This document shows positions 1-64,000 of a DNA stretch of 64,000 nt, in pieces. Positions within the stretch are counted from its first letter, which is position 1. Every line of letters starts with the position of its first letter. The stretch covers positions 124,001 to 188,000 of the forward strand of contig NZ_AXAE01000005.1 in assembly GCF_000472705.1 (NCBI RefSeq). Reading direction: 5' to 3'. The translations under genes were made by a program, and so were the position numbers. The stretch is from Mesorhizobium erdmanii USDA 3471. Its GTDB lineage: Bacteria; Pseudomonadota; Alphaproteobacteria; Rhizobiales; Rhizobiaceae. Under the pieces are notes generated by a model, which saw only the letters and a program-made list of their open reading frames with translations, made no database searches and was not told the origin of the DNA.

Positions 1-715
1 CGAGGCGCTGGGGGCGAAGCTCACAGGCCTTGCCGTTGCCGGGCCGAAGGCGCGGGAGGTGCTGGCCAAGGTCAGCCGCGCCGACGTTTCCAACGCCGCC
101 TTCCCGTTCATGGCGGTGGCGAAGATGGATATCGGCATGGCGCCGTGCCTTGTCGGCCGCGTCAGCTACACCGGCGATCTCGGTTACGAGATCTGGGTGG
201 CGCCGGAATACCAGCGTGCGGCATTCAACTCGCTGATGACGGCGGGCGAGGAATTCGGCATCGGCCTGTTCGGCTCGCGCGCGCTCAATGCGCTGCGGCT
301 GGAGAAGAACTACGGCTCATGGGGACGCGAATACCGGCCGATCTACGGGCCGCTCGAAGCCGGGCTCGACCGTTTCGTCGCCTATGGCAAGGAGGCGGAC
401 TTCATCGGCAAGTCGGCGGCACTGGCCGAGCGCAAGCAAGGCGGCAAGTTGCGGCTGCGGACCTTCATTGTCGACGCCGACGATGCCGATGTCATCGGCG
501 ACGAGCCGATCTGGTTCGGCGGGGCGGTGCGTGGCTGGGTGACATCAGGCGGTTACGCCCATCACTCGAAAAAATCGGTCGCCGTCGGCTATGTGCCGAA
601 GGAAATCGCCGACGAGAGTGACGGCTTCGAAATCGAGTTGCTGGGCAAGCGCCACGCGGCGCGCATCCAGTCGACGCCGCTGTTCGACGCGAATTTCGAA
701 CGGATGCGGGGGTGA
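1..715 (+). CDS. GcvT-type folate-binding domain, C-terminal part of a dimethylglycine/sarcosine dehydrogenase-like protein (5' end missing)
   Basis: The reading frame enters from outside the window (first full codon at base 2) and stops at TGA 713-715, so only the last ~237 residues are seen. They read as an aminomethyltransferase (GcvT) fold. LAVAGPKAREVL is the usual start of the domain, GRVSYTGDLGYEIW is the folate-site segment, and GSRALNALRLEKNYGSWGREYRP followed by the C-terminal barrel (KSAALAER, GWVTSGGYAHHSKKSVAVGYV) matches the tail of tetrahydrofolate-dependent demethylating dehydrogenases. The LRLEKNYGSWG... variant is typical of the dimethylglycine/sarcosine dehydrogenase branch rather than stand-alone glycine-cleavage T protein. 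The N-terminal FAD domain that would prove this is not visible, so the substrate is an inference. Confidence 0.8.
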   Translation, partial: EALGAKLTGLAVAGPKAREVLAKVSRADVSNAAFPFMAVAKMDIGMAPCLVGRVSYTGDLGYEIWVAPEYQRAAFNSLMTAGEEFGIGLFGSRALNALRLEKNYGSWGREYRPIYGPLEAGLDRFVAYGKEADFIGKSAALAERKQGGKLRLRTFIVDADDADVIGDEPIWFGGAVRGWVTSGGYAHHSKKSVAVGYVPKEIADESDGFEIELLGKRHAARIQSTPLFDANFERMRG

Positions 716-737
716 ACTCTCACCCCCGCATCCTGCA

Positions 738-1130
738 TCAAGCCTTGTCGCGGCTGTCGAGCGCAAACGCGCCGGCGCCGGCGAACACCAGATAGAGGAA
801 AATGAAGCAGAACGAGATCGCCGCGTCGCCGCTGTTGTTGACCGGGAAGAAGTCACGCGGCATGTGCCCCATGAAATAGGCGATGGCCATTTCGCCGGCC
901 AGAAGGAACGCGACGGGCCGCGTGAACAGGCCAAGCGCCAAGAGGATGCCGCCGGCGAATTCGAGGATGCCGGCTGCCGTCGTCAGCCCGGTGAGGGCGT
1001 GAGGCTGGGTGCTGACGGGGAAGTTGAACAGTTTCTGGCTGCCATGCTCGATGAACTGCAGCGCGGTCATGATGCGCAGCACGCCGAGCGCCTGCGGCTG
1101 GTATCTGACAAGGCCTTCAAAAAGCTTCAT
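738..1130 (-). CDS. DoxX family membrane protein
   Basis: 130 residues with four hydrophobic segments. The motif order is that of DoxX/DoxD-like proteins: LGVLRIMTALQFIEHGSQKLF in helix 1, GILEFAGGILLALGLFTRPVAFLLAGEMAIAYFM in helices 2-3, and a last helix FIFLYLVFAGAGAFALD. Small DoxX proteins are inner-membrane proteins linked in several bacteria to redox or thiol stress, but this gene has no informative neighbour. A GGAG ribosome binding site lies ~8 bases before the ATG. A 7-3-7 palindrome sits 31-47 bases upstream (listed separately) and is the only regulatory hint. It is convergent with the preceding dehydrogenase gene, with 22 bases between the two stops. Confidence 0.85.
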   Translation of the reverse strand: MKLFEGLVRYQPQALGVLRIMTALQFIEHGSQKLFNFPVSTQPHALTGLTTAAGILEFAGGILLALGLFTRPVAFLLAGEMAIAYFMGHMPRDFFPVNNSGDAAISFCFIFLYLVFAGAGAFALDSRDKA

Positions 1131-1160
1131 CTAAAACTCCAATTTTCACCCCCTCGGCTC

Positions 1161-1177
1161 GGCGATAGATTATCGCC
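1161..1177. promoter_or_regulatory. 17-bp perfect palindrome upstream of the DoxX gene
   Basis: GGCGATA-GAT-TATCGCC is a perfect 7-3-7 inverted repeat 31-47 bases upstream of the DoxX start codon, where an operator or an overlapping promoter element would lie. No regulator gene is adjacent. It could also form a small hairpin in the 5' leader. Confidence 0.35.
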
Positions 1178-1271
1178 CGGCGATGGACCATTCACTTCCC
1201 GTGGCTGACCATCAACAATCGGTGATTGGAAATGTTCCCCTGTATGCCCTCTCATATTATTCTTGTCAGGG

Positions 1272-1300
1272 TTGCATTAATATCGCCATGGTTGTACAAA
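1272..1300 (+). promoter_or_regulatory. Possible sigma-70 promoter for the secreted protein at 1351
   Basis: TTGCAT (1272-1277) and TACAAA (1295-1300) are separated by 17 bases, placing the start of transcription about 44 bases before the ATG. The -10 is only a fair match, so this is a candidate. Confidence 0.3.
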
Positions 1301-1350
1301 TATGGACGCTCTAAACCTTTGGGTTCCCTTGCCATGAAAGTCTTGTTGTC

Positions 1351-1839
1351 ATGAAAAAAGTCATTGTCAGCCTCTTTGCATTGCTTGCAGGCACCGGCTT
1401 GGCCGTGGCCGAGGACGCCGGTTGCGAGGCCTTCAAATGGCCGGTGACGCGGGAACAGGCGCTGTTTGTCGCGGCGCCCGCAACGCCGGCTGGAGCGACA
1501 CTGGCGGTGGGGGCCGCCGCTGATCTGGCCCTGGTGCCGGCCGAGAAAGCCGGTTTTGCGATGCCGCCCGAGCGCGCACCGGCGGAGGGCACGTTCGGTG
1601 CCGTCGCCAGCGTTGAGGTGCCGAGCGAAGGCGCCATCCAGATCAGCCTGTCGGGCGAGGCCTGGATTGATGTCATCCAGGATGGCAAGGCCGTGAAATC
1701 GGCCGGTTATAGCGGTGTGAAGACCTGCCCCGGCATCCGCAAGAGCGTGCGCTTCAAGCTTGCGGCCGGCCCGGCCACCGTGCAGTTCAGCGGCGCGAGA
1801 AAGGCTGAGTTGAAGGTCGCGGTGCTGACGCCGGAATAA
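1351..1839 (+). CDS. Secreted protein of unknown function, 162 aa
   Basis: A Sec signal peptide is clear: MKK, then a hydrophobic core to LAGTGLAVAEDAG, with likely cleavage after AVA near residue 20. The mature protein (~140 residues) is rich in Ala, Pro and Val, has only two cysteines (in DAGCEAFKW and VKTCPGIRK), and looks all-beta (alternating ATLAVGAAADLALVPA, GAIQISLSGEAWIDV, ATVQFSGARKAELKVAVL). I do not recognise the family. The two cysteines could form one periplasmic disulfide. It is a single gene between convergent neighbours, so context gives no function. Confidence 0.75.
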   Translation: MKKVIVSLFALLAGTGLAVAEDAGCEAFKWPVTREQALFVAAPATPAGATLAVGAAADLALVPAEKAGFAMPPERAPAEGTFGAVASVEVPSEGAIQISLSGEAWIDVIQDGKAVKSAGYSGVKTCPGIRKSVRFKLAAGPATVQFSGARKAELKVAVLTPE

Positions 1840-1919
1840 GACCGGCAGGCGCAGGCATGCGGCCTTTCATCGAGGATGCGATGAAAGGCCGTGGTTTCCG
1901 GGCGGGGGGGTTGTTGCCG

Positions 1920-2696
1920 TCAGCGCACCGGCGCCATCAAGGCGAAATGCGCGCCTTGAGGATCCTGGCATTGCACAATCCAGCTGCCGCCGGGGACCTC
2001 CATCGGTCCCATCAGGATCTTGCCGCCATTGTCGGTGACGCGTTTCGCGGCCGCGTCGATGCCGGTGACGTTGAAATAGAACTGCCAGACCGGCACTGGA
2101 ATCTGCGCGGGCTTGTTCATGATGCCGCCGCCGGATTCGGCGCCTGCGGTGAAGGTCTGGTAGATGCCCATCGGGCCCATGTCGAAATCGCCGGCATTGG
2201 CCCAGCCGAACTGGCCGGAATAGAAGTCGAACGCGGCCTTCCAATCGGTGGTGTAGAGCTCATGCCAGCCGATATGGCCAGGCGTGCTGGCCGGCACGAC
2301 GGGCTGGTCGGGGCCGTTCGGCTGCAGGAACATGAAGGTCGCGCCTTGCGGATCGGCGACGACGGCAAATCGGCCGACGCCCGGAATGTCGCTGGGTTCG
2401 CAGTGGACGCCACCGCCGGCCGCTTTCAACGATTTGGTCGCGGCATCCACGTCCTTGGTATGGATATAGCCGAGCCACGCCGGCGGTGCGCCCATCTTCT
2501 TGACATCGTCGGGCATCGTCATCAGGCCGCCGACGCCACGCTCGCCGACATTCATGACGATGTAGCGCGGCATACCGGGCGCCTTGTCGAAGGGCTGCGC
2601 CGTCCAGCCGACGACCTTGGTGTAGAAGGCCTCGGCGGCGTCGAGGTCTGACGTCATCAGTTCGTACCAGAAAAAGGGCATCGGGGATTTCGGCAT
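1920..2696 (-). CDS. VOC (glyoxalase/bleomycin-resistance fold) protein with two tandem domains
   Basis: 258 residues with two VOC modules: the first starts at MPFFWYELMTSDLDAAEAFYTKVVGWTAQPF, the second at GHIGWHELYTTDWKAAFDFYSGQFGWANAG. Each ends in the usual beta strand (RFAVVADPQGATFMFLQP; WIVQCQDPQGAHFALMAP). Proteins of this layout are close to the 27-kDa antigen Cfp30B-like group; substrates are mostly unknown. ATG at 2696 is chosen because AGGAG lies 7-8 bases before it, whereas the upstream GTG at 2711 would place that Shine-Dalgarno inside the gene. No operon partner on this strand. Confidence 0.85.
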   Translation of the reverse strand: MPKSPMPFFWYELMTSDLDAAEAFYTKVVGWTAQPFDKAPGMPRYIVMNVGERGVGGLMTMPDDVKKMGAPPAWLGYIHTKDVDAATKSLKAAGGGVHCEPSDIPGVGRFAVVADPQGATFMFLQPNGPDQPVVPASTPGHIGWHELYTTDWKAAFDFYSGQFGWANAGDFDMGPMGIYQTFTAGAESGGGIMNKPAQIPVPVWQFYFNVTGIDAAAKRVTDNGGKILMGPMEVPGGSWIVQCQDPQGAHFALMAPVR

Positions 2697-2864
2697 GGTA
2701 GGTCTCCTCACCGTTCAAGCATCGATCGTTGTCCGATCCACCCCAGGACGATCCGGGCGGCGGAAATCCGACAAGCGTCCGAACAATAATGTCTGTCCAT
2801 GACATGCGTTAGCCGGTTGCGTGCTCCGCTGTTTTCGATTTCTTTACGGCAAGGGGGTCGTTTC

Positions 2865-3599
2865 ATGCGCCTTATGTCGCTCACGCCGGAGCTTGTCGCA
2901 CTGTGCCATAGGGAAGAGGTCGATCCCGGCCCGGACCCAAGCTGGACGGAGCTGAACGATGAGGATTTCAAGGCGCTGGCCTTGCGGCTCGCCGGTGAAG
3001 CCGACGAAGGACCGCTCTGGGTGTTCGCGTATGGCTCGCTGATCTGGAAGCCGGAATTCGATTCGGTCGAGCAACGGCTCGCCACCGCCTTCGGCTGGCA
3101 CCGCTCCTTCTGCCTCGACATGGTTCGCTGGCGCGGCACTGCCGCGCAGCCGGGATTGATGATGGCGCTCGAACGGGGCGGACGCTGCAACGGGGTGATC
3201 TACCGCTTGCCGGAGGGCGAAAAGCCGGCCCAGGTCGAAAGGCTGCTGCGGCGCGAGATCAGCGACCATGAGAGCATCAGCTCGGTCAGATGGCTGCCTG
3301 TGCACACCGCGCAAGGCGCACTGCGGGCGCTCGGTTTCTGGGTCGGGGTGAAGGGGCGGGGAACGTCACCAGGCCAGCCGCTGGACAAGGTGGCACGCGT
3401 GTTGGCCAGGGCCTGCGGCCATATCGGCTCCGGCGCCGAATATCTCTACAACACGGTCAGCCATCTCGAAGCGTTCGGCATCCGCGACCGCAATCTGTGG
3501 CGGCTGCAGCAACTGGTGGCGGATGAAGTTCGCGCCCTTCATGGCCGGCCGGTCGACGAGAACTTCCCGTCCCGGCAGGAGCGGTCGACCGTCGCATAA
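2865..3599 (+). CDS. Gamma-glutamylcyclotransferase of the ChaC type
   Basis: 244 residues. The nucleotide-independent cyclotransferase signature YGSL is at residues 56-59 (in LWVFAYGSLIWKPEF), followed by GWHRSFCLDMVRWRGT, a ChaC hallmark, and a catalytic-glutamate candidate at 131 (LLRREIS). The C-terminal stretch GSGAEYLYNTVSHLEAFGIRDRNLWRLQQLV is typical of ChaC. Members release 5-oxoproline from glutathione in the cytoplasm. ATG 2865 follows a GGGGG tract; an upstream in-frame ATG at 2799 would add 22 residues not expected in the family. It stands alone just before the pre operon, separated from it by an AT-rich leader. Confidence 0.9.
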   Translation: MRLMSLTPELVALCHREEVDPGPDPSWTELNDEDFKALALRLAGEADEGPLWVFAYGSLIWKPEFDSVEQRLATAFGWHRSFCLDMVRWRGTAAQPGLMMALERGGRCNGVIYRLPEGEKPAQVERLLRREISDHESISSVRWLPVHTAQGALRALGFWVGVKGRGTSPGQPLDKVARVLARACGHIGSGAEYLYNTVSHLEAFGIRDRNLWRLQQLVADEVRALHGRPVDENFPSRQERSTVA

Positions 3600-3654
3600 C
3601 ATGAGTAAAAAAATCATATTTTTATCTAGCCTTTTCAGGAACTTGCGCCGAAAA

Positions 3655-3670
3655 TTGACCAATTGATAAA
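3655..3670. promoter_or_regulatory. Putative RutR operator upstream of preT
   Basis: TTGACCA-AT-TGATAAA matches the E. coli RutR consensus TTGACCA-NN-TGGTCAA at 12 of 14 defined positions. It lies 51 bases before the preT start in an AT-rich intergenic stretch. A rutR-like gene is 8 kb downstream, and a second near-consensus site precedes the aminotransferase gene at 12242. Confidence 0.6.
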
Positions 3671-3720
3671 AAAATAAAACGTGCTAGCCTTCCCCAAAAC
3701 GAAAACATGGGGAACTGACA

Positions 3721-5076
3721 ATGCCAGAAGGCCAGTTCAAGGAAGGTATCGTCGGCGGCCGGCTTGCGGCCGACCAGTACGCGGACAATTTTTCCGACCT
3801 GCATCCGCCGCTCGATCATCACGAGGCGCTGGTCGAATCCGACCGCTGCTATTTCTGCTACGACGCGCCGTGCATGAATGCCTGCCCGACCTCGATCGAT
3901 ATCCCGCTGTTCATCCGGCAGATTTCGACCGGCAATCCGATCGGTTCGGCCAAGACCATCTTCGACCAGAATATCCTTGGCGGCATGTGCGCCCGCGTCT
4001 GTCCGACAGAGACGCTCTGCGAAGAGGTCTGCGTGCGCGAGGTGGCGGAAGGCAAGCCGGTGCAGATCGGCCGCCTGCAGCGCTACGCCACCGATGTCGC
4101 CATGGCCGACAACAAGCAGTTCTATCCGCGCGCTGCGCCGACGGGCAAGACGGTCGCCGTGGTCGGCGCCGGTCCGGCCGGCCTTGCCGCCGCCCACCGG
4201 CTCGCGCGCCATGGCCATGACGTGACCATACTGGAGGCGCGGCCCAAGGCGGGCGGCCTCAACGAATATGGCATCGCCGCCTATAAGAGCGTCGATAATT
4301 TCGCCCAGGCGGAGGTCGACTATGTCACCGCGATCGGCGGCATCGACATCCAGAACGGCAAGGCGCTCGGTCGCGATTACCAGCTCTCCGACCTGATGCG
4401 CAATTATGACGCCGTGTTCCTCGGCATGGGGCTTGGCGGCGTCAACGCGCTGCGCGCCGATGGCGAAGATGCCGAGGGCGTCACCAACGCGGTGGAGTTC
4501 ATCGCCGAGCTGCGCCAGGCCAGCGATCTTTCCGGCCTGCCGGTCGGCCGGCGCGTCGTCGTCATCGGCGGCGGCATGACGGCGATCGACGCCGCCGTGC
4601 AGTCGAAGCTGCTCGGCGCCGAGGAGGTGACGATCTGCTACCGGCGTGGCCAGGAGCACATGAACGCCTCGGAGTTCGAGCAGGATCTTGCCGCCGCTAA
4701 CGGCGTCACCATCCGCCACTGGCTGCAGCCGAAGCGGGTAATTGCCGAAGGCGGCAAGGTCAGCGCCATCGAACTCGAATACACGGCACTCAACGGCGAC
4801 AAGCTTGCCGGCACGGGCGAGACGCTGACGCTCACCGCCGACCAGGTGTTCAAGGCGATCGGCCAGAGTTTTGTTCCGGCCGCCCTCAACGGCAGCGGCG
4901 CGTCGATCGAGCTTGATGCCGGCCGCATCAAGGTCGACGGGGAAGGGCGCACCTCGCTGGCCAAGGTCTGGGCCGGCGGCGACTGCATCTTTGGCGGCGA
5001 CGACCTGACCGTGTCGGCAGTGGCGCAGGGGCGCGACGCGGCCGAGAGCATCCACAGGAGTCTGACGCAGGGATAA
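3721..5076 (+). CDS. preT: NAD-dependent dihydropyrimidine dehydrogenase, small (FAD) subunit PreT
   Basis: 451 residues. The N-terminal domain carries two [4Fe-4S] ligand sets, Cys43/46/51/55 and Cys90/94/100/104 (within NILGGMCARVCPTETLCEEVC). The FAD dinucleotide fold follows at residue 149 (GAGPAGLAAA) and the NAD(P)H fold at 283 (GGGMTAIDAA). This is the glutamate-synthase-small-chain-like layout of PreT, which passes electrons from NADH to PreA for reduction of uracil and thymine. It opens a three-gene operon (5-base gap to the methyltransferase, then preA). An operator-like site lies in the leader, suggesting RutR control. Confidence 0.95.
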   Translation: MPEGQFKEGIVGGRLAADQYADNFSDLHPPLDHHEALVESDRCYFCYDAPCMNACPTSIDIPLFIRQISTGNPIGSAKTIFDQNILGGMCARVCPTETLCEEVCVREVAEGKPVQIGRLQRYATDVAMADNKQFYPRAAPTGKTVAVVGAGPAGLAAAHRLARHGHDVTILEARPKAGGLNEYGIAAYKSVDNFAQAEVDYVTAIGGIDIQNGKALGRDYQLSDLMRNYDAVFLGMGLGGVNALRADGEDAEGVTNAVEFIAELRQASDLSGLPVGRRVVVIGGGMTAIDAAVQSKLLGAEEVTICYRRGQEHMNASEFEQDLAAANGVTIRHWLQPKRVIAEGGKVSAIELEYTALNGDKLAGTGETLTLTADQVFKAIGQSFVPAALNGSGASIELDAGRIKVDGEGRTSLAKVWAGGDCIFGGDDLTVSAVAQGRDAAESIHRSLTQG

Positions 5077-5081
5077 GGGTC

Positions 5082-5924
5082 ATGAGCACGGTGGAACCGG
5101 GCATTGCCCGTCACTACGACATATCGGGGCTTGAAGAGCGGATACTTGCCGCACTCGCCGATACTGGCGTGGACGTTGCCCATCTGCGCGTCAGCGATCT
5201 CGAAGCAGTCGACGAATTCCACATTGGCGGCGTCGCCGCCACCAGGGAACTGCTTGACCAGATGGGTTTGAAGCCGACAGCCAGGCTGCTTGACATCGGA
5301 TCGGGCATTGGCGGTCCGGCCCGGTTTGTCGCCAACAGTGCCGAGGCCGATGTCACCGGCATCGACCTGACGCAAAGCTATGTCGATGTCGCGACCAGCC
5401 TGTCGAAGCGTACTGGAATGGCGGACAGGACCCACTTCGTGCAAGGCAGCGCGCTGGACATGCCGTTCGGCAATGGCAGTTTCGATGCGGCAATGATCCT
5501 GCATGTCGGCATGAACCTTCCCGACAAGGCGAAGCTGATGAGCGAGGCCGCGCGTGTGTTGCGGCCGGGCGGAGTCTTTGCCGTCTACGATGTGATGCGG
5601 CTGAAGGCCGGCGCGCTGACCTATCCACTGCCATGGGCCTCTGACGAAACCATGTCCTTCGTCGCTACGCCCGACGACTATCGATCGGCCGCCACCGCGG
5701 CGGGCTTTTCGGTGACATCGGAGCGGGCGCGTGGCGCCTTTGCCGTCGAGTTCTTCGCCACGATGCGAGCGCGGATGGCTGCCGCGCAGGCCGACGGCGG
5801 AAAGCCGCCGCCCGGCGTCGGCCTCGTCATGGGCGAGGATGCCGGCACCAAGATCGCCAACGTTACCGCCGCGCTTGAAGGCGGCATTCTTGCACCCGTC
5901 GAACTGCTTCTTCGTCTCGGCTGA
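5082..5924 (+). CDS. Class I SAM-dependent methyltransferase inserted between preT and preA
   Basis: 280 residues. Motif I is DIGSGIGG at 71-78, followed by an acidic strand end (DVTGIDLTQSYVDVATSL), FDAAMILHVGMNLPDKAKLMSEAARVLRPGG (motifs II/III) and FAVYDVMRL. The long cap and C-terminal helix resemble small-molecule methyltransferases of the UbiE/PMT/sarcosine type rather than DNA or protein methylases. It starts 5 bases after preT and ends 12 bases before preA, so it must be cotranscribed with dihydropyrimidine dehydrogenase. No step of reductive pyrimidine catabolism needs methylation; the substrate is unknown. It might act on a modified pyrimidine or detoxify a by-product, but this is a guess. 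Confidence 0.9.
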   Translation: MSTVEPGIARHYDISGLEERILAALADTGVDVAHLRVSDLEAVDEFHIGGVAATRELLDQMGLKPTARLLDIGSGIGGPARFVANSAEADVTGIDLTQSYVDVATSLSKRTGMADRTHFVQGSALDMPFGNGSFDAAMILHVGMNLPDKAKLMSEAARVLRPGGVFAVYDVMRLKAGALTYPLPWASDETMSFVATPDDYRSAATAAGFSVTSERARGAFAVEFFATMRARMAAAQADGGKPPPGVGLVMGEDAGTKIANVTAALEGGILAPVELLLRLG

Positions 5925-5936
5925 AAGGGACCTGTC

Positions 5937-7250
5937 ATGGCAGATATCCGCAACAATTTCGTCGGCATCAAATCGCCAAATCCGTTCTGGCTGGCCTCGG
6001 CGCCGCCGACCGACAAGGCCTACAACGTCATCCGAGCCTTCAAGGCAGGGTGGGGCGGTGTGGTATGGAAGACGCTGGGCGAGGAAGGCCCGCCGGTCGT
6101 CAACGTCAACGGCCCGCGCTACGGCGCGATCTGGGGCACCGACCGCCGGCTGCTCGGCCTCAACAATATCGAGCTGATCACCGATCGCGACCTGCAGACC
6201 AATCTGCGCGAGATGAAGCAGGTCAAGATGGACTGGCCCGACCGCGCGCTGATCGCTTCGATCATGGTTCCCTGCGAAGAGGCGAGCTGGAAAGCCATCC
6301 TGCCGCTGGTCGAGGAGACCGGCGCCGACGGCATCGAGCTCAATTTCGGCTGCCCCCACGGCATGTCGGAACGCGGCATGGGCGCGGCCGTCGGCCAGGT
6401 GCCGGAATATATCGAAATGGTGGTACGCTGGTGCAAGCAGTATACGCGCATGCCGGTCATCACCAAGCTGACGCCCAACATCACCGACATCCGCAAGCCC
6501 GCCCGGGCCGCACACGCAGGTGGTACGGATGCGGTGTCGCTGATCAACACCATCAATTCGATCACCGGTGTCGATCTCGACAGTTTCGCGCCGATGCCGA
6601 CCATTGACGGCAAGGGCTCGCATGGCGGCTATTGCGGTCCGGCGGTGAAGCCGATCGCCATGAACATGGTGGCCGAGATCGCGCGCGATCCGGAAACACG
6701 CGGCCTGCCGATCTCGGGCATTGGCGGCATCACCACCTGGCGCGACGCGGCCGAATTCCTGGCGCTCGGCGCCGGCAATGTGCAGGTGTGCACGGCGGCG
6801 ATGACCTACGGCTTCAAGATCGTGCAGGAGATGATCGCCGGCCTCGAAAACTGGATGGACGAGAAGGGCCACCGCACGCTCGACGACGTCATCGGCCGCG
6901 CCACGCCCAACGTCACCGACTGGCAGTATCTCAACCTCAACTATGTCGCCAAGGCGCATATCGACCAGGACGCCTGCATCAAATGCGGCCGCTGCCACAT
7001 CGCCTGCGAGGACACCTCGCATCAGGCGATAACCAACATGGTCAACGGCGTCAGGCATTTCGAGGTGATCGAGGCCGAGTGCGTCGGCTGCAATTTGTGC
7101 GTCAACGTCTGCCCCGTCGACAATTGCATCACCATGGAGCCGCTGGCCGCCGGCGCGATGGATGAACGCACCGGCAAGCCGGTGTCGCCGGTCTACGCCA
7201 ACTGGACAACGCACCCCAACAACCCGATGGCCAAGGTGGCGGCGGAGTAG
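5937..7250 (+). CDS. preA: NAD-dependent dihydropyrimidine dehydrogenase, large (FMN) subunit PreA
   Basis: 437 residues. An FMN-binding dihydroorotate-dehydrogenase-like barrel is followed by a 2x[4Fe-4S] ferredoxin tail. The active-site loop is ELNFGCPHGMSERGMG with Cys139 as the catalytic acid. Substrate and flavin segments NTINSITG and GIGGITTWRDAAEFLALGAGNVQVCTA are intact. Cluster ligands are Cys347/350/353/357 and Cys382/385/388/392. With PreT it reduces uracil or thymine to the 5,6-dihydro form, the first step of the reductive pathway completed by genes at 12-17 kb. An AAAGGGA ribosome binding site precedes the ATG. Confidence 0.95.
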   Translation: MADIRNNFVGIKSPNPFWLASAPPTDKAYNVIRAFKAGWGGVVWKTLGEEGPPVVNVNGPRYGAIWGTDRRLLGLNNIELITDRDLQTNLREMKQVKMDWPDRALIASIMVPCEEASWKAILPLVEETGADGIELNFGCPHGMSERGMGAAVGQVPEYIEMVVRWCKQYTRMPVITKLTPNITDIRKPARAAHAGGTDAVSLINTINSITGVDLDSFAPMPTIDGKGSHGGYCGPAVKPIAMNMVAEIARDPETRGLPISGIGGITTWRDAAEFLALGAGNVQVCTAAMTYGFKIVQEMIAGLENWMDEKGHRTLDDVIGRATPNVTDWQYLNLNYVAKAHIDQDACIKCGRCHIACEDTSHQAITNMVNGVRHFEVIEAECVGCNLCVNVCPVDNCITMEPLAAGAMDERTGKPVSPVYANWTTHPNNPMAKVAAE

Positions 7251-7269
7251 GGTTGCCTTCGGAGAATTT

Positions 7270-7306
7270 GGGTTCCTCTCCCCGCTTCGCGGGGTGCGAG
7301 GAACCC
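7270..7306. terminator. Long perfect-stem hairpin after preA
   Basis: GGGTTCCTC (7270-7278) pairs with GAGGAACCC (7298-7306), with an inner CCCCGC/GCGGGG stem and a TTC loop. It lies 20 bases after the preA stop. There is no U-tract, so it is either a weak terminator/mRNA-stabilising structure or a short palindrome of the kind scattered in this window. Confidence 0.5.
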
Positions 7307-7357
7307 AAGTCCTGTGAAGTCATCGCGAGCACGTTGAATTCTCCGTTTCCCTATTGC

Positions 7358-7388
7358 GGATAAAAACTATCCACAATAAAAGATATCC
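7358..7388. promoter_or_regulatory. GGATA/TATCC repeat array upstream of the Rrf2-family gene
   Basis: GGATA (7358-7362) and TATCC (7368-7372) form a 5-5-5 inverted repeat, and a further TATCC lies at 7384-7388. They occupy the AT-rich promoter zone 20-50 bases before the regulator's start codon, the usual place of an autoregulatory Rrf2 operator. Confidence 0.4.
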
Positions 7389-7408
7389 GTGAATAGGAGA
7401 GCGACACC

Positions 7409-7939
7409 ATGAAGCTGGGTGAGGGCGTTGAGGCGGCCATCCACTGCGCGGCCACATTGGCAAGCGTGGACGGAAACAGCACCATGCCGGGCGCCGCGCT
7501 GGCGGAATCCTTCGGCCTGTCGCCGAGCTATCTGTTGAAGCATCTCAATATGCTGACGGCAGCGCGCATCCTGGAATCGGTGCCGGGGCCGGCGGGTGGC
7601 TACAGGCTGGCAAAGCCTGCCGAACGCATAACGCTGCTCGATATCGTGCTCGCCGTGGAAGGGCGCGAGCCGGCATTTCGCTGCGGCGAGATACGCCGCA
7701 ACGGTCCAGTCAAGATCGATGCCTCGGCCTATGTCAAACCCTGCGGCATCAATGCAGCGATGCTCAGGGCCGAGCGCGCTTATCGTGCAGCGCTGGCCGA
7801 AACCAGATTGTCCGACATCGTCGCGGAATACGCGGAGGAGGGCGATCCCAGATCCTTTGCCGCGAGCTGCGCCTTCGTTGCGCGCCACCAACGGCCGCAG
7901 AAATCCAGTTCGAACCCGCGAAACCCAAAGCAGACATGA
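7409..7939 (+). CDS. Rrf2-family transcriptional regulator
   Basis: 176 residues with an N-terminal winged helix: ALAESFGLSPSYLLKHLNMLTAARILESVPGPAGGYRLAKPAERITLLDIVLAVEG is the Rrf2 signature including the GGYRL wing. Conserved cysteines are at 92 (FRCGEIRRNG) and 112 (KPCGIN), with a third near the end. Spacing differs from IscR/NsrR cluster ligands, so thiol-redox sensing is more likely than an Fe-S cluster. AGGAG precedes the ATG. The stop overlaps an ATG of the next gene (ATGA), and the partner is an AhpD-type peroxidase, which suggests a peroxide or thiol-stress switch. Confidence 0.88.
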   Translation: MKLGEGVEAAIHCAATLASVDGNSTMPGAALAESFGLSPSYLLKHLNMLTAARILESVPGPAGGYRLAKPAERITLLDIVLAVEGREPAFRCGEIRRNGPVKIDASAYVKPCGINAAMLRAERAYRAALAETRLSDIVAEYAEEGDPRSFAASCAFVARHQRPQKSSSNPRNPKQT

Positions 7940-7950
7940 AAGGAAAAGCG

Positions 7951-8409
7951 ATGCAACAGAGGATGCAATTTTTCGCCAAGGCCCCCGAAATCATGAAGGC
8001 GGTGTCGGCACTCAACAAGGCGGTCGACGAATGCGGGCTGGAGGTCGGCCTGCTGCATTTGATCAAGCTCCGGGCCTCGCAGATCAATGGCTGTTCCTAT
8101 TGCGTCGAGATGCACAGCCGCGAGGCGAGGCGCGACGGCGAGACCGAGCAGCGGCTCTATCTGGTCGCGGCCTGGAAGGAATCGCCGCTGTTTTCGGAGC
8201 GTGAGCGCGCCGCCCTGGCCTGGACCGAGGCGGTGACCTTGATCGCCAACAATGGCGTGTCGGATGAGCTCTATGCGCGCACGCTGGAGCATTTCTCGGA
8301 AGAGGAGCTGGTCAAGCTGTCGGTTGCGCTCGGCATGATCAACACCTGGAACCGGCTCTGCATTCCGTTCCACGCCATTCATCCGATGCCGGCGGCCAAG
8401 GCGGCCTGA
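7951..8409 (+). CDS. AhpD/carboxymuconolactone-decarboxylase family alkylhydroperoxidase
   Basis: 152 residues. The redox CxxC lies in INGCSYCVEMHSREARRDGE, with the proton-relay Glu and His of the AhpD fold, and the second half LVKLSVALGMINTWNRLCIPFHAIHP is characteristic. Such proteins reduce peroxides with a resolving disulfide. ATG 7951 is preferred for its AAAGGA site at 6 bases; an in-frame ATG at 7936 overlaps the stop of the Rrf2 gene (ATGA) and could allow coupling. Cotranscribed with the regulator and followed by a good terminator. Confidence 0.88.
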   Translation: MQQRMQFFAKAPEIMKAVSALNKAVDECGLEVGLLHLIKLRASQINGCSYCVEMHSREARRDGETEQRLYLVAAWKESPLFSERERAALAWTEAVTLIANNGVSDELYARTLEHFSEEELVKLSVALGMINTWNRLCIPFHAIHPMPAAKAA

Positions 8410-8425
8410 TTTTCCATCGCGATGG

Positions 8426-8458
8426 GAGCGCCACCGAGGAGGCGGCGCTCTCCTTTTT
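8426..8458 (+). terminator. Rho-independent terminator of the Rrf2-AhpD operon
   Basis: GAGCGCC (8426-8432) pairs with GGCGCTC (8444-8450), followed by TCCTTTTT. Confidence 0.75.
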
Positions 8459-8572
8459 ATGGGAGCGTTTTGTGCCTGTCGATTTGCCTTCGACCTTGTT
8501 GTTTCTCGGCCGCCTGCCGCTCGGTGGTGCTTTCGCCTTCGCCGGCCTGCGCAGTCGCTCTGAAGGTCGCAG

Positions 8573-9295
8573 TCAGGCGGCGAACCGCAGGCCGCCATCA
8601 CAGGTCAAAACCTGGCCGGTCATGAAGCCGTTGGAGACGAGGAAGGCTATCGCCGATGCGACGTCCTCGGCGCGGCCGATGCGGCCGACCGGGGTTTTGC
8701 CCGCATATTCGGCAAACACCGCCTGACGCTGCCCTTCGGGTAAAAAGTCCCACCATGGCGTGTCGATGACGCCGGGCGCCACGACATTGACGCGCAGCGG
8801 CTTCAGTTCGACCGCCAGGATGGGAGCCACCGTCAGCAGCATGCCGTTGATGGCGCCGATGCCAGCGATGCCGGGCATGGCGGCCTGCGCCGACACCGCC
8901 GATATGAAGGTGACGGAGCCCGATCTGTTCAGCGTCGGCATGGCCAGTTGCAGGCAGGACAGTTGCGGCCGTACTTTCTCCTCCACGCCGCTGCCGATGT
9001 CGGCAAGGTCGAGGGTCTCGAACGGGCCAAGGCCCTTGCCACCGCTCGCCGCCAGAACCAGGTGGTCGAACGGACCGAGACGCTCGAAGAACTGGCGCGC
9101 CTCATCCGGCTTCGAAGCATCGAAGGCTGCCTTGTCGGCGGCGCCGCCAAGGCCCTTCCAGGCGCTGACGAGCTTGTCCTGGTTGCGGCCGGTGATCGTC
9201 ACCTTCATGCCGGGACCAAGCAGTTTTCGCGCGGTCGCGAGGCCGATGCCGGATGAGCCGCCGATGATGACCGTGTGTTCCGTTTTGTCGCTCAT
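8573..9295 (-). CDS. SDR-fold protein lacking the catalytic Tyr-Lys pair
   Basis: 240 residues. The Rossmann start VIIGGSSGIGLATARKLL and the later RVNVVAPGVIDTPWWDFLPEGQ and DVASAIAFLVSNGFMTGQVLTCDGG are classical SDR. At the active site, however, ISAVSAQAAMPGIAGIGAINGMLL replaces the YxxxK motif: Ser is kept, but the Tyr and Lys positions read Ile and Asn. The protein may bind NAD(P) without ordinary alcohol/ketone chemistry or use another acid. Its ATG overlaps the stop of the upstream SDR gene (ATGA), so the pair is translationally coupled and probably controlled by the divergent XRE regulator. The ATG at 9295 has a GAAGGAA ribosome binding site. Confidence 0.85.
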   Translation of the reverse strand: MSDKTEHTVIIGGSSGIGLATARKLLGPGMKVTITGRNQDKLVSAWKGLGGAADKAAFDASKPDEARQFFERLGPFDHLVLAASGGKGLGPFETLDLADIGSGVEEKVRPQLSCLQLAMPTLNRSGSVTFISAVSAQAAMPGIAGIGAINGMLLTVAPILAVELKPLRVNVVAPGVIDTPWWDFLPEGQRQAVFAEYAGKTPVGRIGRAEDVASAIAFLVSNGFMTGQVLTCDGGLRFAA

Positions 9296-10130
9296 GAGTG
9301 TTGTTCCTTCGATCTTGATGAAACCAGCCCGACAAGGTCGAGGCAAAGGCTTCGCAATTGCTGTCGTGCCCCGGCGTCGTAAGCCTGGGCGTCGGCGCGC
9401 GATTCGTGCAGGCCATCGAAATAGAGGCCACTGCGCCCTTCGAGGGCGGATGAGGTGGCGAGGTTGACGATGGCTTCGGCGCCGGTTTCGACCGAACTCC
9501 ATGGTGTCACGCCGATCTGCCTGACCATGGTGGTGTTCATGTAGCTGGCCGGATGCAACGCGTTGACGGTGACGCCGGTGCCTTTCAACTGTTCGGCCAG
9601 ATCGACGGTGAACAGGATCTGCGCCAGCTTGCTCTGGCAGTAGGCGCGCACGCCGCTATAGCCATGGGTCAGCATGACATCGCTAAAGTCGATCGCCTGC
9701 TGGCCGGCCGAGGCGACATTGACGATGCGCGCCCGTACGCTCGCCTTCAGCAGCGGGAGTAGCTCCGAGGTCAGCAGGAAGCCGGCGAGATAGTTGACGG
9801 CGAAGCGCAGTTCATAGCCATCGGCGCTGATCTGTCGTTTGGCGCCAGCCGTGCCGATGCCGGCATTGTTGATGAGGATGTCGAGCCGGTCCGTTCGGGC
9901 GCGCACGGCATCGGCGAGGCGGCGCACCTCGGCCAGCGAGGCGAGGTCGGCGGCGAAGAACTCGGCCTTGCCGCCGGCGGCTTCGATTTCGGCGACGGCA
10001 GCCTTGCCGCGCGCGGCATCGCGACCGTGCACCAGAATGCGGGCGCCAGCGGCACCCAGCCTAAGTGCCACGACACGGCCGACGCCGTCGGTCGAGCCGG
10101 TGATGAGGATTGTCTTGTCTTCAGGTCCAT
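9292..10130 (-). CDS. Short-chain dehydrogenase (retinol-dehydrogenase-like) with an apparent 1-base frameshift after the start
   Basis: Domain content is intact: KTILITGSTDGVGRVVALRLG (NADP site), NNAGIGTAG, catalytic Ser in VNVASAGQQ, and YCQSK, then the C-terminal helix set of RDH-like SDRs. The problem is the start. A textbook site AGGAGG lies 8 bases before ATG 10130, and the first codons read Met-Asp-Leu-Lys, exactly how such SDRs begin, but the frame then shifts by one at about 10119. Inserting one G would give MDLKDKTILITG. Read strictly, the long frame has only a remote TTG start (10197). This is a real frameshift, a sequencing error or an unusual start; the downstream frame is otherwise undamaged. 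Confidence 0.75.
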
Positions 10131-10190
10131 GTCCGGAGCCTCCTGTCTGTTGCTCCGAACGCAAGATGGGACGTCCGATTGATCTCAAAC

Positions 10191-10227
10191 AGTTCAAACT
10201 TTATCCTGTTATCAATACTGCTATAAT
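10191..10227 (+). promoter_or_regulatory. Promoter and possible operator of the XRE regulator (divergent region)
   Basis: A perfect -10, TATAAT, lies at 10222-10227, so transcription should begin at or next to the ATG at 10235: a leaderless message with no ribosome binding site. The near-palindrome AGTTCAAACT (10191-10200) sits at the -35 region between the divergent genes and is a plausible regulator site. Confidence 0.5.
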
Positions 10228-10234
10228 AACCATC

Positions 10235-11107
10235 ATGGATCCTCCCACTCACTCCGCTGAAGACAGCCGCCGACGCGAACTCGGCGCTTTCCTGCGGTCG
10301 CGCCGCGAAAGGCTGACGCCTGCGGCAACCGGCATCACGACCGGTCTCAGGCGCCGCACGCCCGGCCTGCGTCGCGAAGAGGTGGCGATGATCGCCGGCG
10401 TCGGCACCACCTGGTACACTTGGCTGGAACAGGGCAGGGATGTCAGGCCTTCCGTGGAGGTGTTGACCGCGCTTAGCGAGGCACTGCGGCTGGATCCGGC
10501 GGAGAAGCGGCATCTCTTCACGCTCGCCGGCCGCCAGCAGCCGGAGCGGCGGCGCATCGTGCCGTCAAAGGTCGAGGGGCCTTTGCTGCATATGTTGCAG
10601 AGCCTGGTCCTGCAGCCCGCCTATGTCGTCGGGCCGCGCTGGGATGTGCTGGCCTGGAACGACGCGGCCGTTGCCATTTTCGGCGATTACGGCCTGCTCG
10701 ATGGCGATGCCCGCAATATCATCCACGGCGTGTTCACCGATCCGCACCGGCGGCATCTGCTGGTCGACTGGGAGCAGGTGGCCCGCGCCACTCTCGCCGC
10801 CTTCCGCGCCGAAAGCGCGAAATATGTCGGCGATCCGGATTTCGAGCGGCTGATCGCGCTGATGATGCGCTCAAGCCCCGAATTCCACGAATGGTGGCCG
10901 CAGCGCGATGTCGTTCACCGCCTGTCCGGCCTGAAGCATTTGCGCCACCCGATCGCCGGCGCGATGGTGTTCGAGCATATGAGCCTGTCGATCGACGACG
11001 GCTCGGACATGAAACTGATCGTCTACACGCCGCTCGCCGAGCAGAACTCGGTTGCCAAGTTGCGGACATTGCTGGACGAGCTTCCGGGCGAGCGACGCAG
11101 CGCGTGA
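10235..11107 (+). CDS. XRE-family regulator with MmyB-like ligand-binding domain
   Basis: 290 residues. An N-terminal helix-turn-helix (ELGAFLRSRRERLTP, RRTPGLRREEVAMIAGVGTTWYTWLEQGRDVRPSVEVLTALSEALRL) is followed by the MmyB-type PAS-like sensor (GPRWDVLAWNDAAVAIFGDY, RSSPEFHEWWPQRDV, HPIAGAMVFEHMSLSIDD). Proteins of this type usually repress a divergent SDR or oxidoreductase gene in response to a small hydrophobic ligand. Here the divergent unit is the two-SDR operon, which fits. ATG 10235 is set by homology to the family start; the longer frame upstream is the shadow of the SDR gene. Confidence 0.92.
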   Translation: MDPPTHSAEDSRRRELGAFLRSRRERLTPAATGITTGLRRRTPGLRREEVAMIAGVGTTWYTWLEQGRDVRPSVEVLTALSEALRLDPAEKRHLFTLAGRQQPERRRIVPSKVEGPLLHMLQSLVLQPAYVVGPRWDVLAWNDAAVAIFGDYGLLDGDARNIIHGVFTDPHRRHLLVDWEQVARATLAAFRAESAKYVGDPDFERLIALMMRSSPEFHEWWPQRDVVHRLSGLKHLRHPIAGAMVFEHMSLSIDDGSDMKLIVYTPLAEQNSVAKLRTLLDELPGERRSA

Positions 11108-11128
11108 CGATGGCGCGGCAGCACTCCG

Positions 11129-11305
11129 CTTCGTCATCCTAGGGCGAAGCGGCGTCGCGGAGACTCTGGGATCCATTCCGTGACCTTGAATAACGGGTGC
11201 AGCGGTGCAGAATTCTGAACCGTGGTGACGCTTCAGAGTCCCGGCATGGATTCTAGGGTCTGCGCCGCGTCGCTTCGCTCCTTGCTTCGCCCTAGAATGA
11301 CGAAG
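11129..11305. repeat. 177-bp imperfect palindrome (intergenic repeat, MITE/RIME-like)
   Basis: The ends are 21-bp inverted repeats (11129-11149 and 11285-11305) matching at 20 of 21 positions, with further inner complementarity around GGGATCCATTCCG/CGGCATGGATTCT. It fills the gap between two convergent genes. It looks like a non-coding mobile palindrome; no name assigned. Confidence 0.7.
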
Positions 11306-11363
11306 TGATGGGCCCCTCGGCCAATCGTCCTAACTGCCAAACCCGAGCTGCCTTGACGAGCCG

Positions 11364-12017
11364 CTACCCCTTCGGCTTCAACCCATCCAGAAACAACTGC
11401 TCCAGAAACCGCGCCGCATCTTCGAAACGGCCGTCGCCGCCTCGGTTTGGTCCGAGCACGGCGCGGACCTGGACGTCGAAATCGGCATAATGCTGCGTCG
11501 TCGCCCAGATCGAGAAGATCAGATGCCAGGGGTCGGTGCGGGCGATCTTACCGGCTCGCATCCAGCCCTTGATGACCGCGGCCTTCTCGTCGACCAGCGT
11601 CTTCAGTTCGCCGGCCAAGAGCGGCATGATGCGCGGCGCGCCTTGCAGGATCTCGTTGGCGAACAGCCGGCTCTCGCGCGGGAAATCGCGCGCCATCTCC
11701 AGCTTGCGCCTGATGTAGCTCCTGAGCTCGGTCATCGGATCGCCGATGTCGTCGAGTTCCCTGAGCGGCGCCAGCCAGGTGTCGAGCAGGCGCTGCATCA
11801 ATGTCTCGTGAATGTCTTCCTTGCGGCGGAAGTAATAGAGCAGGTTCGGCTTCGACATGCCGGCGGCTTCGGCGATCTGGTCGATGGTCGAGCCGCGGAA
11901 GCCGTTGGTGGAGAACACTTCGAGCGCCGCCTCTAGGATCAGCTCGCGCTTTTCCTGCTGGATGCGCGTGCGGCGAGGGGCTTCCGTGCCGGTGTTCACC
12001 GTTGCCAGCCCTCCCAT
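11364..12017 (-). CDS. rutR: RutR-like TetR regulator of pyrimidine catabolism
   Basis: 217 residues. The TetR helix-turn-helix is at about 24-68 (ILEAALEVFSTNGFRGSTIDQIAEAAGMSKPNLLYYF). The C-terminal domain is the RutR type, with LLDTWLAPLREL, KLEMARDFPRESRLFANEILQGAP and the signature WATTQHYADFDVQV. RutR senses uracil and thymine. Here it is transcribed divergently from the beta-alanine aminotransferase of the reductive pathway. ATG 12017 has no clear ribosome binding site, while an in-frame GTG at 11999 has GGGAGGG 8 bases before it and may be the real start (N-terminus shorter by 6). Confidence 0.92.
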   Translation of the reverse strand: MGGLATVNTGTEAPRRTRIQQEKRELILEAALEVFSTNGFRGSTIDQIAEAAGMSKPNLLYYFRRKEDIHETLMQRLLDTWLAPLRELDDIGDPMTELRSYIRRKLEMARDFPRESRLFANEILQGAPRIMPLLAGELKTLVDEKAAVIKGWMRAGKIARTDPWHLIFSIWATTQHYADFDVQVRAVLGPNRGGDGRFEDAARFLEQLFLDGLKPKG

Positions 12018-12042
12018 TGCCAGATCCGGCGTTCAAGGTCAT

Positions 12043-12064
12043 CTGGACCAATTCTCTGGACCAG
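12043..12064. promoter_or_regulatory. Tandem CTGGACCA repeats in front of rutR
   Basis: CTGGACCA occurs at 12043-12050 and 12056-12063, 13 bases apart, 26-48 bases before the rutR start. They contain RutR-like half sites (GGACCA) but not the full consensus, so autoregulation is only suggested. Confidence 0.3.
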
Positions 12065-12147
12065 TTTTTCTCCGGGCTGTGGAACGCACTTCAGGAGCCG
12101 CATTTCCGCTAGTAATCCCTTGACCGCCGACAGGGCGGTGCTAACGT

Positions 12148-12163
12148 TTGTCCAATCGGTCAA
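12148..12163. promoter_or_regulatory. Putative RutR operator in the rutR-aminotransferase divergent region
   Basis: TTGTCCAATCGGTCAA matches TTGACCA-NN-TGGTCAA at 12 of 14 defined positions and lies 79 bases before the aminotransferase start. Its left half could act as the -35 element, so RutR binding would occlude the promoter. Confidence 0.65.
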
Positions 12164-12241
12164 AAATTTGCGTAGCATGAAAACAGCGCAAAGACCAAGC
12201 GTTGGACGCACCGAAACAGATTACAAGGGGAAGTCTTGGTC

Positions 12242-13570
12242 ATGTCCAACCGGCTGAAAGTCACGCCGAACGATCTCAGCGCATTCTGGATGCCGTTCAC
12301 GGCAAACCGGCAGTTCAAACAGGCGCCACGCATGTTCGTGTCCGCCAAGGACATGCATTACACCACCAGCGACGGCCGCAAGGTGCTGGACGGCACCGCC
12401 GGCCTGTGGTGCGTCAATGCCGGCCACTGCCGGCCCAAGATCACCGAGGCGATCCAGCACCAGGCCGCCGAGCTCGACTATGCGCCGGCCTTCCAGATGG
12501 GGCACCCGATCGTGTTCGAACTGGCCAATCGCCTGGTCGACATCGCGCCCAAGGGCATGGACCATGTCTTCTTCACCAATTCCGGTTCGGAATCGGTCGA
12601 GACCGCGCTGAAAATGGCGATCGCCTATCACCGGGTGAAGGGCGAGGGCTCGCGCACCCGTCTGATCGGCCGCGAGCGCGGCTATCACGGCGTCAATTTC
12701 GGCGGCATCTCGGTCGGCGGCATCGTTACCAACCGCAAGATGTTCGGCACGCTGCTCGGCGGCGTCGACCATATGCCGCACACGCATTTGCCGGAGAAGA
12801 ACGCTTTCTCCAAGGGCGTGCCGGAATATGGCGCGGAGCTCGCCAACGAGCTGGAGCGCATCGTTGCCCTGCATGATGCCTCGACCATCGCCGCCGTCAT
12901 CGTCGAGCCGGTCGCCGGCTCCACCGGCGTCATCTTGCCGCCCAAGGGTTATCTCGAGAAGCTGCGCGAAATCTGCACCAAGCACGGCATCCTGTTGATC
13001 TTCGACGAGGTCATCACAGGTTTCGGCCGTCTCGGCGCGCCATTCGCGGCCGATTATTTCGGGGTCACGCCCGACATCATGACCACCGCCAAGGGCGTCT
13101 CCAACGGCGTCATCCCGATGGGCGCGGTGTTCGTGAAGAAGGAAATCCACGACGCCTTCATGACCGGCCCCGAGCACATGATCGAGTTCTTCCACGGCTA
13201 TACCTATTCGGGCAATCCGATTGCCTGCGCGGCGGCCCTCGGCACGCTCGACACCTACAAGGAAGAGGGCCTGCTGACGCGTGGCGAAGAACTGGCGCCC
13301 TATTGGGAAGACGCGCTGCATTCGCTCAAGGGCGAGCCGCATGTCATCGACATCAGGAATATCGGCCTGATCGGCGCGATCGAGCTCGCGCCTATTCCCG
13401 GCCAGCCGACCAAGCGGGCGTTCTCGGCGTTCTTGAAGGCGTTCGAGCGCGGCGCGCTGATCCGCACCACGGGCGACATCATCGCGCTATCGCCGCCGCT
13501 GATCATCACCAAGGGCCAGATCAACGAACTGATCGACCATGTGCGTGAAGTTTTGAGGTCTATCGATTGA
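12242..13570 (+). CDS. Omega-amino acid (beta-alanine):pyruvate aminotransferase
   Basis: 442 residues, class III fold-type I PLP aminotransferase. FWMPFTANRQFK at the N-terminus is the beta-alanine:pyruvate transaminase signature. NSGSESVETALKMA binds the PLP phosphate, LIFDEVITGFGR supplies the Asp, and the Schiff-base Lys is ~284 in IMTTAKGVSNGVIPMG. In this locus it removes beta-alanine, the end product of reductive uracil degradation, giving malonic semialdehyde. ATG 12242 follows AGGGGA; a TTG two codons earlier is possible but unlikely. Divergent from rutR with an operator-like site between. The next gene on this strand is a foreign-looking DUF559 cassette, after which the pathway continues. 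Confidence 0.93.
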   Translation: MSNRLKVTPNDLSAFWMPFTANRQFKQAPRMFVSAKDMHYTTSDGRKVLDGTAGLWCVNAGHCRPKITEAIQHQAAELDYAPAFQMGHPIVFELANRLVDIAPKGMDHVFFTNSGSESVETALKMAIAYHRVKGEGSRTRLIGRERGYHGVNFGGISVGGIVTNRKMFGTLLGGVDHMPHTHLPEKNAFSKGVPEYGAELANELERIVALHDASTIAAVIVEPVAGSTGVILPPKGYLEKLREICTKHGILLIFDEVITGFGRLGAPFAADYFGVTPDIMTTAKGVSNGVIPMGAVFVKKEIHDAFMTGPEHMIEFFHGYTYSGNPIACAAALGTLDTYKEEGLLTRGEELAPYWEDALHSLKGEPHVIDIRNIGLIGAIELAPIPGQPTKRAFSAFLKAFERGALIRTTGDIIALSPPLIITKGQINELIDHVREVLRSID

Positions 13571-13588
13571 ATATCTGGGCGCGGATAT

Positions 13589-13636
13589 CCCTCCCCCTCG
13601 AGGGGAGGGTGGCCGCGAAGCGGTCGGGTGGGGTCG
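13589..13636. repeat. Left 48-bp inverted repeat of DUF559 cassette A
   Basis: Identical over 48 bases to the reverse complement of 14048-14095. It contains an inner CCCCTCGAGGGG palindrome and a second GGCCGCGAAGCGGTC hairpin. About 15 further bases beyond the arm (to ~13650) also resemble the element at 57144. Confidence 0.9.
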
Positions 13637-13682
13637 GTGCGACTGGGCGCCGACCTGATCTTTTGCCGCGAGGTCGCTCCTG

Positions 13683-14129
13683 ATGCCCCGCACCCGCGTG
13701 AGCTACGAAATGCGCGAGAAGGCGCGCGCTCTCCGAGTTCACGCGACCAAGGGCGAATCCCTGCTCTGGTATGAGTTGCGCGATCTCAAATCGATCGGCA
13801 TAAAATTTCGCCGCCAGTGCCCGATCGGGCCGTACGTCGTCGACTTTGCCTGCTTCGGTGTGAAGCTGGTGGTCGAGGTGGATGGCGATCTGCACGAGCA
13901 TGAGAAAGGCAAACGGCACGACGCTGTCCGTGACGCATATCTGCGTTCACTCGGGTTCGATATCTTTCGTGTTGACGAGCCCGATGTCATAAACAGCGCG
14001 TGGCATGTTGCGCAGGTGGTCAAAGGGAAGGTCGAGCTCATGTCAGGCGACCCCACCCGACCGCTTCGCGGCCACCCTCCCCTCGAGGGGGAGGGGGACG
14101 TCGGCGCTCCGCAATCCATGAGGTTTTAG
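13683..14129 (+). CDS. DUF559 (Vsr-like) endonuclease-domain protein A
   Basis: 148 residues. The DUF559 core is complete: E25 in KGESLLWYELR, KFRRQCPIGPYVVDF with D54, VVEVDGDLHEHE with E65, D67 and H71, then the C-terminal LGFDIFRVDEPDV. This is the PD-(D/E)xK-like arrangement shared with very-short-patch repair endonucleases; substrate and activity are not established. The last ~25 residues (GDPTRPLRG...PPLEGEGDVG) are encoded by the right inverted repeat, not by the nuclease domain. It starts 113 bases after the aminotransferase and ends 3 bases before the amidohydrolase ATG, so it is likely cotranscribed. Confidence 0.85.
   Translation: MPRTRVSYEMREKARALRVHATKGESLLWYELRDLKSIGIKFRRQCPIGPYVVDFACFGVKLVVEVDGDLHEHEKGKRHDAVRDAYLRSLGFDIFRVDEPDVINSAWHVAQVVKGKVELMSGDPTRPLRGHPPLEGEGDVGAPQSMRF
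14048..14095. repeat. Right 48-bp inverted repeat of DUF559 cassette A
   Basis: Perfect reverse complement of 13589-13636; lies inside the 3' end of the DUF559 reading frame. Confidence 0.9.
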
Positions 14130-14132
14130 AGA

Positions 14133-15383
14133 ATGGCCGCACCCGGCGAAAATCTGCGAATCAATTCAGACCGTTTGTGGGATTCGCTGATGGAGATGGC
14201 GAAGATCGGCCCCGGCATTGCCGGCGGTAACAACCGCCAGACGGTGACCGACGAGGATGGCGAGGGCCGGCATCTGTTCAAGCGCTGGTGCGAGGCCGCC
14301 GGGCTCGAAATGGGCCTTGACGAAATGGGCACCATGTTTGCCCGCCGCGAAGGCACCGATCCCAGCCTGCCGCCGGTCTATGTCGGCAGCCATCTCGACA
14401 CGCAGCCGACAGGCGGCAAATATGACGGCGTGCTCGGCGTTCTCGGCGGGCTGGAAGTGGTGCGCTCGCTCAACGATCTCGGCATCAAGACGAAACATCC
14501 GATCGTCGTTACCAACTGGACGAATGAAGAGGGCTCGCGCTTCGCCCCGGCGATGATGGCGTCGGGTGTGTTCGCCGGCGTGCTCGAGCAGGCCGATGTC
14601 TACGAACATACTGACAAGCAGGGCAAGAAATTCGGCGAGGAACTCGAACGTATCGGCTGGAAGGGCACCGAGAAGGTCGGCGATCGCAAGATCCACGCCT
14701 TTTTCGAACTGCATATCGAGCAGGGGCCGATCCTGGAGGACGAAGACATCGATATCGGTGTCGTCACCCATGGCCAGGGACTGAAATGGCTGCAGGTGAC
14801 GCTGACCGGCAAGGAAGCGCATACCGGCTCGACGCCGATGCCCAAGCGTCGCAATGCCGGCCTCGGCATGGCTCGCGTGATCGAACTCGTGCACGAGATC
14901 GCCATGGACTACCAGCCGGACGCCGTCGGCGCGGTCGGCCATATGGAAGTGTTTCCCAATTCGCGCAACATCATTGCCGGGCGCACCGTCTTCACCATCG
15001 ACATCCGTTCGCCGGAGAAGGAAGTGCTGGATGCCATGGATGGCCGCATCCGCGAAGGCATCGACACGATCTGCGAGGCGCTCGACATCCAGTACAAGGT
15101 CGAGCAAGTCGGCGCCTTCGACCCGGTGACCTTCGATGCCGGTTGCGTGAAGGCGATCCGCGATGCCGCCGACCGGCTTGGCTACACGCACCGCAACATC
15201 GTCTCCGGCGCCGGCCATGACGCCTGCTGGATCAACCGCGTCGCGCCGACCGCCATGGTGATGTGTCCCTGCGTCGATGGCCTCAGCCACAACGAAGCGG
15301 AAGAGATCACCAAGGAATGGGCATCGGCGGGCGCCGACGTGCTGTTCCATGCGGTGGTGGAGACGGCCGTCATCGTGGAGTGA
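14133..15383 (+). CDS. N-carbamoyl-beta-alanine amidohydrolase (beta-ureidopropionase), M20 family
   Basis: 416 residues of the amidase/hydantoinase-carbamoylase group of M20 metallopeptidases. Zinc ligands are His87 and Asp98 (GSHLDTQPTGGKYDG), Glu132/133 (NEEGSRF), His194 (ELHIEQGP) and a C-terminal His in GLSHNEAEE. The dimerisation domain with GKEAHTGSTPMPKRRNAG is present. It hydrolyses N-carbamoyl-beta-alanine to beta-alanine, CO2 and ammonia, between the dihydropyrimidinase that follows and the aminotransferase that precedes. Family members also act on allantoate or N-carbamoyl-L-amino acids; the operon argues for beta-ureidopropionase. Confidence 0.92.
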   Translation: MAAPGENLRINSDRLWDSLMEMAKIGPGIAGGNNRQTVTDEDGEGRHLFKRWCEAAGLEMGLDEMGTMFARREGTDPSLPPVYVGSHLDTQPTGGKYDGVLGVLGGLEVVRSLNDLGIKTKHPIVVTNWTNEEGSRFAPAMMASGVFAGVLEQADVYEHTDKQGKKFGEELERIGWKGTEKVGDRKIHAFFELHIEQGPILEDEDIDIGVVTHGQGLKWLQVTLTGKEAHTGSTPMPKRRNAGLGMARVIELVHEIAMDYQPDAVGAVGHMEVFPNSRNIIAGRTVFTIDIRSPEKEVLDAMDGRIREGIDTICEALDIQYKVEQVGAFDPVTFDAGCVKAIRDAADRLGYTHRNIVSGAGHDACWINRVAPTAMVMCPCVDGLSHNEAEEITKEWASAGADVLFHAVVETAVIVE

Positions 15384-15448
15384 GTTTACAGGTCTGCCTT
15401 TCAAACGCCGCTCGTAAAGAAGCGCGAAGAGAACAAGGGAACAAGAAA

Positions 15449-16900
15449 ATGACCAAAGTCATCAAGAACGGCACCGTCGTCACCGCCGACCGCAGTTGGA
15501 AGGCCGACGTGCTGTTCAGCCACGGCAAGATCGTCGCCATCGGTTCGGACCTGCACGGCGACCACGAATACGACGCCACCGGCTGCTATGTCATGCCCGG
15601 CGGCATCGATCCGCACACCCATCTCGAAATGCCGTTCATGGGCACCTATTCGGCCGATGATTTCGAATCCGGCACGCGGGCCGCGCTCGCCGGCGGCACG
15701 ACGATGGTGGTCGATTTCTGCCTGCCGGCGCCGCAGCAATCGCTGCTCGAAGCCTTGCAGATGTGGGACAACAAGACCTCGAAGGCCGCCTGCGACTATT
15801 CCTTCCACATGGCGATCACCTGGTGGGGCAAGCAGGTGTTCGACGAGATGGCTACCGTCGTCGACAAGGGCATCACTTCGTTCAAGCACTTCATGGCCTA
15901 CAAGGGCGCGCTGATGGTGGATGACGACGAAATGTATGCGTCGTTCCAGCGCTGCGCCGACCTCGGCGCGCTGCCTTTGGTGCATGCCGAAAATGGCGAT
16001 GTGGTCGCCGCACTTTCCCAGAAGCTGCTAGCCGCCGGCAACAACGGCCCCGAGGGTCACGCCTATTCGCGCCCGCCTGAAGTGGAAGGCGAGGCGACCA
16101 ACCGCGCCATCATGATCGCCGACATGGCCGGCGTGCCGCTCTATGTCGTGCATGTCTCTTGCGAGCAGAGCCACGAGGCCATCCGCCGGGCGCGGCAGAA
16201 GGGCATGCGGGTGTTCGGCGAGCCGCTGATCCAGCACCTGACGCTGGATGAGAGCGAGTATTTCGACAAGGACTGGGACCATGCGGCACGCCGCGTGATG
16301 AGCCCGCCCTTCCGCAACAAGCTGCACCAGGATTCGCTGTGGGCCGGCCTGCAGGCAGGCTCGCTGCAAGTGGTGGCGACCGACCATTGCGCCTTCACCA
16401 CCAAGCAGAAGCGCTTCGGCGTCGGCGATTTCACCAAGATCCCCAACGGCACTGGCGGCCTCGAGGATCGCCTGCCGGTGCTGTGGACCCGGGGCGTCAA
16501 CACGGGACGGCTGACGATGAACGAGTTCGTCGCGGTGACCTCGACCAATATCGCAAAAATCCTCAACATGTATCCGAGGAAGGGCGCCATCGTCGAAGGC
16601 GCTGACGCCGACATCATCGTCTGGGATCCGAAGCGAAAGAAAACCATCACTTCGAAGAAGCAGCAGTCGGTCATCGACTACAACGTCTTCGAGGGTGTCG
16701 AGGTGACCGGCCTGCCGCGCTTCGTCTTCTCGCGCGGCGAGCTGTCGATCGAGGAAGCTGAGGTCAAGGCCAAGCCCGGCCATGGCCAGTTCGTCGGCCG
16801 CGAGCCGAACGCCGCGGTCAACCGGGCGCTGTCGACATGGAAAGACATCACAGCGCCGCGCAAGGTGGAACGCACCGGCATCCCGGCGACGGGGGTCTGA
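15449..16900 (+). CDS. Dihydropyrimidinase (D-hydantoinase)
   Basis: 483 residues, amidohydrolase superfamily. Metal ligands are His56 and His58 (GGIDPHTHLEMPFMG), the carboxylated Lys152 (HFMAYKGALMVDD), His179 (LVHAENGD), His235 (VVHVSCEQS) and an Asp in ATDHCAF. The substrate segment NGTGGLEDRLPVLW is typical. It opens dihydrouracil or dihydrothymine to the N-carbamoyl-beta-amino acid. ATG 15449 follows AAGGGA; the longer frame upstream overlaps the amidohydrolase and is spurious. The GTG of the next gene begins 2 bases after the stop. Confidence 0.95.
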   Translation: MTKVIKNGTVVTADRSWKADVLFSHGKIVAIGSDLHGDHEYDATGCYVMPGGIDPHTHLEMPFMGTYSADDFESGTRAALAGGTTMVVDFCLPAPQQSLLEALQMWDNKTSKAACDYSFHMAITWWGKQVFDEMATVVDKGITSFKHFMAYKGALMVDDDEMYASFQRCADLGALPLVHAENGDVVAALSQKLLAAGNNGPEGHAYSRPPEVEGEATNRAIMIADMAGVPLYVVHVSCEQSHEAIRRARQKGMRVFGEPLIQHLTLDESEYFDKDWDHAARRVMSPPFRNKLHQDSLWAGLQAGSLQVVATDHCAFTTKQKRFGVGDFTKIPNGTGGLEDRLPVLWTRGVNTGRLTMNEFVAVTSTNIAKILNMYPRKGAIVEGADADIIVWDPKRKKTITSKKQQSVIDYNVFEGVEVTGLPRFVFSRGELSIEEAEVKAKPGHGQFVGREPNAAVNRALSTWKDITAPRKVERTGIPATGV

Positions 16901-16901
16901 G

Positions 16902-17279
16902 GTGCGGACTGTTTTTCTCGCCCTTACGGCTGTGGCTGTGCTGACCGCCGGACAGGTCTCGGCCGCGGCCATCGACCTGTCAAAGCCTTATGGCGACAAG
17001 TATGGCTGCATCAACAAGAACGGCCAGGAGGTCGCGGCCGATCAGATGCTGCTTTTGACCGACAAGGAGCTGATCACGGCGGCCAGCGCCTGCACCTTCA
17101 CCGAGACGAAGGCTCAGGCCGACGGTTCGCTGACGGTGAAGGCGGAGTGCGAAGCCGAAGGTGAGGACGGCAAGTCGCCGGCGACCTTCACCATCAAGCG
17201 CAGCGCCAAGAACGCCAAGAAACTGTCTGTCGCCGACGAGGACGGCGACGTCATGGGCGAAGTCTCGCGGTGCAAATGA
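16902..17279 (+). CDS. Small secreted four-cysteine protein in the pyrimidine operon
   Basis: 125 residues starting at GTG directly after the dihydropyrimidinase stop, with a G-rich Shine-Dalgarno inside the end of that gene. A Sec signal peptide (VRTVFLALTAVAVLTAGQVSAAA) would be cut near residue 22. Four cysteines at 36, 64, 83 and 124 could form two disulfides; there are no membrane segments. I do not recognise the family. Tight spacing implies cotranscription with dihydropyrimidinase, so it may be a periplasmic accessory of the pathway or merely a passenger. Confidence 0.75.
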   Translation: MRTVFLALTAVAVLTAGQVSAAAIDLSKPYGDKYGCINKNGQEVAADQMLLLTDKELITAASACTFTETKAQADGSLTVKAECEAEGEDGKSPATFTIKRSAKNAKKLSVADEDGDVMGEVSRCK

Positions 17280-17302
17280 CGGCGAGAGCTTTTCCTCCTG
17301 CC

Positions 17303-17707
17303 TCAGGCGACCAGCGCATCAAGTTCCGGCAGCAGGACGACGCTTTCCTGTTCGTTGGGATCGGTGCGGGCAATGACCGCCGAAGAGGGCGCGTTGCTCA
17401 AATTGGCCGGCAGATGCGGAACGCCGGCCGGAATGTAGAAGAGGTCGCCGGCCTTGACGACGATATGATGTTCGAGCCGGTCGCCATACCAGGTATGGAC
17501 CTCGCCGGAGAGCACGTAGATCGCCGTTTCGTGGCTCTCGTGCAGATGCGCCTTGGCGCGGGCGCCGGGCGGCATGGTGAGCACGTGCATGCAGATGCCG
17601 GAGGAGCCGACTGACTCGGCGGCGATGCCGGCGAAATAGGTCAGTCCCTGCTTGCCTTCATAAGTGCTTTCGGGGCGGATAAGATGACAAGTTGAATTGG
17701 GCGACAT
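17303..17707 (-). CDS. Cupin-domain protein
   Basis: 134 residues. The cupin motif 1 histidines are in AKAHLHESHETAIYVLSGEVHTWYGD and motif 2 in VKAGDLFYIPAGVPHLPANLS, giving a metal site of three His plus Glu. It could be a small-molecule dioxygenase or isomerase, or a metabolite-binding regulator; there are no further domains. The ATG at 17707 follows a CGGAG site. It faces the pathway genes (convergent, 23-base gap) and is divergent from the ABC importer. Confidence 0.88.
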   Translation of the reverse strand: MSPNSTCHLIRPESTYEGKQGLTYFAGIAAESVGSSGICMHVLTMPPGARAKAHLHESHETAIYVLSGEVHTWYGDRLEHHIVVKAGDLFYIPAGVPHLPANLSNAPSSAVIARTDPNEQESVVLLPELDALVA

Positions 17708-17836
17708 CGGGGAACTCCGGGCGTCGATTGAGTGGAACAGGGTCAATGGGACTGGGCGAGTGGAAAACAACATCGCGATAAAAGCAATCGGAATCCGGCC
17801 GGCGCGGCAGGGGTGGGAACAGGCAGGCTTCAGCCG

Positions 17837-18628
17837 ATGACGGGAACTTCGCCAGCCGTCGTCGCGGCAAGCAAACTAGGCCTCACGTTCCAGACCAATG
17901 ACGGGCCGGTGCAGGCGCTGTCCAATGTCGACCTGACCATCGGCAAGGGCGAGTTCGTCTCCTTCATCGGGCCGTCGGGTTGCGGCAAGACCACGCTGCT
18001 GCGTGTCATCGCCGACCTGGAGAAGCCGACCTCGGGAACGATTTCGGTCAACGGCATGACGGCGGAGCAGGCGCGCGAGAAGCGTGCCTATGGCTATGTC
18101 TTCCAGGCCGCTGCGCTTTTTCCCTGGCGCACCATCGAGCGCAATGTGGCGCTGCCGCTGGAGATCATGGGCCTGTCGAGGGCGGAACAGGCGGAGCGCA
18201 TCAAGCGCACGCTGGACCTCGTCAACCTCTCCGGCTTCGAAAAGAAATACCCCTGGCAGCTTTCCGGCGGCATGCAGCAACGCGCCTCGATCGCGCGTGC
18301 GCTGGCTTTCGATGCCGACCTCTTGTTGATGGACGAGCCGTTCGGGGCGCTGGACGAGATCGTTCGCGACCACCTCAACGAGCAATTGCTGCAATTGTGG
18401 GCGCGGACGAACAAGACCATCTGCTTCGTCACCCACTCCATTCCGGAAGCCGTGTATCTGTCGACGCGCATCGTGGTGATGTCGCCGCGCCCGGGTCGCG
18501 TCAGCGACATCATCGAATCGACGCTGCCGAAGGAGCGGCCGCTCGACATCCGCGAAACGCCGGAGTTTCTGGCGATCGCCGCGCGCGTGCGCGACGGGTT
18601 GCGGGCAGGGCATAGCTATGATGATTGA
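17837..18628 (+). CDS. ABC transporter ATP-binding protein (nitrate/taurine/pyrimidine type)
   Basis: 263 residues. Walker A GPSGCGKT at 45-52, Q-loop VFQAAALFPWRT, signature LSGGMQQR from 141, Walker B LLLMDEPFGALDEI from 161 and H-loop VTHSIPEAVYLSTRIVVMSPRPG. The last motif is typical of the SsuB/TauB/ThiZ group that serves NMT1/THI5-like binding proteins. First gene of the importer operon. Its 3' end is overlapped by 11 bases by the ATG of the DUF559 gene that separates it from the permeases. The ATG is chosen by family start; a longer GTG frame upstream has no support. Confidence 0.92.
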   Translation: MTGTSPAVVAASKLGLTFQTNDGPVQALSNVDLTIGKGEFVSFIGPSGCGKTTLLRVIADLEKPTSGTISVNGMTAEQAREKRAYGYVFQAAALFPWRTIERNVALPLEIMGLSRAEQAERIKRTLDLVNLSGFEKKYPWQLSGGMQQRASIARALAFDADLLLMDEPFGALDEIVRDHLNEQLLQLWARTNKTICFVTHSIPEAVYLSTRIVVMSPRPGRVSDIIESTLPKERPLDIRETPEFLAIAARVRDGLRAGHSYDD

Positions 18629-19136
18629 GGGGGCACAGGACGAGGTTCCTCCTCTCCCCTCCGGGGAGAGGGTGGCCGCGAAGCGGCCGGGTGAGGGGGC
18701 GTCGCCGACGCATCCAACCAAGAGGAAGGCCGGGGTTACGGAGCGCGCCCGAGAGCTGCGGCTTGACGAAACCAAGGCCGAATACCGGCTTTGGGGCGAG
18801 CTACGGGGGCGTCACCTCAACGGCCACAAGTTCGTAAGGCAAGTGCCACTTGGACCGTTCTTCGCCGACTTTCTCTGCCGCGAGAAGAGCTTGATCGTTG
18901 AAATCGATGGCAGCCAACATGCCGAGTCCATGACTGATGAAAGCAGAACAGCTTGGCTGAATCGCAACGGCTACTCCGTTCTTAGGTTCTGGAACCACGA
19001 GGTTTTGGCCGAGCGACGAGCGGTGCTGGATACGATACTGGCTGTGCTTGAGGGGCAGATACACTCCCCCTCACCCGACCTCCGCTTCGCTCCGGCCACC
19101 CTCTCCCCGGCGGGGAGAGGAGACGGGGAGCGCTGA
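18618..19136 (+). CDS. DUF559 (Vsr-like) endonuclease-domain protein B
   Basis: 172 residues. The core is intact: E55 (KAEYRLWGELR), KFVRQVPLGPFFADF with D84, IVEIDGSQH with E95, D97 and H101, and GYSVLRFWNHEVL. It differs widely from DUF559 protein A, so the two are independent arrivals. Residues 11-34 (PPLPSGERVAAKRPGEG...) and the last ~22 (HSPSPDLRFAPATLSPAGRG) are translations of the flanking palindromes. The start overlaps the ATPase end and the stop TGA overlaps the permease ATG (TGATG), so the ABC operon is still translationally linked through it. Start could also be an internal codon nearer the core. Confidence 0.82.
   Translation: MMIEGAQDEVPPLPSGERVAAKRPGEGASPTHPTKRKAGVTERARELRLDETKAEYRLWGELRGRHLNGHKFVRQVPLGPFFADFLCREKSLIVEIDGSQHAESMTDESRTAWLNRNGYSVLRFWNHEVLAERRAVLDTILAVLEGQIHSPSPDLRFAPATLSPAGRGDGER
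18651..19120 (+). mobile_element. DUF559 cassette B: nuclease gene between imperfect inverted palindromes
   Basis: The left arm 18651-18699 and right arm 19066-19120 are inverted copies of one GC-rich element (CCTCTCCCC-x-CCGGGGAGAGGGTGGCC... ending GGGTGAGGGGG), differing by one substitution near the start and a few short indels. They flank a DUF559 gene inside the ABC operon. The layout mirrors cassette A. Mobility is inferred, not shown. Confidence 0.55.
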
Positions 19137-20014
19137 TGGACACCTTCCGTGACAAGCTCATCCCCGTGACCTCGATCCTCGCCGGCGTGGTCGTGCTCTG
19201 GTACGTCTTCGCCGTCATCCTCAACTCGCCGTTCCAGCGCGATCTCGACACCCGGGCCAACGAAACCCCCGGCACCGTCGAGTTCATCGGCAAGACGCTG
19301 GCGCAGCCCAAGCCGACGCTGCCGGCGCCGCACCAGGTGGCGGTGAATTTCTTCGAGAACACGTTCCTGCGGCCGATCAATTCGAACCGCAGCCTGGTCT
19401 ACAATGCCTGGGTGACACTGTCGTCGACGCTGCTGGGCTTTGCCTTCGGCACCGCGCTCGGCATCGTCATTGCGGTGGGCATCGTGCATGTGGCGACGCT
19501 CGACCGCAGCCTGATGCCATGGATCATCGCCTCGCAGACGATTCCCATCCTGGCGGTGGCGCCGATGATCATCGTCGTGCTGGCGGCTGTCGGCATCACC
19601 GGGCTTGTGCCGAAAGCGATGATCTCGACCTATCTGTCGTTCTTCCCGGTGACGGTCGGCATGGTGAAGGGGCTGCGCTCGCCCGAAATCATGCATCTCG
19701 ACCTGATGCACACCTATAATGCCAGCGCCTCGCAGACCTTCTGGAAACTGCGCGTGCCGGCCTCGGTGCCGTTCCTGTTCACCTCGATGAAGGTGGCGGT
19801 GGCCGCAAGCCTAGTCGGCGCCATCGTCGGCGAACTGCCGACCGGTGCCGTCGCCGGCATCGGCGCCAAGCTGCTTGCCGGCGCCTATTACAGCCAGTCG
19901 ATCGACATCTGGTCGGCGCTGGTTGCCGGTTCCATCGTCGCGGCCCTCCTGGTCATGGTGGTCGGCATTGCCGGACGCATCGTCGACCGCGCCATGGGCG
20001 GGAGGCCGGCATGA
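19136..20014 (+). CDS. ABC transporter permease (first)
   Basis: 292 residues with a single N-terminal helix, a ~60-residue periplasmic stretch, then the BPD_transp_1 helices. TLSSTLLGFAFGTALGIVIAVGI and the EAA-loop-like segment DLMHTYNASASQTFWKLRVPASVPFLFTSMKVAVAASLVGAIVGELPTG contact the ATPase. Pairs with the next permease, which it overlaps by ATGA. Inner-membrane channel of the pyrimidine-type importer. Confidence 0.92.
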   Translation: MDTFRDKLIPVTSILAGVVVLWYVFAVILNSPFQRDLDTRANETPGTVEFIGKTLAQPKPTLPAPHQVAVNFFENTFLRPINSNRSLVYNAWVTLSSTLLGFAFGTALGIVIAVGIVHVATLDRSLMPWIIASQTIPILAVAPMIIVVLAAVGITGLVPKAMISTYLSFFPVTVGMVKGLRSPEIMHLDLMHTYNASASQTFWKLRVPASVPFLFTSMKVAVAASLVGAIVGELPTGAVAGIGAKLLAGAYYSQSIDIWSALVAGSIVAALLVMVVGIAGRIVDRAMGGRPA

Positions 20015-21165
20015 ACTGGCTGAAACCCTCCTGGCAAGCGGTGCTGGCGATCGTGCTCTGCCTGATCGCGGTCGCCCTTGGCGCGATGTCGAAGCCGGAA
20101 GCGGCAGCGCTTGCGGACCCGACCACCAGCGTCAACTATCCCTATCTCGGAACCAAGGGTTTGATGCTCGCCCTGGCGATCGTGGCGGCACTGATCTCGA
20201 TGATCAGGATCCCTTCGCTTGCGGAAGCCGTCGTGCTGTTTGTCGGCGCCCACCTCGTCGCCTGGCTGCTGATCTCGGGCATTACAGGTTTCGAGGGCAC
20301 GGCACTGACACCATATTTCCTGCTGCTCACGGCCGCGTGGCTGCTCGGCTGGCGCTGCGTGGCGGTGCTGTCCAGCCTTCGCCCGATGGCGAACTCGGCC
20401 CGCAACGCGCTGCGCCTGATCATCCCCGCCATTTTCGGCGCCTGGATCTTGATCATCTGGGAAGCGGTGACGCGCGGCGCCGGCATTCCCTTCATCCTGT
20501 TGCCGCCGCCGAGCGCCATCGGCGCGCGCATCGCAACTTCGCTGCCTGTGCTCGGCGCCGACGTCCGGCAGACCATCTTCAAGGCGGTGCTGTTCGGCTA
20601 TGTCGTCGGCAGCGGCGCCGGCTTCATCACCGCGATCCTGGCCGACCGCGTGCCGTTCCTGCGGCGCGGGCTCTTGCCGATCGGCAACATGGTCTCGGCG
20701 CTGCCGATCATCGGCGTCGCGCCGATCATGGTCATGTGGTTCGGCTTCGACTGGCAGTCCAAGGCGGCCGTCGTCATCATCATGACCTTCTTCCCGATGC
20801 TGGTGAACACGGTCGCCGGGCTCGCCGCGTCAGGCCATATGGAGCGCGACCTGATGCGCACCTATGCGTCGGGCTACTGGCCGACACTGATCAAGCTCAG
20901 GCTGCCGGCCGCCGCTCCCTTCATCTTCAACGCGCTGAAGATCAACTCGACGCTGGCGCTGATCGGCGCCATCGTCGCCGAGTTCTTCGGCACGCCCGTC
21001 GTCGGCATGGGCTTCCGCATCTCGACCGAGGTCGGGCGGATGAACATCCACATGGTCTGGGCCGAAATCGCAGTTGCAGCACTTGCGGGTTCGGTCTTTT
21101 ATGGCGTGGTCGCTCTTGTCGAAAGAGCCGTCACGTTTTGGCATCCCTCTGTCCGTGGTGGATAG
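20011..21165 (+). CDS. ABC transporter permease (second)
   Basis: 384 residues, longer than the usual ~260 because of an N-terminal region with about four extra hydrophobic segments (WQAVLAIVLCLIAVALGAM, GLMLALAIVAALISMI, AVVLFVGAHLVAWLLISGI, YFLLLTAAWLLGWRCVAVL) before the permease core. The core has MERDLMRTYASGYWPTLIKLRLPAAAPFIFNALKINSTLALIGAIVAEFFG as EAA loop. The extension suggests a fused membrane module of unknown role. ATGA overlap with the first permease. Confidence 0.9.
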   Translation: MNWLKPSWQAVLAIVLCLIAVALGAMSKPEAAALADPTTSVNYPYLGTKGLMLALAIVAALISMIRIPSLAEAVVLFVGAHLVAWLLISGITGFEGTALTPYFLLLTAAWLLGWRCVAVLSSLRPMANSARNALRLIIPAIFGAWILIIWEAVTRGAGIPFILLPPPSAIGARIATSLPVLGADVRQTIFKAVLFGYVVGSGAGFITAILADRVPFLRRGLLPIGNMVSALPIIGVAPIMVMWFGFDWQSKAAVVIIMTFFPMLVNTVAGLAASGHMERDLMRTYASGYWPTLIKLRLPAAAPFIFNALKINSTLALIGAIVAEFFGTPVVGMGFRISTEVGRMNIHMVWAEIAVAALAGSVFYGVVALVERAVTFWHPSVRGG

Positions 21166-21205
21166 GGGCGGTGGGTTTAGGGCACTAACTTCAGAGGGTA
21201 AAAGA

Positions 21206-22177
21206 ATGAAAAAACTGATTATTCCCGTTCTGGCCGGCGCGCTATCGCTGGCCGCTTTCCAGGCAATGGCCGCCGACAAGGTGACGTTGCAGTTGAAATG
21301 GGTCACGCAGGCGCAGTTTGCCGGCTACTATGTCGCCAAGGCCAAGGGTTTCTATCAGGCCGAGGGCCTCGACGTCGACATCAAGCCGGGCGGCCCCGAT
21401 ATCGCGCCCGAGCAGGTGATCGCCGGCGGCGGCGCCGACGTCATCGTCGACTGGATGGGCGGTGCGCTGGCCGCGCGCGAAAAGGGCGTGCCTCTGGTCA
21501 ACATCGCCCAGCCGTTCAAGAAGGCCGGCATGGAGCTGGTCTGCCCGAAGGATGGCCCGATCAAGACCGAAGCCGACTTCAAGGGCCACACGCTGGGCGT
21601 CTGGTTCTTCGGCAACGAATATCCGTTCTATGCCTGGATGAACAAGCTTGGGCTGAAGACCGATGGCGGCCCGGACGGCGTCACCGTCTTGAAGCAGAGC
21701 TTCGACGTGCAGCCGCTGATCCAGAAGCAAGCGGATTGCATCTCGGTGATGACCTACAACGAGTACTGGCAGCTGATCGACGCCGGCTACAAGCCGGAGC
21801 AACTCACTGTGTTCAACTACTCGGCGATGGGCAACGACCTGCTCGAGGACGGCCTCTATGCGTCGGAAGACAAGCTCAAGGACCCGGCCTTCGAGGACAA
21901 GATGGTGCGTTTCGTGCGCGCTTCGATGAAGGGCTGGAAATACGCCATCGACAACAATGACGAAGCGGCAGGCATCGTCATGGACGGCGGTGGCCAGGAC
22001 GAGAACCACCAGAAGCGGATGATGAGCGAAGTCGCCAAGCTGATCGACAATGCCGATGGCAAGCTCGACCCGGCGACCTATGAGCGCACCGCCAAGGCGC
22101 TGCTCGACCAGAAGATCATCACCAAGGAGCCGAAAGGCGCCTACACGACCGCGATCACCGACAAGGCGATCAAGTAA
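21206..22177 (+). CDS. ABC transporter substrate-binding protein, NMT1/THI5-like
   Basis: 323 residues with a signal peptide (MKKLIIPVLAGALSLAAFQAMAADK). The mature N-terminus VTLQLKWVTQAQFAGYYVAKAKGFYQAEGLDVDIKPGG is the NMT1/THI5-like signature, and ADVIVDWMGGALAAREKGVPLVNIAQPFKK continues it. This family binds pyrimidine-like ligands (thiamine-pyrimidine precursors, riboflavin-related or nucleobase compounds). Next to a complete reductive pyrimidine pathway, uracil, thymine or a dihydropyrimidine is the best guess. ATG 21206 follows GAGGG. A strong terminator closes the operon. Confidence 0.92.
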   Translation: MKKLIIPVLAGALSLAAFQAMAADKVTLQLKWVTQAQFAGYYVAKAKGFYQAEGLDVDIKPGGPDIAPEQVIAGGGADVIVDWMGGALAAREKGVPLVNIAQPFKKAGMELVCPKDGPIKTEADFKGHTLGVWFFGNEYPFYAWMNKLGLKTDGGPDGVTVLKQSFDVQPLIQKQADCISVMTYNEYWQLIDAGYKPEQLTVFNYSAMGNDLLEDGLYASEDKLKDPAFEDKMVRFVRASMKGWKYAIDNNDEAAGIVMDGGGQDENHQKRMMSEVAKLIDNADGKLDPATYERTAKALLDQKIITKEPKGAYTTAITDKAIK

Positions 22178-22220
22178 GCCTGGCTGTGAAGTAAGCCCAG
22201 TCAGCGACCAACGCCGCGAA

Positions 22221-22258
22221 AACGGCGCCTCTGGCAGTGTCAGAGGCGCCGTTCTTTT
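22221..22258. terminator. Bidirectional terminator between the ABC operon and the Lrp gene
   Basis: AACGGCGCCTCTG pairs perfectly with CAGAGGCGCCGTT around an 7-base loop, then CTTTT. The last codons of the opposing Lrp-family gene (ending Arg-Arg-Leu-stop) are encoded in the stem. Confidence 0.9.
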
Positions 22259-22698
22259 ATGGTGTTCATGACGAAGCTGGTCTCTATCGAGGCGACGCAT
22301 TTGAGCCGTGCGATCTTCTCCTTGATGAAGCGCTCATACTGTTCCAGGCTGCCTGTCACCACCTTCAGCACATAGTCGCGCGAACCGGTAACGAGGTGGC
22401 ACTCCAGCACCTCTTCCCAGCCGCGGATCGCGTCCTCGAACATGACGATCTCGTCCTCGTTCTGCCGGCTGAGCCGGATGGTGGCGATGGCCACCATGCT
22501 CCAGCCGAAGGCGGCGGGATCGACCAGCGTCGTATAGCCCCGGATAACACCGGTCTCCTCCAGCCTGCGCACGCGCCGCAGGCAGGGCGACGGGGACAGG
22601 CCGATGCGCTCGGCGAGCTCGTTGTTGGTGATGCGGGCGTCCGCCCGCAATTCACGCAGAATCCTCAGGTCGAAATCATCCGCTATCTTCTGCTTCAC
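22240..22698 (-). CDS. Lrp/AsnC-family transcriptional regulator
   Basis: 152 residues. Helix-turn-helix at about 24-46 (ITNNELAERIGLSPSPCLRRVRRLEETGVIRGY), then the RAM/ligand domain with GWSMVAIATIRLS, WEEVLECHLVTGSRDYVLKVVTGSLEQYERFIKEKI. GTG 22698 is chosen as start because AGAGGA lies just upstream and it gives the family-length N-terminus; the frame continues further up without support. Divergent from the Cys/Met PLP enzyme at 22821, the likely target. Confidence 0.9.
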   Translation of the reverse strand: MKQKIADDFDLRILRELRADARITNNELAERIGLSPSPCLRRVRRLEETGVIRGYTTLVDPAAFGWSMVAIATIRLSRQNEDEIVMFEDAIRGWEEVLECHLVTGSRDYVLKVVTGSLEQYERFIKEKIARLKCVASIETSFVMNTIKERRL

Positions 22699-22820
22699 TT
22701 TCGTCCTCTTGCGGCAGTTTGTTGCCCACATGCAGCCATGCGAGCCCAAGAATAGCAAGGACTGGCTGATCGGGATCGCATAAATTGCGGCAGAATGCCC
22801 CTCGAAAAGCAGGAAAAGCC

Positions 22821-24104
22821 ATGACCGCGCCGCGCCCGTCGAAAACCCATATCGGTAACCACAAGCTCCATCCGGAGACGCTGATGCTAAGCTACGGCTT
22901 CGATCCGCAGCTTTCCGAGGGTGCCGTCAAGCCGCCGGTGTTCCTGACCTCGACCTTCGTGTTCAAATCGGCGGAGGAGGGGCGCGACTTCTTCGACTAC
23001 ACCTCCGGCCGCAAGGAACCGCCGAGCGGCACGGCGTCCGGCCTGGTCTATTCGCGCTTCAACCATCCCAACAGCGAGATCGTCGAGGACCGGCTGGCGA
23101 TCCATGAGGGAACGGACGCCTGCATCCTGTTCTCGTCGGGCATGTCGGCGATCGCCACGACGCTGCTCGCCTATGCCCGCCCGGGCGATGTCATCCTGCA
23201 TTCGCAGCCGCTCTACGGCGGTACCGAGACGCTGTTGACACGCACGCTCGCCGGCTTCGGCATCGACGCCGTCGGCTTCGCCGACGGTGTCGACGAGAAA
23301 GCGGTGCGGGCAGCCGCCGATGCGGCGGTTGCGAAGGGGCGCGTTTCGGTCATTCTGATCGAGACACCGTCGAACCCGACCAACAGCCTGGTCGATATCG
23401 CGCTGATGCGCACGATCGCCGACGAGATCGGCGCTGGCCAAGGCTCCGCACCGATCATCGTCTGCGACAACACGCTGCTCGGCCCGGTCTTCCAGCGGCC
23501 GATCGAGCATGGCGCCGATGTCTCTGTCTATTCGCTGACCAAATATGTCGGCGGACATTCCGACCTGATCGCCGGCGCGGCGATGGGCAGCAAGGCGGTC
23601 ACCAAGCCGATCAAGGCGCTGCGCGGCGCGATCGGCACGCAGCTCGATCCGCATTCCTGCTGGATGCTTGGCCGCTCGCTGGAGACGCTCTCGATCCGCA
23701 TGGAGCGGGCCAACGACAATGCGCGCCTGGTCGCCGAATTCCTGCGCGACCATGCCAAGGTCGACAAGGTGCATTATCTGCCGTTCCTCGGTGAGGATAC
23801 GCCGGCGGGGCGCGCCTATCTCAGGCAATGCAGCGGCGCCGGCTCGACCTTTTCTTTCGACATCAAGGGCGGAGTGAAGGCAGCTTTCGCCTTTCTCAAC
23901 AATCTGCAGATCTTCAAGCTGGCGGTAAGTCTCGGCGGCACGGAATCGCTCGCCAGCCATCCGGCAGCCATGACCCACTCAGGCATTCCCTTCGAGGTGC
24001 GCCAGCGCATCGGCGTGTTCGAGACGACGGTCAGGCTGTCTATCGGTGTCGAGCATCCCGACGATCTGATCGCCGACCTGACGCAAGCGCTGTCGGCGGT
24101 CTGA
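22821..24104 (+). CDS. Cys/Met-metabolism PLP enzyme (cystathionine gamma-synthase / methionine gamma-lyase type)
   Basis: 427 residues. [70 protein letters not shown] and the Schiff-base Lys241 in [19 protein letters not shown] identify the family. C-terminal [30 protein letters not shown] is also typical. Whether it makes cystathionine or degrades methionine-like substrates cannot be read directly. Divergent Lrp regulation is typical of catabolic lyases. ATG 22821 follows AGGAAA. Confidence 0.9.
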
Positions 24105-24268
24105 CGGCTGCTCCCGCGGACAATGGCAGAGGCGAGCGATCAGCCCTTCTGATGCTGTCCCGGTAACAAAAACGTGTGTCGGGAAACATTGCGCCGCCCA
24201 GCCGTTCCGGTGAGGTATGCGCGTGCCGGGGGCAACGACGTATGCGACAAGCCAATCGGAGGTTCTTC

Positions 24269-24712
24269 ATGCGCACACACTCCTTCCTGCCAGTGCTTTC
24301 GGCGCTGGCCGTTTCGACCGCTTTCCTGCTCGCATCGCCGGCCATGGCCGAGGTGGTGAAGTACAAGGCGACGCTCGATGGCGGCCAGCAGAACCCGCCC
24401 GTCACCACCAAGGGCAAGGGCACCGCCACGCTCACATTCGACACCACCAAGAAGAAGCTCAGCTGGAACGTCAAATATTCCGGCCTCAGCGGACCGGCGA
24501 CGGCGGCGCACATTCACGGCCCGGCGGCGATGGGTGCGAATGCCGCTCCCGTCATCCCGTTCAAGGGCAAGCTCAAGAGCCCGATCAAAGGGTCGGCAAC
24601 ACTGACGGACGCGCAGGCCGCGGACCTGGCGGCCGGCAACTATTACGTCAACGTCCACACCGCGGCCAACAAGGATGGCGAGATCCGCGGCCAGATCGAG
24701 GCCGAGAAGTAG
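24269..24712 (+). CDS. Secreted CHRD-domain protein
   Basis: 147 residues. A signal peptide (MRTHSFLPVLSALAVSTAFLLASPAMAEV) is followed by one CHRD domain: YKATLDGGQQNPPVTTKGKGTATLTFD, WNVKYSGLSGPATAAHIHGPA, and YYVNVHTAANKDGEIRGQIE at the end, all family hallmarks. Function in bacteria is unknown; the domain is all-beta and extracytoplasmic. ATG 24269 has a strong GGAGG site. Single gene with its own terminator. Confidence 0.92.
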   Translation: MRTHSFLPVLSALAVSTAFLLASPAMAEVVKYKATLDGGQQNPPVTTKGKGTATLTFDTTKKKLSWNVKYSGLSGPATAAHIHGPAAMGANAAPVIPFKGKLKSPIKGSATLTDAQAADLAAGNYYVNVHTAANKDGEIRGQIEAEK

Positions 24713-24729
24713 GCGCAAACCGCGTCGAC

Positions 24730-24757
24730 AAAAGGGGCGGGAGACCGTCCCTTTTTT
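24730..24757. terminator. Bidirectional terminator after the CHRD gene
   Basis: AAAAGGG (24730-24736) and CCCTTTT (24749-24755) with an inner CGG/CCG pair; T-run on both strands. It also lies just beyond the stop of the opposing TPP-enzyme gene. Confidence 0.75.
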
Positions 24758-24763
24758 GTTGGA

Positions 24764-26413
24764 TCACGCCTTGTCGCGAATCTGGGTCATCGTCCGTGTC
24801 GGCGTGATCGCTTCGGGATCGAGCTTGATCTCGATGATCGCCGGCTTGCCGCTGACGCGCGCCCGCTCGAAGGCTGGCGCGAAATCCGCCGTCTTCTCGA
24901 CCGTCTCGCCATGGCCGCCATAGGCGCGGGCCAGCGACGCGAAGTCGGGATTCTTGAGATCGGTGGCGACGACACGACCGGGATACTCCCGCTCCTGATG
25001 CATGCGGATCGTGCCGTAAATGCCGTTGTTGACGACAATGACGATGATCGGAAGGTCGTATTGGACAGCGGTCGCGAACTCCTGGCCGTTCATCAGGAAG
25101 CAGCCGTCGCCAGCGAAAGCAACCACGGTACGCTCGGGAAACAGCGCCTTGGCGGCAACCGCCGCCGGGGTGCCGTAGCCCATCGAGCCGGAGGTCGGCG
25201 CCGCCTGCGTGGCGAAACGGCGGGAGCGGTGGAAGCGATGCACCCAGGTGGCGTAATTGCCGGCGCCATTGGTGAGGATAGCGTCGTCAGGCAGCGCCGT
25301 TTCCAGATAGTTCATGATCGGCCCCATCTGGACGGCGCCCGGCCCGGTCTCAGGCGGCGTCGACCAGTCGAGATAGGCGGCGTGTGTTTTCGCCGTCTCA
25401 TCGGCCCAGGATGGCTCGGCTGTGGGCTTGCGCTTGGCGAAAGCCTCGACGAACGCCGAGGGCGAGGCATTGATCGCCAGCGTCGGCCGGTAGACGCGGC
25501 CAAGTTCGCCGGCATCGGCGTGGACATGCACCAGCGCCTGGTCAGGATAAGGGCTTTTCAGCAGCGTATAGTCCGAGGAGGGCATCTCGCCCATGCGACC
25601 GCCGATCAAGAGCACGACGTCGGCCGCCTTGATCCGCGCCGCCAGCTTGGGGTTGATGCCGATGCCGACGTCGCCGGCGTAATTCGCATGAAGATGGTCG
25701 AACAGCATCTGGCGGCGGAAAGAGCAACCGACGGGCAGCGACCATGCCTCCGATATGGCGCGCATGCGCGCCACAGCGTCCTCATTCCAGCGCGTGCCGC
25801 CGAGGATGACGAACGGACGCTTGGCGCCGTTGAGCAGCATTTCCAGGGCGTCGAGTTCAGCCCTGCCGGGATAGGTCTCGACCGGGGTGTGGGGAAGGGC
25901 TTGCGGTGCCTCGACCTCGCTGGTCAGCATGTCCTCCGGCAGGGAGATGACGACCGGGCCAGGCCGGCCGGACGTCGCCACGGCGAAGGCGCGGGTGACG
26001 AATTCCGGGATGCGCGAGGCGTCGTCGATCTCGACCACCCATTTGGCGATGTCGCCGAAGAACCTGACATAGTCCACTTCCTGGAACGCCTCGCGCTCCT
26101 TGGCGTGGCTGGCGACCTGGCCGATGAACAGGATCATCGGCACCGAATCCTGCATGGCGATGTGCACGCCGGCCGAGGCGTTGGTGGCGCCGGGGCCGCG
26201 CGTGACGAAGCAGATGCCGGGCTGGCCGGTCAGCCGACCCTGGCAGTCGGCCATCATAGCGGCACCGCCTTCCTGGCGGCAGACGAAGGTGCGGATCGCC
26301 GAGTCATGCAGCGCGTCGAGCACCGCCAGATAGGATTCGCCCGGCACGCAGAAGATGCGGTCGGTGCCGTTCGCTTCCAGCGCCTCGACGATCAGTTGTC
26401 CACCGGTCTTCAT
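24764..26413 (-). CDS. Thiamine-diphosphate-dependent enzyme (acetolactate synthase-like)
   Basis: 549 residues in three ThDP domains. The catalytic Glu48 is in FVCRQEGGAAMMADCQGRLTG, the central domain is KRPFVILGGTRWNEDAV, and the ThDP motif GDGCFLMNGQEFATAVQYDLPIIVIVVNNGIYG is intact. The fold is acetolactate-synthase/sulfoacetaldehyde-like; the exact substrate is unknown. It overlaps the upstream CoA-transferase gene by ATGA, so the two products probably act in one pathway (2-oxo or acyl-CoA conversion). Confidence 0.88.
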   Translation of the reverse strand: MKTGGQLIVEALEANGTDRIFCVPGESYLAVLDALHDSAIRTFVCRQEGGAAMMADCQGRLTGQPGICFVTRGPGATNASAGVHIAMQDSVPMILFIGQVASHAKEREAFQEVDYVRFFGDIAKWVVEIDDASRIPEFVTRAFAVATSGRPGPVVISLPEDMLTSEVEAPQALPHTPVETYPGRAELDALEMLLNGAKRPFVILGGTRWNEDAVARMRAISEAWSLPVGCSFRRQMLFDHLHANYAGDVGIGINPKLAARIKAADVVLLIGGRMGEMPSSDYTLLKSPYPDQALVHVHADAGELGRVYRPTLAINASPSAFVEAFAKRKPTAEPSWADETAKTHAAYLDWSTPPETGPGAVQMGPIMNYLETALPDDAILTNGAGNYATWVHRFHRSRRFATQAAPTSGSMGYGTPAAVAAKALFPERTVVAFAGDGCFLMNGQEFATAVQYDLPIIVIVVNNGIYGTIRMHQEREYPGRVVATDLKNPDFASLARAYGGHGETVEKTADFAPAFERARVSGKPAIIEIKLDPEAITPTRTMTQIRDKA

Positions 26414-27603
26414 TTCGCTGATCTCTCCAGTTCGGCCAGTCTTGCCACTTCAGCAAGGATTTCGTCAGTGTGTTCGCCAAGGCGCGGCGAGGGGCGTTCA
26501 TAGACCAAAGGCGTGCCGGACATCACCATCGGCGCGCGCACCGAGGGCAAACGGTTGCCGTGGCCGTCATCGAGGTCGAGCCGCATGCCGCGCGCGATCG
26601 TCTGCGGGTCGGCGAACATCTGGCCGATCGTGTTGATCGGGCTCGCCGGCACGCTCGCCGCTTCCAGCTTTGCCAGCAACGGACCGCGGTCATGGGTCTT
26701 CAGCGCCTCGACGATGCGTTCGCGCAGCTTCACCCGGTTGGCGACCCGGGCCGGATTGGTGGCGAAGTCGGGGTTGGCCGACAATTCATCCAAGCCGACG
26801 GCGGCGCAGAATTTGGCGAACTGGCCGTCATTGCCGACCGCCAGGATGATGTGGCCGTCGCGGACCGGCACCACCTCGTAAGGCGCGATGTTCATATGGG
26901 CATTGCCCATCTGCACCGGCGACTTTCCGGACACGAGATAGTTGAGGTTCTGATTGCCGAGCGCCGATATCTGCGTGTCGAACAGCGCCATGTCGATGTG
27001 CTGGCCGTCACCGGTCTGCTCGGCGTGGCGCAATGCGGCCTGGATGGCGATGACGGAATAGAGGCCGGTGAAGATATCGGAGATGGCGACGCCGGCCTTT
27101 TGCGGCTCGCGCCCGGGCTCGCCGGTGATCGACATCATGCCGGCCATGGCCTGGATGATGAAGTCGTAGCCGGCACGCGGCGCGTAGGGGCCGTCCTGGC
27201 CGAAGCCGGTGATCGAGCAATAGACGAGGCGCGGATTGATCTTGCGCAGGCTGTCATAGTCCAACCCGTATTTTTTCAGGCCGCCGAGCTTGAAGTTCTC
27301 GATCAGGACGTCGGACGTCGCAACCAGCCGGCGCACCGTTTCGGCGCCCTCCGGCGTCGAGAAATCGATGGCGATGGAGCGCTTTCCGCGATTGCAGGAA
27401 TGGTAGTAGGCGGCCGACAGGTTCTCGCCGTCATGGCTCATGACGAAGGGAGGGCCCCATTTGCGGGTGTCGTCGCCGCCGTCGGGGCTTTCGACCTTGA
27501 TGACATCGGCGCCGAGATCGGCAAGCAATTGCCCGGCCCAAGGTCCGGCAAGGATGCGGGCGAGTTCGACGACGCGGACGCCTTTCAGCGGAGGTTCGGC
27601 CAT
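26410..27603 (-). CDS. Class III (CaiB/BaiF) CoA-transferase
   Basis: 397 residues. LKGVRVVELARILAGPWAGQLLADLGADVIKVE opens the domain, CNRGKRSIAIDFSTPEG follows, and the catalytic aspartate is Asp147 in APRAGYDFIIQAMAGMMSITGEPG. ENFKLGGLKKYGLDYDSLRKINPRLVYCSITGFG is standard. Family members move CoA between carboxylates (formyl-CoA:oxalate, succinyl-CoA:mesaconate and others). Together with the ThDP enzyme this could resemble oxalate-type metabolism, but the ThDP partner is not a clear oxalyl-CoA decarboxylase. Confidence 0.92.
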   Translation of the reverse strand: MAEPPLKGVRVVELARILAGPWAGQLLADLGADVIKVESPDGGDDTRKWGPPFVMSHDGENLSAAYYHSCNRGKRSIAIDFSTPEGAETVRRLVATSDVLIENFKLGGLKKYGLDYDSLRKINPRLVYCSITGFGQDGPYAPRAGYDFIIQAMAGMMSITGEPGREPQKAGVAISDIFTGLYSVIAIQAALRHAEQTGDGQHIDMALFDTQISALGNQNLNYLVSGKSPVQMGNAHMNIAPYEVVPVRDGHIILAVGNDGQFAKFCAAVGLDELSANPDFATNPARVANRVKLRERIVEALKTHDRGPLLAKLEAASVPASPINTIGQMFADPQTIARGMRLDLDDGHGNRLPSVRAPMVMSGTPLVYERPSPRLGEHTDEILAEVARLAELERSAK

Positions 27604-27685
27604 AAATCACCAGAAATTGGTCGGAAGCGCAGCCTCTATCAACACCTTGTGCTGCTGTCACGGCTCTTGCGATGGGCCAATCCCG

Positions 27686-28618
27686 TCACCTCTTCAGCAC
27701 ACCGTCGGCCCAGGCGGCAAAATCACCCATGATCACGTCACGGTTCACCTCGTTCAGGCTTTCGTGGCGGGTGTCGGCGTAAACCTTTGAAAGCAGATTC
27801 GAAAAGCCCATCTTGCGCATGCGCCCGGCAAGGTGGGTGATGCCCTTGCCATAGTCCGAGGCGGGGTCTTTCTCGCCGCCGACGACGGCGACCGGAAGGT
27901 CGCGCCGGACGCCGGCGAAGGCGGCATCCCTGCCGCCGTTGAGCGCCATCGAAACCACGTCGCGCCACATCGACACCGAGGCATCCCAGCCGCACAGCGG
28001 ATCGGCGATGTATTTCGCCACTTCGGCCTCGTCGCGCGACAGCCAGTCGAACGGCGTGCGGTGGTTGGGCACCGCCTTGCCCCAGGCCTGGAAGGTGAGT
28101 TTCGGCAGCCGGCGCGACGGGACGTCGGAGCCCAGCCGCATGCGTTCCCAGGCGAGGATGGCGAGCGCCACCTGCCCAAGCAGGCCTTGTGAAAAATTGC
28201 CGTTCCAGATCGCGGCGGCATGGATGCGGGGTGAATGGCCCAGCAGGTAGTTCAGCGCCACCGACGCGCCCATCGAGTGGCCAAAGAGGATGACCGGCAG
28301 GTTTGGTTGTTCGCGGGCGATGAGATCGTGGATGGCGTCGACATCGACGATCACCTTGGCCGGGCCATCCCTGTCGGCGAATTGGCCGAGTGGTGCGTCC
28401 GGCGCCTTGGTCGCGCCATGGCCGCGATGGTCGTGGACATAGACGTGGAAGCCGCGTGTGGAGAGAAAATCGGCAAAGCGGGCATAGCGTGCGGCATGCT
28501 CGGCCAGTCCATGATTGATCTGGACGACGGCGCGTGGCTTGCCGTCAGCCTGCCTGACGAAGAGATTGAGATCGGCGCCAGTCGGCGAGCGGACCACGCG
28601 CTGCTGGCTGAATGACAT
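27686..28618 (-). CDS. Alpha/beta hydrolase (monoglyceride-lipase-like, Hydrolase_4)
   Basis: 310 residues. The oxyanion segment INHGLAEHAARYARFADFL, the nucleophile Ser115 in LFGHSMGASVALNYL, an Asp in VVGGEKDPASDYG and the final His in TRHESLNEVNRD form the triad of lysophospholipase/monoacylglycerol lipase-like enzymes. Cytoplasmic (no signal). ATG 28618 is the family start; the longer frame beyond has no site. Substrate unknown. Confidence 0.9.
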   Translation of the reverse strand: MSFSQQRVVRSPTGADLNLFVRQADGKPRAVVQINHGLAEHAARYARFADFLSTRGFHVYVHDHRGHGATKAPDAPLGQFADRDGPAKVIVDVDAIHDLIAREQPNLPVILFGHSMGASVALNYLLGHSPRIHAAAIWNGNFSQGLLGQVALAILAWERMRLGSDVPSRRLPKLTFQAWGKAVPNHRTPFDWLSRDEAEVAKYIADPLCGWDASVSMWRDVVSMALNGGRDAAFAGVRRDLPVAVVGGEKDPASDYGKGITHLAGRMRKMGFSNLLSKVYADTRHESLNEVNRDVIMGDFAAWADGVLKR

Positions 28619-28798
28619 GGCGCCTGATCCCCCTTGCTTTTTTTGTTGGCTTTGTTTGCGCCGCTGCCGATTATGCGTCAATCCGTCATGCCTGCTTTTG
28701 CGTGACGATGTTTCTTGCGTTTGGCCAGCAAAATATCGCAATTCTGACATGGAGACAGCTTCAGTCTGTCGCCCACTTCTTCAGCCGGGGATTTGCTC

Positions 28799-29806
28799 AT
28801 GCGCATTGGTGTCGTTTTCGGATTGGCCATGCTGGCGATGTCGCTGGCTGGCGCGGCGCATGCCGAAGTCAAGATGAGCGGCACCTTCGTTGCCGACGCT
28901 GCCTGTCCGGCAACGCAGGCCATCAAGAACGGCAAGAACCCCGGCAATGTCTCGACCGATGCCGGACAGAGCTACCAGCTGCTTGCCGGCAACAAGGACG
29001 CACCGACGCATTATCTCATCCAGGTGCCGGGCGCCGATCCGGAGCGCCGCTGGGTGAAGGTCAGTTGCGGCCATCTGTCGGGCAGCGGCGCCGCCACGGT
29101 GCCGGCGGCGCCGGGCGGACAGGGCAAGCCCGCCACCTCGGGAAAGCCCGAATATGTGTTCGCGCTAAGCTGGCAGCCGGCCTTCTGCGAGACCAAGTCG
29201 AGCAAGGCCGAATGCAGAGCGCAGAACCCGAACGAGTTCGATGCCACCAACTTCACCTTGCACGGCCTGTGGCCGCAGCCGAACGGCAATTTCTATTGCC
29301 AGGTGGCGGCGGGCGACAAGGCCAACGACAATCCCGCCCACTGGAAGGACCTGCCGCCGGTCAATCTCGACGCCGGCACCCGCAAGGAGCTCGATCAGGT
29401 GATGCCGGGCACGGCCTCCCAGCTCGAGCGGCATGAGTGGATCAAGCACGGTACCTGCTACGGCAAGACCCAGCAGGAATACTTCTCCGACGCGCTCGGC
29501 CTGATGCGGCAGGTGAACGCCTCGCCGGTGCGCGATCTCTTCACCAAGAACATTGGCGGCAAGCTGACGGCGGACCAGATCCGTGGCGCCTTCGATACCG
29601 CCTTCGGCGCGGGGGCGGGGGATCGCGTGCGCGTGTCCTGCGTCATCGATCCTTCGAACGGCCGGCGGCTGATCGGCGAACTGACGCTCGGCCTTGCCGG
29701 GCCGATCGGCCCAACCAGCTCGCTCAAGGACCTGCTTCTGGCCTCAGTGCCGACCAACAAGGCCGGTTGCCCGACAGGCACCGTCGACGCGATCGGGTTC
29801 CAGTAA
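28799..29806 (+). CDS. Secreted ribonuclease T2 with an N-terminal extension
   Basis: 336 residues. Signal peptide to AGAAHA (~22), then a ~95-residue N-terminal region with two cysteines (AACPATQAIKNGKNPG, RRWVKVSCG), an Ala/Pro/Gly linker, and the RNase T2 domain. The catalytic motifs are CAS I TNFTLHGLWPQ (His155) and CAS II RHEWIKHGTC (Glu213, His217). The enzyme should act outside the cytoplasm, degrading RNA to 2',3'-cyclic nucleotides. ATG 28799 follows a GGGG tract. It is divergent from the hydrolase gene. Confidence 0.93.
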   Translation: MRIGVVFGLAMLAMSLAGAAHAEVKMSGTFVADAACPATQAIKNGKNPGNVSTDAGQSYQLLAGNKDAPTHYLIQVPGADPERRWVKVSCGHLSGSGAATVPAAPGGQGKPATSGKPEYVFALSWQPAFCETKSSKAECRAQNPNEFDATNFTLHGLWPQPNGNFYCQVAAGDKANDNPAHWKDLPPVNLDAGTRKELDQVMPGTASQLERHEWIKHGTCYGKTQQEYFSDALGLMRQVNASPVRDLFTKNIGGKLTADQIRGAFDTAFGAGAGDRVRVSCVIDPSNGRRLIGELTLGLAGPIGPTSSLKDLLLASVPTNKAGCPTGTVDAIGFQ

Positions 29807-29925
29807 GCACGCGCGAACGGCTGTCGACCGCCCGTGAAGCACTGCGTTGAAATGGCTGGCGATCACGTTGATGGCGGTCTCGACGTTGTCGTGGATTCGA
29901 CGCCAGAGAAAATCCCAGACCGGCG

Positions 29926-31212
29926 CTAGATCTGCGCCGACTTGGTCCAAGCTACCGCCATATCGGCCTCGGGGCCGCCCGGTTCGCCGACGACGCGATC
30001 GCGCCCGGTCGACTTGGCCTTGTAGAGGCGCTGGTCGGCGAGCGCGAACAGGTCGGCAAGGCAGCGCGTCGTTTCGCCGACGGTGGAAACGCCGGCGCTG
30101 ACGGTCAGCTCGAAGCGGCTGGTGACGGCGGATGCCTTGAGCGCGTGGCGAATGCTTTCGCCAAACAGCCTGGCGACCGAATGCGGGCGCGAACTCAGGA
30201 TGGCGAATTCCTCGCCGCCGATCCGGAAAACCGGGTCTTCGGCGCCGGCCACTTCGCGCAGCAGGACAGCAACCGCTTTCAGTACCTTGTCGCCCTCGGC
30301 ATGGCCGAAACGGTCGTTGATCGACTTGAAATGGTCGACATCGATGATCAGCAGACTGAGCGGCCTTGCCGTGCGCAGGCTGACCTCGACGGCGGCCTCA
30401 CCGTCGGCGTCGAAGCGGCCGCGATGCAGAAGGCCGGTCAGGCCGTCGCGGCCGACATGCTCGACCAGCGCTTCATAGCGCTCGCGATAGGTCAGGGTTT
30501 CGAAAATATCGGTCAGCCCACGCGGTATCTGGATGTCGCGGGCCTCGAACCATTTGAGGTAGGCGACGAGCATGGCGCTGAACGTCAGCGCCGCCACCAT
30601 CTTGGCGAACCAGCCGCCGAAAAAAACCGCGACCGGCGCGCCGGCGACGAAATGCAGCGCGGTGAAGAAACCCGCCTGGTCGAAGGTGAGCACGCAGGCG
30701 ACACAAGTCAGGATGCGCGCGAACTGCGCCCTGCGCAGGTACCGCCCAAGCTTTTCATAGAGCAGGATGATCAGGATGGCGTCGATGAACAAAAGCGTCG
30801 TGCCCCAGACCATCAGCCAGCCCATCTCGTCGATGAAGCCGATGTCGGGCAGCTTGCCGTCGGGCAGCGGTGCGATAACGTGCAGGCGCAACAGCAGCAC
30901 CAGCCAGATCATCAGCGCATTGCCGAGCAGCAGGCCATAGATCGGCTGGCGCACGGTGGCGGCGTCCTCCTTGATGTAGAGCAGGAGCAACATCACCAGC
31001 TTGCCTGAAAACAGCACTGCCGAGCCCGGCGAGACCATGCCGAACGGCAAGGCGACGTAAAAGACGCTGGCGAGATAGGTTTCCAGGAAATGCATGACGC
31101 CGAGCGCGCAGACGAAGACGCCGAGACCAATGCGCTTGCGGAAGCGGAAAAGCGTCACCATGACGCTGAAGTAGACGATTGCTTCGGCAAGGAGCAGGAA
31201 ACTGTTCAGCAA
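29926..31212 (-). CDS. Membrane-bound diguanylate cyclase (GGDEF domain)
   Basis: About 428 residues. Seven or so hydrophobic helices (LLNSFLLLAEAIVYFSVMVTLFRF ... TFSAMLVAYLKWFEA) precede a GGDEF domain with the active motif RIGGEEFAIL (GGEEF variant, active-type), DVDHFKSINDRFGHAEGD and SAGVST. The RxxD inhibitory site five residues before GGEEF is absent (GAED), so product inhibition is unlikely. It makes cyclic-di-GMP at the inner membrane. The start is uncertain: TTG 31212 is chosen because membrane helix 1 begins there; the frame stays open to a TTG at 31380. Confidence 0.85.
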   Translation of the reverse strand: MLNSFLLLAEAIVYFSVMVTLFRFRKRIGLGVFVCALGVMHFLETYLASVFYVALPFGMVSPGSAVLFSGKLVMLLLLYIKEDAATVRQPIYGLLLGNALMIWLVLLLRLHVIAPLPDGKLPDIGFIDEMGWLMVWGTTLLFIDAILIILLYEKLGRYLRRAQFARILTCVACVLTFDQAGFFTALHFVAGAPVAVFFGGWFAKMVAALTFSAMLVAYLKWFEARDIQIPRGLTDIFETLTYRERYEALVEHVGRDGLTGLLHRGRFDADGEAAVEVSLRTARPLSLLIIDVDHFKSINDRFGHAEGDKVLKAVAVLLREVAGAEDPVFRIGGEEFAILSSRPHSVARLFGESIRHALKASAVTSRFELTVSAGVSTVGETTRCLADLFALADQRLYKAKSTGRDRVVGEPGGPEADMAVAWTKSAQI

Positions 31213-31470
31213 TGCCGTCGATCCGCTCTTTCGCGCCAGGAATCGCGACCAGCCGGCGACTCCACCCCGATCCTGTTTTGACGCGCAAGGGTTAACCAGA
31301 GATTTCAGCGCACCTGGTGACTGGTGGAAAACTTTGGCGGTCAGCACACACTTGTCCGTGTGTTCAGCTTGAACTGGCAAAAGCGATTGCCGTTCGCCGC
31401 CGCATCGCCTACATAGCGGCCAACCTCATTCAAATCGGCAAATCCAGTCAGTTTTTCAGGGAAAGCGCGC

Positions 31471-33120
31471 GTGGCACGCCAGTTCATCTATCACATGTCG
31501 GGCCTGTCGAAGGCCTATGGCACCAAGAAGGTGCTCGATAACGTTCATCTGTCCTTCTATCCGGACGCCAAGATCGGCATTCTCGGCCCCAACGGTTCGG
31601 GTAAGTCGACCATCCTGCGCATCATGGCCGGGCTCGACAAGGAGTTCCAGGGCGAGGCGTGGCTGGCCGAGGGCGCCACCGTCGGCTATCTCCCGCAGGA
31701 GCCGCAGCTCGACCCCAACAAGACCGTGATGGAAAACGTCATGGAAGGTGTCGCCAGGAAGACCGCCATCATCGAGCGCTACAACGAGCTGATGATGAAT
31801 TATTCCGACGAGACGGCGGACGAGTCCGGCAAGCTCCAGGACGAGATGGACAGGCTCAACCTGTGGGATCTCGAGCAGCAGGTCGAGATGGCGATGGATG
31901 CGCTGCAGTGCCCGCCAGGCGATTCCGAAGTGACCAATTTGTCGGGCGGCGAGCGCCGCCGCGTCGCGCTTTGCCAGCTCTTGCTGCGCCAGCCTGACCT
32001 TTTGCTGCTCGACGAACCGACCAACCATCTCGACGCCGAGACCACGGCATGGCTGGAAAAGCACCTGCGCGACTATCCGGGCTCGGTGCTGATCATCACC
32101 CACGACCGCTACTTCCTCGACAATGTCACCGGCTGGATTCTCGAACTTGATCGCGGCCGCGGCATTCCCTATGAGGGCAACTACACCAGATATCTCGACG
32201 CCAAGGCCAAGCGCCTGATCCAGGAAGGCCGCGAGGACGACGCCCGCCAGAAGTCGATCTGGCGCGAGCGCGAGTGGATCCAGTCGTCGCCCAAGGCACG
32301 CCAGACCAAGTCGAAGGCGCGTATCAAGGCCTATGAGGAACTGCTCGAGCAGTCGCAGAACCGCAAGCCGACCGACACCCAGATCGTCATCCCGTCGAGC
32401 GAACGCCTCGGCAACGTCGTCATCGAGGTCGACGGCCTCACCAAGGGTTTTGGCGACGAGCTGCTAATCGAGAACCTGTCGTTCCGGCTGCCGCCAGGCG
32501 GCATCGTCGGCGTGATCGGCCCGAACGGCGCCGGCAAGACCACGCTGTTCAAGATGTTTACCGGCCAGGAAAAGCCGGATGCAGGTACGGTGCGCATCGG
32601 CGAGACAGTGAAGCTCGGTTACGTCGATCAGAGCCGCGACGCGCTCGATGGCAACAAGACGGTCTGGGAAGAAATCTCCGGCGGCGCCGAAATCATCAAG
32701 CTCGGCAAGCACGAGATCAACAGCCGGGCCTATTGCTCGTCCTTCAACTTCCGTGGCGGCGACCAGCAGCAGAAAGTCGGCAATCTGTCGGGCGGACAGC
32801 GCAACCGCGTGCACCTGGCCAAGATGCTGAAGAACGGCGGCAATGTGCTGCTGCTCGACGAACCGACCAACGACCTCGACACCGAAACGCTCGGTGCGCT
32901 GGAAGACGCGCTGGAGGCCTACGCCGGCTGCGCCGTCATCATCAGCCACGATCGCATGTTCCTCGACCGCATGGCCACGCACATGCTTGCCTTCGAAGGT
33001 GATGCGCATGTCGAATGGTTCGAAGGCAATTTCGAGGAATACGAGAAGGACAAGCTTCGGCGCCTCGGCGCCGAAGCGGCAGCCCCGCACCGCATGACGC
33101 ACAAGCGACTGACGCGGTAA
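31471..33120 (+). CDS. ettA: Energy-dependent translational throttle protein EttA (ABC-F)
   Basis: 549 residues with two ABC domains and no membrane segments. Walker A at 39-46 (GPNGSGKS) and about 349 (GPNGAGKT), signatures [13 protein letters not shown] and [13 protein letters not shown], Walker [13 protein letters not shown] and [12 protein letters not shown]. The EttA-type linker ([29 protein letters not shown]) binds the ribosome E site. EttA gates the first peptide bond according to ADP/ATP ratio. GTG start with AGGGA upstream. Stands alone. Confidence 0.95.
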
Positions 33121-33167
33121 GGATATCAAGGGGCGGCGAATTTTCTCAGGATACGAGGAGAGCTCGA

Positions 33168-33938
33168 ATGGCTGACTGGTCCGCCGCCCAATATCTGAAA
33201 TTCGAGGATGAGCGCACGCGGCCCGCGCGTGATCTCGCAGCCCAAGTGCCGGTCGATTTCCCGCGCCGGGTCGTCGACATCGGCTGCGGGCCGGGCAATT
33301 CGACCGAACTCCTGGTCGAGCGCTGGCCGGATGCGCAGGTGAGCGGCTTCGACACCTCTCCCGACATGATCGAAAAGGCGAGGGCGCGCCTGCCCAACGT
33401 CAGCTTCGACCTCGCCGATGCTTCGACATGGCAGCCGGCCGAGCCGGTCAATGTCATCTTCGCCAATGCGGTTTTCCAGTGGTTGCCCGAGCACCCTGCG
33501 GTGTTTCAGCGGCTGATGAGCTTCCTAGCGCCCGGCGGCGCGCTCGCCGTCCAGATGCCCGACAACATGGCTGAGGATTCGCACCGGCTGATGCGCGAGA
33601 CCGCCGCCGAAATGCCGTTTGCGGCCAAGATAAAGGGCGCGGCGCGTGCGCCGCTGGCACCGGTGTCGTTCTACTATGACCTGCTTTCGCCGCTCTCCGA
33701 CCGGCTCGACATCTGGCACACGGTCTACAACCATCCGCTGGCTGATGCCGAGGCGATCGTCGAGTGGGTGAAGTCGACCGGGCTGAAGCCTTTCCTCGAT
33801 CCGCTGGAGGCCGACGAGCGCAAGATCTTCCTCGACAGCTACACGGCCAGGATCGCCAAGGCCTATCCGAAGACCGCAAGCGGCAAGGTACTGCTGCGTT
33901 TCCCCCGCATCTTCATCGTCGCAAAACGCGCCGGTTAG
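33168..33938 (+). CDS. tam: Trans-aconitate 2-methyltransferase
   Basis: 256 residues. [28 protein letters not shown] is the near-invariant Tam start. SAM motif I is [10 protein letters not shown] at 37-46, then [15 protein letters not shown] and [11 protein letters not shown]. The enzyme methylates trans-aconitate formed by spontaneous isomerisation of cis-aconitate. A strong GAGGAG site precedes ATG 33168; it lies 47 bases after ettA and may be read through from it. Confidence 0.94.
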
Positions 33939-34006
33939 AAAAATCCCGTCATGCGCAATTCATGTGTGGCGTCATGACCCGAGTGGCAGGGGGATGAATG
34001 ATCATG

Positions 34007-34021
34007 TTGAACCAGGTTCAA
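34007..34021. promoter_or_regulatory. 15-bp perfect palindrome upstream of the ketosynthase III gene
   Basis: TTGAACC-A-GGTTCAA is a perfect 7-1-7 palindrome 118-132 bases before the ATG at 34139. It looks like a TetR/LuxR-size operator. Further downstream, GCGCCGAA/TTTCGGCGC forms a hairpin in the leader (about 34077-34097). Confidence 0.45.
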
Positions 34022-34138
34022 GCTAGTCTGAACTTTGGTTTAAGCCGGCGTAAACCGGCCTGATGAGAAAAGTGTTGCGCCGAAGCGTTTCGGCGCCCAC
34101 ATGAAGCCGCAACGCCCGCGGATGGGACGGACTGAAAC

Positions 34139-35260
34139 ATGCATCGCGTCATCATCAGCGGCATCGGCGCTGAAATTCCTGAACCTGTCATCACCAATGA
34201 AGAGCTGGTCGAGAGCTTCAACAGCTGGGTCGACATGGAGAATGCGCGGCGCCAGGGCACCGACGAGCCGCTGCTGCAGAAATCCGACAGCGACTTCATC
34301 GTCCACGCCTCGGGGGTGAAATCCCGTCACGTGATCGAGCGCGAAGGCATTCTCGATCCGACCCGGATGACGCCGCGCATCCCGGCTCGGCCCGACGACG
34401 CGCTATCGCTGGAGGCTGAGTTCGGCATCGCCTCGGCCAGGAAAGCGCTCGACCACGCCGGGCTGGAGCCGTCCCAGATCGATCTGATCATCTGCTCGGC
34501 CTCGCACCATCAGCGGCCCTATCCGGCGATCGCCATCGAAATGCAGGAGGCGCTGGGGACAAAGGGCGCCGGCTTCGACATGGGGCTCGGCTGTTCGTCC
34601 GCCGCGGCCGCTCTGCACTTGGCGGTCAATCTGGTGCGGTCGGGCGCGCACAAGCGCATCCTGGTGACCACGCCGGAGATCATCACCGGCCATCTCAATT
34701 TCCGCGACCGGCAGACGCATTTCATCTTCGGCGACGCCTCGGTGTCCCTGGTGGTGGAAGGACTTGCCCAGGGCGACAAGCGGCCGGGACGTTTCGAGGT
34801 GCTGGACACGCGGCTGTGGACGCAGATGTCGAACAACATCCGCACCAATCTCGGCTATCACACCCGCACCGCCCAGGATGATCCCTACATGATCAACCTC
34901 GAAGGCAACCTGATCAAGCAGGTCGGCAACAAGGTGTTCAAGGAAGTCACCGTCGCCGGGCAAAAATTCATCGTCGAATTCCTGGCCGAGCACGGGCTGA
35001 CGCCGCAGGCGATCAGGCGCTTCTGGCTGCATCAGGCCAATGCGCGCATGAATGCGATGATCCTGAAACTATCGTTCGGCCATGATGTCGATCACGATCG
35101 GGCGCCGATGGTGCTGGAACGGCTGGGCAATACGGCGGGCGCCGGCGCCATCGTTGCGTTGTCGGAGAACCATGCCGACATGAAGTCCGGCGATTTCGGC
35201 CTGATCTGTGCGTTCGGCGCGGGCTATTCGATAGGCGGCGCGCTCATCAGAATGCTTTAG
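34139..35260 (+). CDS. Orphan beta-ketoacyl-ACP synthase III-family protein
   Basis: 373 residues, ~50 longer than FabH because of an insertion after the first helix (WVDMENARRQGTDEP...DSDFIVHASGVKSRHVIEREGILDP). The thiolase triad is Cys152 (GLGCSSAAAALHLA), His298 (WLHQAN) and Asn331 (LGNTAGAG). A substrate-gating segment RDRQTHFIFGDAS is present. Not part of a fab cluster: no acyl carrier protein, reductase or dehydratase beside it. It may condense an acyl-CoA with malonyl-ACP, or make a specialised metabolite. The palindrome in its leader suggests dedicated control. Confidence 0.88.
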   Translation: MHRVIISGIGAEIPEPVITNEELVESFNSWVDMENARRQGTDEPLLQKSDSDFIVHASGVKSRHVIEREGILDPTRMTPRIPARPDDALSLEAEFGIASARKALDHAGLEPSQIDLIICSASHHQRPYPAIAIEMQEALGTKGAGFDMGLGCSSAAAALHLAVNLVRSGAHKRILVTTPEIITGHLNFRDRQTHFIFGDASVSLVVEGLAQGDKRPGRFEVLDTRLWTQMSNNIRTNLGYHTRTAQDDPYMINLEGNLIKQVGNKVFKEVTVAGQKFIVEFLAEHGLTPQAIRRFWLHQANARMNAMILKLSFGHDVDHDRAPMVLERLGNTAGAGAIVALSENHADMKSGDFGLICAFGAGYSIGGALIRML

Positions 35261-35438
35261 GCATATTGATATCGAGGTGACCTGGCCTGTAAGGGTCGTC
35301 TGGGATTTCGAAATCCGCCCACCCAGGCCGCTTCGCGCCTGTCTTCCCTCCCGTTTGGCCTGACCTGACCCCTGCACAGCCGTGTCGAGGGCTCAGCTTG
35401 AACCAACGCGCCTTCGTTTGAGAAAGGAGAGCTTTCCA

Positions 35439-35855
35439 ATGGTTGATGCCCGATGCAGTTGCGGCGCTCTCACGCTGACGCTTCCAGGACCATCAAGACT
35501 GGTTGTCGCCTGCCATTGTTTTGACTGCCAGCGCCGAACCGGAGCGCCCTTCGGCGTCGGCGCGTTTTATCCGGCCGACGCTGTAGTCATCTCTGGAACG
35601 CCGAAAGAATTCACCCGCGACGCGGCAAGCGGCGGCAAGGTGCACAGCTACTTTTGCCCAGACTGCGGCTCGACGGTTTATTGGAAGGCCGACAGGCTGC
35701 CGTCGATGATCGGCGTGGCCGTCGGCGCGCTGGCCGACCCGAAATACCCGCCTCCCGTCAGGTCGATTTTCGAGCAGTCGAAACATGATTGGGTCCAGAT
35801 CGACGATGCTGCAGACCATCTTTGGCGAGGCAGCGTGGCGGCGAAATCGAGCTGA
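35439..35855 (+). CDS. GFA-family (Mss4-like) zinc-binding protein
   Basis: 138 residues. Zinc ligands are Cys in ARCSCGALTL, the CHCFDCQRRTGAPFGVGAFYP segment and YFCPDCGSTVYWK, the complete glutathione-dependent formaldehyde-activating (GFA) pattern. Most members have no demonstrated substrate and are better called Mss4-fold proteins. AAGGAGAG precedes ATG 35439. Convergent with the next gene. Confidence 0.92.
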   Translation: MVDARCSCGALTLTLPGPSRLVVACHCFDCQRRTGAPFGVGAFYPADAVVISGTPKEFTRDAASGGKVHSYFCPDCGSTVYWKADRLPSMIGVAVGALADPKYPPPVRSIFEQSKHDWVQIDDAADHLWRGSVAAKSS

Positions 35856-35880
35856 GCTGGCGTTCGCCGCATCTTGCCGG

Positions 35881-36447
35881 TCAGGCTGGTGTGAAGGGGA
35901 TCAGCATCGGCACTCGCCCGGCATAATCGTCGTAGGTGCTGCCGAGTTCGCCACGCAGGAAGCTCTCCTCGAGCCTTGCCTTGACGACGATGCCGATGAT
36001 GAGCAGCACGGTGCCCGCAATGCCCCATACCGTGCCCTTGGCCGCCATGGTGGCGAGGATGGCGAGCAGCAGTCCGGTGTAGATCGGGTGGCGGACGAGG
36101 CCGTAAGGACCGGTGTCGACGACATGGTGATCGGCCTTGGCGGTGACCGTACCGGACCAAAGCCTGCCGAGATGCAGCCGCGCCCACCAGGCAATGGCAA
36201 TGCCGACGGCAATTAGGGCGACGCAGATCCAGGCTTCGGCGAGATTAGGCATCCACAGCCTGAGCCGGCCCTCATAGCCATGCGCTGGAATGAACAACAG
36301 GATCGCACCCGCCAACCAAAGAACCCTGTAGCGGGCCTCCGCTTTGAATCCGACGCGCTTCAGGGCAGGGTCGGCCCACAAAGCGGCGGCGGCCCAGCTC
36401 ACCGCCCAGATCAACCAAAGCAGCGTGATTGCCGTCCCCGGTCGCAT
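35881..36447 (-). CDS. Isoprenylcysteine carboxyl methyltransferase (ICMT)-family membrane protein
   Basis: 188 residues with five hydrophobic segments. The SAM-binding tail is DTGPYGLVRHPIYTGLLLAILAT followed by EESFLRGELGSTYDDYAGRVPMLIP, a motif shared by ICMT, NnrU and PEMT-type integral membrane methyltransferases. Bacterial homologues have no known prenylated target. GGAGG lies 6 bases before the ATG. No operon partner. Confidence 0.88.
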   Translation of the reverse strand: MRPGTAITLLWLIWAVSWAAAALWADPALKRVGFKAEARYRVLWLAGAILLFIPAHGYEGRLRLWMPNLAEAWICVALIAVGIAIAWWARLHLGRLWSGTVTAKADHHVVDTGPYGLVRHPIYTGLLLAILATMAAKGTVWGIAGTVLLIIGIVVKARLEESFLRGELGSTYDDYAGRVPMLIPFTPA

Positions 36448-36558
36448 TAGGACCTCCGCCGACTGTCCGGATCACCATGAAGCGGGTGCAACGCGGCAGC
36501 AATGCGGCGGTATCAGGAACCGGCGGCTGTTCCGGTAAGATGATCGTGATCGGCGTTT

Positions 36559-36951
36559 TCACGCGCCCGAGAACATCCACTGCACGCCAAAGGCATCGAC
36601 AAGCATGCCGAAGTCGGTCCCCCAATATCGCCTCGCCAAAGGCACGGTGATGCGGCCGCCGACGGCCATGCTGGAGAAAACCTCCCGCATGGCCGTCAGG
36701 TCATCAAATTCCAGCATCATGGCGGAGCCCTTCATCGGCTCGGCATCGTCATTGTCGGAGGCATGGAACAAGACGCCCGAGCCCTCGAACCGCGCATGCA
36801 GCACTTTTCCGCGCATGGCTTCGGTTCGCACCGGCATGTCGTTGTCGCCCCAGCGCAGAAGGATTGTTTTCAGGCCAAGGCCGCACTGTTCGTAGAAGGC
36901 CAGCGCCGGCTCGCAATTGGTGGTGAAGAACAGCGAAGGGGAGAGCCGCAT
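36559..36951 (-). CDS. PhnB-like VOC protein
   Basis: 130 residues of one VOC unit: LFFTTNCEPALAFYEQCGLGLKTILLRWGDN, VLFHASDNDDAEPMKGSAMMLEFDD, ITVPLARRYWGTDFGMLVDAFGVQWMF. This is the 3-demethylubiquinone/PhnB-like branch. ATG 36951 comes one base after the stop of the tautomerase gene, so both are cotranscribed from the promoter facing the TetR gene. Confidence 0.88.
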   Translation of the reverse strand: MRLSPSLFFTTNCEPALAFYEQCGLGLKTILLRWGDNDMPVRTEAMRGKVLHARFEGSGVLFHASDNDDAEPMKGSAMMLEFDDLTAMREVFSSMAVGGRITVPLARRYWGTDFGMLVDAFGVQWMFSGA

Positions 36952-36952
36952 C

Positions 36953-37372
36953 CTAATGCGCGGCCATGGCGGCTGCGACGAGCGCATCGCCGGTATATTG
37001 CCTGTCACCGATACCCCAGCCGCCGTCTGGCGCGTTGACGATGTTGATCCAGGTATTTTCGGCCTTATGCCCGGGCACGCAGAGCTCCGCGACAATTGCG
37101 GCTGCGGTGGCGATGAAGGCTTTGCGGGCTTCGATCGAGCCGAGGCCGATATTGGGCAATTTCAACTCGACCATGACGACCGGCCGGTTGGCACCGCCGG
37201 CATAGATGTGGCGCGGCGGCAGGATGTGGACCGGTCCGCCGACAATCGCGCTGAAGAAGGAATTGCCTGACGCGCCGGAGGCTTCTATGAGCGCCGCGCT
37301 GAGGCGCGGCAGGATTTCGCGCTCTCCGGCCTCTGTCAGTACGCCTTCGGGGGCGGTCACGGTGATTGGCAT
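36953..37372 (-). CDS. Tautomerase-superfamily protein
   Basis: 139 residues. MPITVTAPEGVLTEAGEREILPRLSAALIEA places the catalytic Pro directly after the initiator Met, as in 4-oxalocrotonate tautomerase/MIF proteins. Length and IVGGPVHILPPRHIYAGGANRPVVMVELKLPN indicate the fused-length (cis-CaaD/MSAD-like) group. The start is fixed by Pro1 and by AGGAG upstream. It is divergent from a TetR regulator and leads the VOC gene; an induced detoxification pair is plausible. Confidence 0.88.
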   Translation of the reverse strand: MPITVTAPEGVLTEAGEREILPRLSAALIEASGASGNSFFSAIVGGPVHILPPRHIYAGGANRPVVMVELKLPNIGLGSIEARKAFIATAAAIVAELCVPGHKAENTWINIVNAPDGGWGIGDRQYTGDALVAAAMAAH

Positions 37373-37423
37373 TTGGGCTCTCCTGTCCTCTGGTTGCATG
37401 AGCCGGTGCTTCTGGCTTGCCAT

Positions 37424-37478
37424 GTTTCGTATCAATTGTTACGTTATGTAAAACGAGCAAGTCAACAGGTTTCGTATC
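37424..37478. promoter_or_regulatory. Repeat-rich divergent control region of the TetR and tautomerase genes
   Basis: GTTTCGTATC is present twice as a direct repeat (37424-37433, 37469-37478) with the inverted repeat TTAC-GTTAT-GTAA (37439-37451) between. All lie in the AT-rich 113-base gap between divergent genes, as expected for TetR operators. Confidence 0.5.
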
Positions 37479-37485
37479 GATCGCT

Positions 37486-38115
37486 ATGGATAATTTGGAG
37501 AAGGCTAGGGGCGGCCGGCCGCGCGCGTTCGACCCCGACCGGGCACTGGATGCGGCGATGCATCTGTTCTGGGAGCATGGCTATGAGGCGACGTCGCTGG
37601 CCATGCTGCGCGAGGCGATGGGGCTTACGCCGCCGCAGATCTACAATGCCTTCACTGACAAGGAGACTTTGTTCCGCAAGGCGCTGACGCGCTACCACGA
37701 GACCGAGATCGGCTTTGCGCTGGACGCGCTCAGCGCACAGGTGCCGGTGCGGGAGGCGATATCGCGGTTGCTGCTGGGGGCGGCGGATGCCTATTCCAGG
37801 CCCGGCAAACCGGGTGGCTGCCTTTTCGTCAGCGGCGCGCTGGCGGCCTCGCCGCAGGCGCAAGCCATTGCCGATGAACTCAGGGCCTATCGCAAGGCAA
37901 GTGAAGCGGCGATCGCGGACCGGCTGGCCAAGGGCAGGGCGGCGGGCGAGCTACCGGAAGAGCTCTCCGTCGAGAACCTCGCCAAATACATTGCCGGCGT
38001 CATGAATGGCATGTCGATCCAGGCGCGGGACGGCGCCTCCGCAGAAGAGTTGCGACTTTTGGCCCTAACCGCTCTTGCGGCCATGCCTGCCGAAGGGCAA
38101 AAATGGCAAGCGTGA
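37486..38115 (+). CDS. TetR-family transcriptional regulator
   Basis: 209 residues. The helix-turn-helix is at about 15-60 (DPDRALDAAMHLFWEHGYEATSLAMLREAMGLTPPQIYNAFTDKETLFRKAL), followed by an AcrR-type ligand domain with SRPGKPGGCLFVSGALAASPQAQAIADELRAYRK. ATG 37486 gives the usual short N-terminus with GGRPRAFD. Divergent from the tautomerase-VOC pair, its likely target. Overlaps or abuts the MOSC gene downstream. Confidence 0.92.
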   Translation: MDNLEKARGGRPRAFDPDRALDAAMHLFWEHGYEATSLAMLREAMGLTPPQIYNAFTDKETLFRKALTRYHETEIGFALDALSAQVPVREAISRLLLGAADAYSRPGKPGGCLFVSGALAASPQAQAIADELRAYRKASEAAIADRLAKGRAAGELPEELSVENLAKYIAGVMNGMSIQARDGASAEELRLLALTALAAMPAEGQKWQA

Positions 38116-38132
38116 TTCAAGGACGGAACGCC

Positions 38133-38750
38133 ATGCTGGATCTCTTTCCCGAGGCCGAGAAGCCGGTTGAAATCATCCCGACAAAGAAGCTTCCGGCCCG
38201 CGCGGCGGCGCTCTATGTCGCGCCGGCGGATCATTTCCAGACGCGTCCGGTGGACGAATTGCGGCTGGTTTTCGACGGCATTTCAGGCGATTTCCACGCC
38301 GGGCCGACACGGCGCTCGGGCGGGCGCGAACCCTGGTATCCGCGAGGCACCGAAATGCGCAACGAGCGGCAGCTGTCGATCGTCGCAGCGGACGAACTGG
38401 CCATAGTCGCCGAGCGGATGGGCTTGGCCCAAATCAAGCCGGAATGGATCGGCGCCAATCTGGTCATAGAAGGCGTGCCGCGTTTGTCGATGCTGCCCGC
38501 CGGCACGCTGCTGTTCTTCAAGAACGGCGTGACCCTCAAGGTCGACGCCCAGAACGGACCTTGCCGCATCGCCGGCCGATCGATCGCTGAAAATGCGGGA
38601 ATGGCCGACATCGAGGCCGGCGCGCTGTTGTTCCCCAAGATGGCGAAGCGGCTGCGTGGCGTCGTTGCCTGGGTCGAGAAACCGGGAACGATCAGGTCCG
38701 GCGAAGAGATTTCGGCGCGGGTGCCGGAGCAGTGGATTTATCAGGCCTAG
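38133..38750 (+). CDS. MOSC-domain protein (molybdenum-cofactor sulfurase C-terminal domain)
   Basis: 205 residues. The conserved cysteine is Cys144 in DAQNGPCRIAGRSIAE; GDFHAGPTRRSGGREPWYPRGTEMRNERQLSIVAADEL and EWIGANLVIEGVPRLSMLPAGTLLFF are standard MOSC segments. Proteins of this type (YiiM-like) handle sulfur or Moco-linked N-hydroxylated substrates. ATG 38133 follows AAGGACGG; an ATG at 38103 overlapping the TetR gene would also be in frame. Confidence 0.9.
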   Translation: MLDLFPEAEKPVEIIPTKKLPARAAALYVAPADHFQTRPVDELRLVFDGISGDFHAGPTRRSGGREPWYPRGTEMRNERQLSIVAADELAIVAERMGLAQIKPEWIGANLVIEGVPRLSMLPAGTLLFFKNGVTLKVDAQNGPCRIAGRSIAENAGMADIEAGALLFPKMAKRLRGVVAWVEKPGTIRSGEEISARVPEQWIYQA

Positions 38751-38817
38751 CCGCGCGTTCGCATCGTGGCCGAAAGGCTACGCCGCCCTAGCGGCGGAGT
38801 AGCATTAGCGCCGGGGC

Positions 38818-39657
38818 TCAGCCCTTGCGGTTCTTCTTCGCGCCTTGCGCCATGACGGACACGTGGTCCCACTTGTCCCAGGTGGCGAGGCGGTTGGCGT
38901 ATTCCTGGCGGATCATCGGCAGGCCGCCATCGCCGAAGAAGACGCGCAGCGGCGGCTCGGCTGCGTCGACAATGGCCAGAATTGCCGGGCCGGTGGCCTC
39001 GGGATCGCCGGCGACCGAATTGGCGCGGCGCTCCGCCATCTTGGCGCGGGCCGGCGCATAGGCCTCGATCGGCTTGGAGACCTTGGCGGAGGCGCCGGAC
39101 CAGTCGGTGGAGAAGCCGCCGGGCTCGACCAGCGTGACATGGATGCCGAATTCCGCGACCTCGATACTCAGCGACTGGCTGAAGGCTTCCAGCGCCCATT
39201 TCGAGGCGTGGTACAGGCCGAGCGAGGCAAAGGCATTGACGCCGCCGATCGACGAGATCTGGATGATGTGGCCGGACCGCTGCGCCCGCATGATCGGCAG
39301 GGCGGCCTGGGTGACCCAGAGCGCACCGAACACATTGGTTTCGATCTGGTCGCGGGCTTCCTGTTCGCTGACTTCCTCGATGGCGCCGAAATGGCCGTAG
39401 CCGGCATTGTTGATGACGACGTCTAGCCGGCCGAAGCGCTTGTGTGCCTCGGCTATCGCGGCATCGACGGCTTTCTTGTCGGTGACGTCGAGCTTTATCG
39501 CGGCGATGTTGTCGCCATATTTTTCGACCAGATCGGCGAGCGTGCCGGCGTCACGGGCGGTTGCGGCAACGCGGTCGCCGCGCGCCAATGCGGCCTCGGC
39601 CCAGACACGGCCAAAGCCCTTCGACGATCCGGTGATGAACCAAACCTTTGATGTCAT
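38818..39657 (-). CDS. Classical short-chain dehydrogenase/reductase
   Basis: 279 residues. NAD(P) site ITGSSKGFGRVWAEAAL (from residue 8), NNAGYGHFGAIEE, catalytic Ser135 (ISSIGGVNAF), Tyr149 and Lys153 (YHASKWALEAFSQ), and EVAEFGIHVTLVEPGGFSTDW. All catalytic residues are present, in contrast to the SDR at 8573. Substrate unknown. Single gene. Confidence 0.92.
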   Translation of the reverse strand: MTSKVWFITGSSKGFGRVWAEAALARGDRVAATARDAGTLADLVEKYGDNIAAIKLDVTDKKAVDAAIAEAHKRFGRLDVVINNAGYGHFGAIEEVSEQEARDQIETNVFGALWVTQAALPIMRAQRSGHIIQISSIGGVNAFASLGLYHASKWALEAFSQSLSIEVAEFGIHVTLVEPGGFSTDWSGASAKVSKPIEAYAPARAKMAERRANSVAGDPEATGPAILAIVDAAEPPLRVFFGDGGLPMIRQEYANRLATWDKWDHVSVMAQGAKKNRKG

Positions 39658-39695
39658 GATGTGGGATCCTTGCCCCTGCGGGCGTGATTTTGGGT

Positions 39696-39719
39696 GAAAG
39701 CGGAGGCTTCTCCGCTTTC
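39696..39719 (-). terminator. Perfect 10-bp hairpin after the class IV aminotransferase gene
   Basis: GAAAGCGGAG-GCTT-CTCCGCTTTC lies between the aminotransferase stop and the SDR start on the same strand. It lacks a clear U-tract, so termination is probable but weak. Confidence 0.5.
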
Positions 39720-39789
39720 AGGCATATACGGTCCATCGCCTGATTTTCCAGAGGCGAGGGGAAATCTTTTGAACAAGATGGCCCTTTGA

Positions 39790-40752
39790 TCAGGGGTAGT
39801 TCACCCGAGACGACCAAGCCGGGTCGTCGTGCTTTTGCCAATAGAGCGCCATCAGCCGGCCGGTGATCGGCCCGACCTTGCCGTCGGCGATCGCCGCGCC
39901 ATCGATCCGCGTCACCGGCATGATGCCGCCGGCGGTCGAGGTGATGAAGACCTCGTCGGCCGCCTTGAGCGCGGCAACGCTGACATCGGTGGCGGCGGCG
40001 ACGAGACCTTCTTCGGCGCAAAGATCGAAGACGGTGCGCCTTGTGATGCCGGGCAGGACGCCGATGGCCGGCGTCGACAGCCTGCCATCCTTGACGCAGA
40101 AGACGTTGAAGCCCGGGCCCTCGGCGACATTGCCGTTGAAGTCGAGGATGAGAGCGGTTTCGGCGCCGCCGTCATAGGCGTCGTACAGACCGCGCACGAG
40201 GTCGAGCCAGTGGTAGTTCTTGATCGACGGGTCGATCGAAGCCGGCGGAATGCGCACCTTGTCGCTGATGGCGACATGCAGGCCGCGCCGCAGCTGCTCG
40301 GCATTGGCGACCGAGCCGAAGGGGACGGCGAAGGCCATGAAGCGGTTGATCGCCTGGCGCGGATCGCGGCTGAAGGTCGGCGAGGCGCCGCGCGTGCACA
40401 GCATCTCGACATAGGCGGCGCGATGACCCGAAAGCGCCACGCAATTGTGCAGGATCTCGGCCACGCCATCCCTGTCGAACGGGATGGTCATGCGCAGCCT
40501 TTCCAGCCCGCCGAAGAAGCGGTCGAGATGCAGATCGAGGCGGAAGAAGCGTCCGTCCCAGACATGCACCGTGTCGTAGGTGGCGTCGGAATGCAGGAAC
40601 CCCCAATCCAGCACCGACACCTTGGCTTGCGACATCGGCAGATACTGGCCGTCGAGGAAGGCGATGCCGTCGGGATAGGAATGCGGGTCGACGTGGCGGT
40701 CGCCGACCGCAGGCAGCGGCTTTGAAGCCTTTGGTGCCGTCGTCTGGTCCAT
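39790..40752 (-). CDS. Fold-type IV (class IV) PLP aminotransferase
   Basis: 320 residues. The Schiff-base lysine is Lys178 (SIKNYHWLDLVRGLYDAYDGG). GNVAEGPGFNVFCVKDGRL and GITRRTVFDLC complete the class IV pattern. The segment FLHSDATYDTVHVWDGRFFRLDLHLDRF with YVEMLCTRG is nearer to (R)-selective amine/D-amino-acid transaminases than to branched-chain aminotransferases; this specificity is inferred from motif resemblance only. ATG 40752 follows GAGGAGG; the longer frame is unsupported. Confidence 0.88.
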   Translation of the reverse strand: MDQTTAPKASKPLPAVGDRHVDPHSYPDGIAFLDGQYLPMSQAKVSVLDWGFLHSDATYDTVHVWDGRFFRLDLHLDRFFGGLERLRMTIPFDRDGVAEILHNCVALSGHRAAYVEMLCTRGASPTFSRDPRQAINRFMAFAVPFGSVANAEQLRRGLHVAISDKVRIPPASIDPSIKNYHWLDLVRGLYDAYDGGAETALILDFNGNVAEGPGFNVFCVKDGRLSTPAIGVLPGITRRTVFDLCAEEGLVAAATDVSVAALKAADEVFITSTAGGIMPVTRIDGAAIADGKVGPITGRLMALYWQKHDDPAWSSRVNYP

Positions 40753-40906
40753 CGCAGCCTCCTCGCGCACAGAGCGGACCAGCAGGCTATCGGTGCTGGA
40801 CAGAAGATGTAGAGCCACCCGAGAGGTGCCATTCGTCCTCCACGATCCGGCCGATACATTGGATTGGAGTTGCCTTATGATCGGACGGCTCGGAGCGGGA
40901 GGGGAC

Positions 40907-41416
40907 ATGGGCAGGTTTGGGACCGTCATCGTAGCCATGATGATCTTCGCCACCGCGGGCGAAGCCGGCACGCTGTGCACCAAGGAGGGCGACGAACTCT
41001 GCCAGAACGGCCAGACCTATCGCTGCGAGAAGACCGGCAGCGAATTGACGCCGATCTTCCAGAACGTGCCTTGCGCGGTGAATGTGCCGGCACCGTCCCT
41101 GGCCGGCACCTGGGTTGGCAGAGGCCACCAGAGCCCGGCGGGTGATGCCGGCGCCGACTGGTCGATCACGATGACGATCAGGGATGACGGCGCGTCGATC
41201 GATTATCCCTCACTTGGCTGCGGCGGGTCGCTGTCGCAGACGTCCAGGGACGAGACGTTGGCCGAATTCCACGAGACCATCACCTACGGCCAGGACAAGT
41301 GCATCGATGGTGGCGATATCACCGTCCGGTTCTTCAAGGGAAATCTGTCGTGGACCTGGGTCGGCCAGGCCGACGGCCAGCCCTATAATGCCATCGCCGT
41401 GCTGACGCGGCAGTAG
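40907..41416 (+). CDS. Secreted cysteine-rich protein of unknown function
   Basis: 169 residues. A signal peptide (MGRFGTVIVAMMIFATAGEAG) is followed by a Cys-rich N-terminal part (C24, C32, C40, C56 in GTLCTKEGDELCQNGQTYRCEKTG...NVPCAVN) and a beta-rich lipocalin-like half (LAGTWVGRGHQSP, ADWSITMTIRDDG, GNLSWTWVGQAD). The second half resembles small beta-barrels but no family is recognised. ATG 40907 has GGGAGGGG directly upstream, preferred to ATG 40877. Confidence 0.72.
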   Translation: MGRFGTVIVAMMIFATAGEAGTLCTKEGDELCQNGQTYRCEKTGSELTPIFQNVPCAVNVPAPSLAGTWVGRGHQSPAGDAGADWSITMTIRDDGASIDYPSLGCGGSLSQTSRDETLAEFHETITYGQDKCIDGGDITVRFFKGNLSWTWVGQADGQPYNAIAVLTRQ

Positions 41417-41420
41417 CGTC

Positions 41421-41735
41421 TTATTCTTCCTCGTCGTCTGCGTCGAGCAGACGTGTCGCGCGCCAGCGGGTGAGGACGGTGTTGGTCTGCTCGATGACGA
41501 AGAAGCGCGCCGAGTCGCGGTCATAGCCCTCGGCCAGCAGCTTTTCGTAGTCGGTGTGCATGTGACGGATATGGGCGATTGTTGCCAGCCACACCGCGAT
41601 CGTCGGCGGCAAGGTCTTCATATGCACCGCGCCGGCATCAGCACGGATCTTTTCCATGTCGGCATAGGGCGCCAGCGGCAAAAGAGCTGTCAGCGCCTTG
41701 GCGATGGCGCGGCGGCGGCCGGTTGGCGCCGTCAT
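41421..41735 (-). CDS. DUF2293-like protein
   Basis: 104 residues. LPPTIAVWLATIAHIRHMHTDYEKLLAEGYDRDSARFFVIEQTNTVLTRWRATRLL fits the DUF2293 pattern seen in rhizobia. Function unknown; the run of His and Arg in HIRHMHTDY could bind metal or nucleic acid but this is speculative. Its ATG overlaps the TrmO stop (ATGA), so it is translationally coupled to a tRNA-modification gene. Confidence 0.75.
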   Translation of the reverse strand: MTAPTGRRRAIAKALTALLPLAPYADMEKIRADAGAVHMKTLPPTIAVWLATIAHIRHMHTDYEKLLAEGYDRDSARFFVIEQTNTVLTRWRATRLLDADDEEE

Positions 41736-42271
41736 TGTCGAACCTGCCTGGGCTCTTCGCGCCCCGCGACGGTCGCCTCGGCAATGGCATCGGTCGAGGC
41801 AAAGTAAGGCTTGATGTCGATGACCGGCGTGCCGTCGAGCACGTCGATGGCGTCAATGTCGATGCGTCCAGTGGCGAGGTCCAGCCCCACGAGCCTGGCC
41901 ACATGAAGGCCGACCGGGTTCGGCCGGGCAGGGGAGCGCAGGCCGAATACGCCTTTGGCTTCAGCCGCATGGCGGGGTTTCTGCACAATCAGATTCCGCG
42001 GCGCGTGATGCAGCCAAGACAGGATGACGACATGGCTGGCGCGCTCCAGACCGCGCAAGCCTTCGCGATAGGGCGCGTCGATGGTCAGCACCGCCGGTTG
42101 CCCGGTCTCGCGGGCCTCGCGCATGTTTTTCGGGCAGCTCTCGCGCGTCACCCAAGGCGAAGCGATGCGGCCGATGAAGACGACGCCGGCATCCGCCGTC
42201 ATCTTTGCCGGATCGTGTTCCAGCCTCTGCTCGCCTTCGCGTGCCTCGAACATTTCGCGTAGCCCGCTCAT
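41732..42271 (-). CDS. TsaA/TrmO-type tRNA (N6-threonylcarbamoyladenosine) methyltransferase
   Basis: About 179 residues. The TsaA domain begins VVFIGRIASPWVTRESCPKNM and continues LTIDAPYREGLRGLERASHVVILSWLHHAPR, FGLRSPARPNPVGLHVARLVGLDLATGRIDIDAIDVLDGTPVIDIKPYF, all conserved in TrmO (YaeB), which methylates t6A37 of tRNA-Thr. The domain is a beta barrel without a Rossmann fold. Several Met candidates exist (42319, 42301, 42271); the last gives a family-like N-terminus but none has a strong ribosome binding site. Coupled to the DUF2293 gene. Confidence 0.88.
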   Translation of the reverse strand: MSGLREMFEAREGEQRLEHDPAKMTADAGVVFIGRIASPWVTRESCPKNMREARETGQPAVLTIDAPYREGLRGLERASHVVILSWLHHAPRNLIVQKPRHAAEAKGVFGLRSPARPNPVGLHVARLVGLDLATGRIDIDAIDVLDGTPVIDIKPYFASTDAIAEATVAGREEPRQVRQ

Positions 42272-42406
42272 TCTGCCCATCTCTTGTTTGGTGTCTGTCA
42301 TCAACCGACCGCACCACATTTTGGGGCGGCACGCACCGGAAAATCACGCATGCGGCATTTTCTGGTCCGGAAACGACATAGCGCTTGCAAGGCTGTCAAA
42401 ACCGAC

Positions 42407-42422
42407 ATAAACATATGTTTAT
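42407..42422. promoter_or_regulatory. 16-bp perfect palindrome upstream of the ArsR-methyltransferase/metF operon
   Basis: ATAAACATATGTTTAT is self-complementary over all 16 bases and lies 41-56 bases before the ATG at 42463, in a markedly AT-rich patch. Length and symmetry fit an ArsR-family dimer site, so autoregulation by the encoded protein is likely. Confidence 0.6.
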
Positions 42423-42462
42423 ATCTTTTTCAAAGTGAACGCACTGAAATGAGAATACGCTG

Positions 42463-43479
42463 ATGCATGTCTCGCTCGACACCATGGTGGATACGCTGAA
42501 GGCGGCGGCCGAATCCAGCCGTCTGCGCATATTGGCATTGTTGTCGCGCGGCGACCTCACTGTTTCCGACCTCACCGAAATTCTCGGCCAGTCGCAGCCG
42601 CGTGTCTCGCGGCACCTGAAGCTTTTGCTCGAGGCTGGGCTGATCGGCCGTTACCAGGAGGGGTCGTGGGCCTTCTTCCGCCTGTCGGATGCCGATTCCG
42701 CGCGTGACTTCGTCATGGGGCTGGTTTCCAGCATTCGCGGTGCCGATCCCCAGGTCGAGCGCGATCTCGAGCGCCTAGCCTCGGTCAAGCGCAAGCGGCA
42801 GGACCGGGCGACGGAGTATTTTTCGGTGAACGCGGCAAGCTGGGACCATATCCGTTCACTGCATGTACCGGACCGTGCCGTCGAGGCGGCGATGCTGAAG
42901 CTGGTCGGCAAGCGGCCGTTCCAGTCGATGCTCGACCTCGGCACCGGCACCGGGCGGCTGCTCGAGATATTCTCGCCGCTCTACCGGCGCGGCGTCGGCA
43001 TCGACATGTCGCGCGAAATGCTGACCGTGGCGCGCGCCAATCTCGACAAGGCCGGCGTTTCGAACGCGCAGGTGCGGCAGGGCGATATATTCTCGCCGCC
43101 AGTCGAGCGCGATGCCTTCGATCTCGTCACCATCCACCAGGTGCTGCACTATCTCGACGATCCGGCCCGCGCCATCCACGAGGCGGCGCGGCTTTTGCGC
43201 CCGGCCGGCCGGCTGGTCATCGTCGACTTCGCACCGCACGCGCTGGAATTCCTGCGCGACGAGCATGCTCATGTCAGGCTCGGCTTTTCCGACCGGCAGA
43301 TCAGCGAGTGGTTCGCCGAGGCCGGCCTCGACCTCGAGGATGCCCAGGAATTCGAGCCGCGCGGCGGCAACGAGGCAAGGCTCACGGTAAAACTCTGGCT
43401 TGGCCGCGACCGGCGGCTTTTGATCGCCGATCCGGCCAGTGAGCAGACCAAAGTAAACTCGATAGGGGAAATCGCCTGA
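42463..43479 (+). CDS. ArsR-type DNA-binding domain fused to a SAM-dependent methyltransferase domain
   Basis: 338 residues. Residues ~8-85 are an ArsR winged helix (LKAAAESSRLRILALLSRGDLTVSDLTEILGQSQPRVSRHLKLLLEAGLIGRYQEGSWAFFRL) without a CxC metal site. Residues ~140-270 are a class I methyltransferase with motif I DLGTGTGR at 158-165, GIDMSREMLTVARANLD and TIHQVLHYLDDPARAIHEAARLLRPAGRLVIVDF. The pairing suggests a regulator that reads SAM or S-adenosylhomocysteine. The next gene, metF, starts inside its stop codon (TGATG), linking it to methionine supply. Whether the methyltransferase half is catalytic or only a sensor cannot be told. Confidence 0.9.
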   Translation: MHVSLDTMVDTLKAAAESSRLRILALLSRGDLTVSDLTEILGQSQPRVSRHLKLLLEAGLIGRYQEGSWAFFRLSDADSARDFVMGLVSSIRGADPQVERDLERLASVKRKRQDRATEYFSVNAASWDHIRSLHVPDRAVEAAMLKLVGKRPFQSMLDLGTGTGRLLEIFSPLYRRGVGIDMSREMLTVARANLDKAGVSNAQVRQGDIFSPPVERDAFDLVTIHQVLHYLDDPARAIHEAARLLRPAGRLVIVDFAPHALEFLRDEHAHVRLGFSDRQISEWFAEAGLDLEDAQEFEPRGGNEARLTVKLWLGRDRRLLIADPASEQTKVNSIGEIA

Positions 43480-44396
43480 TGAACCAGTTCCGCTTTTCCC
43501 GCCGCCCCGACATTGGCGACAAGGTCAAGGTTTCCTTCGAATTCTTCCCGCCCAAGACCGATGAGATGGAGGCACGGCTATGGGACACGGTCACCCGGCT
43601 GGAGCCGTTGAAGCCGAAATTCGTCTCAGTGACCTATGGCGCCGGCGGCTCGACGCGTGAACGCACGGCGCGCACCATCAGCCGCATCCTGAACGAAACC
43701 AGCCTGACGCCGGCCGCGCACATGACCTGCGTCGACGCCGCCCGCCATGAGGTCGACGCGGTAATCCAGGAATTCGCCGATATGGGCGTGAAGCGCTTCG
43801 TTGCCTTGCGCGGCGACCCGGCCGCCGGCGTCGGCACAGCCTACCGTCCGCATCCGGAGGGCTATGCCAACGGTGCCGACCTGGTCGGCGCTCTGAAAGA
43901 TGCCGGCGATTTCGACATTTCGGTCTCGGCCTATCCGGAGAAGCATCCTGAAAGCCCCGATTTCGCCACCGACATCGACATGCTGAAGCGCAAGGTCGAC
44001 AATGGCGCGACGCGGGCAATCACCCAGTTCTTCTTCGATAATGATCTTTATGAGCGCTATGTCGAGCGGGCGCGCCGCGCCGGCATCTACATCCCGATCG
44101 TGCCGGGCATCCTGCCGGTGCACAATTTCACCCAGGTCGCCAATTTCTCGGCGCGCTGCGGCGCGCTGGTGCCGGCATGGCTGGCCGAGCGCTTCGAGGG
44201 CCTGCAGAACGACCCGCAGACGCATGCGCTGGTGGCTTCGGCCGTCGCCGCCGAGCAGGTGCTGGACCTGGTCGAGCGCGGCGTGGGCGACTTCCACTTC
44301 TACACGATGAACCGCGCCGACCTTGTCTTTGCCATCTGCCACATGATCGGCATCCGCTCGCACGAGGCGGAGGTGGCAGGCTCGGCCGCAGCGTAA
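43479..44396 (+). CDS. metF: 5,10-methylenetetrahydrofolate reductase
   Basis: 305 residues, a single FAD TIM barrel. KVSFEFFPPKTDEME carries the catalytic Glu, then VSVTYGAGGSTRERT, AHMTC, ALRGDP, VSAYPEKHPES, ITQFFFDNDLYERYVERARRAGIYIPIVPGILPV and GDFHFYTMNRADL. It makes 5-methyl-THF for methionine synthase. Translationally coupled to the ArsR-methyltransferase gene and followed by a terminator. Confidence 0.96.
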   Translation: MNQFRFSRRPDIGDKVKVSFEFFPPKTDEMEARLWDTVTRLEPLKPKFVSVTYGAGGSTRERTARTISRILNETSLTPAAHMTCVDAARHEVDAVIQEFADMGVKRFVALRGDPAAGVGTAYRPHPEGYANGADLVGALKDAGDFDISVSAYPEKHPESPDFATDIDMLKRKVDNGATRAITQFFFDNDLYERYVERARRAGIYIPIVPGILPVHNFTQVANFSARCGALVPAWLAERFEGLQNDPQTHALVASAVAAEQVLDLVERGVGDFHFYTMNRADLVFAICHMIGIRSHEAEVAGSAAA

Positions 44397-44413
44397 GGGT
44401 TAGCCAGAAAGGC

Positions 44414-44445
44414 AAAAGGCCGGGTAAAAACCCGGCCTTTCGAAT
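44414..44445 (+). terminator. Terminator of the metF operon
   Basis: AAAGGCCGGGT-AAAA-ACCCGGCCTTT is an 11-bp perfect stem with a tetraloop; the trailing T-rich run is short. Confidence 0.8.
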
Positions 44446-44487
44446 TGCTTAGACTATCTGGTGCTGGTCTTCCCCGTGTTGGCGGGT

Positions 44488-44574
44488 TCAGGGAAGGACG
44501 CCCATAATGAGGGCGCCGATGAAAGCGAACGCAGCACAAATCATCAATGCGTTGATTGGCCTCGTAAGTCCCAT
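44488..44574 (-). CDS. 28-residue hydrophobic (single-pass membrane) small protein
   Basis: A short frame reads MGLTRPINALM followed by ICAAFAFIGALIMGVLP: a basic N-terminus and one transmembrane helix. Its support is an exact AGGAGG Shine-Dalgarno 7 bases before the ATG (minus strand, 44582-44587) and a promoter-like pair 34 bases above the start. It lies alone in the gap between metF and a transporter. Function unknown; short membrane proteins often modulate transporters or membrane stress systems. Confidence 0.65.
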   Translation of the reverse strand: MGLTRPINALMICAAFAFIGALIMGVLP

Positions 44575-44607
44575 GACATAGCCTCCTCTTAAAGAGCTAT
44601 GCTTGGG

Positions 44608-44635
44608 AGTCTAGGTTCATTTGTGCCACAGGCAA
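44608..44635 (-). promoter_or_regulatory. Promoter-like pair for the 28-residue protein
   Basis: On the minus strand TTGCCT (44635-44630) and TAGACT (44613-44608) are 16 bases apart and about 34 bases before the ATG. Confidence 0.4.
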
Positions 44636-44828
44636 GCGGAAAATGTGCTGCATTGCGACGTGATTGTGAAGATTGCGACCCGATTTCTGCCGTTAGCCGT
44701 TGAAACTTCTCGGCAAAAACCCGCTTCGGACCTGTGAATAAATTATGGCGACGGCATGTCGATCCTGTGTCATGGCAGCGCTACCACCGCGAAACCCGAC
44801 TTCGACTCTCGCGTCAATGCGGTTCAGT

Positions 44829-45752
44829 CTACCGCCTTGCAAGGACGCGCCCGTCAATTGTGAGAAGACCGAGCCCGATCAGCACCACGCCGCCGATCTC
44901 GAACAGTTCGAGCCGTTCTCCGAGGAAAAGAAAACCAAGCAGCATGGCGCTGGCCGGCACGATGAGCGTGACCAGCGAGGCGTTGGTGGCGCCGGCCGAG
45001 GCGACGAGGTTGAAATAGAGGATATAGGCAAAAGCGGTGGAGAGCAGCGCCAGCGCCAGCACCGCCGCCCAGACAGGCGGTGAGGCCGAGAACAGGCCGG
45101 CGGTGCCGTGCGCCAGCAGCACGACCGGAATCATGATGATGGTCGAAGCGGTCAGCTGTCCGGTGGCGATGACCGGCGAGGGCACGCCCTTGAAGCGGCG
45201 GGCGACCATCAGCGCGATGCCATAGGACAAAGACGCGCCGATCAACGCGAATTTCGCCCAGACAGGGCCGCCAAGCCCGGCGAGCAGGCCGGGGCCGATC
45301 ATCACCGCGGTGCCGGCGACGCCGAGCCCAATGCCGGCGAGCTTGTTCCAGGATAGCTTTTCGTCCGATGTCAGCGCGTTGGCGAGGATCAGTGTCCAGA
45401 ACGGCGTGGTCGCGTTGAGCACCGAGGCGACGCCGGCGCCAAGTTGGGTCTGGCCCGCGAAGATCAACGAGAAGGGGACGACATTGTTGGTGAAGGCCAG
45501 CAGGAAGAACAGGCCGGCATGGGGAAAGGCGAGACGGAAGGAAGGGCCGCGAATGGCCAGGTAGAGCCGCAGCGCGATCGCGGCGATGGCGACGCGAAAC
45601 AGCACCAGTACCAGCGGGTGAAGCTCCGCCACCGCGATGCGGGCGAAGAAGAACGAGCCACCCCATATAGCGCCGAGCAGCAGCAACTGCCCCCAGTCGG
45701 TGAGCGTCATCGGTCCGCGTGGCGTTGAAGTCGCGGCTATTGCCATGCCCAT
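44829..45752 (-). CDS. EamA/DMT-family transporter
   Basis: 307 residues with ten hydrophobic segments in two EamA repeats (LLLLGAIWGGSFFFARIAVAEL... and ALIGASLSYGIALMVARRFKGV...). LNATTPFWTLILANALTSDEKLSWNKLAGIGLGVAGTAVMIGP and LVTLIVPASAMLLGFLFLGERLELFEIGGVVLIGLGL are the paired repeat ends. Probably an exporter of amino acids or metabolites. ATG 45752 follows a run of nine G (minus strand), which may serve as Shine-Dalgarno and is prone to slippage; ATG 45746 is an alternative. Confidence 0.9.
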   Translation of the reverse strand: MGMAIAATSTPRGPMTLTDWGQLLLLGAIWGGSFFFARIAVAELHPLVLVLFRVAIAAIALRLYLAIRGPSFRLAFPHAGLFFLLAFTNNVVPFSLIFAGQTQLGAGVASVLNATTPFWTLILANALTSDEKLSWNKLAGIGLGVAGTAVMIGPGLLAGLGGPVWAKFALIGASLSYGIALMVARRFKGVPSPVIATGQLTASTIIMIPVVLLAHGTAGLFSASPPVWAAVLALALLSTAFAYILYFNLVASAGATNASLVTLIVPASAMLLGFLFLGERLELFEIGGVVLIGLGLLTIDGRVLARR

Positions 45753-45963
45753 GTCCCCCCCCCGATGACCGACATGCCGGCCCGAATGCCAGCCGGTCAG
45801 ACACAGGCATATCCGGTCCGGCGACAAGGGCCACCCGAAACCTGATGGCTGACAACGTCGCTAAAAACTAGCGCCGCGGCGTGAGCGGCACGAGACACAG
45901 AATTGTTTTCATTAGCCGCTAGCTTGGATTAATTGTGCGCAGGCTGAAGTCGAGGATTCGTCA

Positions 45964-47184
45964 ATGCAGCGATTCGAGAATGCCGGCGAGGCGGCCCTGG
46001 CCCTTCGTCCCGACGAACCGGTCTATTGCTTCCGCCCGCAGGTGCTGAAGGCCGACGCCCGGCAGTTCATGGGCATGTTCCCCGGCAAGACCGCCTATGC
46101 GGTCAAGACCAATGGCGAGCAGATCGTGCTGAAAACCTTGGTGGAGGCCGGCGTCACCGCCTTCGACGTCGCTTCGCCCGGCGAGTTCGCCGCCGTGCGC
46201 GCCGTCTCCGCCGATGCCGAGATGCTCTACATGCACCCGGTCAAGGCGCAGTCGGATATCAAGCTGGCGCTGGAGAAATACGGCATCCGCGTCATCTCGC
46301 TCGACCATGAGGACGAGATCACCAAGTTGACCCGGGTGGTTCGGGCGCTGGATATCGATCCGGGCGGGGTCAGCGTATTCGTTCGGGTGCAGACAAAGGG
46401 CCACGCGGCCTATGAATTGTCGAAGAAATTCGGCGCCGGGCCGGCCTATGCCGTGGAACTCGCGGAACGGCTGAACCGCACCGGCTACAAGGTCGGCCTG
46501 TGTTTCCATGTCGGCAGCCAGATCGAGGATCCCGACACCTATGAGCGGGCGCTGGCCTCGGCCGACTGGGTGCGCAACCGCCTGACGTTCGACCTCGCCG
46601 GGCTCGACGTCGGCGGCGGCTTTCCAGCCGAATACGGCCACGATCCCAACCGCAAGCAGGTCGAGATGCCGTCGCTCGGCCAGATCATGTCGCGGCTGTC
46701 GGGCGACCTGAAGGAATATCAGTTCGACCAGATACCGCTGGTGGCCGAGCCGGGCAGGGTGATCGTGGCGCGCTGCCTGTCGCTGATCGTGCGCGTGCTG
46801 TTGCGCAAGGGCAAGCGGCTCTACATCAATGACGGCATCTGGGCGTCGCTGTCGGATTCATGGACCGGCAAGATCACGCTGCCGGCCCGTTTCATTCCCG
46901 ATCCGGCGATCAGGACCCGCAACGGCGATGAAAAGAACATCGTGCCGTTCAAGGTCTGCGGCGCCACCTGCGATTCCGTCGACATCCTGTCCAGGCCATT
47001 CTGGCTTCCGGAGACTGTGGACACCGGCGACTGGATCGAGATCGGCCATATCGGCGCCTACTCGCTGTCGCTGCGGACCCGCTTCAACGGCTTTTATCCC
47101 GATACGTTCGTCGAGGTGACGACACCGTTCGACGAAGGCGACGCGCCGCAGGGATTTGCCAGTCTGGAGACGATGGCGGATTAG
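45964..47184 (+). CDS. Fold-type III PLP decarboxylase, ornithine/lysine decarboxylase-like
   Basis: 406 residues. The Schiff-base Lys48 is in TAYAVKTNGEQIVLKTLVEAG; ASPGEFAAVRAV, CFHVGSQIEDP, LDVGGGFPAEYG and VAEPGRVIVA shape the barrel. The active-site cysteine is in KVCGATCDSVDIL, the CxxTCD-type signature of ornithine and related decarboxylases. It gives putrescine (or cadaverine) for polyamines. Substrate choice between ornithine and lysine is not readable here. Confidence 0.9.
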   Translation: MQRFENAGEAALALRPDEPVYCFRPQVLKADARQFMGMFPGKTAYAVKTNGEQIVLKTLVEAGVTAFDVASPGEFAAVRAVSADAEMLYMHPVKAQSDIKLALEKYGIRVISLDHEDEITKLTRVVRALDIDPGGVSVFVRVQTKGHAAYELSKKFGAGPAYAVELAERLNRTGYKVGLCFHVGSQIEDPDTYERALASADWVRNRLTFDLAGLDVGGGFPAEYGHDPNRKQVEMPSLGQIMSRLSGDLKEYQFDQIPLVAEPGRVIVARCLSLIVRVLLRKGKRLYINDGIWASLSDSWTGKITLPARFIPDPAIRTRNGDEKNIVPFKVCGATCDSVDILSRPFWLPETVDTGDWIEIGHIGAYSLSLRTRFNGFYPDTFVEVTTPFDEGDAPQGFASLETMAD

Positions 47185-47187
47185 GGG

Positions 47188-47250
47188 AGTAAGGCAGTAA
47201 GGCAGTAAGGCAGTAAGACAGTAAGGCAGTAAGGCAGTAAGGCAGTAAGG
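47188..47250. repeat. 8-bp tandem repeat (AGTAAGGC, 7 full copies plus a partial)
   Basis: AGTAAGGC is repeated from 47188, with copy 4 reading AGTAAGAC; the array starts 3 bases after the decarboxylase stop. Such octanucleotide arrays vary in copy number by slippage. Confidence 0.95.
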
Positions 47251-47304
47251 GGTGGTGGCAATCACTGCTTTCGGGTTCGTTTCCCCTTGCCCTAACCTAC
47301 AGCG

Positions 47305-48483
47305 CTACAATTTCCCCAACAGCTCCGGTGTCGGCCAGCCATCCACCGGCAATCCCAATCGCATCTGTTCCTTGCGGATCGCTTCGCGGGTGTTGGTGCC
47401 GAGAATGCCGTCGACGGTGCCGACATCGTAGCCTCGGGCTTCGAGCTTGGTCTGCAGCTCTTTCATCTGGTCGTTGTTGAGGCCGGGTTCCGGAGCGCGC
47501 GGGTCAAGCGGCGGTGCGCCGGCCAGCCGCGCGGCGAGGTTGGCCGCGGTCAGGGCGTAGGTGAAGGACTGGTTCCATTCGAGATAGACGTCGAAATTCT
47601 CGTAGGTCAGGAAGGCTGGCCCCTTGCGCCCCATGGGCAGCGCCAGGCCGGCCTTCAGGCCCTTGTCAACCAGCGGCGAGCCGTCGCGATTGGTGACGCC
47701 CCATTCAGCCCACTGCGTCAGCGGCAATTTGTTGGTGCGCCCGGTCTGGTCCCACGGCATCTCGTCGGGTACGCGCACTTCCTGGATCCAGGGCTCGTCG
47801 CGCTTCCAGCCGCGCGACAGCACTTTGTTTGCCGTGGTCATGATCACGTCGGGCACGCTGCCCCGCAGGTCGATCTTGCCGTCGCTGTCGCCGTCGACGC
47901 CGCGCGCGAGATAGTCCGAAGGCAGGATCTGCGTCTGCCCGATCTCGCCGGCCCAGGCGCCGGTGACATCGGCCGGCAGCACGCCGCGATCGATCAGTTC
48001 CAGGAGCGGCACCAGTTGCTGACGAAACAGTTGCGGCCGGCGGCAGTCGTGCGAGAGCGTCACCAGCGCGCTCAGTGTGTGGAAGTCGCCTTGCACCGCG
48101 CCAAAATCCGTTTCCAGCGCCCAGAAAGCGGTGATGACAGGTGCCTGGACGCCGAACTGCTGGTCGGCGCGCGCGAAGATATCGGCGTATTTCTTCATGT
48201 TCGCCGCACCTTGCTTCAGCCGATAGGCCGAGATCATGCGGTTGGAGAATTGGACAAAAGTCTGCGTGAACACGCCCTGGGCACGGTCGCGTGCCAAAGC
48301 CCGGTCGTCGATCCTGGCATCTTCCAGCGCGTCGAGACCGACGGCGCCGACACCGGCTGCCTTGGCTTCCGCCGCCACGCCCTGTTTCCAGGTTTCGAAG
48401 TCGCCGCCGCATTCCTGCGCCATCGCCGGCAAGGCCGTGGCGCACAGGAATAGCGCCGCGAGGGCTTGAGAACGCAGTCGCAT
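47305..48483 (-). CDS. Lytic murein transglycosylase (MltB family) with a C-terminal peptidoglycan-binding domain
   Basis: 392 residues. Signal peptide to PAMAQE; a catalytic Glu124 in AFWALETDFGAVQGDFHTLSALVTLSHDCRR; then the long MltB-type SLT_2 fold (GEIGQTQILPSDYLARGVDGDSDGKIDLRG, KVLSRGWKRDEPW). The last ~60 residues (LNNDQMKELQTKLEARGYDVGTVDGILGTNTREAIRKEQMRLGL) are a PG_binding_1 module. It cleaves glycan strands in the periplasm. ATG 48483 follows AAGGAAG. Confidence 0.93.
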   Translation of the reverse strand: MRLRSQALAALFLCATALPAMAQECGGDFETWKQGVAAEAKAAGVGAVGLDALEDARIDDRALARDRAQGVFTQTFVQFSNRMISAYRLKQGAANMKKYADIFARADQQFGVQAPVITAFWALETDFGAVQGDFHTLSALVTLSHDCRRPQLFRQQLVPLLELIDRGVLPADVTGAWAGEIGQTQILPSDYLARGVDGDSDGKIDLRGSVPDVIMTTANKVLSRGWKRDEPWIQEVRVPDEMPWDQTGRTNKLPLTQWAEWGVTNRDGSPLVDKGLKAGLALPMGRKGPAFLTYENFDVYLEWNQSFTYALTAANLAARLAGAPPLDPRAPEPGLNNDQMKELQTKLEARGYDVGTVDGILGTNTREAIRKEQMRLGLPVDGWPTPELLGKL

Positions 48484-48720
48484 CAGCTTCCTTTCGAAAC
48501 GAAGAGGGCATTGTCGTGCTTGGCTAAAACCCCAACGCCCTGAAGTACCGGCGGTTGCACTCTTCACCGCTGGCTGTGTCGAAAAGCAGGCGACAGGCCC
48601 GGTGTCAACGGTTCTTCTGCGGCAGCCACCATTCCCTATGGCTTCGTTGCCGTCGAACCCGGTTCAACGGGAACTCTCCCGGAGTGATTTAGTCGATGCG
48701 GTGCTGCCGTTGAACTGACG

Positions 48721-49512
48721 TCAACGGGAGTTCTGCCGCAGCCACTTGTTCCATGCAGCTTCCGAGCCGTTGAAGACATTGATGTCGGACTTGCCGGTCA
48801 TGCCGGGAACGATGCCGGTTCCGGTGTACTGCCAGAAGGTAAAGGGGTGGCTGCCATATTTTTCGCGCGGGTGGCCGGCGACTGAGCGTAGCCAGTAGGG
48901 GTAGCCGCGGAAGGTCGACAGTTGATTGTCGTCGAAGAAGTCGACCGAGGTGTAGATGATCGGCTTCTTGCCGTAATGCCGTTCGACGATTTCGAGGAAG
49001 GTGGTCATTTCGCTGCGCACCGTGGCAGGGTCGGGGCGTAGTCGGCAGGTCGGCGATTTGGGGTTCCATTCCATGTCGAGGACGGGAGGCATGGATGAGC
49101 GGTCGACGGGCACGTTCTGGATGAACCAGCGTGCCTGCTGGGCGGCCGGGGTGCAAAAATAGAAGAAATGATAGGCAGCGCGCGGCACGCCGGCGGCTTT
49201 CGTGCGCGCCCAGTGCTCGTTGAAATACTCATCGAAGCGGTCGCCGCCTTCGGTAGCCTTGATGAAGGCGAAGGAAATGCCGTTCGACTTGGCCGTCGGC
49301 CAGTCGACCGAGGTTTGGTACTTGGAAACATCGGTGCCGTGGACGGCATAATTCCACGGCGCGCCGCTGTCCCATTCATGCGGCTTGGAATCGGCGAAGC
49401 GCGGCGCGCGCACCGCGACCGTCGGGCTGCTGGAAGCGGACGGCGACAGATCGTCGACGGTCGAGCAGGCGCCAAGCAGCGTCAGCATGAAAAGAACCGC
49501 AAGACGGCGCAT
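48721..49512 (-). CDS. GH25 (Chalaropsis-type) lysozyme lipoprotein
   Basis: 263 residues. A lipobox (LTLLGAC, lipidated Cys16) and a Ser/Pro-rich tether precede the catalytic barrel. HGTDVSKYQTSVDW carries the first Asp (about 61), and VLDMEWN the conserved Asp/Glu pair. IIYTSVDFFDDN and FWQYTGTGIVPGMTGKSDINVFNGS complete the fold. It is a membrane-anchored muramidase; why a rhizobium keeps one next to the transglycosylase is unclear, but both remodel peptidoglycan. ATG 49512 follows GGAAG. Confidence 0.92.
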   Translation of the reverse strand: MRRLAVLFMLTLLGACSTVDDLSPSASSSPTVAVRAPRFADSKPHEWDSGAPWNYAVHGTDVSKYQTSVDWPTAKSNGISFAFIKATEGGDRFDEYFNEHWARTKAAGVPRAAYHFFYFCTPAAQQARWFIQNVPVDRSSMPPVLDMEWNPKSPTCRLRPDPATVRSEMTTFLEIVERHYGKKPIIYTSVDFFDDNQLSTFRGYPYWLRSVAGHPREKYGSHPFTFWQYTGTGIVPGMTGKSDINVFNGSEAAWNKWLRQNSR

Positions 49513-49890
49513 CACAACTTCCAAGCCGGAATCAGCCGGTCGCTGATGGGTCTGTGCATCGATGGCCGGTTCGGCCCCCTCCGAACGATCGCCCCACGCA
49601 TCGTCCGGCATTTTTCGTGCATGTCGTTGTCCCAAAATCGCTGAGCACTTTTGGGCGCATGCATCATGTGATCGCCGATCATGGTTGATAATCGGTTGAC
49701 GGCGCTCGACAAGTACCCCGATTTTGCGGAAGCAATGGCGGCAATTCGATGACATAAGGTTCGGGCGAAAGCCTAAAGCGCGTCGCATTGAAACGGATTG
49801 GCGCGACGCGTTTTAGGTTTCTCATTTTTATGCATGTCGTTCTCGCAAAACCGCGGTCACTTTTGCGCGACATGCATTCGGAGGAAACAG
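49513..49890. repeat. 378-base intergenic region with two hairpin repeats of one family
   Basis: Two direct copies (49618-49664 and 49830-49877) share GCATGTCGTT...AAAA...CACTTTTG...CATGCAT and fold into hairpins. In copy 1 CCCAAAA pairs with TTTTGGG; in copy 2 CGCAAAA pairs with TTTTGCG, a compensatory change. A separate hairpin CCTAAAGCGCGTCGC/GCGACGCGTTTTAGG lies at 49772-49817. No further gene is seen here. Confidence 0.8.
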
Positions 49891-51270
49891 ATGCGGTTCG
49901 TGGTCAAGATCGTCAAATGGCTGCTTGGCCTGATCGTGCTGGCGGTCGCCGCGGTCTTCGCCTGGCTCTATATCGCGCCGCCCGAACTGATCCGTGTCGG
50001 TTCGGGCTATTCGGCCAAGATCGTCTGCTCCAACGTCTTCATTGCCGGGCGCGATGCGAAGGAGGTGCTTGCCGTCGACGTGCAGGCGCCCGGACACCCG
50101 CTGCTGCGGCTGATGCGAGTCTCGGTCGACAAGAACAGGGGGACGGTCTCGGCCGGGCTGCTCGGTTTCCTCGGCAAGAGCGAAGCGGTTTCGCGCGACG
50201 GGCTGGGCTGCGCCTCGGTTCCCGACAGTGATGTCGGCAAGGCGCGGCGCACGGCGGTCCATGCCGAGCCATTGGCAACCAGCCAGGATACGCTGTGGCC
50301 CGAAGGCGAGCGGGTCGACGCCTCACAGGATCCGGTTATTGCCAAGCTGCTGGACGACGCGGCGCTGACCGGTCCCGGCATGCGCGCGGTGGTCGTGGTC
50401 AAGAACGGCCGCGTCGTCGCCGAACGCTATGGCGATGGCTTCTCCGCCAAGACGCCGTTGCTCGGCTGGTCGATGACCAAGACGGTGAACGCCGCCATCA
50501 TCGGCACGCTGGTCAAGGACGGCAAGATGGCGGTCGACAACAAGGGACTGTTCGCGCCGTGGAGGGCGGACGGCCGCGCAGCGATCAGCCTTGCCGACAT
50601 GATGGCGATGTCGAGCGGGCTGGAATTCAACGAGGACTATGGCGACGTCGCCGATGTCACGCGCATGCTCTATCTCGAACCCGACATGGCGGGTTATGCC
50701 GAATCAAAACCGCTGGCGGCCGAGGTCGGCAAGGTGTTTTCCTATTCGAGCGGTACGGCGGTGATGCTGTCACGCCTCTGGCAGGATGCGATCGGCGACA
50801 AGGCCAAGGCGCTGACATGGCCGCGCTCGGCACTGTTCGAACCGCTCGGCATGCACAGCGCCGTGCTCGAAACCGACGAGCAGGGCACCTTCGTCGGCTC
50901 ATCCTATCTCTACGCCACGGCGCATGACTGGGCCCGCTTCGGCCAGTTCCTGCTGCAAGGCGGGGTCTGGAACGGCAACCAGATCCTGCCCGTGGGCTTC
51001 GTCGACTGGATGCGCGAGCCGGCGCCGGCGTCAAAAGTATATGGCAAGGGCCAGTTGTGGATCGAAGCGCCGGGCGACGAGGGCAATCCCGGCGCCGGCG
51101 TGGCCGCCGGCTTGCCCAGGGACACCTACTGGATGGAGGGACATGACGGACAGACGGTCGCCATCATTCCGTCGGAGCAATTGGTGATCGTGCGGCTTGG
51201 CCTGACGCCGGCCAAACATGGCTACCGCCCGCAGACGATGGTCGGCGCGCTGGTGAAGGCGCTGCACTAG
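49891..51270 (+). CDS. Membrane-anchored serine beta-lactamase-fold protein (class C/esterase-like)
   Basis: 459 residues. One N-terminal helix (VKWLLGLIVLAVAAVFAWLYIA) anchors a periplasmic domain. The SxxK nucleophile is Ser194/Lys197 in LGWSMTKTVNAAI, the YxS/N motif is Tyr285 (FSYSSGT), and the third motif is EGHDGQ. The fold (Beta-lactamase PF00144) includes DD-peptidases, esterases and class C-like enzymes; the long N-terminal extension of ~130 residues makes a true antibiotic-resistance role unlikely. ATG 49891 follows GGAGGAAA; upstream ATGs are in the repeat. Confidence 0.88.
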   Translation: MRFVVKIVKWLLGLIVLAVAAVFAWLYIAPPELIRVGSGYSAKIVCSNVFIAGRDAKEVLAVDVQAPGHPLLRLMRVSVDKNRGTVSAGLLGFLGKSEAVSRDGLGCASVPDSDVGKARRTAVHAEPLATSQDTLWPEGERVDASQDPVIAKLLDDAALTGPGMRAVVVVKNGRVVAERYGDGFSAKTPLLGWSMTKTVNAAIIGTLVKDGKMAVDNKGLFAPWRADGRAAISLADMMAMSSGLEFNEDYGDVADVTRMLYLEPDMAGYAESKPLAAEVGKVFSYSSGTAVMLSRLWQDAIGDKAKALTWPRSALFEPLGMHSAVLETDEQGTFVGSSYLYATAHDWARFGQFLLQGGVWNGNQILPVGFVDWMREPAPASKVYGKGQLWIEAPGDEGNPGAGVAAGLPRDTYWMEGHDGQTVAIIPSEQLVIVRLGLTPAKHGYRPQTMVGALVKALH

Positions 51271-51285
51271 CCCTGCAAATCTTGT

Positions 51286-51594
51286 CTATGCGGCTGTCGG
51301 CAACGGCTTGGCGCGGTCAATACGCGCCCGTTCGTCGGGTGAATTCATGACCGCCCAAAGATCGCTGCGGCGTTGGACGTTCAACCAAAAGTCTGGGCTG
51401 TTGCCAAACACTCGCGACAGAATGAGCGCGGTTGCGGCAGTCACGTTGCGGCGGTCGTTGCACAATTCATTCACATGCTTGCGCTGAACACCCATCGCCT
51501 CAGCCAACGCCGCTTGTGTCAGACCGAGCGGCTGCATGAACTCTTCCGCGAGAATTTCTCCAACCGTTGCCGGCTTCCGTGTGGTCATCAACAT
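51286..51594 (-). CDS. higA: HigA-type antitoxin
   Basis: 102 residues. TVGEILAEEFMQPLGLTQAALAEAMGVQRKHVNELCNDRRNVTAATALILSRVFGNSPDFWLNVQRRSDLW is the HigA/VapI HTH signature. It should bind HigB and the shared promoter. ATG 51594, 8 bases after the HigB stop, has GAGGTG close upstream; ATG 51588 is two codons in. Confidence 0.92.
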   Translation of the reverse strand: MLMTTRKPATVGEILAEEFMQPLGLTQAALAEAMGVQRKHVNELCNDRRNVTAATALILSRVFGNSPDFWLNVQRRSDLWAVMNSPDERARIDRAKPLPTAA

Positions 51595-51602
51595 GTATCA
51601 CC

Positions 51603-51899
51603 TCACCTGTAGCTATGGTCGTCGAGATAGATGTCCGACGCTTCGCCTATGCGGCCGTCCCATCGGAATATCAGCCGCCATTGGTTATTCACGCGGATTG
51701 AGTGGAGGCCTTCGAGATTTCCACGCAGCTTCTCGAAGTGATTGCTGGGCGGTATGCGCAAATCCAGATCGGTCACTGCATCGTCGATCATCTGGAGCTT
51801 GCGAAACAATCGGCTTTCGAGATCGGACGGAATGTGGCGGGAATGAATATCCTCAACGAAGAATGCCCGTAGCCAGCCGTCTCGAAATCCGACGATCAA
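51603..51899 (-). CDS. higB: HigB-type toxin (RelE/ParE superfamily mRNA interferase)
   Basis: 98 residues. IVGFRDGWLRAFFVEDIHSRHIPSDLESRLFRKLQMIDDAVTDLDLRIPPSNHFEKLRGNLEGLHSIRVNNQWRLIFRWDG matches HigB along its length. TTG 51899 is taken as the start because GGAG lies 7 bases before it and the family begins just there; an open frame reaches ATG 51962 inside the promoter. Toxin-first order, as in higBA operons. Confidence 0.9.
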   Translation of the reverse strand: MIVGFRDGWLRAFFVEDIHSRHIPSDLESRLFRKLQMIDDAVTDLDLRIPPSNHFEKLRGNLEGLHSIRVNNQWRLIFRWDGRIGEASDIYLDDHSYR

Positions 51900-51921
51900 T
51901 CCATATCTCCAATGCTGGGAT

Positions 51922-51950
51922 AATGTACCACTCCTTGGGTCATTCTGCAA
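51922..51950 (-). promoter_or_regulatory. Promoter of higBA
   Basis: On the minus strand TTGCAG (51950-51945) and TACATT (51927-51922) are 17 bases apart, with predicted start ~16 bases before the TTG codon. Confidence 0.55.
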
Positions 51951-52084
51951 CTTGCTTCTCAACGGGAAGCCGGCCGCTCCTTAGGTTGACAGGACGCCTG
52001 GGCTAGCCTCTCGATCGAGCGAAGAGTTGGTCCATTGCGTAAAATAGCGGCGATGAGACCGCTGAGCATCCTGAGCGTTTGGCG

Positions 52085-52768
52085 TCAAAGGCTAGGTTTG
52101 ATGACGGCCAGCCAGGCATAACCGCGATAAAGCGTGCGAAAACGGAAGGTTGAGCCGGTTCGCCGCGATTCCGATTCAAGAACTTCGCGTAGGGTTGAGC
52201 GCGGTGCGACGTGGAATTTTTTGAGCCAGCCGCGCAGCAGGGAGCGGAACCAGCGCGGCAGGCCTTCCTGTTGGCCGAAGTCTACGATGTGCAGCGACCC
52301 GCCCGGCGACAACAAGGCCAATGCCGCCGAGACGGTCTTTTCCCAGCCCGGGATCATCGACAGCGAGTAGGACACGAACACGCGGTCAAAGCCGTCACGG
52401 CCGAACAGCGCCTTGGCGTTGAAGTCGGTGGCGTCGCCCCCTGCCAGGAGTACATGGCCGGACAGGCCTTCGCGGTCTATCGCCTTGGCGGCCGTCTCCA
52501 GCATTTCGGCCGAGATGTCGAGGCCAAAGAAGCTGATATCGGGGTAGCGGCGGGCGGCGAGCACGATGTTGCGGCCGGTGCCGCAGCCGAGTTCCAGTAC
52601 CGTACCGCCGGGCGGCACATCCAGCCCCTCGATCAATCGGTCGCGCCCAAGCAGATAGTATTTGCGGGTCAGGTCGTAGATGTGGCGCTGCCAGCGGTAG
52701 ACGCCGTCCATCAGTTCGGCATGGTTGGCCTTGAATTCGGGGCTGGCCGGCAGCTCGGTCGTGCTCAT
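52085..52768 (-). CDS. btaB: Betaine-lipid N-methyltransferase (BtaB-like)
   Basis: 227 residues. SAM motif I is VLELGCGTGRNIVLAA, then FFGLDISAEMLETAAKAI and FVSYSLSMIPGWEKTVSAALALLSPGGSLHIVDFGQQEGLP, typical of the BtaB methyltransferase that trimethylates diacylglycerylhomoserine to DGTS. Its ATG overlaps the btaA stop (ATGA), so the two are translationally coupled; this context supports the call more than the sequence alone does. Confidence 0.9.
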   Translation of the reverse strand: MSTTELPASPEFKANHAELMDGVYRWQRHIYDLTRKYYLLGRDRLIEGLDVPPGGTVLELGCGTGRNIVLAARRYPDISFFGLDISAEMLETAAKAIDREGLSGHVLLAGGDATDFNAKALFGRDGFDRVFVSYSLSMIPGWEKTVSAALALLSPGGSLHIVDFGQQEGLPRWFRSLLRGWLKKFHVAPRSTLREVLESESRRTGSTFRFRTLYRGYAWLAVIKPSL

Positions 52769-54012
52769 GCGGCGCGCTTCACATAGAGGTGGAAGCCGCC
52801 ATAGATGGCTGAGCGGTCGCGGGCCGAGAAGTCGCGCGATGCCTCCTTCTGATAGTCCCACTGGTCGAGCAGCGAGGTCGAGACACGGCCCGGCAGCAGG
52901 CTGGGCTCGGCGGCGGTGCGGAAGATGACGCGGGCGCCGGTCGAGGCGGTGCGGGTGATTTCCGACCATAGCGCGTTGAGCTGGTCATCGGTCATCCAGT
53001 CCTGCGCGTCGAGCAGGATGAAGCGGTCGACGGTGCCGGCATCCTTGCCGGCGAGGAATTCGATCAGATTGGCATGGTGGATCGCGACGCGGTCGATATT
53101 GCCGCGGATGGTGTCGTAGTTCTGCTTTTCCAGGTAGGCGGGCAGGGCGGCTTCGCCGGGTTCTGGATAGCGGCGGGCGAAGGCCTGCCAGGCGAAGTAA
53201 TTGTTTTCAAGGGGAAAATCGCAAGCGAGCTTTTCCAGCCGCGCTTTCAGCACGCTGACCATGGTGCCGTCGCCGGAGGTGATCAGCGAATCGTACTGCG
53301 CCGGCGGAATGCCGAGGCCGAACAGCGAGGCCTTGCGCGAGGTCGCCCATTTCAAGAGCTTCTTGTCGAAGACCGGCGCCAGCTCTTCGTTGAAGAAACG
53401 GCGCTGCTCGCCGATGTTCCTGGCTTCCATCATGCGGGCCGGGTTGACGCCGAAGAACTTGCCCGCGCGGTGGCCCATGGCGATGAACAGGCCAAGCAGT
53501 CCGGTCTGGTAGAAGTTGCGGTCGAAGACGCCGATGCGCCGGCGGCCGCGCCAGTTGCGGCGCTCCCAATAGTGGCGGCTGACCGGATCGAGATGCGGTG
53601 CGATGAAACGGTCATAGGCTTCCGAATTGTGGCTGGTGTCGGCGGCGCCGAAGAAGCGGAACAGATCGCCCTGCGAGGGCAGGCGGCGCACCGCCTCCAG
53701 CTTCATGCGGTTCAGCGCGATATGCGCGGCGTTGAGATCGACGGCGTCGATCCGAGCCGGCGAGCGGGTGAGGTAGGCCAGGATGTTGCAGCCGCCGGAC
53801 GCGATCGTGACGACCCGATGACTGGCGCCAAGCTGCATGGCCTCCATGTCGACATCGGGGTCTTCCCAGATCTGCGGATAGACGAGGCCGGAAAACAGGA
53901 AGGCGAACAGCCGCTCGGAGATGCCCGCTTTCGACAGCGCGCGGTTCTGGTAGACGGCCTTTCCAACTTCCTTGCCGCGGCGAAAAACCAGGTCCGAGGA
54001 GACGTCCGTCAT
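52765..54012 (-). CDS. btaA: S-adenosylmethionine:diacylglycerol 3-amino-3-carboxypropyltransferase BtaA
   Basis: 415 residues of the DUF3419/BtaA family: NRALSKAGISERLFAFLFSGLVYPQIWEDPDVDMEAMQL, VTIASGGCNILAYLTRSPARIDAVDLNAAHIALNRMKLEAV, FFGAADTSHNSEAYDRFIAPHL and FILLDAQDWMTDDQLNALWSEI. It moves the 3-amino-3-carboxypropyl group of SAM to diacylglycerol, the first step of betaine (DGTS) lipid. The longest frame begins at 54063, but that codon lies inside the Pho box, so ATG 54012 is used. PhoB control under phosphate limitation is expected. Confidence 0.92.
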   Translation of the reverse strand: MTDVSSDLVFRRGKEVGKAVYQNRALSKAGISERLFAFLFSGLVYPQIWEDPDVDMEAMQLGASHRVVTIASGGCNILAYLTRSPARIDAVDLNAAHIALNRMKLEAVRRLPSQGDLFRFFGAADTSHNSEAYDRFIAPHLDPVSRHYWERRNWRGRRRIGVFDRNFYQTGLLGLFIAMGHRAGKFFGVNPARMMEARNIGEQRRFFNEELAPVFDKKLLKWATSRKASLFGLGIPPAQYDSLITSGDGTMVSVLKARLEKLACDFPLENNYFAWQAFARRYPEPGEAALPAYLEKQNYDTIRGNIDRVAIHHANLIEFLAGKDAGTVDRFILLDAQDWMTDDQLNALWSEITRTASTGARVIFRTAAEPSLLPGRVSTSLLDQWDYQKEASRDFSARDRSAIYGGFHLYVKRAA

Positions 54013-54061
54013 GACAAAGTGATTCCCCATTTGCTCTGGCGCAAGCGGGTAACCCAGGGTC

Positions 54062-54079
54062 ATGACAGGCCGGTGACAG
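54062..54079 (-). promoter_or_regulatory. Pho box upstream of btaA
   Basis: On the minus strand CTGTCAC-CGGC-CTGTCAT: two heptamers with 4-base spacing (11-bp period), one mismatch to the alphaproteobacterial consensus CTGTCAT-N4-CTGTCAT. Confidence 0.75.
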
Positions 54080-54222
54080 TCGGAGGCACCGATAATTCTA
54101 CTGCGGCGGTCATCTGACGCGGCTTGCTGCGCTTCCGGTGCTCACGGAGTTCACTGTCCGCTCCGCTCCGTTTCTCGAAAGCCACGTAACCTTACTCGCC
54201 GCAGCAAATTCTCGAAGCCTGC

Positions 54223-58074
<3,852 letters not shown>

Positions 58075-58236
58075 TTTTCGTTTCCGGTTCCGTTGTTAAT
58101 GCGCCGCCGCGCCGGCAGCAACGTATCCCGTTGATGTTACATGCGGAAACGCAACGTTACGAAACTCATGACCGCTTGGTGCATTTTCCTTTCGACCGTT
58201 CACTGCAACGTGAGCGTGTGTTGAAGGAGAGATGTT

Positions 58237-58449
58237 ATGAAAAAGCTCATTCTGGCTTCCGTGTCAGCTCTTGCCCTGCTCGGCGTCGCGGCCTGCAGCG
58301 ACAGTGGTTCGGGCACTGACAAGACCACCACGCAGAGCACCAATCCGCCGGCCGCGGAGCAGCCGATGAAGCCTGCCGCACCTGCCAACAATTCGACCAA
58401 GCCTGCCGAGCCGGCTCCGGCAACGCCCGCTCCTGCGCCCGCGCAGTAG
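58237..58449 (+). CDS. Small Pro/Ala-rich lipoprotein
   Basis: 70 residues. The lipobox ALALLGVAAC (Cys20) follows a short basic start (MKKLILASVS). The mature part is SDSGSGTDKTTTQS then a Pro/Ala/Thr/Lys repeat-like tail (PAAEQPMKPAAPANNSTKPAEPAPATPAPAPAQ), unstructured. Probably an outer-membrane or periplasmic tether; function unknown. GAAGGAGAG precedes the ATG. Single gene with its own terminator. Confidence 0.85.
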   Translation: MKKLILASVSALALLGVAACSDSGSGTDKTTTQSTNPPAAEQPMKPAAPANNSTKPAEPAPATPAPAPAQ

Positions 58450-58479
58450 TTTGTAAAGCAGTAAGAGTGTCTTGAGAGG

Positions 58480-58509
58480 AAAGGGCTGGCGTCTCGCCGG
58501 CCCTTTCTT
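58480..58509 (+). terminator. Terminator after the small lipoprotein
   Basis: AAAGGGCtGGCG-TCT-CGCCgGCCCTTT hairpin followed by CTT. Confidence 0.75.
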
Positions 58510-58583
58510 GCATGGCGATCATGGAGACCGTTCGCGCGCCGCGGCGGCCGTTATTGGCTTGATAGCGGGGACCGGTTGGCTCT

Positions 58584-59315
58584 ATGAAGCGGGCCATGTC
58601 GATTTGGGACCGCCTCGGCGAGTTTATCACACGGGTATCATCTTCGGCGACGTCGGGCGTTGCCGAAGTCGTTGAGGCCGTGCGCACGGTTTTCTCGGGC
58701 GATGCGGACCTGCGCCGCCGCGTCGCTTTCTCGGTGGCGATGATCGCGCTTTCGGCCAAGATGGCCAAGGCCGACGGCATCGTCACCCAGGACGAGGTGC
58801 GCGCTTTCCAGGAAATATTCGAGGTGCCGCCGAGAGAGACGCGCAACGTGGCCCGGTTGTTCGATCTCGCCCAGAGGGATGTGGCCGGGTTCGAGACCTA
58901 TGCCGAGCGCATGGCGCAGATGTGCGGCTCCGGGCATTCGAACTGTGTGATGCTGGAAGACATACTCGACGGGCTGTTCCACATCGCCAAGGCCGACGGG
59001 GTGGTGCATGAGGGCGAAGGCATCTTCCTGCATCGTATCGCAGAGATCTTCCGCATCGACGAGGCGCATTACGAAGCCATCTTGGCACGGCACGTCAACC
59101 TCGGCGCCGGCGACCCCTATGTCGTGCTCGGCATCGAGCGCGGCAAGCCGTTCGAAGAGGTGAAGAAGCGGTATCGCAAGCTGGTGTCCGACAACCATCC
59201 GGACCGGCTGATCGCGCGCGGCCTGCCGCAGGAATTCATCAAGATCGCGACGACCAGGGTCGCGGCGATCAACGCCGCCTATGAAATGATCGAGCGGGGC
59301 CTGCGGCACGCATGA
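58584..59315 (+). CDS. TerB-like protein with a C-terminal J domain (DjlA type)
   Basis: 243 residues. A TerB-like helical domain (VAFSVAMIALSAKMAKADGIVTQDEVRAFQEIFEV, ILDGLFHIAKADGVVHEGEGIFLHRIAEIFRI) carries two KADG acidic motifs. A C-terminal J domain follows with DPYVVLGIERGKPFEEVKKRYRKLVSDNHPDRLI; the HPD motif is at 205-207, so DnaK can be stimulated. Only a weak N-terminal hydrophobic stretch is seen, so membrane anchoring as in E. coli DjlA is doubtful. Its stop overlaps the amidase ATG (ATGA). Confidence 0.92.
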   Translation: MKRAMSIWDRLGEFITRVSSSATSGVAEVVEAVRTVFSGDADLRRRVAFSVAMIALSAKMAKADGIVTQDEVRAFQEIFEVPPRETRNVARLFDLAQRDVAGFETYAERMAQMCGSGHSNCVMLEDILDGLFHIAKADGVVHEGEGIFLHRIAEIFRIDEAHYEAILARHVNLGAGDPYVVLGIERGKPFEEVKKRYRKLVSDNHPDRLIARGLPQEFIKIATTRVAAINAAYEMIERGLRHA

Positions 59316-60067
59316 GCGGCTTCCTGCCCGACGAGCCGAGCGCCGAGGTCAGGGTATCGCCGAATTTCGGGCCAAGGCGCGACACGCTGAAGCCCGACAT
59401 GATCGTGCTGCACTATACTGGCATGGCGACGGGCACCGGGGCGGAGGCGTGGCTGTGCGATCCGTCGAGCGAAGTCTCGTCGCACTATCTGGTTCATGAG
59501 AATGGCCACATCGTGCAGATGGTCAGGGAAAGTGACCGCGCCTGGCACGCCGGCAAGAGTTCCTGGTTCGGACGCACCGACATCAATTCCTGCTCGGTCG
59601 GGATCGAGATCGTCAATCCCGGCCATTCGCTGGGCTATCCCGGCTTCCCCCGGCGCCAGATCGATGCGGTGATCGGCCTATGCAAGGGGATTGCCGGTCG
59701 GCATGAGATCCTCGCTACGCGCGTGCTTGCGCATTCCGACGTCGCACCGGGGCGCAAGATCGATCCGGGCGAGAAGTTCCCGTGGGCGGCACTGTTCGAG
59801 GCCGGCGTCGGCCATCTCGTACCAGCTGCACCCATCCGGCGCGGAGCCGCGCTGAGGCCCGGCGACAATGGCGCCGATGTCGAGGCACTGCAGTCGATGC
59901 TGGCGCTCTACGGCTATGGTGTCGAGATATCGGGGATTTTCGACGATCAGACACGGATCGTCGTCGAGGCCTTCCAGCGGCATTTCCGGCCCCGCCGGGT
60001 CGACGGGCTGGCCGACGGGTCGACGATGCGCACGCTGCGAGGGTTGCTTGCCTCCGTGAGCCGCTGA
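59312..60067 (+). CDS. N-acetylmuramoyl-L-alanine amidase (AmpD/AmiD type) with peptidoglycan-binding tail
   Basis: 251 residues, no signal peptide. The Amidase_2 zinc site is built by His34 (MIVLHYTGM), a second His in SHYLVHENG and His/Asp in LAHSDVAPGRKIDPGEKFPW; SVGIEIVNPGH is the substrate floor. The last ~65 residues (LRPGDNGADVEALQSMLALYGYGVEISGIFDDQTRIVVEAFQRHFRPRRVDG) are PG_binding_1. A cytoplasmic enzyme would recycle anhydro-muropeptides like AmpD. Translationally coupled to the J-domain gene. Confidence 0.92.
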   Translation: MSGFLPDEPSAEVRVSPNFGPRRDTLKPDMIVLHYTGMATGTGAEAWLCDPSSEVSSHYLVHENGHIVQMVRESDRAWHAGKSSWFGRTDINSCSVGIEIVNPGHSLGYPGFPRRQIDAVIGLCKGIAGRHEILATRVLAHSDVAPGRKIDPGEKFPWAALFEAGVGHLVPAAPIRRGAALRPGDNGADVEALQSMLALYGYGVEISGIFDDQTRIVVEAFQRHFRPRRVDGLADGSTMRTLRGLLASVSR

Positions 60068-60120
60068 CCCAGGTCAAGGCGCTGCTCAAGTAATGTTTTT
60101 CCGCTGTCAGGTTACAAACT

Positions 60121-60257
60121 GTCACTCAAAGTGACTTGCCTCGCCTTCATTGGCGCCAATTCGAACTTCAAACGGCAATCCGTACAGTTTGTCGGACATC
60201 CAGCCCCTCGGATGTTTCGATATTGATTAAGCCGCACCGCGCGAAAATCTTCGCGCG
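60121..60257. promoter_or_regulatory. Structured leader of the SLT transglycosylase gene
   Basis: Two inverted repeats lie in the 211-base gap before the gene at 60279: GTCACT-CAA-AGTGAC (60121-60135), operator-sized, and an 8-bp perfect hairpin CGCGCGAA-AATC-TTCGCGCG (60238-60257) that ends 21 bases before the ATG and may restrict the ribosome site. Confidence 0.4.
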
Positions 60258-60278
60258 GTCCAGACAGAACAGGATCAC

Positions 60279-60977
60279 ATGCAGAAATTGACCGTTGTAA
60301 CGGCAGCTCTTGCTGCCGGCGTAATGACTTTTGCCTTCAGTGCGGCTGACGCCGCATCGTTGAGCCCCCGGGCCGACCAGGGGCTCGTCGTGGCGACCGC
60401 CAAGGGCAAGGCCATTTCGGCCAAAAGCAGCAGGAGTGCGAAGGCAACGAAGCAGGCTTCCGCGAAGGTGGAAAAGGCCAGCTGGACCAAGGCGACGAAA
60501 TCCAAGAGGCAGACGAAGCGCGGCCGCAAAACGGTCGACATGACGACAACGGCATCGATCGGGCTCAGGAATGTTGCCGCGTCAACCGCGGCGGTGGCCA
60601 GCAGCGGCCAGTATTCGGCGATCGTTGCCCGCTATGCGGCAAGCTACGGCGTTCCAGTCTCGCTGGCTAATGCCGTTATCAAGATCGAGAGCAACTACCG
60701 GCCGAACATGGTCGGCGGCGCCGGCGAGATCGGCCTGATGCAGATCAAGCCGGCGACGGCGCGGATGATGGGCTACAACGGTTCGGCCAAGGGACTGTTC
60801 GACCCCGACACCAACATCAAATACGGCATGAAGTATCTTGCCATGGCACGGGATCTGGGCGGCGGCACCACCTGCGGTACGATCCTGAAATACAATGCCG
60901 GCCATGGCGCGACACGGATGAACCCGGTGTCCGCCGCCTATTGCAGCAAGGTCAAGGTGCAGATGGCGGCGCTTTGA
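60279..60977 (+). CDS. Secreted lytic transglycosylase (SLT domain)
   Basis: 232 residues. Signal peptide to SAADA; a Lys/Ser/Ala-rich basic linker (~residues 40-90); then the SLT_1 domain with the catalytic Glu137 in AVIKIESNYRPNMVGGAGEIGLMQIKPATARMMGY and LKYNAGHGATRMNPV. It cuts the glycan backbone to 1,6-anhydro ends. The basic linker may bind cell wall. Followed by a strong terminator before rnpB. Confidence 0.92.
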   Translation: MQKLTVVTAALAAGVMTFAFSAADAASLSPRADQGLVVATAKGKAISAKSSRSAKATKQASAKVEKASWTKATKSKRQTKRGRKTVDMTTTASIGLRNVAASTAAVASSGQYSAIVARYAASYGVPVSLANAVIKIESNYRPNMVGGAGEIGLMQIKPATARMMGYNGSAKGLFDPDTNIKYGMKYLAMARDLGGGTTCGTILKYNAGHGATRMNPVSAAYCSKVKVQMAAL

Positions 60978-60991
60978 TCGCATGTTGTGAG

Positions 60992-61016
60992 AGCCGGCGG
61001 ACAAGCCGGCTTTTTC
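60992..61016 (+). terminator. Terminator of the SLT transglycosylase gene
   Basis: AGCCGGC-GGACAA-GCCGGCT with TTTTT. Confidence 0.9.
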
Positions 61017-61018
61017 AT

Positions 61019-61047
61019 TTGCGTTTTCTCGGCTGAACCCCTTTATA
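61019..61047 (+). promoter_or_regulatory. Promoter of rnpB
   Basis: TTGCGT (61019-61024) and TTTATA (61042-61047), 17 bases apart, placing the start at about 61054, the first base of the predicted P1 stem. Confidence 0.55.
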
Positions 61048-61053
61048 CGCCTT

Positions 61054-61451
61054 GCCAGCTGGCTGGGCGGCCGCACTCGCAAACGCCGAAAGGCCGCGAG
61101 TGAGGAAAGTCCGGGCTCCATGGAGACACGGTGCCGGTTAATGGCCGGCGGGGGCGACCCCAGGGAAAGTGCCACAGAAAGCAAACCGCCACGACTTTGT
61201 CGGGGTAAGGGTGAAAGGGTGGGGTAAGAGCCCACCGCGCGACTGGCAACAGGAGCGGCACGGTAAACCCCACCGGGAGCAAAACCGAATAGGGGCGGTG
61301 CGAGGGGAAACCCTCGAGGGCTGTTTCCGGCTCACCGTCCGGGTAGGTTGCGTGAGGCGCATGGCAACATGCGCCCAAGATGAATGGCCGCCACGTTCTC
61401 GTGCCGCAAGGGGCGAGGGCCATACAGAACCCGGCTTACAGGCCAGCTGGC
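61054..61451 (+). ncRNA. rnpB: RNase P RNA (bacterial type A)
   Basis: The conserved core GAGGAAAGTCCGGGCTCC lies at about 61102, AGAGCCCACCG at about 61227 and the 3' segment CCCGGCTTACAGGCC at about 61430. The first bases GCCAGCTGGC (61054) pair with GCCAGCTGGC near 61442-61451 to form P1, so both ends are defined by the helix. It is the catalytic RNA for 5' maturation of tRNAs. A promoter-like pair is correctly spaced. Ends are accurate to a few bases. Confidence 0.93.
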
Positions 61452-61573
61452 AGTTTCTCCGCGATGGCGAAATCCTTTGAGATCAGCAGGTTGCGCCCTC
61501 GGGCGCGCCTGTCGATTCAGGCTGGTTCAGCTGCTCCGCACCATAGGCCGGTAGTCGTTCGTTGCTTGAAGCT

Positions 61574-61592
61574 GGTGCGATTAAATCGTACC
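61574..61592. promoter_or_regulatory. 19-bp inverted repeat upstream of the ParD antitoxin gene
   Basis: GGTGCGATT-A-AATCGTACC (9-1-9, one mismatch) lies 31-49 bases before the antitoxin ATG, where ParD would autoregulate. Confidence 0.6.
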
Positions 61593-61622
61593 TTGGTTCC
61601 AAATCAATATCGGGAGCCTATC

Positions 61623-61907
61623 ATGGGACAGGTCGACAAACGCAGCATCACGCTGTCGCCGGAACTGGCGCAAGCGGTGGACGATGTGGTCGCCGCCGGC
61701 GAATATGCCTCGGCGAGCGAGGTGATCCGCGATGCGCTCAGGCAATGGAAGGACCGGCGCGATCTCTTCGGCTATACGCTCGAGGAACTGCGCAAGCTGG
61801 TGCAGGAAGGCATTGACAGCGGGCCGGGGCACGACGGCCAGCCGATCATGGACAGGTTGCGCGCCAAATATCTGACGATGGCCGGCACCAAAGGCTTTGA
61901 CGAGTGA
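61623..61907 (+). CDS. ParD-like (CopG/Arc-type) antitoxin
   Basis: 94 residues. An N-terminal ribbon-helix-helix (VDKRSITLSPELAQAVDDVVAAGEYASASEVIRDALRQWKDRRDL) and an acidic/helical tail for toxin binding (LEELRKLVQEGIDSGPGHDGQPIMDRLRAKYLTMAG). GGGAG precedes ATG 61623. The last codons overlap the GTG of the ParE-like frame (GTGA). The antitoxin appears complete while its toxin is not. Confidence 0.9.
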   Translation: MGQVDKRSITLSPELAQAVDDVVAAGEYASASEVIRDALRQWKDRRDLFGYTLEELRKLVQEGIDSGPGHDGQPIMDRLRAKYLTMAGTKGFDE

Positions 61908-62083
61908 AATACCGCCTGGTTCCACAGGCGGTGGCCGATCTCGAAAGCATCGGTGACTATATTGCCAGCCATGATCCGCGAGCGGCAGTTTACCTCGTGG
62001 AAGCGCTTGAACGACGGTGGGATTTATTGACGTTGCATCGCTTTGGACGACCTCGGGCCGTGATCGACCCGGTCAGCCGCTGA
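61904..62083 (+). pseudogene. Truncated ParE/RelE-type toxin
   Basis: GTG overlaps the antitoxin stop. The 59 residues KYRLVPQAVADLESIGDYIASHDPRAAVYLVEALERRWDLLTLHRFGRPRAVIDPVSR match only the first ~60% of ParE; the conserved C-terminal strand set (the yxvxY...xIxxVxHG part of the family) is absent. The stop lies 11 bases inside the opposing Cys/Met gene's 3' end, suggesting that recombination replaced the missing part. Confidence 0.75.
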
Positions 62084-63188
62084 CCCTGTCCAGCGACTTC
62101 TCGATGGCTCTCCAAAGCTCTTCCACCGGTTCACAGCCGATCGAAAGGCGCACAAATCCGGGTGCAACCGCATCGCCTCGCTTCATGCGCCGCTCGGCCG
62201 AAGTGTGGACGCCGCCAAAGGAGGTCGCGGCCTCTATCAGTTGGCAATTGTTGATGAAATCTTCGGCCTTCTGCTCCGAAGCGAGCTCGAAGGAGATGAG
62301 AAAGCCGAAGCGCTCCATCTGGACGCGGGCGAGGTTGTGCGACGGGTCGCCATTCAGGCCGGGAAAACGCAGGCCAGTGACCGCGCGATGCTCCTTCAGC
62401 CGTTGCGCGATCGTGTCGGCCGACGAGCACATGCGGTCGAAGCGGACCTCAAGCGTTTCGAGGCCACGATGCACCAGCCAGGCTTCGAACGGCCCGGGAA
62501 TGCCGCCGGCCATTGCGCGCCAGTCTGTCACCTTGGTGATGATGTCGGCATTGCGGCTGGCGACATGGCCGAACAGCACGTCCGAGTGGCCGTTGACCGC
62601 CTTGGTGTCGGCGGAGACAACGACATCGGCGCCGAAATCGAGCGGACGCTGGCCGAATGGCGTCATCGTCGTGTTATCCACGACAAGAATCCCGCCCTGT
62701 TCGTGGACAGCCTTGGCGACCGCCGCGATATCGCAGATGTCCAGCCGCGGGTTGGACGGGGTTTCGACGAAAACCAGCGAATAGCCTTCGAAGCCGCCAT
62801 CAAGGAGGGGCGGCGTCGGCCTGGTTTCGCACACTATGCCGAACGGTTTCAGGAAGCGTTCGGCCATTGCGCGCGTGGCATGATAACCGTCCGCGGGCAG
62901 GAGCACGCGGTCGCCCGATTTCAGGAGCGCGAAAAACACCGCGGAAATTGCACCCATTCCAGAGGGAAAGCTCACGCATTGCGCGTCTTCCAGATGGCCG
63001 AGCACATGTTCCACGGCGCGCCAGGTGGGGTTGTCGTAACGGCCATATTGGTCGATCCCGCTCTCGACGCCCGGCGTGTGGAAGATCGAGGCCATGGTCA
63101 GCGGCAAGGGGATCGGGTCGCCATTGGCGAAATCGCGGCTGCGCAAATGGGAAAGTTCGGCGGCGCGTGACTTTGCCGTCTCGGACAT
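62073..63188 (-). CDS. Cys/Met-metabolism PLP enzyme (cystathionine beta/gamma-lyase-like)
   Basis: 371 residues. YGRYDNPTWRAVEHVLGHLEDAQCVSFPSGMGAISAVFFALL, LPADGYHATRAMAERFLKPFGI, ETPSNPRLDICDI and the Schiff-base Lys196 in VVSADTKAVNGHSDVLFGHV identify the family. The YxxYDNPT start is the lyase-like branch. Cys- or Met-related chemistry is certain; direction is not. It is unrelated in context to the homologue at 22821. The 3' end overlaps the truncated toxin. Confidence 0.9.
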   Translation of the reverse strand: MSETAKSRAAELSHLRSRDFANGDPIPLPLTMASIFHTPGVESGIDQYGRYDNPTWRAVEHVLGHLEDAQCVSFPSGMGAISAVFFALLKSGDRVLLPADGYHATRAMAERFLKPFGIVCETRPTPPLLDGGFEGYSLVFVETPSNPRLDICDIAAVAKAVHEQGGILVVDNTTMTPFGQRPLDFGADVVVSADTKAVNGHSDVLFGHVASRNADIITKVTDWRAMAGGIPGPFEAWLVHRGLETLEVRFDRMCSSADTIAQRLKEHRAVTGLRFPGLNGDPSHNLARVQMERFGFLISFELASEQKAEDFINNCQLIEAATSFGGVHTSAERRMKRGDAVAPGFVRLSIGCEPVEELWRAIEKSLDRVSG

Positions 63189-63595
63189 GAGCTCGATCCT
63201 TGTTATCTCAGCGGAAGACGTCGCTCGACGCTATGCGCGCGGGTGATCGACGGCAAGCCGGGTCTTTTGGGCCAGAGGGCTCTAAACGCTTCGTTAGGCT
63301 TAATGGATCATAAAGACGAGACGTGCCGTAACGGCTGCTCCGATTGGTCGCGGCGCGTGTGTTTGTGAAGCCCATTCCCGTTGACGCCCATAGTGCCCCA
63401 TGATATCCCATTTCGACATCAAAGCCTTCGTTCCGCGTCAGGGTAAAGCGTACGCCAATCGGGCAGCCGCGGCGGCTGCGCGTTTGCCGGTTTTTGCCCA
63501 TGCGGGCGGGGCTGATGCGGGGCAGGGAACGCGCTGCGGCGGCGCGTGCACGACGATGAAGAGGGGTGCGGCGGCGCAAGCGGCTGTAGCGTTTA
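63189..63595. other. 407-base divergent region between the PLP enzyme and mraZ
   Basis: The mraZ promoter and MraZ repeats occupy 63381-63410. From there to the mraZ ATG about 180 GC-rich bases form the leader; frames stay open through it only because stops are rare at this GC content, and no gene is supported. The part toward the PLP enzyme shows no clear motif. Confidence 0.6.
63381..63410 (+). promoter_or_regulatory. mraZ (dcw cluster) promoter overlapped by three MraZ repeats
   Basis: TTGACG (63381-63386) and TATCCC (63404-63409) are 17 bases apart. NCCCA (TGGGN on the other strand) occurs at 63386-63390, 63396-63400 and 63406-63410, exactly the 5-base repeat plus 5-base spacer recognised by MraZ; the repeats bracket the spacer and -10 element. 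Confidence 0.7.
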
Positions 63596-64000
63596 ATGGA
63601 CCGGTTTCTGTCGAACACGGTGAGCAGGATCGATGCGAAGGGGCGCGTGTCCGTTCCGGCGCATTTCCGCGCCGTCGTGCAGAAGCGCGGCTATTCGGAA
63701 CTCTATGCGCTGCGTTGCCTGGACCTGCCGGCGATGGATGTCGGCGGGCTCGACCTGCTCGACCGCTACGAGCAGCGCATTGCGCTCGAGGACCCGTTCC
63801 TGCAGACGGCGGACGACATGTCGTTCTTCTGCCATGGCGATGGAACCTTCCTGAAACTCGACCAGGACGGCCGCATCACGATGAGCGATTTCATTCGCGA
63901 ACATACCGGCATCTCGGCGGAGGTGGCCTTTGTCGGGCGCGGCAATTTCTTTCAGATCTGGGAGCCGGGACGGCTTGCGGCCTATGGGGCGCAGGCGCGT
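63596..64000 (+). CDS. mraZ: Transcriptional regulator MraZ (3' end beyond window)
   Basis: 135 codons are visible; the family is ~145-150 residues, so about ten are missing. MDRFLSNTVSRIDAKGRVSVPAHFRAVVQKRGY is the first SpoVT/AbrB-like half with the DxKGR signature; the second half (FLKLDQDGRITMSDFIREHTGISAEVAFVGRGNFFQIWEPGRLAAYGAQAR) has the same motif with Pro replaced by Ser. MraZ represses its own promoter and thus the division and cell-wall (dcw) cluster starting here. No ribosome binding site of note. Confidence 0.94.
   Translation, partial: MDRFLSNTVSRIDAKGRVSVPAHFRAVVQKRGYSELYALRCLDLPAMDVGGLDLLDRYEQRIALEDPFLQTADDMSFFCHGDGTFLKLDQDGRITMSDFIREHTGISAEVAFVGRGNFFQIWEPGRLAAYGAQAR

Follow-up and report, generated by a model that had tools for sequence, protein, structure and literature searches.

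Association of a predicted DUF559 nuclease gene with inverted intrastrand-triplex motifs in Mesorhizobium and other Pseudomonadota

Introduction

The stretch of Mesorhizobium erdmanii USDA 3471 DNA analysed here, 64,000 nucleotides long and referred to throughout as the window, contains a run of genes for an aminotransferase, an amidohydrolase and a dihydropyrimidinase-like protein (names read from the translations), which is broken up by a cassette consisting of a small DUF559 gene and two identical inverted arms. The locus raises the question of what the gene and its arms are to each other and whether they move as one. An earlier note on this DNA had proposed that DUF559 may be the mobilising enzyme of the palindrome family seen in the arms, in analogy to the RAYT of REP-type palindromes.

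The arms are compared below with the intrastrand-triplex motif (TM), for which 23 copies in E. coli K-12 and a presence in more than 260 genomes are reported in Holder 2015 (PMC4666352). CD and NMR data are given there for a triplex formed by the motif in vitro, and the motif is described as being associated with local genome variation. DUF559 is itself widespread and was found in 80 of the 299 genomes sampled from the phylum (E below 1e-10). A search of PMC titles and abstract openings, a scope that excludes subscription papers and most preprints, returned no link between DUF559 and TM repeats.

The window cassette and its relatives in the same genome

The DUF559 (PF04480) gene of the cassette, at 13683-14129 on the + strand, codes for 148 amino acids and matches the Pfam family with an E of 1.3e-27. 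Its left arm lies at 13589-13636 on the + strand and its right arm at 14048-14095 on the - strand, the latter being an exact inverted copy of the former (48 nt, 100% complementary) with 411 nt between them, as the perfect 48-bp inverted repeat of the earlier note would have it. The arms are the longest perfect inverted pair among the 25 of 43 pairs listed for the 64-kb window, and by arithmetic a perfect match of 48 nt is not expected to arise by chance. The statement that the gene lies between the arms stands for the bracketing by the inverted repeat but not for the extent of the reading frame, which continues through the right arm; this arm, within the 3' end of the gene, is thus coding and gives part of the C-terminal end of the protein (stop at 14129). 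The aminotransferase frame (12236-13570) lies upstream, and the amidohydrolase frame (14133-15383), followed by the dihydropyrimidinase-like one, lies downstream. No Rfam match at gathering thresholds was found in 13000-19500.

A second DUF559 gene (18618-19136, + strand; E 4.6e-36) is located between genes read as the ATPase and permease of an ABC transporter, and its product shares 35% identity with that of the first across the aligned part. The two genes score 96.2 and 123.4 bits against a Pfam gathering cut-off of 20.6, which places both within the family. The second cassette has its left arm, a CCTCTCCCC hairpin with a GGGTGAGGGG tail, at 18649-18702 (+ strand) and its right arm at 19063-19122 (- strand), with 97% inverted identity between 18649-18678 and 19093-19122 and a sequence unlike that of the first cassette's arms. 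A third gene elsewhere in the genome (L002) is flanked by inverted arms of 49 nt (88%) with yet another sequence. These three genes emerged from 16 candidates scored in a PF04480 profile search of the window genome (G000), and all three are flanked by arms; armless DUF559 genes were looked for in this genome and none was found. A gene-less arm doublet is also present at 57143-57369 (+ strand), inside an open reading frame on the - strand (54223-58074) that is read through in frame in the window genome. At 47172-47265 the window also contains a tandem array with an 8-base unit (AGTAAGGC).

The arm family of the window gene, termed family A, occurs in four strict copies in G000, two of which are the cassette's own arms, and was therefore rejected as a high-copy REP family in this genome. 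RAYT was likewise ruled out as the local mobiliser, since a Y1_Tnp search of G000 matched only two adjacent pieces of a single frame, which lies on a different contig and is interrupted by a stop.

Structure of the arms

Each arm combines a hairpin with a tail behind it in which the purine strand of that hairpin is mirrored, A being paired with A or T. G:G, A:A and T:A form the code of the antiparallel purine-motif triplex. In the left arm of the window cassette the hairpin CCCTCCCC-CTCGA-GGGGAGGG (13589-13609) is followed by a second small hairpin (13610-13625), which lies between stem and tail, and then by the mirror tail GGGTGGGG (13626-13633), in which the purine strand is read in mirror order with T in place of A. 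The combination GGGGAGGG ... GGGTGGGG therefore conforms to the TM definition of a hairpin with a mirror tail under the G:G, A:A/T code, but not to the strict short-loop pattern, as the 16-nt hairpin separates the stem from the tail. The strict pattern occurs once in the window genome, elsewhere than in the window arms, and is seen in arms of other species and in TM number 9 of E. coli, beside ycjD.

The mirror rule was examined on 489 unique hairpin rows from 180 loci, of which about half are without a true tail, both orientations having been read. The mean fit of a tail to the mirror of its own stem was 6.82, against 5.80 for permuted tails (sd 0.058; maximum of 40 permutations 5.94), and, set against a direct repeat, the mirror gave the better fit in 181 rows, the poorer in 66 and an equal one in 242. 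A second test used 248 pure-purine stems aligned by their G/non-G pattern only. Full tail matches of at least 8 numbered 113 for the mirror (permuted 46.2) and 88 for the direct repeat (permuted 46.3), and among the 214 asymmetric stems 34 matched as mirror only and 9 as direct repeat only. The 276 tail letters opposite a stem A in mirror matches were A in 163 cases, T in 97 and C in 16, C making up 40% of background non-G letters. The rule had first been noticed on some arms that were later used in testing, so that the mirror and bracketing tests are partly dependent. We regard the triplex-type structure rule of the arms as established.

A G-quadruplex was considered as the conserved feature and rejected: the G tracts would permit one, but a quadruplex does not call for the mirrored A positions, which are filled by A or T and seldom by C. 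For the E. coli motif, NMR evidence reported in Holder 2015 (PMC4666352) favours a triplex over a quadruplex.

The DUF559 protein

Six residues (E25, D54, E65, D67, H71 and D80) are invariant in 40 DUF559 sequences. The structure model of the window protein (pLDDT 90.7) is closest to 3hrl, a DUF559-like structure from Neisseria gonorrhoeae (Z 15.1), followed by the homing endonuclease I-Bth0305I (3r3p, 12.9) and the Vsr structures 1cw0 (11.1) and 1vsr (10.7). A sequence search of known structures recovered the first two (3hrl, E 3e-39; PDB 3r3p, E 3.4e-6), whilst toxin chains in the same search (E 0.4-0.8) were set aside as chance matches. The modelled fold and the conserved acidic residues place the protein in the predicted PD-(D/E)XK group, and the PD-(D/E)XK-like fold expected in the earlier note would thus be more precisely of the Vsr type. 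The mean dN/dS is 0.060 within site 1, the junction of the window cassette (120 pairs), and 0.064 within a second family-A site between two acyl-CoA dehydrogenase genes (9 pairs); between the two sites it is 0.086 (45 pairs, with saturated synonymous sites). Values of about 0.06 indicate that DUF559 is kept as a working protein, and its product is most likely a nuclease.

These properties would also suit a mismatch nuclease of the Vsr type, or a structure-specific repair nuclease, host or self-serving, by which folded TMs are resolved; the protein would then regulate or protect TMs without moving them. The Vsr fold, the strong purifying selection and the existence of armless DUF559 genes are in keeping with such a role, as is Caulobacter VsrA, a DUF559 protein that is described in PMC12907096 as needed for the SOS response in cells lacking the methyltransferase ScmA and is modelled there as a mismatch-repair nuclease. 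A repair role is nevertheless rather improbable in our estimation, as it leaves the occurrence of gene and arms at unrelated sites, and their joint decay, unexplained, and the distribution of DUF559 is patchy both between close relatives and within E. coli.

Association of DUF559 with the motif beyond the genus

The pairing of DUF559 with inverted arms extends well beyond the genus. Taking 24 as the minimum inverted-arm score, within 350 bp, arms were found at 44 of 60 non-genus DUF559 loci and in 84 of 3144 control windows; a second, mostly beta- and gammaproteobacterial set gave 44 of 65 against 48 of 3526. Direct orientation was raised as well, with 22 of 60 loci against 5.8% of controls in the first set and 23 of 65 against 114 of 3526 in the second. 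Bracketing by the TM, using a definition made without reference to DUF559, gave a sharper picture. A TM lay within 400 bp on either side of 50 of 60 loci (72 of 1805 controls) in the first set and of 49 of 60 (62 of 1981 controls) in the second, and TMs on both sides were found at 35 of 60 loci against 1 of 1805 controls and at 29 of 60 against 1 of 1981. The tie between DUF559 and a palindrome family that the earlier note had suspected from a single gene is thus far above chance, and we regard the association of DUF559 with the TM as established.

Control windows were drawn from the neighbourhoods of DUF559 genes and treated in the same way, and the DUF559 loci are related to one another, so that the counts are not independent events. 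The first set was taken, roughly by score, from non-genus places without a locus, leaving out, among others, G362:C4 (at a contig end), G314:C2:41918 (within another locus) and lower-scoring ones. The second comprised 67 contig loci, 8 of them near-identical Pseudomonas loci, of which 65 were scored for inverted arms and 60 for TM bracketing once short flanks had been dropped. The protein sets exclude 12 of 118 loci for which phmmer gave no domain.

Could the arms be ordinary transcription terminators or RNA-stability hairpins, paired with the gene incidentally? They do stand at gene ends and contain GC-rich hairpins. Against this, the enrichment over control windows is about a thousandfold, the mirror tail is conserved, an arm insertion lies inside an open reading frame, and the E. 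coli motif is without promoter or terminator activity according to an earlier study cited in Holder 2015 (PMC4666352). Taken together, these points make the terminator reading barely credible.

Of the 299 genomes sampled from the phylum, 50 have both the TM pattern and DUF559, 19 the TM only, 30 DUF559 only and 200 neither (Fisher p 1.3e-20, uncorrected for kinship). The 80 positives have a match with E below 1e-10, 28 weaker matches being counted as negative, and the TM counts used a strict tail with T and so miss other TM variants. The DUF559 tallies are lower bounds, as an E. coli control genome gave no PF04480 match even though K-12 YcjD matches at 1.4e-49; that strain may be without ycjD. 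In many genomes arm copies outnumber DUF559 genes, as had been predicted, the 23 TMs of E. coli (Holder 2015) being one case.

Seven of the 34 genomes with at least 10 strict TMs are without a DUF559 match below 1e-10. A YcjD search of 14 genomes, comprising 12 of the 19 TM-bearing DUF559-negative ones and 2 positives, matched only in the 2 positives. G234, G290, G130 and G255 contain 40-139 strict TM copies with no clear DUF559 match, G234 and G255 being incomplete. TM-rich genomes of this kind would agree with RAYT or some other enzyme moving the palindromes, DUF559 being a passenger caught between two of them. This is a very unlikely account: the only Y1_Tnp match of the window genome is the stop-interrupted frame described above, bracketing was seen in only 2 of the 3786 control windows taken near DUF559 genes, and no other gene (ORF of at least 90 aa) lay between neighbouring TMs in the 311, 215 and 152 kb sampled from the TM-rich, DUF559-less G290, G130 and G234, a weak test with just 16 TMs (4, 4 and 8).

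Amongst 45 plasmid records with a match, 8 were opened, and two have strong inverted arms, with scores of 68 in Pseudanabaena (L327) and 51 in Deinococcus (L333). The remaining six loci, three of which are one Azospirillum locus, score below 24, with palindromes beside the gene in several. In two Deinococcus plasmids (L328 and L333) DUF559 stands at different positions within one hpa catabolic gene cluster. Most of the window cassette was present in none of the plasmid records, and hence recent plasmid copies of it were not found.

The ycjD locus of Escherichia coli

In E. coli K-12 the DUF559 gene is ycjD (b1289; E 1.4e-49). TM number 9 of Holder's table (1351205-1351239) lies about 170 bp from it and a partial TM lies at its 3' end, so that the K-12 TMs stand on one side of the gene only, whereas the E. 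coli strain represented by L324 has a full TM doublet at ycjD. At least 80% of the ycjD-containing stretch from fabI to sapF is present in 3362 of 5426 E. coli genomes. In the ycjD-less strains L321-L323 fabI adjoins one and the same set of genes for a regulator and a pump, traced to sapF in one of the strains; this operon of a regulator and an efflux pump is named eefRABCD in PMC12817139. Precise excision of ycjD was accordingly rejected, as the ycjD-less strains examined carry eefRABCD in its place, which amounts to a region swap. A long hairpin (CACCTCATTCTGACAA...) upstream of ycjD in another ycjD-sapF stretch (L320, 2262-2328) is unlike a TM.

Sites and alleles in the genus

Within the genus, 29 loci were scored for arms (the three loci of the window genome and the 30 best-scoring others, minus 4 short ones), and inverted arms were found within 450 bp at 16 and not at the other 13. 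The flanking of DUF559 by arms therefore holds for all three genes of the window genome but not throughout the genus. Most of the 13 armless loci have a common gene neighbourhood and, by reading, look like one clade (L012, L013, L022-L024, L026, L027 and L029-L032), which may be a host-adapted branch. Arm type and protein clade covary in the genus (Mantel rho 0.56 for 15 arms; 17 of 2000 permutations as high), but only weakly across the phylum (rho 0.14, 47 arms, 63 of 2000).

The cassette is polymorphic at site 1, as had been anticipated, and fixation at one place in all relatives, which would have spoken against mobility, was not found: it is present in 10 of 50 junctions (the 30 best-scoring and 20 chosen further down). 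Cassette-free junctions exist in the closest relatives (99% protein identity), although with a short, different hairpin in place of the cassette. In L049 and L102 a 65-67-bp stretch contains a palindrome and no gene. A site-1 tree of 55 rows, consisting of the 50 junctions and 5 added because they have the cassette, comprises 15 with the cassette, 25 empty, 13 with a regulator gene and 2 remnants, with 11 changes between cassette and other states. In a clustering run in which L058, L098 and L281 were mislabelled, 10 changes compare with a shuffled mean of 11.0 (147 of 500 as low). Since the cassette state is unclustered on the tree, much of the scatter may be due to alleles being exchanged through homologous recombination. 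Two regulator-gene alleles (L055 and L057) start with a remnant of the left arm, the only ones seen in an incomplete check of such alleles.

Family-A DUF559 genes are present in 22 of 98 genus genomes, at site 1 in 16 and between the two acyl-CoA dehydrogenase genes in 6, where the arms are of the same family and one of the six cassettes is partial, with a stop. When 5 of the 16 site-1 loci were compared with 5 of the 6 at the other site, homology ran in all 25 pairs from the first bases of the left arm to 0-14 bases past the right arm and stopped short of the flanking genes. Thirty loci at the acyl-CoA dehydrogenase site comprise 3 full cassettes, 5 arm-only remnants (L293, L299, L305, L310 and L317) and 22 without arms. 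L293 and L299 keep cassette-internal sequence and hence look like deletions. The cassette at unrelated sites, together with the arm-only alleles, indicates that gene and arms have occupied different sites jointly, as one unit that decays to its arms; the unit is likely to be mobile. No clear target-site duplication appeared on comparing filled with empty alleles, which differ by more than the insert, and no recent jump between near-identical genomes was seen.

Strict family-A arms number 0-14 per genome. They average 3.6 in genomes with the gene, its own arms deducted, and 1.8 in those without (one-sided p 0.003), and at least one is present in 39 of 76 genomes without a family-A gene. Counts of 0, 1, 0 and 0 were obtained for the four genomes of the genus in which DUF559 was not matched at all, two of which are rather incomplete. 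At the hydantoinase site (window 57143-57369; 30 loci, L064-L093), family A, family B or neither is found at the same position in different relatives. Unrelated short GC-rich hairpins occupy the same place in most cassette-free alleles amongst L035-L063 (site 1) and L289-L316 (acyl-CoA dehydrogenase site). At the second window site, a different repeat (CTTCGTCATCCTAGGGCGGAGC...) lies beside the DUF559 cassette or replaces it in L102, L107-L111 and L113.

The gene-less doublets of the hydantoinase site, present in many relatives, could suggest the reverse history, in which TM doublets are the older partner and a free-standing DUF559 homing gene cuts them and is copied between their halves by break repair, the arms being the halves of its target. 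The homology of DUF559 to the homing endonuclease I-Bth0305I (PDB 3r3p, E 3.4e-6; Z 12.9) points the same way. We think a homing origin unlikely, as an intact gene-less doublet was found as an alternative allele at neither of the two cassette sites examined, some arm-only alleles (L293, L299) look like deletions, and arm type goes with protein clade within the genus.

A proposed mechanism

The reading that we favour, and consider probable, is that DUF559 and the pair of inverted arms around it belong together as a single genetic unit, made up of a nuclease gene and of ends that form triplexes, and that the predicted enzyme recognises and nicks the folded TM. In this unit each arm is a TM, a pyrimidine/purine hairpin with a purine-rich tail able to fold back on the purine strand. 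DUF559 would recognise the folded motif when the DNA is single-stranded or extruded, for instance during replication, and nick it, whereupon the unit, or gene-less TM doublets, may be copied into, or exchanged between, sites. Solitary TMs would then be non-autonomous or decayed copies of the DUF559 unit, and DUF559 would stand to TMs as RAYT stands to REPs, with an unrelated enzyme. That DUF559 acts on the TM itself we infer from the association, the fold and the selection on the protein.

Several observations count against the reading of gene and arms as one nicking unit. TM-rich genomes without DUF559 and the 13 of 29 armless genus loci weigh against a simple dependence. Direct repeats of the stem exceed permuted tails (88 vs 46.3) and direct-orientation scores are raised; family-A arms are few (0-14 per genome), unlike high-copy REPs, and differ modestly between genomes with and without the gene (3.6 vs 1.8); arm and clade covary weakly across the phylum (rho 0.14). 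DMS footprinting of the chromosome in Holder 2015 (PMC4666352) did not detect TM triplexes, which also counts against it.

It is possible, though we put it forward only tentatively, that the unit represents a new class of mobile element in the Pseudomonadota, in which a Vsr-fold nuclease mobilises DNA via intrastrand-triplex ends and gene-less doublets are non-autonomous, with like arrangements in single plasmids of Cyanobacteriota and Deinococcota. DUF559 is in any case a candidate for the missing partner that spreads or maintains TM repeats, and the link gives each of the two a testable function, in E. coli K-12 for example, which has both ycjD and 23 TMs. We know of no enzyme dedicated to the intrastrand DNA triplex; should DUF559 act on the folded motif, it would to our knowledge be the first.

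Comparison with known systems

The fold of DUF559 is common to the Vsr mismatch endonuclease (1cw0, Z 11.1; 1vsr, 10.7), from which the present system differs in the triplex motifs that flank the gene. Caulobacter VsrA is reported in PMC12907096 to carry a DUF559 domain, its gene being unlinked to that of its cytosine methyltransferase. I-Bth0305I, an EDxHD homing endonuclease, resembles DUF559 in sequence (E 3.4e-6) and fold (Z 12.9), but the roughly 120 aa of DUF559 make up one domain only, lacking the additional DNA-binding region that PMC3943268 describes for I-Bth0305I, and no intron or intein was recognised at the DUF559 genes here.

The arms of many species match the TM / PIT elements of Holder 2015 (PMC4666352), for example GGGAGAGGG-TTA-GGGTGAGGG, and hairpin, mirror tail and inverted doublets are common to both. 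Those of this genus depart from them in the extra hairpin between stem and tail and in one doublet that lies inside an open reading frame. The systems also differ in that Holder et al. (PMC4666352) state that no mobility activities had ever been found near the E. coli TM, whereas DUF559 lies between inverted copies here.

REPINs are inverted doublets of REPs and in this respect are like the doublets described here. The CGTC-tagged REPs, which PMC3733652 describes as frequent in alphaproteobacteria and as lacking a dedicated transposase, parallel the palindromes here in that respect but differ from the arms in sequence; a look-alike, judged by eye (CTTCGTCATCCTAGGGCGGAGC...), is found only as neighbour or replacement at the second window site. 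No GTAG tag was noticed in the arms, and the arm family of the window gene is of low copy, both unlike REPs. In contrast to what the earlier note proposed, the arms belong to the intrastrand-triplex kind of motif. In the REP / RAYT system (REPtrons, PMC3733652), too, palindromes occur singly and as inverted doublets, and a nuclease gene has the repeat family on its flanks; the analogy with RAYT fits to this extent. The enzymes differ, DUF559 being predicted to be of the PD-(D/E)XK, Vsr type and RAYT being an HUH (Y1) tyrosine transposase, and the nearest relative of DUF559 with known mobility is the Vsr-like I-Bth0305I.
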